Shown: positions 1 through 40,092 of the stretch, one piece after another | Layout of the letters: each line of letters begins with the position of its first letter | Numbering within the stretch: position 1 is the first letter of the stretch | DNA from: Oscillospiraceae bacterium | Lineage (GTDB): Bacteria; Bacillota; Clostridia; Oscillospirales; CAG-272 | Direction of reading: 5' to 3' | DNA length: 40,092 bases | Assembly: GCA_015065335.1 (NCBI GenBank) | Contig: SVQM01000007.1 | Span: forward strand, 1-40,092 | Program-made: the position numbers and the translations under genes | The notes under the pieces: model-generated | Databases searched by the model: none | What the model was told of the DNA's origin: nothing | The model's input: the letters and a program-made list of their open reading frames with translations, nothing else

Positions 1-2
1 AA

Positions 3-107
3 AACACAAGCGGTTTGGTGTGGCAGATGCTTTGTCATGTTCTCTGTTATGCCTTTTATGGGAAAAGCAGAAACATATCGCCGGTGACGGAGAATGGAAT
101 ATTTTAA
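3..107 (+). other. 3' end of an open frame cut by the window edge
   Basis: An open frame runs from the window edge to a TAA at 105-107 and ends in the residues SRNISPVTENGIF. The same SRNISPVT string ends the small ORF at 1437-1619, so this may be the tail of a related small gene. The rest of the fragment, a Cys-rich stretch, resembles nothing I recognise and has no similarity to the upstream part of the 1437 ORF. It may be an end fragment or only repeat DNA. Confidence 0.25.
62..90 (+). repeat. 29-bp direct repeat, copy 1
   Basis: These 29 bases, starting GAAAAGCAGAAACATATCGC, are identical to 1562-1590. After one or two differences both copies continue with AATGGA. Copy 2 lies in the last codons of the small ORF at 1437-1619. 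Copy 1 lies just upstream of the first dockerin gene. The pair suggests duplication of a gene end. Confidence 0.9.
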
Positions 108-127
108 AATTACACAACAAAAGGAGA
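96..127 (+). repeat. 32-bp gene-boundary repeat, copy 1 (contains the RBS)
   Basis: This stretch, starting GGAATATTTTAAAATTA and ending in the AAAGGAGA ribosome binding site, recurs at 819-850 with one mismatch. Each copy directly precedes a dockerin gene. The repeat supports a tandem duplication origin for the two neighbouring genes. Confidence 0.9.
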
Positions 128-133
128 ATTTTT

Positions 134-817
134 ATGAAGAAAATAACAGCATTATTTTTAGCAGTATTTATGGCGGTCAGCCTATCCGTGAATCTTTACG
201 CAGCTGATTTTGACGTATCAGATTATAAAAATCCGTTTACAGGTACTGCATATACCGAAGATGATTTTTACGGAAACGGAACTATTATCATTATTTTGTC
301 TCATGAGGCAAGCATTGAGTGGCGTGAGTATACCAAGGAGGACTTCCCCGAACTTGAGCTTGATTCTGTTGATACAAAAGATCCTGCATCTACGGACAAA
401 GAATTCATTCTTGGAAATCCGGAATATCGCAACTTTGTGCACATTACTTTGAAGGACAAGAGCAACAAAGCTGTAATTGAAGCAATAGAGCTTCTGTATA
501 ACAGAAATGATGATGACTATATGTCCGAAAATCCTAAAAAGGATATTCATTTAGCGCTGCCCATGTACAAAACATACTATGATAAACCTGATATAAATCC
601 GGATATCGATGACAACTTTTCATATACAATAGGTGATGTTAATAATGATGATATTTTAAACCTTACAGACGTATCGCATATGCTAAAATATATAGCAGGA
701 TGGGAAAATATTGAGATTATTTTTTTAGCTACAGATTTAAACGGAGATGATGTGATTACTCTTAGCGACGCATCTATACTTCTTAAAAAACTTGCAAAAT
801 GGGGAATATATAATTAA
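134..817 (+). CDS. Secreted subtilase-propeptide-like protein with C-terminal dockerin
   Basis: The gene encodes a 227-residue secreted protein. I start it at the ATG at 134, after AAAGGAGA, rather than at the track start at 20, because the signal peptide (residues 1-23, ending LYA) begins there. Residues 46-147 align with the N-terminal propeptide of the subtilase at 2154-4829: both have a G-[ND]-G turn, an H, a YTxxDFPE motif, and an Ile-rich strand followed by a helix. The module ends at PMYK, matching PSYK in the next protein. Residues 167-224 form a type I dockerin with two intact calcium loops (DVNNDDILNLTD and DLNGDDVITLSD), each followed by a helix. Dockerins bind cohesins on scaffoldins or the cell surface. 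There is no catalytic domain. I infer a free-standing protease inhibitor or chaperone; that role is untested. Confidence 0.8.
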   Translation: MKKITALFLAVFMAVSLSVNLYAADFDVSDYKNPFTGTAYTEDDFYGNGTIIIILSHEASIEWREYTKEDFPELELDSVDTKDPASTDKEFILGNPEYRNFVHITLKDKSNKAVIEAIELLYNRNDDDYMSENPKKDIHLALPMYKTYYDKPDINPDIDDNFSYTIGDVNNDDILNLTDVSHMLKYIAGWENIEIIFLATDLNGDDVITLSDASILLKKLAKWGIYN

Positions 818-818
818 G

Positions 819-850
819 GGAATATTTTAAAATTATACAACAAAAGGAGA
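819..850 (+). repeat. 32-bp gene-boundary repeat, copy 2 (contains the RBS)
   Basis: This matches 96-127 at 31 of 32 positions. It starts two bases after the stop codon of the preceding dockerin gene and supplies the ribosome binding site of the next one. In copy 1 the same bases contain the stop codon of the frame at 3-107, so copy 2 appears to carry a leftover of that gene end. Confidence 0.9.
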
Positions 851-857
851 GATATTT

Positions 858-1403
858 ATGAAAAAGTTAACAGCATTAACAGTTACACTCGTACTTTTAA
901 TCTTATCATTAGCACAGGTCATATATGCATCGGATGAAGGTTATATTGGGAATATAGGTGAAATCAGAGTAGGTCTTTATGAAGCTGAGCGTTTTGACTA
1001 TGATTCATTTCCCGGTGTAAAAATACAAATAATTAGATACTACAGCAGTTGCGGCTTCTATATTATGCTTGAAGAAAGGACAATTAAAGCTACAGATGAG
1101 GCGGTAGAGATCATAAAATCAATTATCGGAGATAATATCGAGTATATAATACCTTCTTATAAGACGATAGTATCCGGCGACCTCATGTGGTATAACGGAG
1201 ATGCTGATAGTGATTGGGATTGTGATCTTACCGATGTATCTCTTGTTCTGAAATATATTGCCAAATGGGATGTGCCCTTTGAAAATTCGGAATTCGAAGC
1301 CGTGGATTTATACAGAGACGGTAAGATAACACTTGTGGACGTAACTATTATGATGAAAAAGATCGCCGGATGGGACCAGAGCAAATGGCTGCCGGCACAG
1401 TAA
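858..1403 (+). CDS. Secreted short propeptide-like protein with C-terminal dockerin
   Basis: The gene encodes 181 residues with a signal peptide at 1-24 (MKKLTALTVT..., cleavage near VIYA). Residues 31-104 form a short form of the propeptide-like module of the upstream protein. SFPGVKI matches DFPELEL, and IMLEERTIKATDEAVEIIK matches ITLKDKSNKAVIEAIELLY. The module ends IEYIIPSYKT, close to the xYVEP end of subtilase I9 propeptides. Residues 113-173 are a dockerin with calcium loops DADSDWDCDLTD and DLYRDGKITLVD and helix ends IAKW and IAGW. The start is set by AAAGGAGA eight bases upstream. The gene lies 40 bp after its relative and is probably cotranscribed with it. Compared with the first protein, about 30 residues are missing from the middle of the module. 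Confidence 0.8.
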   Translation: MKKLTALTVTLVLLILSLAQVIYASDEGYIGNIGEIRVGLYEAERFDYDSFPGVKIQIIRYYSSCGFYIMLEERTIKATDEAVEIIKSIIGDNIEYIIPSYKTIVSGDLMWYNGDADSDWDCDLTDVSLVLKYIAKWDVPFENSEFEAVDLYRDGKITLVDVTIMMKKIAGWDQSKWLPAQ

Positions 1404-1436
1404 TTTCTAAAAAAAGGAGATATAAGGAGATATAAA

Positions 1437-1619
1437 ATGAAAAGGATTGCTTCGGGAGGATTGGATAATGACACTGATTCGTTAAGTACTAATGAGCATA
1501 GTTCAAATGAAAGTATTCATAAATACATAAAATTTTCTGAAGAAATTTTAGAAGAACATGTGAAAAGCAGAAACATATCGCCGGTGACGGCAAATGGAGA
1601 TGCGGATGAGTTTTTTTAA
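1437..1619 (+). CDS. Small hypothetical protein, SRNISPVT tail
   Basis: This 60-residue ORF has a strong and unusual leader: the ten bases AAGGAGATAT occur twice in a row (1415-1434), giving two Shine-Dalgarno sequences, and the ATG is seven bases after the second. It lies 33 bp after the second dockerin gene, in the same direction. The protein is hydrophilic and acidic, with no signal peptide or membrane segment, and ends SRNISPVTANGDADEFF. I do not recognise the family. The tail is shared with the truncated frame at the window start. It could be a regulator or a fragment; no function is assigned. Confidence 0.5.
   Translation: MKRIASGGLDNDTDSLSTNEHSSNESIHKYIKFSEEILEEHVKSRNISPVTANGDADEFF
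1562..1590 (+). repeat. 29-bp direct repeat, copy 2
   Basis: Identical to 62-90. It encodes KSRNISPVT near the end of the small ORF at 1437-1619. Confidence 0.9.
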
Positions 1620-1641
1620 AAAAGAGGAAACACAAAGAAAT

Positions 1642-1668
1642 ATGAGCTTAGCATAACACCAAGCTCAT
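1642..1668 (+). terminator. Weak hairpin after the small ORF
   Basis: ATGAGCTT pairs with AAGCTCAT across a 11-base loop. An A+T-rich stretch with short T runs follows, but there is no clean U tract. It could end transcription of the plus-strand dockerin genes. The region up to 1732 holds nothing else recognisable. Confidence 0.35.
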
Positions 1669-1732
1669 TTGTAAAATTTCAATTTTAATTTTATTCGGGT
1701 TTTACAGGATGTGATAATAACTTTGTTTATCA

Positions 1733-2023
1733 TTAAATGCTATGTCCTGCAATACGTTTCAAGATAAGCGAAGCATCTGACAAATTCAATACATTGTTAT
1801 TATCCATATCATATGAATGGAAATATTCATAAATGTCAACATCCCACTTGGCGACGTGTTTAAGAAGGAGCGATACATCAGAAAGATTATACTCACGGTA
1901 CGTGTCGCCTATAAAAGGTACTTCAACCCACCCATCAGGTATGTCATTGGCAAATGACACCGATGCAAAAACCGAGATAATGATACAAATAGCAATCAAA
2001 AACATCGAAAACTTTTTTAACAA
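1733..2023 (-). CDS. Dockerin-only secreted protein
   Basis: I start this gene at a TTG codon at 2023 rather than at the track ATG at 2053. TTG is followed directly by a typical signal peptide (LKKFSMFLIAICIIISVF) and lies seven bases after a perfect AGGAGG, which the track start would place inside the coding region. The product is 96 residues. After the signal peptide (cleavage near SFA) almost the whole mature protein is a dockerin. The second calcium loop, DMDNNNVLNLSD, is normal. The first, DTYREYNLSD, is two residues short and lacks the usual Asn/Asp ligands. The protein has no catalytic or inhibitor module. It could be a minimal cohesin-binding peptide or a decayed relative of the dockerin genes to its left. 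Confidence 0.7.
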   Translation of the reverse strand: MLKKFSMFLIAICIIISVFASVSFANDIPDGWVEVPFIGDTYREYNLSDVSLLLKHVAKWDVDIYEYFHSYDMDNNNVLNLSDASLILKRIAGHSI

Positions 2024-2056
2024 AACAATCCCTCCTAAACGATATATTCTCATCTA

Positions 2057-2075
2057 TAGTATATGAAATATACTA
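2057..2075. promoter_or_regulatory. Palindrome in the leader of the dockerin-only gene
   Basis: TAGTATAT-GAA-ATATACTA is a perfect 8-bp inverted repeat between the -10 box and the ribosome binding site of the minus-strand gene. Its position fits an operator or a small leader hairpin. No regulator gene adjoins it. Confidence 0.35.
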
Positions 2076-2089
2076 CACCATGGGAATAT

Positions 2090-2118
2090 ATTATACCACT
2101 TTTTTGAGCTTTTGTAAA
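2090..2118 (-). promoter_or_regulatory. Promoter of the dockerin-only gene
   Basis: On the minus strand TTTACA (2118-2113) is followed after exactly 17 bases by a perfect TATAAT (2095-2090). This is a good housekeeping sigma promoter about 65 bp upstream of the TTG start. Confidence 0.65.
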
Positions 2119-2153
2119 TACATTTTTGAAAATTTAAATATTTGAGGTGCAAA

Positions 2154-4829
2154 ATGAAAAAAATTATTAGTTCTATTATGTTGATATCAATCATTTTTTC
2201 TATATGTATCCCTGTTTTTTCCGATAACATAGATGACAATAACAACATAAATTACAGCCAAGCAAAAGATTCATTAAACTTTTGCGACGCTATACTTGAC
2301 AATGAATTTTCGGGTGATGGTGTTATATATGTGACTATGCATCACGATGTAAGTGATGTAGGGAAAATTTATACTCAATCTGATTTTCCGGAAATAGAAA
2401 TTGAAAATATTTTTGACATAACCTCAGCTAACATAAATAGTAAAAAAGAAGATTACGGACCTGATTTTAAGAACATATTAAAAATTATTCTTGTACATAA
2501 AGATAGAGATGGTGTTATTTCATCCATCGAAAAGCTACAGTTTAGAGCTAATGTCGATATATATTGGGTAGAACCCTCTTAAAAACTAACGTGTACAGAA
2601 GAGGTTATTATAGACAATTCGGAGCCTGTTTTTAATGACACATATTATCCATCTCAAAAATGGGTATATGATATTATTGGATTAACTGATGTATGGAGTG
2701 AATTCGATATTGATTGCAATTCTTTGAAAGTAGCAATAGTTGATAGGCATGGTGTTAAACAACATGAGGATATAGAATTGGAATCAGAAATAAATCTATA
2801 TGGTTCTGATTTTAATTATCAAACAGCCGGAAATCATGGTACTTCGTGTGCCGGCATTGTAGGTGCTACACAGAATAATGGGAAATGGGTTGCCGGTATT
2901 TGCAAAAATATTAGTATAATATCCATTATTCCTCCGAAACTATCATACAATGTTAATGATCCATCTGATTCTAATATTGTTTCTTTTTTTACAGATATAG
3001 TAAAGTGCCTTAATGATCATAATATTTCTGTCGCAAACATAAGTTTTTGCATTGAGGAACAGTATGTCTATGCCAATAAAACTTCTTGTGAGAATATAAT
3101 AAATAATTATCGGGGACTTTTAATATGTTCAGCAGGAAATAAAAATTTTGATGTTGATGATGAACCTCTCTTTCTATCAAGCTTTAATTGTAACAATATT
3201 ATTTCCGTTGGAGCTACAAATTCAAGTGATGAACTTTGGTATAAAAATAAACAATCAGGAACAAATTACGGAATCAAAAGTGTTGATTTGTTTGCTCCGG
3301 GACATGGGCTTAGTGTAATAATCGGTAGTGGTAGTTCATCTGATATAGAACTTGATGCTTATGGAACGTCTTATGCCGCTCCAATAGTCTCCGGCGTAGC
3401 TGCGCTGATAATGTCCGAAAATCCAAGTCTGGATCCCCTACAGGTCAAAGCTATCATTATGAATACGGTAGACAGAAGTGATGCTTTCATCGGTAAATGC
3501 GTCAGCGGCGGTAGAATCAACGCATACAGAGCTGTATATGTAGCACATGATCTGAAAGATAATGCTCCCGATACCGAAAGTCGTTACAACTCGAATTTCC
3601 TGTTCCATGCAAGCACAAATACTATTGTTAAATACGTAGGTATACACGGTACCCCTGATATGCCTTCAGAAATTAACGAAGTTCCTGTAACGAAAATAGA
3701 AGAACGTGCTTTTTATAAAAACACGTTCATCAGACAGATTGATATACCTTCAAATATTACGCGAATCGGTGAGGAGGCTTTCAGGCAATGCACGGCGTTG
3801 GAAACAGTTACCGTTGGCTCATCCATTATACAAGATAGAGCTTTTCTTGGATGTAATTCACTTGAAAACGTAACTCTCTCGAATAATCTTGTAGGTATAG
3901 GTGAAATGGCATTCTGGGATTGTAACTATGAATATATATCAGTCCCGAATACTCTGGTCGCCATCGGAGACGATGCATTTGCTCTGAGTTCGCATCTTAT
4001 TGTACCGGAAGGCTCGGATGTTCAAAATTACTTTGCATCAAAGGGTTACTCGATGCTTCTTATCACGGGCGGAAGTGTTTCCGGTTATCATAATGGCACT
4101 TTTGTTTATGTGGATCCCGATAATCCGGGAGGCCTTAAGAATATCAACATACCGGAATCCTATTTGGGTACTCCAATAACCTATATTGGCAGTCATGCTT
4201 TTGAAGATGCGGATAATATAGAGATGATCAATATACCCACCACCGTTACGTCCATCGGTTACAGAGCTTTCAGAGGCTGTGATAACCTTAAAACCGTGGT
4301 CATTCCTCCGTCGGTCACAAGTATTTCAAACAGCATGAACAGTACCATCGTTGAGGATTCACCCAATGCGACGATATACTGCACAAGGGCTTCGTCTGCT
4401 TATGGGCATGTGTTGCAGAATAATCTTTCATGCATTCATATGGAGACAAGAACAAATGACGCCGGGGATGAGTATGCGGTTGTGTGCGGACTGTTGGAAA
4501 AAGAGGGGAACGGAACAGAATATATTATTCCCGAGACTTTTGCAGGACTTACCGTAACCATGATCGATCCCGCTGCATTTTCATGTTCGATGGAAACTCC
4601 TTTTAACATGACAAAGATGTTTATTCCCGAAACTGTAGAAACGATCGGAGGCAATGCTTTTTCTGATTGTACTAATCTTACGGATGTTTACATATATTCA
4701 GATACAGCAACGGTAGGATTATACTGTTTTGCCGGTGTAGATACTTCGCATTTTAAAATACATTGCAAGTCCGGTTCTCCGGCATTTGTTTATGCGGCAA
4801 TTAACGGCTATACCTTTGTACTTATGTGA
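2154..4829 (+). pseudogene. S8 subtilase with propeptide and BspA-type LRRs, interrupted by an in-frame TAA
   Basis: Two track ORFs (2142-2582 and 2724-4829) lie in the same frame and are separated only by one TAA at 2580-2582. The bases after it read on as typical subtilase sequence (NDTYYPSQKW, then VAIVDRHG). Translation starts at the ATG at 2154 after GAGGTG. In full-length numbering: signal peptide 1-25, I9-like propeptide to about 142 (ending YWVEPS), catalytic Asp197 (VAIVD), His228 (HGTSCAG), oxyanion Asn329 (SAGN) and Ser406 (GTSYAAP), then LRR_5 repeats to the end (PSNITRIGEEAFRQCTAL type). All catalytic residues are intact. Both dockerin relatives upstream have Tyr at the position of the stop codon (PSYK, PMYK), so a Tyr to TAA mutation is the simplest reading. 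Restart near 2724, readthrough or an assembly error are alternatives. No dockerin or membrane anchor is present. Confidence 0.85.
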
Positions 4830-4854
4830 GTATAATTACAACAATACCATAAAT

Positions 4855-4885
4855 GGGGCTGACTTCATCTGTCAGCCCTGTTTTT
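4855..4885 (+). terminator. Intrinsic terminator after the subtilase gene
   Basis: GGGCTGAC pairs perfectly with GTCAGCCC across a 7-base loop, followed by TGTTTTT. It begins 25 bp after the subtilase stop codon. Confidence 0.85.
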
Positions 4886-4926
4886 CATATTTACGGCTCT
4901 AAGTGAAAAAATCCACTCTGTCGCTA

Positions 4927-4955
4927 TTGTAATTTTTGAATATATATGGTAAAAT
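4927..4955 (+). promoter_or_regulatory. Promoter of the aminotransferase gene
   Basis: TTGTAA (4927-4932) and TAAAAT (4950-4955) are separated by 17 bases. They sit about 40 bp upstream of the GGAG ribosome binding site. Confidence 0.5.
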
Positions 4956-4992
4956 AATAGAATAATAATGATAATTACATCGGAGATAAACC

Positions 4993-6180
4993 ATGGAATA
5001 CATTTTTTCTGATAAACTGAACTCGCTGAAGCCTTCCGCTATCCGTGAGATACTCAAAAACAGCGGAAACTCTATCCCCTTTTCTGCGGGAAATCCCTCT
5101 CCTCTGTCCTTCCCCGTTGACGCTATCCGTGAGCTTTCCGCAGATATTTTTCAGAACAACTCTACTGCGGCACTCCAGTACAGCATCACCGAGGGCTACG
5201 CTCCCCTGATCGAAAGTGTTGCCGCAAGACTGAAGTCTCGTTTCAATATTGACACAGACCACAATCCCGTTATCATCACATCGGGCGGTCAGCAGGGTAT
5301 CGAGCTTGCCTGTAAGGCATTCTGCAACGAGGGTGACACCGTTATCTGCGAGAATCCCAGCTTTATCGGAGCACTTAATGCTTTCCGTTCTCTCGGTACA
5401 AATCTCGTGGGAATCGACATTGAGGGCGACGGCATCTCTCCCGAGAAGCTCGATCTGGCACTCACCGAGAATCCCCGTGCAAAGCTCATCTATCTGATCC
5501 CCACATTCCAGAACCCCCGCGGTACTACCACATCTCTTGAAAAGCGCAAGGCTATTTACGAGGTGGCTCTCCGTCACAAGGTGATGATCCTTGAGGATAA
5601 CCCCTACGGTGAGCTTCGCTTCAGCGGTGAGGAGATCCCCACTCTCAAGTCCATGGACACCGAGGGCATCGTGATCTACTGTTCATCCTTCTCAAAGATC
5701 CTCTCCGCAGGTATGCGTGTAGGATTTGTATCTGCTCCCGAGGCAGTTATTCAGAAGATGGTCGTTGCAAAGCAGTGTGAGGACGTTCACACCAATATCT
5801 TCTTCCAGATGCTCTGCCACCGCTTTATGACCGAGTACGATTTCGACGGTCACATCAAGGGCATCTGCGATCTCTACGGCAGAAAATGCGCTCTCATGAT
5901 GAGCGAGCTTGATAAGAATATGCCGAAGGAGATCACTCATACCGTTCCCGACGGCGGTCTGTTCGTATGGCTTACAATGCCTGCAGGCTCCGATATGCTC
6001 GGATACATCAAGGCGTGCACCGCCGCAGGAGTATCTGCAGTTCCCGGAATCGCATTCAACGCTGACACCGAAGCATCATCCGATTCATTCCGCATTACAT
6101 ACGCCACTCCCTCCGACGAGGATATTGTCAAAGGTATCGGAATCATGGCGGATGTAGCGAAGAACTGGATTAAATCCTAA
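4993..6180 (+). CDS. PLP-dependent fold-type I aminotransferase
   Basis: The 395-residue protein belongs to the class I/II aminotransferases of the 2-aminoadipate/MocR-like branch and lacks the N-terminal wHTH of MocR regulators. It moves an amino group between an amino acid and a 2-oxo acid with pyridoxal phosphate in the cytoplasm. Visible features are the phosphate-binding TSGGQQG (about 96-102), the Asn of FQNP (174), Asp202 in EDNPYGELRF and the PLP-binding Lys235 in SSFSKILSAG. A C-terminal Arg in SFRITYA fits carboxylate binding. The start follows GGAG by seven bases. Length is normal for the family. The substrate cannot be read from the sequence; aromatic amino acids or 2-aminoadipate are common in this branch. 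Neighbours give no pathway hint. Confidence 0.88.
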   Translation: MEYIFSDKLNSLKPSAIREILKNSGNSIPFSAGNPSPLSFPVDAIRELSADIFQNNSTAALQYSITEGYAPLIESVAARLKSRFNIDTDHNPVIITSGGQQGIELACKAFCNEGDTVICENPSFIGALNAFRSLGTNLVGIDIEGDGISPEKLDLALTENPRAKLIYLIPTFQNPRGTTTSLEKRKAIYEVALRHKVMILEDNPYGELRFSGEEIPTLKSMDTEGIVIYCSSFSKILSAGMRVGFVSAPEAVIQKMVVAKQCEDVHTNIFFQMLCHRFMTEYDFDGHIKGICDLYGRKCALMMSELDKNMPKEITHTVPDGGLFVWLTMPAGSDMLGYIKACTAAGVSAVPGIAFNADTEASSDSFRITYATPSDEDIVKGIGIMADVAKNWIKS

Positions 6181-6230
6181 GGCTTTTATCCAAGATCCAT
6201 TATATTGTTTGATAAACGGAGGTGTTTTAT

Positions 6231-8055
<1,825 letters not shown>

Positions 8056-8075
8056 GAAATTAGAAAAAGCTCTTT

Positions 8076-8124
8076 GCTTCCCTCTCAGAGGGAGGTGTCT
8101 CGATCACCTGATCGTGACGGAAGA
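8076..8124 (+). repeat. Dispersed intergenic repeat, CTTCCC...GTGACGGA type, copy 1
   Basis: CTTCCCTCTCAGAGGGAGG followed by a second small hairpin (CGATCACCTGATCG) and TGACGGAAGAAG. The same arrangement, with a different inner hairpin, is found at 40019-40067. Such double-hairpin repeats are common between genes in gut Clostridia. It lies between obgE and asnS, where it may act as a weak terminator. Confidence 0.65.
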
Positions 8125-8180
8125 AGTTTTAATTAACATAAAATAAGTTATCTATCATAGAAAGGTTATAGGCAAGTATC

Positions 8181-9572
8181 ATGGAACTTACTGAAATTCG
8201 CTCCCTCTACCGCAATGCGGCTGATTTTGAGGGCAAAAAAGTCACTGTCGGCGGATGGGTGAGAAGCATTCGTGCATCCAAGACTTTTGGCTTCATCGTT
8301 ATGGCTGACGGTACGTTTTTCGAAACTCTGCAGATCGTTTACAGCGAAAATCTCCCCAATTTTGCGGAGATCGGCAAGCTGAACGTTGGTACTGCGCTCA
8401 TCGTCAGCGGTACTATCGTGGCAACTCCCGAGGCAAAGCAGCCCTTCGAGCTTCACGCAGACGAGGTAGTTGTTGAGGGCCCCTCTACTCCCGATTATCC
8501 TCTCCAGAAGAAGCGTCACACCACCGAGTACCTGCGTACCATCTCCCACCTCCGTCCCAGAACCAATCTGTTCCAGGCGGTATTCCGCATTCGCTCTCTT
8601 GCGGCATTTGCTATCCACAAGTTCTTCAATGAGAGAAACTTCGTATATACTCACACTCCTCTCATCACCGGTAGTGACTGTGAAGGTGCAGGTGAGATGT
8701 TCCGTGTTACTACCATGGATCCGGCAAACATCCCCATGACCGAGGACGGACAGGTTGACTACAGTCAGGATTTCTTCGGACGCAGCACTAACCTTACCGT
8801 CAGCGGACAGCTCAACGGTGAGACCTTTGCTATGGCGTTCCGCAACATATACACCTTCGGTCCCACATTCCGTGCCGAGAACTCCAACACCACCAGACAC
8901 GCCGCTGAGTTCTGGATGATCGAGCCCGAGATGGCTTTTGCCGATCTGAATGACGATATGGCGTTGGCTGAGGACATGATAAAGTACATCATAAACTACG
9001 TTCTTGAAAATGCTCCCGAGGAAATGAAGTTCCTGAATCAGTTCGTTGACAACGGACTCCTTGAGAGACTTGAGCATGTGGCAAATTCCGAGTTCGGTCA
9101 TGTGACCTACACCGAGGCTGTTGAGATCCTTGAGCGTAACAACGACAACTTCGCATACAAGGTATACTGGGGCTGTGATCTTCAGACCGAGCACGAGAGA
9201 TACCTCACCGAGCAGGTATTCAAGCGTCCCGTATTCGTTACCGATTATCCCAAGGAGATCAAGGCGTTCTACATGAAGCTGAACGAAGACGGAAAGACCG
9301 TTGCCGCTATGGACTGTCTCGTCCCCGGAATCGGTGAGATCATCGGCGGGTCTCAGCGTGAAGATGATCTCGCAAAGCTTGAGGCTCGTATCGACGAGCT
9401 TGGTCTCGACCGTGAGAGCTACGGCTTCTACCTTGACCTCCGTAAGTACGGCTCCGCCCGTCACGCAGGCTTCGGTCTCGGCTTCGAGCGCTGCATCATG
9501 TACCTCACAGGCGTCCAGAATATCCGTGACGTCCTCCCCTTCCCCAGAACAGTAGGTACTTGCGAGCTTTAA
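8181..9572 (+). CDS. asnS: Asparaginyl-tRNA synthetase
   Basis: The 463-residue class IIb synthetase charges tRNA-Asn with asparagine. The N-terminal OB-fold anticodon-binding domain (residues 17-105, [11 protein letters not shown]) leads into the class II core. Motif 2 is [20 protein letters not shown], and motif 3 is [15 protein letters not shown] followed by [10 protein letters not shown], the usual AsnRS ending. ENSNTTRH rather than the AspRS version supports Asn specificity. Length is normal. The ribosome binding site is weak (AGG eight bases upstream). There is no T-box-like leader in the 125 bp upstream; that space holds only a dispersed repeat. The long antisense ORF at 8166-9464 is a shadow of this gene. 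Confidence 0.96.
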
Positions 9573-9660
9573 TTATATTATTTATTTTTGCGGGGAACCC
9601 TTTTTCGAGAAAAAGGGGTTCCCCGCACCCCTCCCAAAAAGCTTTATATAAAAATTTATA

Positions 9661-9690
9661 GGTGCTTATGTTTTTCATAAGCACCGTTTT
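9661..9690 (+). terminator. Terminator-like hairpin after asnS (first of three copies)
   Basis: GGTGCTTATG pairs perfectly with CATAAGCACC across TTTTT, followed by GTTTT. Identical hairpins lie at 9816-9840 and 9974-9998 in the next repeat units. This is the first plausible stop signal after asnS apart from the hairpin at 9590-9626. Confidence 0.5.
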
Positions 9691-9755
9691 GGTCGTGAGA
9701 TCACTTTGTTTTTCAGGTGAAGCTGTGCCGATATTTGCCCGTCGGGCTTCCCGAC
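9691..9755 (+). repeat. Dispersed GGTCGTG...GCCGATATTTGCCCG repeat (first of five copies)
   Basis: About 65 bp with the core TGTGCCGATATTTGCCCGT. Further copies lie at 9846-9910 and 10004-10068 in the array, at 31594-31659, and inverted at 39928-39990. All are intergenic. The element has no coding potential. Confidence 0.8.
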
Positions 9756-10117
9756 TTTTTCGAGAAAAAGGGGTTCCCCGCACCCCTCCCAAAAAGCTTT
9801 ATATAAAATATTATAGGTGCTTATGTTTTTCATAAGCACCGTTTTGGTCGTGGGATCTCTTTGTTTTTCAGGTGAAGTTGTGCCGATATTTACCCGTCGG
9901 GCTTCCCGACTTTTTCAAGAAAAAGTTCCTCCCCCACACCCCCTCTTTAAAAAGCTTTATATAAAAATTTATAGGTGCTTATGTTTTTCATAAGCACCGT
10001 TTTGGTCGTGGGATCTCTTTGTTTTTCAGGTGAAGCTGTGCCGATATTTGCCCGTCGGGCTTCCCGACTTTTTCGAGAAAAAGGGGTTCCCCGTACCCCT
10101 CCCAAAAAGCTTTATAT

Positions 10118-10198
10118 AAAACAAGACAAGGTACACTCAAAATTGTAGGGGTCGGCGCCATCGACGACCCGTTTTCGATTTTAGTTATACCTTGTTTT
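10118..10198. mobile_element. 81-bp miniature inverted-repeat element
   Basis: Outer arms AAAACAAG (10118-10125) and CTTGTTTT (10191-10198) are inverted, and ACAAGGTA (10126-10133) pairs with TACCTTGT (10188-10195). The centre holds a second palindrome, GGGTCGGCGCCATCGACGACCC. It has no coding potential. The structure fits a small MITE-like or RNA-hairpin repeat nested in element A. Confidence 0.55.
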
Positions 10199-10414
10199 CT
10201 ATTTATTTGAAAGTTTTTGCGGGTGGGGTACGGGGAGGGTGCTTTTTTCAAAAAGCATCCTCCCCGCATAATAATAGTAATATTCAAACCTTAAATAGTT
10301 TCCGTATTATTGCAGACCAAAATGGTGACGGTTTTTTGACAATGACTTTCATAGGGGCGGCTCCTTTCGTATATGTACCTACGTTATCAGTATATGCGAA
10401 GGTTTTGTTTTTGT

Positions 10415-11053
10415 TCAGAGCTTCTCCGATCGAATAAGGAGTAGCTTTCCCTCATGACACGTAACAGTGGCACCGCAGGCGAGAGTCTCGTTACTCACTG
10501 CGTAAGCATCAGCTCTGGTGAGAGTACTTCTGTCAAGGGGGTATGCGCATCCCTCGGCAGATATCACACATTCGTCAAGAGCAAGGGTGGAGAAATATCT
10601 GTACTCCCCGTGGGGAATATGGACAGCTTCGCCATCACGTATTACACGAAGCTCATTTGCTCCGTCGGTATAAATAACGCTAATCCCTCTGTCTGACAGT
10701 GCTTCAAGGAGGAACACGTTTGACAGAGTATGATCGGCTCTGCCGCTAAGCCCACCGATGATATACAGCTCCGCAGCACCTCGCTCAATGGCAATATATG
10801 CCGCAAGCATGGTATCAGTCTCATTCTTCTGTGCAGGATGGCGGATGATCTCACTCATTCTGCCTGTTGCCGCATCTATGTATTCCACTGGCATACTGTC
10901 TCCGATGGAATCAAAATCCCCAACGATCAGGTCGGGAAAAACACCGAGCTTTTTCGCCATAATGAATCCGCTGTCAGCGGCAACGCAAAGCTCATGATGA
11001 GGGATCCTCACACCTGTGGCACATTCACCGCCCGTAAATATCACAGCTCTCAT
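10415..11053 (-). CDS. thiN: Thiamine pyrophosphokinase
   Basis: The 212-residue enzyme transfers pyrophosphate from ATP to thiamine, giving thiamine diphosphate. The TPK motifs appear in order: AADSG (about 26-30), GDFDS (45-49), KNETDT (76-81) and GGLSGRADHTLSN. These bind ATP, Mg2+ and thiamine. The start ATG overlaps the rsgA stop in an ATGA junction, so the two are translationally coupled. In Bacillus subtilis rpe lies between cpgA (rsgA) and thiN; here it is missing. This is the last gene of the housekeeping cluster. Confidence 0.92.
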   Translation of the reverse strand: MRAVIFTGGECATGVRIPHHELCVAADSGFIMAKKLGVFPDLIVGDFDSIGDSMPVEYIDAATGRMSEIIRHPAQKNETDTMLAAYIAIERGAAELYIIGGLSGRADHTLSNVFLLEALSDRGISVIYTDGANELRVIRDGEAVHIPHGEYRYFSTLALDECVISAEGCAYPLDRSTLTRADAYAVSNETLACGATVTCHEGKLLLIRSEKL

Positions 11054-12024
11054 TTTTTCGCCTCATTCCGTCTCTGCCAATCCGGCTTTTTCTTCATAGT
11101 CTCATAGAGATTTACAAAGCTCTCGTGACGCCGCAGGGATATTTTCCCTTCACTCACAGCATCTCTCACAGCACATTCCTCTTCTTTTGTATGAGTACAG
11201 TCTGCATATCTGCATTGATCAAGATACGGCACAAATTCACGGAATGCCGCAGTAAGCTTCTCAGGCTCAAAAAAATCGAACCGTTCAAAATCCAGCATGG
11301 AAAATCCGGGTGTGTCTGCAAGATAAAGCTCATCTGCAATGGGATAAAGCTCCACCGCACGAGTGGTGTGGCGTCCTCTCTCGGTCTTTCGGCTGACACC
11401 GCCAACCTCAGGAGCGATATGGGGGAAAAGCTGTCCCACGAGAGATGATTTTCCCGCACCGGACACTCCTGCAAATGCGGCAACAGCGCATCTGCCTTCG
11501 CTGTCCGTACCTCTGCAGCCGTAGATATAATCAAGTACCTCAGTACATCCCTCACCGGTCATCGCATCGGTGAGAAAGGTCTTAAATCCCGCAAGGGTAT
11601 ATTCCTCAGCGATCTCTCGGGCATAGTCCCCGTCAAGATCACACTTATTCACAACGATGGCACACTCGATACCGTTTGCATCCGCAATTACCGTAAGCTT
11701 ATCGATGTAAAAAAGATCCGGCTTCGGGGACGATGCAGGCACAACGATCATCATATGTGAAAGATTAGCCATTGGAGGGCGGATCAGCGTATTGCGCCTA
11801 TCATGGATGGCAATTATCACTCCTGCGGCACCGGACACATCATCCACAGTATCTGAGAGCTCGATATCCACAGTATCACCGGGAAGGGGTGATATTTTTT
11901 CATGTCTGAATACACCCCTTGCACGGCAGAGATACTCCTCAGCGACAGCATCACAAACAGGGCGGACTGTATATAGTCCGCCCACGCCCTTTGTTATTAT
12001 TCCCGTCACAACATCATTTGTCAT
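11050..12024 (-). CDS. rsgA: Small ribosomal subunit biogenesis GTPase RsgA
   Basis: The protein is a circularly permuted GTPase that tests late 30S subunits and releases assembly factors. An N-terminal OB fold is followed by the G motifs in permuted order: G4 NKCD, then G1 GVSGAGKSSL, then G3 DTPGF. The C-terminal zinc site is visible as C-x4-C-x-H-x5-C in LDQCRYADCTH. I start at ATG 12024 (MTNDVVTG), nine bases after GGGAG, giving 324 residues. An ATG at 12051 would overlap prkC by 11 bp and cannot be excluded. The track start at 12171 lies deep inside prkC. It sits directly behind prkC, as in Bacillus. Confidence 0.93.
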   Translation of the reverse strand: MTNDVVTGIITKGVGGLYTVRPVCDAVAEEYLCRARGVFRHEKISPLPGDTVDIELSDTVDDVSGAAGVIIAIHDRRNTLIRPPMANLSHMMIVVPASSPKPDLFYIDKLTVIADANGIECAIVVNKCDLDGDYAREIAEEYTLAGFKTFLTDAMTGEGCTEVLDYIYGCRGTDSEGRCAVAAFAGVSGAGKSSLVGQLFPHIAPEVGGVSRKTERGRHTTRAVELYPIADELYLADTPGFSMLDFERFDFFEPEKLTAAFREFVPYLDQCRYADCTHTKEEECAVRDAVSEGKISLRRHESFVNLYETMKKKPDWQRRNEAKK

Positions 12025-12040
12025 AGTAAGATACTCCCGG

Positions 12041-13930
12041 TCATAGTTCATCATCAACAGGCACAGCCTCCTCAGAAAGTCCTGCAGTCTCGGTCTCGCT
12101 TTCCACAGGCTCTGATGATACGATCTCACTGTCGATGGGTTCATCAGATATATCCGTATCCGACACCACATCCGATATCTCTTCAGTTTCCGAAGTCTCA
12201 GGTGCCTCTGTTTTCTTATCGGTCTTTTTTGTTGTATCCTCGGTTGTCTCCTCAGGAGCCTCAGTTGTCTCCTCAGTTTTACCGTAATCCTTACCGCCGC
12301 TGACGGTAAAGTTTATAAAGCTGTAAATGAACGCCTCATCTCCTGCACGAACACTCTGTGTAAGAACAGTTCCCTTCGCCTTATCAGATGCCTCATAAGT
12401 CACATCTCCGGGAAACAGCTTGTTCTCAAGAAGTCCCTTGAGCGCTTCACCCTCATTCTTGCCGACGAAATCCGGCATCTCGATCTTTTCGGCAGTAGGA
12501 CCTGAGCTGACGTACAACGTCACAGTATCACCGTTTTCAAGAGTTTCTCCGATATCGGGAGCAGTTGATATCACCGCACCCACATCATAAACACTGTTCA
12601 CCTGTGATTCGGTCACGATATCAAGCTTCACACCGATGTTTTCAAGAATTATCTTCGCCTCACGATAATCAAGCACAGTAACGTCGGGCATCTGAACGTG
12701 CCTTGGTCCCTGGCTCACCGTAAGAGTAAGCTCGCAACGCTTCTCACCCTTAACAACTCTTCTCGTCTCACCCGCCTCAGGAGACTGACTTATTATCTTT
12801 CCTGCAGGAACATCGTCAGAGTATGTCTCCTTGAGTATCAGCTTATAGTACTCAGAGCTGTCGAAGAACATCTCCATATCCTCCGTGTAAGACTGTCCGA
12901 CGAAATCCTTTATAGTGATAGTTTCGGTAGAATCATCTGCTCCGGAGAAGATGCTCGACAGAACGAAGAACACCGATACTATCGCCGCAATAAGAAATGC
13001 AACGGAAACACCCAATATTATGGGGAACATACTCTTACTTTGCTTACCGTTTTTGCTCTTGTTCTTTTTATTGGGATTTTTGAACTGTATTGACGGATTC
13101 TCCTTGAGTTTTGAGAGCTGACGTATCATCTGTGTCGCATTCTGATACCTCATCTCCGGTGATTTCTCAATAGCCATTGTAATGATCTGCTCAAGCCCCT
13201 TGGGAATGCTCTCGTTTATCTCACGGGGAGAGGTAGCAGATTCATTTATCTGCATAAGTGCAACAGATACAGGGCTATCTGCGGTAAATGGCAATTTACC
13301 CGTAGCCATCTCATACATAAGAACTCCGAGAGAATAGATATCGCTTCTCGCATCAATAGCATTACCGCTTGCCTGCTCGGGACTGATGTAATACACAGTT
13401 CCGATGGCCTTGTCGGTCATTGTAACGGTCTCCGCATTGGGGAGCTTTGCGATACCGAAATCCGTCACCTTGACGATTCCGTTTTTAAGGAGCATAATAT
13501 TCTGAGGCTTTATATCTCTGTGCACGATACCTTTTGCATGAGCATGCTCAAGGGCACGAAGTATCTGCTCCGTATATCCGATGATCTCTCTGAGTGAAAG
13601 AACACCCTTCTTTGTCATGTAATTCTTAAGAGTGATACCCTCGATATACTCCATGACGATATACTTCTCGGCGTTTTTCATGGAAACGTCGTAGATGTTC
13701 ACGATATTGGGGTGAGAGAGCATTGATACAGCCTTTGACTCATTTATGAATCTTTTAACAGACTGCTCATCCTTTGCGATCTCATCCTTCAGTATCTTTA
13801 CTGCCACATTACGGCGCATCAGTGTGTCCTCGGCCTTGAATACCACTGCCATTCCGCCGATACCGATTACCTTCTCTATCCTATAGCGGTTATCAAGAAC
13901 CGCACCTACATATCTTTCATAATTTTCCAT
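12041..13930 (-). CDS. prkC: PASTA-domain Ser/Thr protein kinase
   Basis: The 629-residue membrane kinase senses cell-wall fragments and phosphorylates targets in growth, division and germination. The cytoplasmic kinase domain spans about 14-270: glycine loop GIGGMAVVF, Lys45, catalytic HRDIKPQN (137-144), DFG 157-159 and SPEQ. A basic juxtamembrane stretch precedes one membrane helix at about 302-328. Outside are three PASTA domains (about 337-405, 411-477 and 482-546). A Thr/Glu/Ser-rich acidic tail (551-629) is unusually long and low in complexity. The gene follows its phosphatase prpC by 34 bp, with AAGGGCGGG as ribosome binding site. Length is near that of B. subtilis PrkC. Confidence 0.95.
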   Translation of the reverse strand: MENYERYVGAVLDNRYRIEKVIGIGGMAVVFKAEDTLMRRNVAVKILKDEIAKDEQSVKRFINESKAVSMLSHPNIVNIYDVSMKNAEKYIVMEYIEGITLKNYMTKKGVLSLREIIGYTEQILRALEHAHAKGIVHRDIKPQNIMLLKNGIVKVTDFGIAKLPNAETVTMTDKAIGTVYYISPEQASGNAIDARSDIYSLGVLMYEMATGKLPFTADSPVSVALMQINESATSPREINESIPKGLEQIITMAIEKSPEMRYQNATQMIRQLSKLKENPSIQFKNPNKKNKSKNGKQSKSMFPIILGVSVAFLIAAIVSVFFVLSSIFSGADDSTETITIKDFVGQSYTEDMEMFFDSSEYYKLILKETYSDDVPAGKIISQSPEAGETRRVVKGEKRCELTLTVSQGPRHVQMPDVTVLDYREAKIILENIGVKLDIVTESQVNSVYDVGAVISTAPDIGETLENGDTVTLYVSSGPTAEKIEMPDFVGKNEGEALKGLLENKLFPGDVTYEASDKAKGTVLTQSVRAGDEAFIYSFINFTVSGGKDYGKTEETTEAPEETTEDTTKKTDKKTEAPETSETEEISDVVSDTDISDEPIDSEIVSSEPVESETETAGLSEEAVPVDDEL

Positions 13931-13964
13931 TATATCTATCCCGCCCTTCTACTGTTTCCGAAGG

Positions 13965-14771
13965 TCACATTGAAATGATAACAACTGTAATGTTATCACT
14001 TCCGCCGCCGAGATTTGCTTTTTCTATAAGAGATGCACAAGCGCCTTCAGGCCCTTCTGCCTCTGTCACACATTTTACTATATCCTCTTCGGTTATATGA
14101 TTGGTAAGACCGTCTGTACAAAGAAGCACATACCCACCGCTCATATCCGTATCTACCGTAAAGAAATCCGTTTCTACCACAGCCTCGGTTCCCACCGCAC
14201 GTGTGATGATATTTCTGTTATTTGAAGTCTTTGCCTCATCAGCCGTCATCTTTCCGATATCAACAAGATACTGCACAAAAGAATGGTCATGGGTGATCTG
14301 GGTAATGCTCTCATCCTTTATGATGTACATACGGCTGTCTCCGACATTTACTGCGTACACTTTATCACCGCTTATATATGCGGATACGAGAGTCGTACCC
14401 ATTCCGTTCAGCGCATCATTTTCATTTGCCGCAGCATATACCGCATTATTTGCGGCTCTCACTGCTGAAAGAAGGATCTCCTTTACGGACTTGTCCTTAT
14501 TTACAGCTCTGCCCGACAGATCCTTTGTCTCTCCCATACCCCACTTATCAAGTGGAATACCGGGATCATCGGCTCCTGCAAGGCTTATATCGATGTATCC
14601 GGAAAAAGCCGCCGTCGCAGTTGAGGATGCTTCCTCTCCGCCGGAGGCACCTCCCATACCGTCGCATACAACGGCAAGCAGTCCGCAGTCATATTCCTTT
14701 ATCAGAAAACTGTCCTGATTGACCTGACGCTTCATCCCGACATTCGTCATTCCGAAAACACGCATAGTCAT
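13965..14771 (-). CDS. prpC: PP2C-type protein phosphatase
   Basis: The 268-residue protein dephosphorylates the Ser/Thr targets of the kinase encoded just downstream. PPM motifs are present: the N-terminal RQVNQDSF (acidic metal ligand), VCDGMGGASGGE (metal-binding Asp), GTTLVSA, the DHSFVQ region, and C-terminal DGLTNH and GGSDNITVV. Soluble and cytoplasmic. The start follows AAGGA by six bases. It has its own promoter at 14841-14869, so prpC-prkC-rsgA-thiN can be transcribed apart from the genes upstream. Confidence 0.94.
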   Translation of the reverse strand: MTMRVFGMTNVGMKRQVNQDSFLIKEYDCGLLAVVCDGMGGASGGEEASSTATAAFSGYIDISLAGADDPGIPLDKWGMGETKDLSGRAVNKDKSVKEILLSAVRAANNAVYAAANENDALNGMGTTLVSAYISGDKVYAVNVGDSRMYIIKDESITQITHDHSFVQYLVDIGKMTADEAKTSNNRNIITRAVGTEAVVETDFFTVDTDMSGGYVLLCTDGLTNHITEEDIVKCVTEAEGPEGACASLIEKANLGGGSDNITVVIISM

Positions 14772-14840
14772 GACCGTCCTTTCTTACTAAGGTCTTTATT
14801 ATTCATCTCTTTAACAATATACCACATCTCTGTTACATCT

Positions 14841-14869
14841 ATTATAATATACTTCACACCGCAAGTAAA
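14841..14869 (-). promoter_or_regulatory. Promoter of prpC-prkC-rsgA-thiN
   Basis: On the minus strand TTTACT (14869-14864) is followed after 17 bases by perfect TATAAT (14846-14841). It lies in the 115-bp gap between rlmN and prpC, about 70 bp upstream of the prpC start. Confidence 0.65.
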
Positions 14870-14886
14870 CGATTATTATAAAAATT

Positions 14887-15945
14887 TTACATATTGTCCC
14901 CTTTGCCGTCATCAAGCCTTCTAAGTCTGAGCTGACCACAAGAGGCATCTATATCTCCGCCGAGACGACGACGGATAGTTGCATTGATACCGCATTTTTC
15001 AAGAACACGGCAGAATTTTTCCGAATTTTGCCTACCGGGTGCCGTAAGTCCAGTTTCCTTCACGGGATTAAGGAGAATAAGATTCACATGGCACGGCCTG
15101 TCCCCCATTTCCTTCCTCAGGAGGCGTCCGAGAGCCTCTGCTCCTTCTGCTGAATCATTCTCACCTGCAATGAGTGTATACTCAAAGGAGATACGTCTGC
15201 CCGTAGTATCGAAATAGTATCTGCAGGCATCCATCAGCTCCGCTATACACCATTTGCGGTTTATTGGCATGAGAGATGAGCGCACATCGTCATTGTACGC
15301 ATGGAGCGAGATGGAAAGCGTTACGGGAAGTCCTTCTCCCGCAAGGCGTTTTATTCCGTCAACAAGTCCGCAGGTGGAAACGGATATATGTCTAAGTCCG
15401 ATACCGGGACCTCCCTCGGCACTGACAAGGCGAAGAAATTTCACCGTATTGTCGTAATTGTCAAAGGGCTCTCCGATCCCCATCATCACCACTCCGTCAA
15501 CTCTGTCACCGCTGTCTCTTGCGGCTACGAGAACCTGTCCGAGGATCTCAGAGGCTGTGAGGTCTCGTGTTTTTCCTCGAAGCGTGGATGCACAGAAGGA
15601 GCATCCCATCCTACAGCCTGCCTGAGATGAGACGCAAAGCGTAGTACCGTGGTCGTATTTCATAAGAACGCACTCCACACACTCGCCGTCTGTAAGCTCC
15701 ATGAGATATTTGACGGTGCCGTCCTTAGCAGATACGTATTTTTCAAGGATGGAGGGAAGCCTGTACTCGGCATTCTCCGCCAGCTTTTCCTTGAAGGAGG
15801 CAGGCAGATTCTTCATATCTGCGATCTCTCTGCCCTTCATCATCCAGCCGTAAAGCTGTTCGCCGCGGAAAGCGCTCTCGCCCATCGATACGGCAAGCTC
15901 CCGCAGCTCTGTTTTTGTCATTCCAAGTATATCTTTCATAAGCAT
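14887..15945 (-). CDS. rlmN: Dual-specificity 23S rRNA/tRNA adenine C2 methyltransferase RlmN
   Basis: A radical SAM enzyme of about 350 residues that methylates C2 of A2503 in 23S rRNA and of A37 in some tRNAs. The N-terminal helical region (KTELRELAVSMGESAFRGEQ) precedes the iron-sulphur motif C-x3-C-x2-C in GCRMGCSFCAS. Also visible are GIGEPFDNY and SVSTCG, with the reactive Cys of SCGQLR near the C-terminus. The track start (GTG 15972) lies inside repeat element B. ATG 15945 or 15939 is more likely, as both match the family N-terminus (MKDILGM). No clear ribosome binding site precedes any of these, perhaps because the repeat was inserted just upstream. Confidence 0.92.
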   Translation of the reverse strand: MLMKDILGMTKTELRELAVSMGESAFRGEQLYGWMMKGREIADMKNLPASFKEKLAENAEYRLPSILEKYVSAKDGTVKYLMELTDGECVECVLMKYDHGTTLCVSSQAGCRMGCSFCASTLRGKTRDLTASEILGQVLVAARDSGDRVDGVVMMGIGEPFDNYDNTVKFLRLVSAEGGPGIGLRHISVSTCGLVDGIKRLAGEGLPVTLSISLHAYNDDVRSSLMPINRKWCIAELMDACRYYFDTTGRRISFEYTLIAGENDSAEGAEALGRLLRKEMGDRPCHVNLILLNPVKETGLTAPGRQNSEKFCRVLEKCGINATIRRRLGGDIDASCGQLRLRRLDDGKGDNM

Positions 15946-15954
15946 TTTATTACA

Positions 15955-16131
15955 CGGGACTCTGTCCCGCACCCTGCCAAACCCTTTTTGAAAAAAGGGT
16001 TTGGATTCCCAAAAACTTCAAAAGAACTATTATTTGGTATACGTCACACTAAAGCTTTTACTTTGTCATAGCAAAGCCCTAAAGTTTTTGAGGGTTCCAA
16101 GGGAACTTTTTTCAAAAAGTTCCCTTGGCGT
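15955..16131. mobile_element. Hairpin-ended intergenic element B
   Basis: About 180 bp between rsmB and rlmN. The left hairpin is CCAAACCC/GGGTTTGG around a TTTTTGAAAAAA core (15977-16004), then CCCAAAAACTTCA. The right hairpin is CCAAGGGAAC/GTTCCCTTGG around TTTTTTCAAAAA (16097-16128), preceded by AAAGTTTTTGAGGG. The two ends are inverted copies of one plan. There is no reading frame. It begins eight bases after the rsmB stop and reaches the rlmN start region. Confidence 0.7.
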
Positions 16132-16136
16132 TCTCC

Positions 16137-17480
16137 TCATCGTACCCTAATAAACTTTGAAATAAAGAATCCGTCGGTACCTGTCTTATGCGGCATGAGT
16201 GTGGCATATCCGTCGTTTCCCATTCCGCAAAGCTCGAAGGGCATCGGTTCAAACTCGGGATGCTCATCCCTGAATCTCATAAACACGCCCTCATTCTCCG
16301 CAGGATTCAATGTACAGGTAGAATACATGAGAACTCCGCCCTGCTTTACGCATTTTGCCGCACTGCAGAGGATATCATATTGCACTCCGGGAAGTCCCGC
16401 TATATCCGCAACGGATTTATAACGGATGTCAGGCTTTTTTGAGAGAACACCGAGTCCCGAGCAAGGAGCATCGCATAAAACATAATCGGCACATCCGAAA
16501 AGCTCTTCCGCAGGAGATTTTCCGTCACCCACATCCGCCTCGATTATCTCGATCCCAAGACGTTTTGCTCCATCACGAATAAGTGACAGCTTATTTTCAT
16601 GTATATCAAAGGATCTGACCGATCCCTCATTTTCCATAGTGATCGCACAACCAAAGGACTTTCCTCCGGGAGCCGCACACATATCGAGGACTACCGAGCC
16701 TTTTTCGGGTGACAACACTGCCACAGCGGCGGCAGATGCTTCATCCTGCACGAACCAAAGTCCCTCGTCGATACCCGAGAGGAACTCATTTCCCGATGTA
16801 ACAAGAACGTGAGGCACGATCTTTGACAAGCGGGATTCGGCCCCAAGCTCCGACAGCCTTGACGCCGCAGCCTCGGGAGAGCACTTCAGTGTATTCACAC
16901 GAAGGCATAACCTGTCTCCTCCGAAGGAGGAATCAAGTATCCCCTCCGTATCAGCCTCACCATATGCATCAAGGAAGAATACGCAAAGCTCACGAGGCAC
17001 GGAATATTTCACCGAAAGGTGTCCCGCAAGATCATCGCCCCTCGGGGGAAGCTCAAAATTTTTCTCTCCTCTGAGAAATGCTCTCAACACCCCGTTCACA
17101 AGTCCCGATGCTCTTTTCGGTACGAGTGCAACCGATTCGGACACCGCCGCATGATCGGGGATCTTGTCCATGTACAAAAGCTGATACAGTCCAAGCCTGA
17201 GTGCGGCACGCACTATCGGCTCAAGCTTTTTTGCCGGGGTCGACGAAAGCCTGTCAATGATGTAGTCAAGTGTGACAGATCTTTCCACCACTCCATAGAC
17301 AAGTGCCGAATATAGTCCCCTGTCAGCTCCGTGAAGCTCTCCGCCCTCAAGAGTGGCAGCAGCCTCAAGTCCTGCATATTTGCCCAGCTTCTCCCATTTT
17401 ACAAGGGAATCCGCCGCAAATTTACGAGGATTCGCAGAGGCTTTTTGCCCGTTTTTCCTATTCTTTTTTATATCAACCAC
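16137..17480 (-). CDS. rsmB: 16S rRNA (cytosine-967 C5) methyltransferase RsmB
   Basis: The 447-residue enzyme methylates C967 of 16S rRNA using SAM. The N-terminal NusB-like RNA-binding domain (about 15-140: LYSALVYGVVERSVTLDYII, LRLGLYQLLYMDKIPDHAAV) precedes the Rossmann methyltransferase. This shows the SAM loop DMCAAPGGKS, CDAPCSGLGVLSKKPDIRYK with one catalytic Cys, and YSTCTLNPAENEGV with the second. The gene starts with GTG, ten bases after GAGGAGG. It follows fmt by 69 bp, the usual Firmicutes order, and ends just before element B. Confidence 0.94.
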   Translation of the reverse strand: MVDIKKNRKNGQKASANPRKFAADSLVKWEKLGKYAGLEAAATLEGGELHGADRGLYSALVYGVVERSVTLDYIIDRLSSTPAKKLEPIVRAALRLGLYQLLYMDKIPDHAAVSESVALVPKRASGLVNGVLRAFLRGEKNFELPPRGDDLAGHLSVKYSVPRELCVFFLDAYGEADTEGILDSSFGGDRLCLRVNTLKCSPEAAASRLSELGAESRLSKIVPHVLVTSGNEFLSGIDEGLWFVQDEASAAAVAVLSPEKGSVVLDMCAAPGGKSFGCAITMENEGSVRSFDIHENKLSLIRDGAKRLGIEIIEADVGDGKSPAEELFGCADYVLCDAPCSGLGVLSKKPDIRYKSVADIAGLPGVQYDILCSAAKCVKQGGVLMYSTCTLNPAENEGVFMRFRDEHPEFEPMPFELCGMGNDGYATLMPHKTGTDGFFISKFIRVR

Positions 17481-17525
17481 AGGCTTTTTGCCTCCTCTGT
17501 TTTAGTCAACTGTAAAATATCGCTT

Positions 17526-17553
17526 ATTTTATGCAATTGCAGAATATACTCAA
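17526..17553 (-). promoter_or_regulatory. Possible internal promoter before rsmB
   Basis: On the minus strand TTGAGT overlaps the fmt stop codon and is followed after 16 bases by TAAAAT. The spacing is one base short of ideal, so this is a weak call. Confidence 0.3.
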
Positions 17554-18500
17554 CGAAGCACATCACCCACGTTGATTTTTCTTCCTCGGACAAAATCCGC
17601 CGCCTTCATAGAGCCTTTTCCCTCGGGACGCACCTCAGTTACGGCTACAGCACCGCTTTCGCAGGCAACGACGATCTCACCCTGTCCCTTATCGGAGACG
17701 GAGATCACCTGACCGGGTACTGCATCGGAGGGGACGTTCACATCAGCCACAACAGCAGACACGATTTTGATTCCTTTGCCGTCGGGCATCTTGCATCTGC
17801 AAAGGGGAACGGGAGAAAGTCCTCGTATCTGTCTTGAGATCACAGCCGCATCTCGTGTAAAATCGAGAGTGTAATCCTCAGCAGTGATCTTTGCGGCATA
17901 GGTGGATAGAGAATCATCCTGCGGTGTGCGCGGAAGCGCCTCACCCGACCGTAGTATCTCTGAAACACGGCACAGAGCCGCACCGCCTGCCACGCACAGC
18001 TTATCGTGGACTGTGCCAAAATTATCGGTATCGGTAATGTCGATCTTTTCGCAGAGGATCATATCGCCTGTGTCAAGTCCCTCAGCCATATACATAGCGG
18101 TAACACCTGTTTCAGTATCACCGTCCATTATTGCACGCTGGATAGGAGCCGCACCACGATACCTGGGAAGGATCGATGCATGGGCGTTGATACAGCCGTA
18201 CCTTGGATAGTCAAGCACATATTTCGGAAGGATCTTGCCGTAGGCAGCAACGTATATCACATCGGGTGCAAGCTCATCAAGAGTATCGGAAAATGCACCG
18301 TCCCTTAAAGTATCCGGCTGATACACGGGGATGCCATGCTCCTGTGCCAGTACCTTCACGGGAGGGGGAGTGAGCTTCATTCCTCTGCCCACAGGCTTAT
18401 CGGGCTGAGTTACGGCACCGACTATATCCTCACCTTTATCTATGAGCGCACGCAGGCACTCAGCCGCAAAATCGGGGGTTCCCATAAAAAGAACACGCAT
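17550..18500 (-). CDS. fmt: Methionyl-tRNA formyltransferase
   Basis: The 316-residue enzyme formylates Met-tRNA(fMet) with 10-formyl-tetrahydrofolate before translation initiation. The N-terminal MRVLFMGTPDFAA, the catalytic region AYGKILP, the INAHASILPRYRGAAPIQRA signature (Asn and His of the active site), GDTETGVTAM and GLDTGDM are all present. The C-terminal OB-like tRNA-binding domain covers about 205-316. Length matches the family. It follows def by 20 bp; the two enzymes act at opposite ends of the N-formyl cycle and are almost always paired. Confidence 0.96.
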   Translation of the reverse strand: MRVLFMGTPDFAAECLRALIDKGEDIVGAVTQPDKPVGRGMKLTPPPVKVLAQEHGIPVYQPDTLRDGAFSDTLDELAPDVIYVAAYGKILPKYVLDYPRYGCINAHASILPRYRGAAPIQRAIMDGDTETGVTAMYMAEGLDTGDMILCEKIDITDTDNFGTVHDKLCVAGGAALCRVSEILRSGEALPRTPQDDSLSTYAAKITAEDYTLDFTRDAAVISRQIRGLSPVPLCRCKMPDGKGIKIVSAVVADVNVPSDAVPGQVISVSDKGQGEIVVACESGAVAVTEVRPEGKGSMKAADFVRGRKINVGDVLR

Positions 18501-18520
18501 ATTACAATACCTCGATCATA

Positions 18521-18988
18521 TTATTCAAAATCCGCAGGATCCAGCTTCTCGATCATCTTATCGATGAACAGCGTTCCGTCAAGATGGTCAAGCTCGTGGC
18601 AGAATGCTCTTGCCGCAAGATCTGTACCTGTGACGGTAAACTCCTCACCGTTTCTGTTGAGAGCTTTGACTGTTACGGATTTGGGACGTCTTGTGATGCC
18701 CCATACTCCGGGTACGGAGAGACATCCCTCAGTCTCCTCCTGTGTTCCCGTATAGGCGATGATCTTAGGATTTATAAGCTCAAGAAGCCCTGTTTCTTCT
18801 GTATCAACGAGAACTACCCGACGAAGAACGCCGACCTGTACTGCCGCAAGGCCACAGCCCTGTGCATCTGCAAGAGTCTCCTTCATATCATCAAGAAGAC
18901 GGATTATCCTTGGTGTGATCTCGGTCACCTCACGACTTGTCTTGCGGAGTACCGGATCGCCCTCTTTTACAATATTAAGTATAGCCAT
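18521..18988 (-). CDS. def: Peptide deformylase
   Basis: The 155-residue metalloenzyme removes the formyl group from new proteins. All three family motifs are visible: GCGLAAVQVG, EGCLSVPG (metal-binding Cys) and HELDHLDG (the two metal-binding His and catalytic Glu). It is a type I enzyme by size. The start follows AAGGAG with normal spacing. Element C separates it from priA upstream; in most relatives the priA-def gap is very short. Confidence 0.96.
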   Translation of the reverse strand: MAILNIVKEGDPVLRKTSREVTEITPRIIRLLDDMKETLADAQGCGLAAVQVGVLRRVVLVDTEETGLLELINPKIIAYTGTQEETEGCLSVPGVWGITRRPKSVTVKALNRNGEEFTVTGTDLAARAFCHELDHLDGTLFIDKMIEKLDPADFE

Positions 18989-19016
18989 GATTTTTCTCCT
19001 TAGTATATTTCATTAT

Positions 19017-19204
19017 GCGAGAACCCCTTTTGGACAAAAGCGGTTCTCGCGCTCTCCCCAAAAACTTTCAAACTAATACACAAGCAAAGCGAATGCAAGG
19101 CATCAGACCAAACAGTTTAGTATCACTTTGTTTACTTATTTATTAAAAAGTTTTTGAGGGGGAGGTCCGGAGGGGAGCTTTTTTCAAAAAGTTCCTCCTC
19201 CGCA
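19017..19204. mobile_element. Hairpin-ended intergenic element C
   Basis: About 188 bp between priA and def. The left hairpin is GCGAGAACC/GGTTCTCGC around CCTTTTGGACAAAAGC (19017-19050), then CTCCCCAAAAACTTTCAAA. The right hairpin is GGAGG..GAGC/GTTCCTCC with a TTTTTTCAAAAA core (19169-19202), preceded by AAAAAGTTTTTGAGGGGGAGG. It has the same plan as elements B and D but a mostly different interior. No coding potential was seen. Confidence 0.7.
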
Positions 19205-19217
19205 AAATAATCACCGA

Positions 19218-21767
19218 TCACAAGCTCGATGGATTAAGGTCGACGCTGATCGTCAGCCGTTTTGTAGCCTTATGGCCGAAATTGCACAGTATCTCGGAGA
19301 GCATTTCTCTTGTTCTGCGGGACAGCTTACATTTTATGACCATTCTCATACGGCAATTGTTCTGTACCTTATACACGGGAGCCTCAAAGGGACCGAACAC
19401 TACCGTTTTCACGTCGGAATATTTTCCCGACAGCATCTCACGTATCATCTCGGAGAGGCGTTTTGCTCCGACTCCGAGAAGTGCCTCATCGGGAGATGTC
19501 AGTGTGAACACCGCCATATCACAGAATGGCGGGAACACGAGCCCACGTCTGATTCGGATCTCCTGCTCAAAGAAAGCGGGATAATCCTGCGCTGCCGCAA
19601 GGCGGATCACATCGGAATCGGGATTCTGCGTCTGTATGACGGCAACGCCCTTATCAACCGCACGTCCTGCTCTGCCGATCACCTGGGTGAGCATCGCAAA
19701 GGTTCGCTCTGCCGCACGGTAATCATCAAGATAAAGTGAAGCATCCGCATTGAGCACGCCGACCAGTGTAACCTTTGGGAAATCGTGTCCCTTTGTAACT
19801 ATCTGCGTACCGAGAAGCACCTTTGCATCACCACGCCTGAACCTTGACAGTATCTCATCGTGTGAGAATTTCGTTCTCGTTGTATCTGTATCCATGCGTA
19901 TCACAGGCACTCCGGGGAGCATCTCAGACAGTTCCTCCTCGGCACGCTGTGTTCCGTAGCCCATGAAAAGCATATGTGTCGATCCGCACTCAGGACAGAC
20001 ATCAGGCACTTTTGTGCGGAATCCGCAGTAGTGGCAGGAGAGAGTCCCGCTGTCAGCACGGTTTTTGAGGTAGCTCTCGCCCTCTCCCTCCTTCAGATGC
20101 CTGTATGTATGATAAGTTAGAGATACCGAGCAATGAGGGCATCTTATAGGCTCACCGCAATTTCTGCAAGAAAGCACACTGCTGTAGCCTCGCCGATTAA
20201 GGAAGATTATGGACTGCTTATCATCAGCCGCAGTCTCACAGATCTTCTCACGGAGAAGTGCCCCATAGGGCGATGCACCCGGAAGAAGCTCACCCCTCGT
20301 ATCGCTTATAAGCACCTCGGGAAGTGTTGCGCCTCCGTATCTCTCCTTCATCTCAACAAGGGTATATATCCCTTGCTTCGCCTTATAATAGCTGCCCACC
20401 GACGGTGTCGCCGATGCAAGAAGCATCATAGCTTTCATGTCGGCGCATCTTTTTCTCGCAATATCGTGGGCAAGATATTTCGGGTTTATATCGCTCTTGT
20501 AGGTATGCTCCTGCTCCTCATCAATAACGATAAGTCCAAGCCTTTCCACAGGAGCAAACACAGCCGATCTTGTTCCGATGACCACATCGGCGCCGCCGTC
20601 CTTCACCCGTCTCCACGCATCGAATCTCTCACCTGCGCTTAGTCCCGAATGGATCACGGCAACTCTCTCTCCGAAGGCGGAAAGGAATATTCCCACAGTC
20701 TGAGGAGTAAGTGCGATCTCGGGGACAAGAACGATGGCATCACGTCCGCCATCAAGAGTACGCCTGATCATTTCGATTATAACTCTGGTCTTACCCGACC
20801 CGGTAACTCCGTGAAGGAGTGCCGCCTTAGGCTCACCCGAATCAAGAAGTCCGCCGAGAGTTCTCACCGCCGCCGCTTGTTCTTCGGTCAAAGGAGAACT
20901 TGCCGCCGCAGTCTGTCCCACAGGCACAGAGTAAGGATTTCTTGAGATCTCATCCTCACGAAGCACCACAAGTCCCTTTTTTTCAAGAGCCTTCAGCCTC
21001 ACTCTGTCTCCTTCGGGGCAAAGCTCAAACAACTCATCTGCACTGACAAATCCGTCTCTCTCGTTGCGGTCATCCTCATCCGGAACAAGCTTCACAAGGC
21101 ATCTGAGAAGCTCCGCCTGAACGGCACTTCTCAGCTTTTGAGATGCCACCTCTCCGTCAGCGATGGCTGCAGCAGTCTCCACAGGCACAGCCAGCGCACA
21201 CATGAGCCGACGCCTGATCCCGTCACCTGTGGAGTCCTCCCTGTCTCTCTGAAGCACTCCCGCCTGAACGAGCTCCTTCACAGAGCTGACAGCATCCTTG
21301 CCGAATTCCTGTCGAAGCACCGCAAGAGATACTTTATCTCTTGCCGAAACATACGAGTATATCACGGCACAGCGCTCGCTCATTCCGTCAGCGTCCTTCC
21401 CTGCCACCGCAGAGTAATACTCATTTATCTTAGACATAGCCGCCGCAGGCACTACTGCTCTCACCGCATCCCCGAAGGTGCAGAGGGTATGCTCCTTCAT
21501 ATATGCACAAATTGAAAGCAGCTCCGTCGACAAAAGAGACGGACGTGTTACTGCAGCCACAGGCTTTATCCTGTCTGCATCCGTGTCGGTGTCACTTTTG
21601 AGCTCTGCCACAACTGCCATAGTCTTTCGGTTTGAGCGCCCGAAAGGAACTGTGACTATACTTCCGACACCTATTCCCGAAAGCTCCGGCGGTACAAAAT
21701 AATCATACATCTTGTCCGCATGATAGGGAGATTCAAGTATATACACCGAAACATATTCCGAATTCAA
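19218..21767 (-). CDS. priA: Primosomal protein N' (replication restart helicase PriA)
   Basis: The 849-residue helicase recognises stalled forks and reloads the replicative helicase. The N-terminal DNA-binding domain (YVSVYILESPYHADKMYDYFVPP) is followed by a winged region, Walker A GVTGSGKT, the DEEQEHTYKS box, SATPS, and the paired-zinc region (CRNCGEPIRCPHC and CHYCGFRTKVPDVCPECG), then GTQIVTKGHDFP and QVIGRAGRA. I start at TTG 21767, six bases after AGGAGGTG, instead of the track start at 21827, because the family N-terminus begins there. At 849 residues it is longer than most PriA proteins. The usual coaBC gene between rpoZ and priA is missing. Confidence 0.94.
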   Translation of the reverse strand: MNSEYVSVYILESPYHADKMYDYFVPPELSGIGVGSIVTVPFGRSNRKTMAVVAELKSDTDTDADRIKPVAAVTRPSLLSTELLSICAYMKEHTLCTFGDAVRAVVPAAAMSKINEYYSAVAGKDADGMSERCAVIYSYVSARDKVSLAVLRQEFGKDAVSSVKELVQAGVLQRDREDSTGDGIRRRLMCALAVPVETAAAIADGEVASQKLRSAVQAELLRCLVKLVPDEDDRNERDGFVSADELFELCPEGDRVRLKALEKKGLVVLREDEISRNPYSVPVGQTAAASSPLTEEQAAAVRTLGGLLDSGEPKAALLHGVTGSGKTRVIIEMIRRTLDGGRDAIVLVPEIALTPQTVGIFLSAFGERVAVIHSGLSAGERFDAWRRVKDGGADVVIGTRSAVFAPVERLGLIVIDEEQEHTYKSDINPKYLAHDIARKRCADMKAMMLLASATPSVGSYYKAKQGIYTLVEMKERYGGATLPEVLISDTRGELLPGASPYGALLREKICETAADDKQSIIFLNRRGYSSVLSCRNCGEPIRCPHCSVSLTYHTYRHLKEGEGESYLKNRADSGTLSCHYCGFRTKVPDVCPECGSTHMLFMGYGTQRAEEELSEMLPGVPVIRMDTDTTRTKFSHDEILSRFRRGDAKVLLGTQIVTKGHDFPKVTLVGVLNADASLYLDDYRAAERTFAMLTQVIGRAGRAVDKGVAVIQTQNPDSDVIRLAAAQDYPAFFEQEIRIRRGLVFPPFCDMAVFTLTSPDEALLGVGAKRLSEMIREMLSGKYSDVKTVVFGPFEAPVYKVQNNCRMRMVIKCKLSRRTREMLSEILCNFGHKATKRLTISVDLNPSSL

Positions 21768-21831
21768 AAGAAACACCTCCTCCGACAAAAAATCGACGGA
21801 GGGGAGGCACAAAGCTTCCCCTCCCAAAAAT
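21768..21831 (-). promoter_or_regulatory. Structured leader between rpoZ and priA
   Basis: On the minus strand GGAGGGG (21824-21818) can pair with CCCCTCC (21804-21798). The CCTCC of that arm could instead pair with the GGAGG of the priA ribosome binding site, as in CCTCCG...CGGAGG around GATTTTTTG. The two pairings exclude each other, which could tune priA translation. This rests on inspection only. Confidence 0.3.
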
Positions 21832-21841
21832 TTATTCCGCT

Positions 21842-22171
21842 TTACTCAGCAAAGGGTACCTCTGCGACAGTCTCCTCAGCATCATCAGAGATCTCCTCAG
21901 CAGTTACGCCGTCACCGAGAATCGTATACTCGCCGCTTTTGATACGGTTGATAGCGGTACGCACCGCCTTCTCATCACGGAATTCCTTGGTTATCATGGA
22001 AGCAAGGCTCTTGTCGGTGTCCTTGTTTGCGATCATTCTCTCAGCCTTTTCACGCTGACGAACATACTCATCTGTGATAACTCTCGCACACTTCGCAGTA
22101 GCGATAACCAGTGCGTATCTGTTTACCTTTTCATTTGTAAGCTCTCCAATGGAGGGATAGATCATATCCAT
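21842..22171 (-). CDS. rpoZ: RNA polymerase omega subunit
   Basis: The 109-residue protein is the omega (Rpb6-like) subunit that helps the beta' chain fold in RNA polymerase. The conserved region NRYALVIATAKCARVI (residues about 17-32), the later KAVRTAINRIKSGEY helix and the acidic C-terminal tail all fit. It starts at ATG 22171, seven bases after AGGTG. It lies 21 bp after gmk, as expected for the Firmicutes gmk-rpoZ pair. Confidence 0.9.
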   Translation of the reverse strand: MDMIYPSIGELTNEKVNRYALVIATAKCARVITDEYVRQREKAERMIANKDTDKSLASMITKEFRDEKAVRTAINRIKSGEYTILGDGVTAEEISDDAEETVAEVPFAE

Positions 22172-22192
22172 TTGTATTCACCTGTCCTTTAA

Positions 22193-22804
22193 TTAGTTTT
22201 CGAAAAATGCATCAGTCACACTTGTCATGCGGCTCTGCCTGTAGTGCTCTGATTTAAGTATCGCCTGAAGATCTGCGGCACATTCATCCGCACGTCCGTC
22301 ATAGCTTACTGCTATGTAGTCGTAATCCTTAGAGAGTGCGATCTCCTCTCTCGCTCTTGCCATGCGCCACTCTATCACCTCGTCAGTCTCGGTGCCTCTT
22401 CCTCTGAGTCTCGCCTCAAGAGTTTCTCCATCCGGAGGTATCAGCATGACCGTAACCGCATCGGGGAATTTTTTCTTTATCTGAGAGGCTCCGTCGACCT
22501 CTATCTCAAGCACCATATCCTTGCCGGATTCAAGCACACGTCTCACCGCCTCAGCAGGAGTTCCGTAAAGATTGTCGCAGTACTCAGTATATTCAAGGAT
22601 CTCACCTGCGGCGATCCGCCTCTCAAACTCCTCACGTGAAATGAAGTAGTAATGTACTCCGTCCTCCTCGCCCGGTCTCGGGGCTCTTGTAGTAGCGGAC
22701 ACGGACAGCGCAAGCTCGGGGATCCGTTCCCGAAGGAGCTTCACAGCCGTACCCTTACCGCTTCCCGCAGGGCCTGAGATCACCATAAGAATTCCGTTAC
22801 TCAT
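22193..22804 (-). CDS. gmk: Guanylate kinase
   Basis: The 203-residue enzyme converts GMP to GDP with ATP. The P-loop GPAGSGKGT (about 10-18), the GMP-binding [21 protein letters not shown], and EIDGA-type [12 protein letters not shown] are present, as is the lid [17 protein letters not shown]. The track start at 22855 is too early; ATG 22804 follows GGGGAGGG by six bases and begins at the family N-terminus. The first eight bases, ATGAGTAA, also contain the remA stop, so the genes overlap and are translationally coupled. Confidence 0.95.
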
Positions 22805-23066
22805 CTGCACCCTCCCCGTCATCGGTATCATACCTGCCCTCAAGACGTCCTGCAAGAGTTTCCGCCTGTATTGCCGAAAGGATCACATGGTCACTGTCGG
22901 TGATAATAACGGATCTCGTCTTACGACCGCAGGAGCAGTCGATCACACGTCCGAAATCTCTCGAATCCTGAACGAGTCTCTTTATGGGAGCACTGTCAGG
23001 AGATGCCACCGTTATTATCCTCTCGGCGGACACCATATTGTTAAAGCCTATATTTATAAATTTCAT
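22797..23066 (-). CDS. remA: RemA-type regulator (DUF370)
   Basis: The 89-residue protein belongs to the RemA/DUF370 family; B. subtilis RemA is a DNA-binding activator of biofilm matrix genes. The conserved core is clear: [52 protein letters not shown] and QAETLAGRL. Its place between yicC and gmk is the standard one. Its target genes here cannot be told from this window, and many members live in species without the Bacillus matrix. Confidence 0.93.
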
Positions 23067-23067
23067 C

Positions 23068-23961
23068 TTACTCTATATTCTGTATCTGCTCACGGATCTT
23101 CTCAAGCTCGTTCTTCATCTCCACCACGAGATGGGACACCTCGGTATTGTTTGCCTTTGAGCCGATCGTATTCACCTCACGGTTCATTTCCTGAACGAGG
23201 AAGTCGAGCTTACGTCCCGCAGGCTCATCCGATGAAAGGATATCCTCAAGTGCCGCAAGGTGGCTTCCCAGTCTGACGATCTCCTCATCTATGGAAACTC
23301 TGTCAGCATAGACAGCCGCCTCCGTAAGGATTCGTCCCTCAGCGATCTCAAGTGCCGCCTCGTCAAGGATCTTCTTGATGCGACAGAACAGCTTTTCTCT
23401 GTAGCCTGCGATCTCTCCCTCGGAAAGTGCTTTGACCTGAGATGCAAGCTCCGCTATCCGCTTGCCCTTTCCTCGAAGATCGGATGCAAGTGCCGCACCC
23501 TCATCCTCACGTCTGAGGCAGAACATCTTCACCGCCTCTTCAAGTGCGGGAAGTATATCGGCAAAATCCTTCTCCCCGTTATCCTCGGGACGTCTTGTGC
23601 GGAAAAGCTCCCTGTTCTGAGCAACGCTCATGGTGGTGATATCATCCGCAAGTCCGAATCCGTCTCTCAGCGCACGAAGCGCTGTGATATAGCTCTCCGC
23701 CGCCGCACTGTCAAGCACGATAGCGGAAGATCTGTCCTCAAGGATCTCCACCGATATATATACCTCTACCTTACCTCTTACAACTCCCGCAGTGGCAAGA
23801 TAGCCTCTCACCTTATCCTCAAGATATGTAAGATGTCTCGGAAGCTTTACCGTAAGGTCGAGAAATCTTGAATTAACAGATTTGATCTCAACTGTTACAT
23901 CTTTATCCTCGGCAGCAGTCATTACTCTTGCTCTGCCGAAGGCTGTCATACTTCTTGGCAT
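23068..23961 (-). CDS. yicC: YicC/YloC family endoribonuclease
   Basis: The 297-residue protein belongs to the YicC family, shown in E. coli and Bacillus to act as an endoribonuclease. The N-terminal [12 protein letters not shown] and [17 protein letters not shown] match the YicC_N domain. The C-terminal DUF1732 shows [38 protein letters not shown] and the final [19 protein letters not shown]. It is the first gene of the minus-strand housekeeping cluster, one base from remA, with a promoter at 23998-24027. The start follows GAGGA. Confidence 0.92.
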
Positions 23962-23997
23962 TTATATTCCTCACATACATATTTCTATACATAATAT

Positions 23998-24027
23998 ATT
24001 TTACACCAAAACAATGCAGTTTGTCAA
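23998..24027 (-). promoter_or_regulatory. Promoter of the yicC housekeeping operon
   Basis: Perfect TTGACA (24027-24022) and TAAAAT (24003-23998) with an 18-base spacer on the minus strand, 37 bp upstream of the yicC start. It probably drives yicC-remA-gmk-rpoZ and perhaps priA. Confidence 0.7.
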
Positions 24028-24205
24028 CGGAAATATAACGATTTGCAGGGGTTTTAATTAAATTACGCACATATTCTTCCTATCCGATACGGATTCATTT
24101 AGCACAGGCTTATCATTCCGCCGTAGCTTTATTTCAAATCGGACGTGATGTGTCCTGTTTGTTTTGCTTGATCTCTGTGTTATTTGCAAATTCTATTCAA
24201 AGGAA

Positions 24206-24233
24206 AACCGAGGCGCATCAAAGCGTCCCGGTT
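24206..24233 (-). terminator. Hairpin after the small lipoprotein gene
   Basis: On the minus strand AACCG..CGC pairs with GCG..CGGTT around TTTGAT, with two mismatches, followed by TTCCTTT. It starts 14 bp after the lipoprotein stop codon. The T tract is short. The space from 24034 to 24205 holds nothing else I can identify. Confidence 0.45.
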
Positions 24234-24246
24234 TCTTACACATCTT

Positions 24247-24486
24247 TTATCTTCCGCCGGAGGTATCACTTGTACCCATGCCGGAGGTCATACCCCCCTC
24301 GTTACCGGATGTCATGGTACCTCTCTCCTCGGAGGTTGTTTTTCCGTTTTCATCAGCCTTTGTGGTAACTGTTGTATCGGCAGATGATGTGCCGTCAGTG
24401 TTATTGTCCTTATTGCCTCCGCATGATACAAGACTCATGGAAAGAACAAGTGCCAGAGTCAGGACTGTTATCTTAAACTTCTTCAT
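24247..24486 (-). CDS. Small Ser/Thr/Gly-rich lipoprotein
   Basis: The 79-residue protein has a lipoprotein signal peptide: MKKFKITVLTLALVLSMSL followed by the lipobox LVSC, so it should be lipidated at Cys22 and anchored to the outer face of the membrane. The remaining residues are low in complexity (Thr, Ser, Gly, Asp, with two GGMTSGM-like repeats) and probably unfolded. A strong ribosome binding site, AAAGGAG, lies six bases from the ATG. I know no family. It could be a cut-down lipoprotein or a short surface peptide. Confidence 0.65.
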   Translation of the reverse strand: MKKFKITVLTLALVLSMSLVSCGGNKDNNTDGTSSADTTVTTKADENGKTTSEERGTMTSGNEGGMTSGMGTSDTSGGR

Positions 24487-24628
24487 GGTTTTCTCCTTTT
24501 ACATCTGCTCTTACAGATGCATAATAGTTCTTTGAAAATTCTCAGGTGTATTTTAAGTGTTCCGCAGATGGATACAGCGGAGCTCAAAATTATTATTTCC
24601 CGAATTTTAAAGATTATGACATGATTTC

Positions 24629-24658
24629 TTGACACACAATATTATTATATTGTATACT
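24629..24658 (+). promoter_or_regulatory. Promoter of the 24714-28311 operon
   Basis: TTGACA (24629-24634) and TATACT (24653-24658) with an 18-base spacer, 55 bp before the start codon. Confidence 0.7.
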
Positions 24659-24713
24659 ATATAAAAGGTCGTTTTTTATCTTTAATTATAATTCAACAAG
24701 AGAAAGGCTGGTC

Positions 24714-26012
24714 ATGGATATGACTCGGAAAATCACATTCAAAAAAGCTTATATCTGTTATTTGGCGATCCTGCTCGTCATTGTGATCTCCTGCCTTATT
24801 TATGTGGGATCAGTCCTCGGGGAATACGAGGATTCTCAGCCCGAAAACAAAGCTCTGGCTCATTTCAAAACGATGCAGTCTGCTGCCGCAGACGGTACGC
24901 TCAGAGATCTCATCGACGCAGATATCTCCGATGAGCTAGTATCCGCAACTTCATCAAAGCTGATAGCGGCAAAAGGTACACTTTCATGTGAGCTTACCGA
25001 AAATTCAGGCGGCGGTGAGCTTCTTGTCTACACGGTGAAGTCAGACGATGAACGCATCGTAGATATAGAGCTTACCGGAAAAACGGGAGACACAAGGCTT
25101 ATTATCTTCCCTATGACCGATTGGAAGGTCACATCCGTTGTACCTGCCGAATATAACTACAAGCTGACTTTGCCCGCTTCAATGACAGTCACAAAAAACG
25201 GTGAGGCTGTTTCAGGTGAGTCTACGGCAAACGGTAGAGTTGTTTATGAGTTTTCCGAATATCTGAACAGTCCCGATGTCGTCGTGCGTGACAGTATAGG
25301 CAGTGAGGTCTCCTACGACGAAAAGACAAAGCTGTCCATTACTGAATATATTGTGCAGATCCCGTCAAACTATGTGATCTGCTCCGCAGACGGTTCGGTA
25401 AGTGTTCCCGTAAGCACTGCCGAATGTACCGATATAAACGATTACAAATACGTTTCCCAGTACACCGAAATGCCGAAGAACGCTGTCTACAGGCTCGGTA
25501 TCATAGGCGAGGACACAGATTTCATCATCCGTGACAATCTGGGGAACACTGTTGACTACACCCTTGACGGACATACACTGAAGATCGAAGGACAGGCTTC
25601 CTCACCGGAAATCCCGGCTGACGTTTACTCAAAGGATGATGTTCTCTCAAATGCACGCAAGTGGAGCCTTTTCATGACGGCTGATCTGGGTGGTGCAAAT
25701 CACGGATACGGTCAGGTTGAAGAATTCCTTCTCCCCGATTCGTACCTTGAAGAAGTTGCTTACAAGTGGGCAACAGGTGTCGATATCACATTTACAAGCG
25801 TACATCGTCTCGACAATCCTCCTTTCTCCGAGGAATCTGTGACGAATTACATCAAATACAACAGCGAATGCTTCTCCGTTGATGTAAGGCTCACTAAGGT
25901 GATGCATCTCAACTCGGGCGATGACGTGACAGATACCATGAATTGCCGTTTCTACTACATTTACAGAGACGGTTGGTATGTGGCGGATATTCAGGAAATA
26001 ATCGGCGAATGA
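24714..26012 (+). CDS. Membrane-anchored protein of unknown function
   Basis: The 432-residue protein has a short basic N-terminus, one membrane helix at about 13-34 (LAILLVIVISCLIYVG) and a large extracytoplasmic part. That part is beta-rich, with alternating hydrophobic residues and few cysteines. Residues 45-140 look like an NTF2/DUF-type small domain (a helix HFKTMQSAAADGTLRDLI, then strands), and the final segment (about 345-430) is a second domain with FYYIYRDGWYVADIQEI, the type of ending seen in NTF2-like folds. I do not recognise the family. It leads an operon: the next gene begins 18 bp downstream. The start ATG follows AAAGG by six bases. Confidence 0.7.
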   Translation: MDMTRKITFKKAYICYLAILLVIVISCLIYVGSVLGEYEDSQPENKALAHFKTMQSAAADGTLRDLIDADISDELVSATSSKLIAAKGTLSCELTENSGGGELLVYTVKSDDERIVDIELTGKTGDTRLIIFPMTDWKVTSVVPAEYNYKLTLPASMTVTKNGEAVSGESTANGRVVYEFSEYLNSPDVVVRDSIGSEVSYDEKTKLSITEYIVQIPSNYVICSADGSVSVPVSTAECTDINDYKYVSQYTEMPKNAVYRLGIIGEDTDFIIRDNLGNTVDYTLDGHTLKIEGQASSPEIPADVYSKDDVLSNARKWSLFMTADLGGANHGYGQVEEFLLPDSYLEEVAYKWATGVDITFTSVHRLDNPPFSEESVTNYIKYNSECFSVDVRLTKVMHLNSGDDVTDTMNCRFYYIYRDGWYVADIQEIIGE

Positions 26013-26030
26013 TGAAAGGAGTAAAAACAT

Positions 26031-27224
26031 ATGAATAACAACACACCGGCTCCAATGCATCTGCGCCGACAGAAGCGCGGACTTTTTGACAAGCGATCAA
26101 GAAGAAGACGTAATCACACAAGACAAAACAGACCCTCAACCCCTCCCGGAAGATACAACGGCAAAAAGCTCACCGCCGGAAAAGTAATCCTTCGTGCTCT
26201 TGGCATGATAATGACATTTGTTCTTGCCGTGGTGATAATACTCGGTGCATCTCTTAAAATGATATGCAGTGATATTTCCCCTGCGGCAAAGAATACATTT
26301 GTCACCACCATACTTGAAACGGGTAAGCTCAAATTCCTTGCAAATATTTTTGTAGACTCCGATGAGGTGAAGGCAATAGTTGACGCAAATACCATGACCG
26401 AAATGGAGGATGAGGTCGACGGATCACTGATCTCCATTGGTGGCGGCGGAGAGATCTCGGGAGATATTTCTGATACAACGCAAAAGGACATTGAAGTTAT
26501 CGAGGTCAGCGGACGCACCTTCTACGGCAACATGATAATCGTAAAGGATCCCTCACGCATCAGTCTTGCATCCATATATCCGTGGCGTGATCAAGGCGTG
26601 AATCTCGACGAGCTTGTGAAGGGCGCAGATGCTGTTGCAGGTATCAACGGAGGACTTTACAACTCCGGAAACAACTCAGGCGGCCGTCCCTACGGAATCG
26701 TTGTGGCAAACGGAGAGATACAGCTCAACGAGCCTCAGTCATTCCCCGGCCTTGTACTTATCGGCTTTGATGAGGACAATATCCTTCAGATAATAGATGT
26801 TGACGGAATGACACCTGCAGAATCCGAGGCAATTATAAAGGAAAAGCGTATCCGTGATGCAGTCACCTTCCAGGAGGATGCAACGGACAAGAATAATCAC
26901 TTTGTAAAGCTGGTAATAAACGGCAACGCCCGTGAGCTTAACGGGGCGGGAAGCGGTCTCAACCCGAGGACCTGCATCGGTCAGCGTGCTGACGGATCTG
27001 TTCTTATGCTCGTCACCGACGGACGAGGAAAATCCGGCCACCTCGGTGCATCAGCCTCCGATCTCATCGGAGTAATGATGGAGTACGGTGCAGTCAATGC
27101 GGCAAACCTTGACGGCGGAAGCTCATCAAGCATGTATTATGAGGGTGAATACCTCATGACGAGCGTAACCTTCTATTACTCAAACGAATCTTGGCGTATG
27201 CCCGTGGCATTCGTGGTAAAGTAA
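26031..27224 (+). CDS. Membrane-anchored NAGPA-like phosphodiester glycosidase
   Basis: The 397-residue protein has a very basic cytoplasmic tail (KRSRRRRNH), one membrane helix (about 52-78) and a C-terminal NAGPA (PF09992, formerly DUF2233) domain from about 165. Typical motifs are VAGINGGLYN, the repeated pattern RPYGIVVANGEI, LNPRTCIGQRADG, LMLVTDGRG and the signature NAANLDGGSSSSMYY. In animals the domain removes GlcNAc from phosphodiester-linked mannose; bacterial members are thought to act on sugar-1-phosphodiesters of wall or surface polymers. The ribosome binding site is AAAGGAG. A second copy of the domain occurs in the dockerin protein at 37796-39901. The substrate here is unknown. 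Confidence 0.85.
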   Translation: MNNNTPAPMHLRRQKRGLFDKRSRRRRNHTRQNRPSTPPGRYNGKKLTAGKVILRALGMIMTFVLAVVIILGASLKMICSDISPAAKNTFVTTILETGKLKFLANIFVDSDEVKAIVDANTMTEMEDEVDGSLISIGGGGEISGDISDTTQKDIEVIEVSGRTFYGNMIIVKDPSRISLASIYPWRDQGVNLDELVKGADAVAGINGGLYNSGNNSGGRPYGIVVANGEIQLNEPQSFPGLVLIGFDEDNILQIIDVDGMTPAESEAIIKEKRIRDAVTFQEDATDKNNHFVKLVINGNARELNGAGSGLNPRTCIGQRADGSVLMLVTDGRGKSGHLGASASDLIGVMMEYGAVNAANLDGGSSSSMYYEGEYLMTSVTFYYSNESWRMPVAFVVK

Positions 27225-27240
27225 TAAACGAGGTATATGT

Positions 27241-28311
27241 ATGGGATCCTGGGGAACAGCGCTATATTCAAATGATACGTCAAGCGATGTTCGTGATATG
27301 GCAAATGAGGTATATCCACTTGTAGGGATCGAAGAAGGCACACGCCTTATCTTCGAGGAATACGCCGATGTCATGACGGAAAACGACAACGACTGTGCGG
27401 ACTTTTGGTTTGCTCTGGCAGATTGGCAATGGCGTCACGGAATCCTTACTGATGATATCAAAGAAAAAGCCATCACTCTGCTTGAAGCACATACGGGAAT
27501 AGATGAATGGGAAAAGTTCAAAACTGCCGCCGATGTTAAACGCAGGCTTGCAGTCATGGATAAGCTCCTCACACAGCTTCGCTCACCAATGCCGAGGATG
27601 AATATACCCAAAGCAAAGATCGCAAAGCCAAAGCACAAGCCGGGAGATATTATCATCGCACGTACCTGCTCGTCGGATCACAGTTCTGCTGATTTTTTAT
27701 GGAGTATAGAACGCTGCACATACCCATATATCTATAAGTCCGAAACAGCTGATAGATTACCCGAGCTTTTGAAACCTCCGTTTACGGCATATGATAAATA
27801 CATTGCCATACTTTGTGTCGGTACGGAAAAGATGCTTCATTCACAATATGTTGAAGGGATCTACGACGAGCACAGTGTCTATGCGTTTTACGATTATGTG
27901 AGCGACGAAAAGCCTACTGCAGACCGACTGAAAAAATGCGGATTTTTGCCAAAATATCTGCGCTACGCAAGCACTGTGGGTACCGCAATTGAAACTATCG
28001 GGTGGACATACACCTTCAAGCTTTTCACCTACAGCTTCAGAATATCGAAAAATTCATTCGAAAGCTCCGTCGAGCATTTTACCTGCAAGGACGAATATGA
28101 AAGATTTTCCTGTCTTTTTTCAATGAAGAATTATTTGTCCGAGCCATCATATAATTTTGAGTTACATGATGCATTTTCGGATTTCTTTGAGGGAAAAGCC
28201 ATACTTTCAGCCGCAGGGATCGGATATGACAACCTCCTTGACAAAGACATTGAGAATCCCCCGATTTGCTCTGCTGATGAGATATTAAACCTGATAAAAA
28301 CAATGGAGTGA
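27241..28311 (+). CDS. DUF4259-like hypothetical protein
   Basis: The 356-residue protein begins MGSWGTALYSNDTSSDV, the N-terminal pattern of DUF4259-type proteins. DFWFALADWQWRHGIL and a following helix match relatives I recall from Bacilli. The rest (about 140-356) is not recognised; it contains a KPGDIIIAR stretch that resembles the start of a small beta-barrel. There is no signal peptide or membrane helix, so it is cytoplasmic. It follows the NAGPA gene by 16 bp with GAGGT as ribosome binding site and ends in a strong terminator. Some DUF4259 relatives lie next to polymorphic toxins, but no toxin is visible here. Function unknown. Confidence 0.65.
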   Translation: MGSWGTALYSNDTSSDVRDMANEVYPLVGIEEGTRLIFEEYADVMTENDNDCADFWFALADWQWRHGILTDDIKEKAITLLEAHTGIDEWEKFKTAADVKRRLAVMDKLLTQLRSPMPRMNIPKAKIAKPKHKPGDIIIARTCSSDHSSADFLWSIERCTYPYIYKSETADRLPELLKPPFTAYDKYIAILCVGTEKMLHSQYVEGIYDEHSVYAFYDYVSDEKPTADRLKKCGFLPKYLRYASTVGTAIETIGWTYTFKLFTYSFRISKNSFESSVEHFTCKDEYERFSCLFSMKNYLSEPSYNFELHDAFSDFFEGKAILSAAGIGYDNLLDKDIENPPICSADEILNLIKTME

Positions 28312-28335
28312 CTGATAAGTCACTCCATTGTTTTT
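28296..28335. terminator. Bidirectional terminator between convergent genes
   Basis: CAATGGAGTGACT pairs perfectly with AGTCACTCCATTG around a GATA loop. AAAAA precedes and TTTTT follows, so the hairpin can act on both strands. It overlaps the last codons of the plus-strand gene and abuts the stop of the minus-strand hydrolase gene. Confidence 0.9.
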
Positions 28336-29379
28336 CTATTTCAGGCAATCCTCGATAAATCTGTCAAGCTCAGCTCCGTATCTCTTAGGATCAAAAAGAT
28401 AGCTCTGAGTATGCTCAGCTCCGTCTACAAGGATCATCCTTGCCATTCCCGAAGGAGCATTTGCGAAATTCGTCTCACTCATATCATGAGGCACGAATGT
28501 ATCACCCGTGCCGTGTGCAAACATAAGCGGCACCTTGGTCTTCTTCACAGATTCCGCCGCACTTACATCGGCAAAGTCCACTCCGATACGTCTCTTGCTC
28601 ATTACTCTCGCAAGAGGAACGAAGGGAAATTCGGGCAGATGGTACATCCGCTTTATTACAGACTTGAAGATATCCGATGGACTTGTATATCCGCTGTCCG
28701 CCACGACTCCTCGCACGTTATCGGGCAGATCCATAGATGCCGTCATAAGCACTGTCGCCGCGCCCATTGAAACTCCGTTGAGGATCACGGGAAGATCCGG
28801 CAGACGTCTTTTCACCTCATTTGCCCAAAGGATCACGTCAAACCGTTCAAGAGCTCCATAGCTGATGTACTTTCCTCCGCTTTCACCATGCGCTCTGTTA
28901 TCGAGGATAAGCAACGAATACCCCTTCTCGTGAAGGGGCTTTGCAATATATGCAAAATCCCTGAGTCCGTTTGATCTGTAGCCGTGCACGAGAATAAAAA
29001 GCGCACGGGAATTCTCAGCCGGAATGTAATGTGCCACAAGAGGAATTCCGTCATCGGAGGTGATGTTCCACCTTTCGGGATCCTTTGAGAGGATCCACGC
29101 ACGGCCCTCTTCCTTCTTGCGATTCGCATATTCTCTACGCTTTACGGTCTCAGGATCCATGGCGTTTCTATATCTGCGGCGCTTCATGTTTCTGACAGCC
29201 GCCGATGCGGTCTTCTGTTCCGCATGAGGATCCCACACGCTCATATCGGGGTCGGGGTTCCTGCCTCTGCGGTTCACGAATCCGAGATCGAAAAAGAACT
29301 CCGATGCGGCGGCAAGTGCTCCGGCAACTCCGAGAACACCGATCGCCGCACCTATATATTTCTTCGTTTTCTTATTCAT
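28336..29379 (-). CDS. Alpha/beta hydrolase with N-terminal membrane anchor
   Basis: The 347-residue protein has a hydrophobic segment near its start (IGAAIGVLGVAGALAAAS), probably an uncleaved anchor. After an 80-residue basic linker comes an alpha/beta-hydrolase fold: oxyanion region FILVHGYRSNGL, LDNRAHGESGG, nucleophile elbow GVSMGAATVL (catalytic Ser), acid region HGTGDTFVPH (Asp) and VDGAEHTQSY (His). The closest group is the YqkD/bem46-like serine hydrolases. The substrate is unknown. It starts 33 bp after the ligA stop in the same direction and ends at the shared terminator at 28296-28335. Confidence 0.85.
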   Translation of the reverse strand: MNKKTKKYIGAAIGVLGVAGALAAASEFFFDLGFVNRRGRNPDPDMSVWDPHAEQKTASAAVRNMKRRRYRNAMDPETVKRREYANRKKEEGRAWILSKDPERWNITSDDGIPLVAHYIPAENSRALFILVHGYRSNGLRDFAYIAKPLHEKGYSLLILDNRAHGESGGKYISYGALERFDVILWANEVKRRLPDLPVILNGVSMGAATVLMTASMDLPDNVRGVVADSGYTSPSDIFKSVIKRMYHLPEFPFVPLARVMSKRRIGVDFADVSAAESVKKTKVPLMFAHGTGDTFVPHDMSETNFANAPSGMARMILVDGAEHTQSYLFDPKRYGAELDRFIEDCLK

Positions 29380-29412
29380 TTTATCACACCTTTCATCGGG
29401 ATCTGTACTCCG

Positions 29413-31659
<2,247 letters not shown>

Positions 31660-31660
<1 letters not shown>

Positions 31661-32922
31661 CATATCGCCTTCGCATTTGCGAGGAGATACTTCTCTGCCT
31701 CACCTGACCAAAGTCCGTTATTCGCCTTTACGATACGGTCAAGCTCTGCGAACATGGGATCGGTCTTTCCGAGCTCCTCAAAATCAGCCAGGGCTGTAAG
31801 GGGGAGGCTGATATGGTTATAGATCAGCTTCTTACCGCCGGGTATCTTCGGGAGATTGAGAGTAGTCTCAGCCGCCGCATCAAGTCCGCCGATATGTGTG
31901 ACCATTGCGGCAGGATTGATCAGACCCTTGTTCATCATCTCGATAGCCTCACGCATATCGTTAGTGTTACCGCCGCTGGTACCTACTATGTGTGTATATG
32001 CATAGTGAACGTTGAAGAAGTTGAACTCTGCCTTGAATTTTTGATCGGTGGGACCTGCGAAGAAGTTGAGACATCCGTCAAATCCGAGGATAGCATCACC
32101 CTGCTCAACGAGAGCACGTACAGGTGCGAAGCAGATAACATCATCATATCCCGTGCCGCCTGTGAGATCACGGAGGACCTGTGCGGGGTCGTCCACCTTA
32201 CCGGTATTCACATAGTGAAGCTCGACACCGTGCTTTGCAGCCTCCTCTACGGTATAGATGGATGCGGCTCTCTCAAGGCGAGCGTCGTCGATATCTGTTA
32301 CAACGAGAAGTGACGGACGGCGGTCACAGTGGATAGCATAGTCGATAGCGCCGAGTCCCATGGGTCCTACAGATGCGAGAAGCGCCATCTTTCCACCCTC
32401 AACTATACCCATCTTGTGCTCATAGCAGCCTGCTGTAGTGTGGTACATTGCGTGGAATGTTCCGATGATACAGCTCATAGGCTCTGCAAGAGAGCCGTAG
32501 AAGTAGGTATCGGAATCATATGGCAGGAGGCAATCCGCAAGGAGAGTCTCAATGGGAATATTGGCGTACTGTGTCTCGCCGCCTGCGTAGTTGTAGGAAT
32601 ATCCGGGAGCCATAAGTGAACCTTTGTAGAAGTGTGCAGGCTGGATAGAGAAGCCGTCTCCTTCCTTGAACTTATGCTTCCAGTTCTCGCCTACCTCAAC
32701 GATAGTTCCGCAGAACTCATGACCGACGATAGTGGGGTTGTTCTCAACATCATCGGGTACACGTTTGTGCTCGCCGCCCTCGATGGCAGCCTTGTATGTA
32801 CTCATGCAGATGGAGTCGGAGATCACCTTTACTCTCACTCCGTCAGGCCCGATCTCGGGCAGCTCTACATCCTCAAGTCTGAGGTCCATTTTTCCGTGTA
32901 TTCTGAGTGCTTTTGTTTTCAT
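31660..32922 (-). CDS. Zinc-dependent dehydrogenase, L-sorbose-1-phosphate reductase-like
   Basis: The 420-residue protein is a medium-chain dehydrogenase. The N-terminal MKTKALRIHGKMDLRLEDVELPE leads to the catalytic zinc region with Cys39 (SICMSTYKA) and His67-Glu68 (VGHEFCG). The nucleotide-binding fold shows LLASVGPMGLGAIDYA. It resembles the SorE group, which reduces L-sorbose 1-phosphate to sorbitol 6-phosphate; that assignment is from recall and the substrate is an inference. The cysteines of the structural zinc site of classic ADHs are absent, as in related polyol dehydrogenases. A sorbitol-6-phosphate-dehydrogenase-like SDR two genes upstream in the same operon supports a sugar-phosphate role. 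AAGGAG lies nine bases before the start. Confidence 0.8.
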
Positions 32923-32949
32923 TACTGTTACTCCTTATGTGAAGAGTAC

Positions 32950-33128
32950 GGTCGCTTTTTGAAAAAAGCTCCGCAAAAACTTTATACTGTGTAGCCATAT
33001 AGATTTACTATATGGGTTCGTCTGTGACAAGATTTATCCGATTTGCTTTTTATCCGAAAGTTTTTGAAGTTCCAAGAAACTTTTTTCAAAAAGTTTCTTG
33101 GTGGTGGTTTGGAGGCAAAGCCTCCAAG
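32950..33128. mobile_element. Hairpin-ended intergenic element D
   Basis: About 180 bp between the PHP gene and the dehydrogenase gene. Left: GCTTTTTGAAAAAAGC then CCGCAAAAACTTTATA. Right: GAAAGTTTTTGAAGTTCC, the hairpin CCAAGAAAC/GTTTCTTGG around TTTTTTCAAAAA (33072-33101), and a second hairpin TTGGAGGC-AAA-GCCTCCAA (33109-33127). Same plan as elements B and C. No coding potential was seen. Confidence 0.7.
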
Positions 33129-33142
33129 TAAAAAACAAATAC

Positions 33143-34300
33143 TTACGCATTCTCACGTCTTATCAGCTCCCATGCGGAGTCGATAAGATTTTCGAACTTA
33201 GGGTTTTCCATTGCTTTGACGACAAAGCTCTGTCTTGGGGAATTTATATCCTCGCCGCTGACCTGCATAAGTCCGTGACTGTCTGCAAGTGAACGGATAC
33301 GGTCAAGCTGTGCGGGGGTATTTCTCGTAGGCATATAGGTGATGCCCATGACTCCCGCATCCGCAAGGAACTGCACAAGCTCATCGAGGTAATCATCCTC
33401 AAACTTCTGCGCCGCTTTATCCCCTGTGACACTGTCGGTCACATCTCCGAGATACGCATAGCAGAACAGTGCACCTGCATCTGCCGCAAGCTTCGCCGCC
33501 TCTGTGATATGGAGGCACTCATCAGTTGCGGGAACGTATATCTTTGACACGAATGCACCCTTGAGTATTCCGAGAAGGTCATACTCAAAATAGGGTGATC
33601 CCGTATCCTGCATAAGCGCACACTGCTTTTCGGAGAGGCTCACTCCTACTGATGCAAGCCCGCCTGTGATACCCTCTCTGCCGAATCTCTCCGTGAGCTT
33701 TCTCGCAAGGGCGAGCATCAAGTGACGCTCGGTAACGGAACCTCCCACCTCAGCCTCTGACAAAGGGCGGACATCCTTATCATAGTCAATGACAACACCC
33801 TTATCCGCAAGGACTGCGTTGATATTGTCTATCATTCTTCGGTTGCGTTCCTCACGTCTTTGACGTAAAGGCTCAAATGCCGCCTGCAGCATTCCGATAC
33901 TGCCGTGAGGTACAGCCTGCATGGTCATGTAGCTGACGCCGGGCTGATCGGGATTATTTGTGCGGAGCGTCTCGAAAGGAGTTCCCTTCATTGACACACG
34001 GCACTCCATGCCCACGGTTACGGGCATACCAAGTATCTTTCCTGCTTCAAGGAACTCCACAGCACCGCCGATGGAATCGTGGTCCACGATACCTGCGGTG
34101 GCAAGGCCTTCAGCCTTTGCCGCCCATACAGCTGCGGTAGGTGAATAAGGCGAGAATGAATATATCGTGTGGATGTGGTTGTTTATGAATCTGCGATCGG
34201 TCTCGGGGAAGGTGGCGGATCTCGCCAGCTCCGCAAGATTTGCAAGCCGCTTCTCAGGGGTAGCGGCATTCAGAGGTGTCAGAATATTTTCACTAATCAT
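33143..34300 (-). CDS. PHP-domain protein, likely metal-dependent phosphoesterase
   Basis: The 385-residue protein has the PHP motifs at its N-terminus: NNHIHTIYSFSPYSP (His42, His44) and GIVDHDSIGG (Asp73, His74), with later metal ligands suggested by VGMECRV (Glu) and the C-terminal SGEDIN. PHP enzymes bind two or three metal ions and hydrolyse phosphate esters. The protein is larger than simple histidinol-phosphatase-type PHP proteins, with a helical insert from about 150-260. It sits between two sugar-phosphate dehydrogenases, so a sugar phosphate is a fair guess for the substrate. The start follows GAGGT and is seven bases after the SDR stop. Confidence 0.8.
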   Translation of the reverse strand: MISENILTPLNAATPEKRLANLAELARSATFPETDRRFINNHIHTIYSFSPYSPTAAVWAAKAEGLATAGIVDHDSIGGAVEFLEAGKILGMPVTVGMECRVSMKGTPFETLRTNNPDQPGVSYMTMQAVPHGSIGMLQAAFEPLRQRREERNRRMIDNINAVLADKGVVIDYDKDVRPLSEAEVGGSVTERHLMLALARKLTERFGREGITGGLASVGVSLSEKQCALMQDTGSPYFEYDLLGILKGAFVSKIYVPATDECLHITEAAKLAADAGALFCYAYLGDVTDSVTGDKAAQKFEDDYLDELVQFLADAGVMGITYMPTRNTPAQLDRIRSLADSHGLMQVSGEDINSPRQSFVVKAMENPKFENLIDSAWELIRRENA

Positions 34301-34307
34301 AACGACC

Positions 34308-35183
34308 TCAGTTAAGCATGCACTGTCCGCCTGTTACGGGGATAGCCTGACCTGTCTCATATGTCTGCTCTACGGCATAGAAGATCGCCTTTGCCACGTC
34401 TGCGGGGAAACAGCCTCTGTTCATGGGGACCTTTGCCTCATAGAACTTCTTAACATCCTCGATCGTCTTTGCGCCGGGCACCTTTCCCGCATTGAGGTAC
34501 TGCACGAAAAGACCTCTCTCGGGATCACACCACAGGGGACCGTCAAGGAAGTTGCCGGGACAGATAGCATTCACCTTGATATTGTAAGGGCAAAGCTCAA
34601 GGGCAAAGGACTGAGTAAGTCCGATACCGCCGAATTTACTTCCTGCATATGCAAAATTCTTATTTGAGCCTTCAAGTCCGGATTTTGAGTTCACCTCGAT
34701 GATATCACCCATCCAGCTGTTGTCAGCCGCAAATTGCGCTCTCATGATTGCGGAAACATACTTCACGCAGAGGAAATACGCAGTGTAGTTGATCCCCGTA
34801 ACGAAATCGAAATCCTTTCTTTCAAGCTCCGCAAGAGAACCTGAGCGAACAACACCTGCGTTGTTTACGAAAATGTCGATACCGCCGAATTTTTCAACGG
34901 TCTCACCTACCATTGCAGCTACGCTCTCCTCGTCTGTCACGTTCACCTTAACGGCAAAAGCTCCCTCTCCGAGAGACTCCGCAACAGTCACCGCAAGGTC
35001 ATAGTTAAGATCTGCAATAACAACGGATGCACCCTCACGGTACATCTCCTCGGCAATTCCACGACCAAATCCCTGAGCAGCTCCGGTAACGATAGTCACC
35101 TTTCCCGAAAGTCTGCCGGGGCGGTCGTCACGCTTACCGATATTCTCGGCGGCGATCTTTTCCCATTTAGTCATATCTATCAT
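34308..35183 (-). CDS. Short-chain dehydrogenase, sorbitol-6-phosphate 2-dehydrogenase-like
   Basis: The 291-residue SDR oxidises or reduces a sugar phosphate with NAD(H). The cofactor motif TGAAQGFGRGIA, NNAGVV, the catalytic Ser region EVNSKSGLEGSNKNFAYAGSK with Tyr-x3-Lys, and ICPGNFLDGPLW are all visible. The SKSGLEGSNKNFAYAGSKFGG and PLWCDPERGLFVQYL stretches resemble the SrlD/SorD group acting on sorbitol 6-phosphate. I start at ATG 35183; the track start at 35252 would include the promoter. It is the first gene of a three-gene operon with PHP and SorE-like genes. No sugar kinase or PTS gene lies nearby, so sugar entry must be encoded elsewhere. Confidence 0.85.
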   Translation of the reverse strand: MIDMTKWEKIAAENIGKRDDRPGRLSGKVTIVTGAAQGFGRGIAEEMYREGASVVIADLNYDLAVTVAESLGEGAFAVKVNVTDEESVAAMVGETVEKFGGIDIFVNNAGVVRSGSLAELERKDFDFVTGINYTAYFLCVKYVSAIMRAQFAADNSWMGDIIEVNSKSGLEGSNKNFAYAGSKFGGIGLTQSFALELCPYNIKVNAICPGNFLDGPLWCDPERGLFVQYLNAGKVPGAKTIEDVKKFYEAKVPMNRGCFPADVAKAIFYAVEQTYETGQAIPVTGGQCMLN

Positions 35184-35223
35184 TTTAATGCACCATCCTT
35201 TGTTGCAATATTTCTTCATTGTA

Positions 35224-35252
35224 ATTATATCACAACAGCATACGGATTTCAA
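35224..35252 (-). promoter_or_regulatory. Promoter of the SDR-PHP-dehydrogenase operon
   Basis: On the minus strand TTGAAA (35252-35247) is followed after 17 bases by TATAAT (35229-35224), about 40 bp before the SDR start. A terminator for the upstream gene ends just before it. Confidence 0.7.
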
Positions 35253-35260
35253 TTATTTAC

Positions 35261-35299
35261 AAAAAAACTTGTCGGAAAAACCGCAATTTTTCCGACAAG
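35261..35299 (-). terminator. Intrinsic terminator of the HD hydrolase gene
   Basis: CTTGTCGGAAAAA and TTTTTCCGACAAG form a perfect 13-bp stem around a 6-base loop. On the minus strand TTTTTTT follows. It starts four bases after the stop codon of the HD gene. Confidence 0.9.
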
Positions 35300-35302
35300 C
35301 TA

Positions 35303-35962
35303 TTACATAATATTTTGTCCGTTTATCACAAGCCTGAAGCTGAGTCCGAGTCTCTCCGCCGCCTTGCGGCACATTATCATACGATGGAGGAATATCTCGA
35401 AGTAATCCATCACCGTAGAATATCTGCTCTCAAGGATAAGCTCAAGGGTGATCTCCTTTACCCGTGGATCTATCTTCACCGATGATTCCTTGACGGAATA
35501 ATTCACACGGTCGTGTATATCGAAATTCGTCTCGCAGGTGTTGCGCACTCTTGATCTGCGCACGTCTGTCTTATCTGCGATAATAAGCGCCGCCGACACG
35601 GGATTAACAGGCATTCCGTCACCCTCGTCGTGGTTTCCTATAGCGGTGATGACCGTAGCGATCTCCTCGGGCTCCATCCCCATTTTCTCAAGGATCCTGA
35701 AGGACATGAGCGCACCGCTTTGAGAATGATCTACCCTGTTTATAAGATTACCGATATCGTGCATATATCCTGCGATCATTGCAAGCTCCACCTCACGGTC
35801 AGAGTAACCCATTACACGAAGTATCTCACCTGCCGTACCGGACACCTTCTCCACATGAGCAAAGCTGTGCTCCGTGTAACCGATGGCACGAAGCGACTCA
35901 TCCGCCTTTATGATGTATGTCTGTATTTCCGTATTGTTTTTTATATTTTCAAATGTTACCAT
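35303..35962 (-). CDS. HD-domain phosphohydrolase
   Basis: The 219-residue cytoplasmic protein has an HD metal-binding domain: HSFAHVEKV (first His), GYMHDIGN (the HD pair), AIGNHDEG and ADKTDVRRSRVR (last Asp). HD enzymes hydrolyse nucleotides or cyclic nucleotides. The full conserved sets of RelA/SpoT synthases and of HD-GYP proteins (no GYP) are absent, so it is a stand-alone HD protein. The last 70 residues are a separate small domain I do not recognise. AAAGGAG lies six bases before the ATG. It follows the toxin-antitoxin pair by 18 bp in the same direction, so it may be cotranscribed with it. Confidence 0.82.
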   Translation of the reverse strand: MVTFENIKNNTEIQTYIIKADESLRAIGYTEHSFAHVEKVSGTAGEILRVMGYSDREVELAMIAGYMHDIGNLINRVDHSQSGALMSFRILEKMGMEPEEIATVITAIGNHDEGDGMPVNPVSAALIIADKTDVRRSRVRNTCETNFDIHDRVNYSVKESSVKIDPRVKEITLELILESRYSTVMDYFEIFLHRMIMCRKAAERLGLSFRLVINGQNIM

Positions 35963-35980
35963 GGGAAACTCCTTTGTTAT

Positions 35981-36358
35981 TCAAGCCCTGTTTTCCTTCA
36001 CCCACAAAAGAAGCTGCTCATAGCTCATTTCACCTGCAGCTACCGCAAGTCCTACCCGAACAACATCATCCACATCAGGATCTATCCTCACGCCGTTTGT
36101 TTCCAGGAATGTCATCATCACATACATACCTATCCGCTTATTTCCGTCCACAAAAGCATGATTCGATATAAGAGAATACCCGAGCCTTGCGCCTTTTTCT
36201 TCCTTTGTGGGATAAAGCTCCTCACCTCCGAATGTCTGATACACAGATTCTACAGCACTGTCAAGAAGATCTATATCTCTGAGACTGGGGTCACCGCCTG
36301 TTTCTTCAGTAATGAGCTTATGAAGAAGAAGCACCTTTTCTCTGCTTATTTTTATCAT
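35981..36358 (-). CDS. Doc-type Fic-domain toxin
   Basis: The 125-residue protein is a Doc (death-on-curing) family toxin. The Fic motif HAFVDGNKR (His67 to Arg75) is complete, and the N-terminal helix region (LLLHKLITEETGG) and TFGGEELYPTKEEKGARL loop match Doc. Doc toxins phosphorylate elongation factor Tu and stop translation until neutralised by Phd. The ATG overlaps the antitoxin stop in an ATGA junction. Nothing suggests inactivation. Confidence 0.9.
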   Translation of the reverse strand: MIKISREKVLLLHKLITEETGGDPSLRDIDLLDSAVESVYQTFGGEELYPTKEEKGARLGYSLISNHAFVDGNKRIGMYVMMTFLETNGVRIDPDVDDVVRVGLAVAAGEMSYEQLLLWVKENRA

Positions 36359-36597
36359 TTCGCAAGCTCCTCAAACGCACGGCGATATTTTTTAAGTACT
36401 CTTGACGCTACAAAATCGATCTTTTCATCATCAGTCATTTCTATCGTAGTATCGTTTTCTATATCGACAAGCTTATACTTTGGCTTATTATTCTTAAAAA
36501 TATATACTTCGCCACCTCGGTCTGCCATCCGTGCGATCTTTGAGAAATTCCGGTTTGCTTCTGATATCGACACTATTTTACTAAAATCTATATTCAT
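36355..36597 (-). CDS. Phd/YefM-type antitoxin
   Basis: The 80-residue protein has the N-terminal DNA-binding fold of the Phd/YefM family (IVSISEANRNFSKIARMADRGGEVYIFKNNKPKYKLV), where the family has its conserved [VI]S-x2-[EQ]-[AL]-x2-[NRK]-[FL] start. A charged, probably unfolded C-terminal tail would bind the toxin. It precedes the toxin gene, with AAGGAGGGG as ribosome binding site, and has a strong promoter with repeats that could be its operator. The ATGA junction couples the pair. Confidence 0.88.
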   Translation of the reverse strand: MNIDFSKIVSISEANRNFSKIARMADRGGEVYIFKNNKPKYKLVDIENDTTIEMTDDEKIDFVASRVLKKYRRAFEELAK

Positions 36598-36606
36598 ATT
36601 ACCCCT

Positions 36607-36672
36607 CCTTCAGTATCCGATCATATTATACACATATTTTAGGATATTGTCAACCTAATATTTATCCGATAA
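36607..36672 (-). promoter_or_regulatory. Toxin-antitoxin promoter with operator-like repeats
   Basis: Perfect TTGACA (36653-36648) and TATAAT (36630-36625) with a 17-base spacer on the minus strand. ATATTAGG and CCTAAAATAT form an imperfect inverted repeat across the -35 box, and ATCGGATA occurs twice, once upstream of -35 and once just downstream of -10. These are likely sites for autorepression by the antitoxin-toxin complex. Confidence 0.75.
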
Positions 36673-36700
36673 AAATACCGCAGACATTTCTGTCTGCGGC
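36671..36700 (-). terminator. RNase P RNA terminator
   Basis: On the minus strand CCGCAGACA pairs perfectly with TGTCTGCGG around GAAA, followed by TATTTTT. Confidence 0.85.
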
Positions 36701-36706
36701 ATGAGT

Positions 36707-37067
36707 AAGAGCTGTAAGCCGGGTTCTGTCGTAGTACTGCCATCTATCTTGGCATATGCATCACTGCACAGCTCTGTGCCACCTGCGGAATTATGCCGGG
36801 CAAGCATCTCCCGAAAGGGAGCTCCGCATACGGTGTTGCTTCGGATAGGGTTTACATTTGCACGCAGTCGCCTGCCGTGCAGGTGAGCTCTTACCTCACC
36901 TTTCCATCCTTACCAAGCTTTGATTTATCAAAGCGAGGCGGTCTATTTCTGTTGCACTTTCCCTGGAGTCGCCTCCGGCGGTCGTTATCCGTTATCCTGC
37001 CCTGCGAAGCCCGGACTTTCCTCACACCAATACCTTTCGGCCCCATGGTGCGCGGCAGTCTGCTCTT
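36707..37067 (-). ncRNA. rnpB: RNase P RNA (M1 RNA), bacterial
   Basis: Read on the minus strand, the region contains the conserved core of RNase P RNA: GAGGAAAGTCCGGGC and CAGGGCAGGATAACGG near the 5' end, AGTGCAACAGAAA, AAACCCTATCCGAAGCA, and ACAGAACCCGGCTTACA at the 3' end. AAGAGC at the 5' end pairs with GCTCTT at the 3' end as helix P1. About 360 nt, a normal size. It processes the 5' ends of tRNA precursors. The exact 5' end could be a few bases further upstream. It is flanked by a consensus promoter and an intrinsic terminator. Track ORFs at 36701-37123 are artefacts of this RNA gene. Confidence 0.95.
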
Positions 37068-37079
37068 CTCGTATTATAT

Positions 37080-37108
37080 ATTATATCGGATTTACCCGTC
37101 CTTGTCAA
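37080..37108 (-). promoter_or_regulatory. rnpB promoter
   Basis: Perfect TTGACA (37108-37103) and TATAAT (37085-37080) with a 17-base spacer on the minus strand, directly before the RNase P RNA. Confidence 0.85.
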
Positions 37109-37178
37109 ACCAATTTTGTATAATTATAAAAAATTGTGAATTTTCATCTCACTTCTGTAAAAATACGCATTTGTCTAA

Positions 37179-37207
37179 TTGACATTTAGTCCTTGTTATG
37201 GTAGAAT
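37179..37207 (+). promoter_or_regulatory. nrdR promoter
   Basis: TTGACA (37179-37184) and TAGAAT (37202-37207) with a 17-base spacer. It diverges from the rnpB promoter, about 70 bp away. Confidence 0.75.
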
Positions 37208-37244
37208 TACAAAAACATTTCCCGCAGAACGGAGACTCAAATAT

Positions 37245-37685
37245 ATGAAATGCCCCGCTTGTGCATCCCCCGACAGCAAGGTTATCGATTCAAGACCTGT
37301 AGAAGAAAGCAACAGCATTCGTCGACGCAGAGAATGTCTTAATTGCCAGACAAGATTCACCACATATGAATTCATCGACGTATTTCAGCCTGTGGTACTG
37401 AAAAAGGACGGCTCCAAAGAGTATTTTGACAGGGGCAAGCTTATGTCAGGACTTATGAAGGCATGTCAGAAGCGTCCTGTTGACGCCGAGGCTCTTGCAA
37501 AAGAGATCGAGGCTGAGATCCACAACTCCCTTCGCAAGGAGATCACCTCAAGTGAGCTTGGTGAGATCGCAATGGAGAAGCTCCGCACTCTTGATGCGGT
37601 AGCATATGTGCGCTTTGCATCCGTACACAGAGAGTTCAAGGATGTTGAGACCTTCATGCGTGAGCTTGAGGATCTGAAAAAATAA
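37245..37685 (+). CDS. nrdR: Transcriptional repressor NrdR
   Basis: The 146-residue protein represses ribonucleotide reductase genes in response to nucleotide levels. The N-terminal zinc ribbon (CPAC at 3-6 and CLNC at about 32-35) with SIRRRRECLNCQTRFTTYE binds DNA at NrdR boxes. The ATP-cone domain follows (VVLKKDGSKEYFDRGKLMSGLMKAC), ending with DAVAYVRFASVHREFKD. I start at ATG 37245, ten bases after GGAG; the track start at 37179 falls in the promoter. No NrdR box or nrd gene is visible in the window. Confidence 0.95.
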   Translation: MKCPACASPDSKVIDSRPVEESNSIRRRRECLNCQTRFTTYEFIDVFQPVVLKKDGSKEYFDRGKLMSGLMKACQKRPVDAEALAKEIEAEIHNSLRKEITSSELGEIAMEKLRTLDAVAYVRFASVHREFKDVETFMRELEDLKK

Positions 37686-37697
37686 TATTATTAAGTT

Positions 37698-37730
37698 CCG
37701 CCGCATGGTCCTTTCCCTGTGGCGGTTTTT
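37698..37730 (+). terminator. nrdR terminator
   Basis: CCGCC..CA..GG pairs with CC..TG..GGCGG around TCCTTT, followed by TTTTT. The outer five pairs are perfect. Confidence 0.65.
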
Positions 37731-37735
37731 CTGTA

Positions 37736-37764
37736 TTGATTATTCTTTCAGAATGTATTAAAAT
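37736..37764 (+). promoter_or_regulatory. Promoter of the dockerin glycosidase gene
   Basis: TTGATT (37736-37741) and TAAAAT (37759-37764) with a 17-base spacer, about 30 bp before the start codon. Confidence 0.55.
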
Positions 37765-37795
37765 ATATACAGAAATAAATAAACGGAGACATATC

Positions 37796-39901
37796 ATGAA
37801 AACAGTAAAAAAATTATGCTCATTTTTCATTGCCGTGCTTACTTTGGTATCGGCGGTATCCGTATCATGTACCACAGAAGCGGCCACGCCGTCTCTGAAG
37901 GCTTCCTCCGCACTCACCATCAGTGCAGAGGACGGATATCTTCACGGTATCTGGGGCACTGTCACCGCCGAAAAGCTTGCGGCTGAGTTTGAAGATACCG
38001 TACAGATATCCTCAAACGGTAAAGCGATCTCCGGAAGCACTGCCGTATCATCCGATGATACTGTCTCGGCAGGAGGCACTTCCATTTCCGTGCTCATTTA
38101 CGGTGACAGCGACAGAAACGGAAGGATAAACCTGTCAGATGTGTCCATGATGCTGAAGCACATCGCAAAATGGGAGGTCACACCTTGTATCGCCGCTTCG
38201 GATACGGACATGAACGACAAGGTCACCCTCGCCGATGTATCATCTCTTCTCCGATGGATAGCCGGATGGGACATCACTCTCGGAGATTCGGTATTCCCCA
38301 AAACAGAGCTGAAGCTGAACGGGAATTTCAGCATAGTTATCCCCAAGATATACGATCCCTTTGAGATGGAGGCGGCAAAGCTGCTCTCTGCGGCTCTTGA
38401 CAAAATTTACGGAGAAAATAAGGGGAACGGACGCATAATCACCGACGATATGAGTGCCGTGTGCGAGATCCTTGTGGGAAACACTGCACGCAGCCGTTCT
38501 GCTGACGCAAGGAAAAAGCTCGGTGAATTTGAGTGGAGCTACGACATCCCCACAAACAGATCTGTTGTTATCACGGGAAGCGATCCCATAGGTACATACG
38601 AGGCAGTAAGTGCATTCGTGTGGGATCTTTTCGGTTATGTTGACAGAAACAATGTTATCTCCTCCTACAATAAGTGGAACGGCAGTGAGTATGTCACCGT
38701 CAATACTTCTTCGACGCTCACCACCGGCACAAAATACATATACGATCATGGCCCTTCGGAAAGATCTCTCACTCTCGGTGGCAGAGACATCTCTGAATAC
38801 GTGATCGTCGACAAATCCGGACACAGCGATTCCGCAGAGCTTCTCAGGAGAGCCATCGAGCGTGAAACAGGTCATTCCCTCTCTGTAGTATCAAAGAAGG
38901 AGGCGGTAAGCGCCCCTACGATAAGGCTTGGCATCGGCAAAGAGGAGAGTGGTGAATTCCTCATAGGGCTTTCCACGAATGTATTTGCCATTGGTCTATC
39001 GGGGGATGATATCCTAATCGACGTGCTTGATTATTCAAAGCTCCTCCATGCGGTGAGAGCATTTGATGAATGGTATATCCGCGGCGGTCTCGATCTCACC
39101 GAAGGAGAGATCAAGTACGGCGGCATCGGTTCAAATCTTCTTCGTGAGACTTCACGCACCGACACCGATATCTCCGACGGCGTTACTTATTCGGAAATAC
39201 GGTACACCGATAAGAACGGGCTTCCCGTTATCGCTTACGTAGTAAAAGCTGATAGGGGTGCAGAGCGTGTGATGATGGGCATGATGGACAACGGTACCGC
39301 TGTAACGAACTCCAAGGCAACGGTACTCGATGCGATAAATGCCGCAGAGGCTGACGGCATCGACATCGCCGCAGGCGTTAATGCGGATTTCTTCCACATC
39401 GAATCCGACTACTCACCTGTGGGACTTTGTGTCAAGGACGGGGTCATACTCAAGCAGAATACAGAAACAAAACCGTGGATCGCCGTTATGAAGGACGGTA
39501 CCTTTGATTGTGGTATCGCAGGCGAAGCACGGAGCAAGATCACAAGCATGGATCAAGGCTTCGGTGCATCTCACGTGCTTTTGAAATACGGGATCGTATA
39601 TCAGGATGGAGTTGGTGATTCCTTCGGTGAGATACGCCACCCCCGTACCGCCATGGGATATGACGGTGAGGGAAATGTGTACCTCATCGTGGTAGACGGC
39701 AGACGCCCCAAGCTGTCAAACGGTGCATCTCTCCTTGATCTTACGATAATTTTCAGAGATCTCGGCGTCACGAGCGGTGTGAATCTCGACGGCGGCGGCT
39801 CCTCCACCATGATCGTTGATGAGGACGGTTTCGTCACGAAGAACAGCCCTTCCGACGGTGCGCTCCGCAAAGTATTCAACTCAGTACTTATAAAGAAATA
39901 G
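37796..39901 (+). CDS. Dockerin protein with NAGPA-like phosphodiester glycosidase domain
   Basis: The 701-residue secreted protein starts at ATG 37796, seven bases after GGAG. A signal peptide (1 to about 24) is followed by a small beta domain (about 45-100, GTVTAEKLAAEF) often seen before dockerins. The dockerin spans 101-162 with loops DSDRNGRINLSD and DTDMNDKVTLAD. Next come two similar alpha/beta domains (about 168-290 and 355-465; EILVGNTARS and IRLGIGKEES mark equivalent strands), which resemble the N-terminal domains of GH20/GH67 enzymes. The C-terminal NAGPA domain (about 480-701) has GVNADFFHI, RHPRTAMGYDGEGN, LIVVDGRRP and NLDGGGSSTM. It probably cleaves sugar-phosphodiester bonds on a surface polymer while bound to a cohesin. 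An internal dockerin is less common than a C-terminal one. Confidence 0.88.
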   Translation: MKTVKKLCSFFIAVLTLVSAVSVSCTTEAATPSLKASSALTISAEDGYLHGIWGTVTAEKLAAEFEDTVQISSNGKAISGSTAVSSDDTVSAGGTSISVLIYGDSDRNGRINLSDVSMMLKHIAKWEVTPCIAASDTDMNDKVTLADVSSLLRWIAGWDITLGDSVFPKTELKLNGNFSIVIPKIYDPFEMEAAKLLSAALDKIYGENKGNGRIITDDMSAVCEILVGNTARSRSADARKKLGEFEWSYDIPTNRSVVITGSDPIGTYEAVSAFVWDLFGYVDRNNVISSYNKWNGSEYVTVNTSSTLTTGTKYIYDHGPSERSLTLGGRDISEYVIVDKSGHSDSAELLRRAIERETGHSLSVVSKKEAVSAPTIRLGIGKEESGEFLIGLSTNVFAIGLSGDDILIDVLDYSKLLHAVRAFDEWYIRGGLDLTEGEIKYGGIGSNLLRETSRTDTDISDGVTYSEIRYTDKNGLPVIAYVVKADRGAERVMMGMMDNGTAVTNSKATVLDAINAAEADGIDIAAGVNADFFHIESDYSPVGLCVKDGVILKQNTETKPWIAVMKDGTFDCGIAGEARSKITSMDQGFGASHVLLKYGIVYQDGVGDSFGEIRHPRTAMGYDGEGNVYLIVVDGRRPKLSNGASLLDLTIIFRDLGVTSGVNLDGGGSSTMIVDEDGFVTKNSPSDGALRKVFNSVLIKK

Positions 39902-40092
39902 CCCGGACTGAGCCCGTAGCACGGGCGGGCGGATATCGGCATTACTTCAACCGAGGGATAAAGTTGGTCCCACGACCGTGACCCCGATGATTTCTCCGAA
40001 ACATCGGGCGTACCCTGAGCCTTCCCCTTGAGGGGAAGGTGTCAGGCACAGCCTGACGGATGAGGTGTTTCCTGTCCGTAGCACGGGCAGGC
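39902..40092. repeat. Composite intergenic repeats at the window end
   Basis: An inverted copy of the GGTCGTG...GCCGATAT repeat lies at 39928-39990. A copy of the CTTCCCC...GACGGATGAGG double hairpin lies at 40019-40067. Both are flanked by GTAGCACGGGC (39917-39927 and 40078-40088), a short direct repeat that encloses the pair. No gene is visible in these 190 bases. Confidence 0.7.

Follow-up and report, generated by a model that had tools for sequence, protein, structure and literature searches.

Subtilase propeptides help their proteases to fold and inhibit them tightly, and free-standing mimics of such propeptides also inhibit subtilases; in the propeptide of subtilisin BPN', Glu69 and Asp71 cap helices of the protease (PMC6993865). 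Cellulosomes are also known to contain protease inhibitors. Those of C. cellulovorans are active (PMC3444338, PMC4305082), R. flavefaciens has dockerin-serpins, and surveys of cellulosomes name many dockerin proteins whose domains are of unknown kind, with 118 proteins carrying 155 of these domains in R. flavefaciens FD-1 (PMC2930009). A subtilase propeptide is not named among the cellulosomal inhibitors in the relevant passages of the three sources (PMC3444338, PMC4305082, PMC2930009). In the open-access literature searched (most subscription journals lie outside this scope) no description of dockerin-borne subtilase propeptides was found, which agrees with the initial annotation of this DNA, where such a group was taken to be undescribed.

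The window is the whole stretch of DNA that was analysed, 40,092 nucleotides long. It is contig C117 of an assembly of 2.16 Mb that is 75% complete. A search of this genome with protein A gave about 100 dockerin matches and two cohesins (C48, C79) lie above the Pfam cut-off, so the genome has a cellulosome-type system. The coordinates and architecture first assigned to proteins A and B agree with the open reading frames and with PF00404 (Table 1), and the motifs quoted for them are present (GNG, DFPEL/SFPGV, EAIE/EAVE, PMYK/PSYK). Both dockerins are type I by the Pfam model, with 30.2 bits (E 5.3e-7) for A and 28.3 bits (E 2e-6) for B against a cut-off of 22.9. The modules are about 75-110 residues long, and a protease domain is absent from either protein by ORFs and Pfam scan. 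The small reverse-strand gene between B and the subtilase encodes a secreted, degenerate dockerin and almost nothing else; its product is matched by the dockerin of A (E 2.6e-6) and has no Pfam dockerin match.

Table 1. Features at the start of the window (positions in nucleotides of the window).
Feature	Position	Strand	Evidence or remark
Leader of A	1..149	+	98% identity to C50 end, 150 columns
Protein A, 227 aa: signal-peptide-like start, propeptide-like module, type I dockerin	134..817	+	ORF; PF00404
Module of A	239..571	+	Profile match 239-544; BLASTP; foreign-propeptide profile; AF2
Dockerin of A	632..793	+	PF00404, residues 167-220
Protein B, 181 aa: signal-peptide-like start, shorter module, type I dockerin	858..1403	+	ORF; PF00404
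Divergent, shorter propeptide-like module of B	930..1172	+	Link via C50 gene 1; AF2
Dockerin of B	1197..1364	+	PF00404, residues 114-169
Small secreted dockerin-like protein without module, between B and subtilase	1736..2053	-	ORF; match to A dockerin
Subtilase signal peptide and propeptide	2154..2582	+	Closed by in-frame TAA after ...DIYWVEPS
Subtilase remainder, same frame: S8 domain, then BspA-type leucine-rich repeats	2583..4829	+	PF00082, PF13306

Sequence comparison shows that the module of A is descended from the propeptides of S8 proteases. By BLASTP it matches the propeptide of the downstream subtilase (31% over 95 aa, E 2e-12). Against a profile made from propeptides of other genomes only, A scores 53.9 bits (E 6e-19), and the best of 300 shuffles reached 4.5 bits. 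When 10 dockerin-borne or dockerin-like modules were compared with 14 protease-attached propeptides by hhalign, the probability was 98.7% (E 2e-16). The family concerned is that of the S8 propeptides of Oscillospirales-type genomes, to which A belongs directly and B only indirectly. Its nearest Pfam family is PF22148, the fervidolysin prodomain, which is matched by 10 of the 27 module family members (best E 5e-7); A and B give no match to it at E up to 10. The module had been called I9-type, but PF05922 (Inhibitor_I9) is matched by neither A nor B, nor by the local propeptide or the module members, and PF22148 takes its place. In another genome, the dockerin protein L068 scores 26.1 bits for PF22148 against a cut-off of 21, carries a strong dockerin (E 4e-16) and lacks an S8 domain, so the combination of propeptide and dockerin is visible with curated models alone. 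L195 is likewise above the PF22148 cut-off. The initial annotation had suggested a search for further dockerin proteins with the module, and since these were found, the module is not confined to unrelated catalytic proteins.

Both modules had been said to align with the downstream propeptide. This is true of A and does not extend to B, which by BLASTP has no match to the local propeptide and reaches only E 0.6 against A; against a profile of the remaining modules it scores 4.1 bits, inside the shuffle range. Contig C50 has a paralogous cluster, however, and B does match its gene 1 (BLASTP, E 3e-7). Taken together, B and this gene align with the profile of dockerin-borne modules at 91.5% and with that of protease-attached propeptides at 74%. 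We infer from these alignments that B has the same propeptide origin as A and has diverged further. A detached subtilase propeptide on a dockerin protein is therefore established for A and is less sure for B, which is reached only via its C50 paralogue.

How might such proteins work? A subtilase propeptide domain would have been cut loose from its protease and joined to a dockerin. The dockerin would display the modules of A and B on a cohesin-bearing scaffold, where they would still bind subtilisin-like proteases in trans as decoys or inhibitors, and the scaffold-borne proteins would thereby be protected. The likelier targets would be proteases that come from neighbours, from plant material or from a host; the cell's own co-assembled subtilase could be a target where it is encoded next door. 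We give a probability of about one half to the reading that A and B are dockerin-displayed, detached propeptides that still bind subtilases, mostly foreign ones. Inhibition by A and B is a putative function.

Detached modules occur well beyond this locus. The module was found in 14 of 395 genomes of the same family, 24 of 394 of the order and 18 of 391 of the class, in three surveys whose profiles and thresholds differ; a search for related loci with an S8 alignment gave only about a dozen that have this propeptide type. At the class level nearly all modules are ordinary S8 propeptides with an AEPD/AEPN end, and in the order detached copies are common. Dockerins accompany them in the window, C150, C50, L051, L068, L074 and L078, and dockerin-like ends with no Pfam dockerin match do so in L070, L071 and L076. 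The class is wider than first supposed and is not limited to dockerin proteins. Detached copies are also joined to SLH domains (L045), sortase-type anchors (L080, L065) and, in a different order, CotH (L197). Others lie in lipoproteins (L062/L084, L073, L077, L050), some of which repeat the module up to three times, or at the C-terminus of other proteins, among them L047, L054 and the BlaR1-type M56 peptidase of L088, which has an S8 gene adjoining. L086, L192 and L195 stand alone.

Several of these proteins deserve separate mention. The M56 peptidase L088:4444-6339 (PF05569, E 6e-49) ends in a propeptide module and lies directly upstream of its S8 gene, which has a similar propeptide; it is possibly a protease sensor. 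In L045:589-1887, two propeptide-like modules stand ahead of three SLH domains, and no S8 was found in the genome that encodes this protein. In L197:1294-3198 a propeptide-like module precedes the CotH kinase domain. A domain with the pattern YYGxYxG...AYExGxLTxxDI accompanies the module in several unrelated proteins (L050, L068, L054, L039:2007-2966) and has no Pfam match in the proteins scanned. L192:1273-1761 (163 aa) and L195:1267-1641 (125 aa) are stand-alone secreted propeptides that keep the capping residues. Their hosts belong to the same class and have complete genomes of 4.5-4.9 Mb, and the two proteins are good candidates for real inhibitors.

With hosts that include dockerin, SLH, sortase-anchored, lipoprotein and BlaR1-type proteins, detached propeptides may tentatively be seen as a general mobile surface module of Clostridia that binds or senses subtilisin-like proteases. 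The BlaR1-type protein would then be a transmembrane sensor whose propeptide receptor is paired with the adjacent subtilase, and this part is equally tentative.

Detachment has occurred repeatedly. On the module tree, supported branches require at least 6 switches between the attached and the detached state, and the best tree has 16. The locus of G421 reveals one route; a propeptide-S8-dockerin-like gene is followed there by a two-module dockerin-like gene. In its congener G397 (98% complete), the same neighbours are present, the S8 gene is absent from the locus and no S8 was found anywhere in the genome. The second module of the dockerin-like protein of G397 is 61% identical to the S8 propeptide of G421. 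Here the protease is missing from a syntenic locus and its propeptide is kept on a dockerin-like protein. The genome of the window itself shows two further steps towards detachment, the stop codon after the window propeptide and the free copy on C50.

It is somewhat unlikely that the module, although of propeptide descent, no longer binds subtilases and is reused as a structural, adhesive or sensing domain. The capping residues speak for such reuse, as they are lost in most dockerin-borne modules. The tail residues were read by eye, since hmmalign trimmed the diagnostic columns, and their numbering follows the sequence of subtilisin BPN'. By this equivalence, Glu69 and Asp71 have no counterparts in A (ALPM), B (IIPS) or the C150 module (ACPV). 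Asp or Asn occupies the second capping position in 27 of 30 attached and in 14 of 39 detached modules (p 5e-6), a contrast that loses its significance when relatedness is taken into account, with only 6 pairs left. Against reuse, several detached copies retain the full AEPN/AEPD tail (L086, L047, L054, L068, L192 and L195 among others). The choice of partners, from SLH and CotH to BlaR1-type M56, is unrelated enough to fit a reused domain, and so is the presence of up to three modules in one lipoprotein. Among the 20 module-bearing genomes, which are draft assemblies, 6 yielded no S8; two of those 6 are at least 97% complete by estimate, one of these being 8% contaminated, and G397, with its 98% completeness, is an example. 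In these genomes the target would be foreign or absent. Reuse fits less well with the S8 genes that often adjoin detached modules, at nine loci in all (window, G421, G008, G327, G489, G028, G433, G479, L088). This adjacency, noted by inspection of gene neighbourhoods with no formal control, is in part a product of tandem duplication.

No S8 gene other than the window subtilase was found in the 75% complete genome. The catalytic domain of this subtilase (2727-3473) matches PF00082 with E 4.4e-33 and has intact Asp, His and Ser motifs, and its repeats match PF13306 with E 2e-48. The frame from 2154 to 4829 has a single break, a TAA (2580-2582) that immediately follows the propeptide and that the initial annotation leaves unmentioned; the 748 codons past this TAA are open and keep the catalytic triad motifs. 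The stop codon possibly marks a pseudogene, a genuine split or a fault of the assembly. Both A and B are 0.75-2 kb away from this gene, A resembles its propeptide and the same pairing recurs at other loci, all of which would suit modules that act in trans on the neighbouring subtilase, either as chaperones of its folding or as its dedicated regulators. This role is nevertheless improbable. The TAA separates the local catalytic frame from its signal peptide, the copies on C150 and C50 have no S8 (a single S8 was found in the genome), B is far from any propeptide, and some genomes have no S8 that could be found. The suggestion of the initial annotation that the modules deliver a chaperone in trans is thus unlikely as a general role, given that the only S8 found in the genome is split by a stop and that no S8 was found in some relatives with detached modules, one of them 98% complete.

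Window and C50 share a leader. In an alignment of 150 columns, window positions 1-149 share 98% identity with the end of C50 (L039 2924-3073), both being contig ends, and on each contig the leader precedes a module-dockerin cluster; because of this identity, the two clusters are probably paralogous. Shorter copies of the leader lie at 816-878 and 1558-1598. C50 also has a free propeptide-like ORF, L039:816-1250, which within the genome is the nearest relative of the window subtilase propeptide (51% identity). The expected start of this ORF reads ATGAAAAAATAAC, one base out of frame relative to the paralogues, and so the ORF lacks an in-frame start there. This defect, the stop codon in the window subtilase and truncated S8 copies elsewhere could suggest that protease genes in decay left the detached modules behind as remnants that have no function today. 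We regard this as very improbable, since A, B and the dockerin genes of C150 (one) and C50 (two) are all open over their full length, each with a signal peptide and a dockerin. Moreover, A and the C150 paralogue, which is likewise detached, differ by 0.77 at synonymous (saturated) and by 0.28 at nonsynonymous sites, which indicates constrained sequence under strong purifying selection (the L088 pair, out of frame, was left out of this analysis). Together with S8 adjacency at nine loci, this selection argues for a kept function, maybe one that involves subtilases.

S8 propeptides have a ferredoxin-like fold. AF2 models from the family alignment show the ferredoxin-like order of elements in the A module (pLDDT 70.8, pTM 0.66) and strands and helices arranged as expected in the B module (pLDDT 89.4, pTM 0.77). 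Among the matches listed by Foldseek and VIA-align for A and B are RRM and ACT domains at Z 6-8 and no subtilase propeptide, which is not counted against propeptide identity; PDB sequence profile searches with the module gave nothing relevant. As these PDB matches are generic ferredoxin-like domains, the fold is compatible and not diagnostic. A and B are thus predicted to be ferredoxin-like as propeptides are, though this fold is common. A chance likeness of an unrelated ferredoxin-like domain, which the RRM and ACT matches would allow, has a negligible probability in view of the profile-profile alignment, the shuffles far below the real score and the sister dockerin protein above the PF22148 cut-off; it is contradicted for A and possible for B.

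One dockerin-associated domain of obscure kind gains an origin in this way. Should the modules inhibit subtilases, cellulosomes would have another kind of protease inhibitor, one derived from a subtilase propeptide; otherwise the modules would clearly exemplify a propeptide that was repeatedly turned to other use.

Among known systems, POIA1, the yeast proteinase B inhibitor, Arabidopsis SPI-1, TgMIC5 and Plasmodium SUB1-ProM (MEROPS I9) are likewise separate, propeptide-like gene products, and SUB1-ProM adjoins subtilase genes as the detached modules do here (PMC6993865). These mimics are eukaryotic and their inhibition was shown by experiment, whereas the present modules are bacterial, are fused to dockerins or surface anchors and are known from sequence; A and B, unlike the mimics, are missing the conserved capping Glu. 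The cyspins of Clostridium cellulovorans and the dockerin-serpins are protease inhibitors within the cellulosome, but the cyspins target cysteine proteases and the serpins have another fold, unlike subtilase propeptides (PMC3444338, PMC4305082, PMC2930009). The S8 prodomains of PF22148 belong to the same sequence family as the module members, with L068 above the cut-off; A and B lie below its reach and differ from these prodomains in having neither an attached protease nor the capping residues. Closest in build are the S8 proteases with a C-terminal dockerin or dockerin-like end (G421, G613, G008), which have a propeptide of the same family and similar ends. They keep the catalytic domain, and A and B resemble them minus that part.
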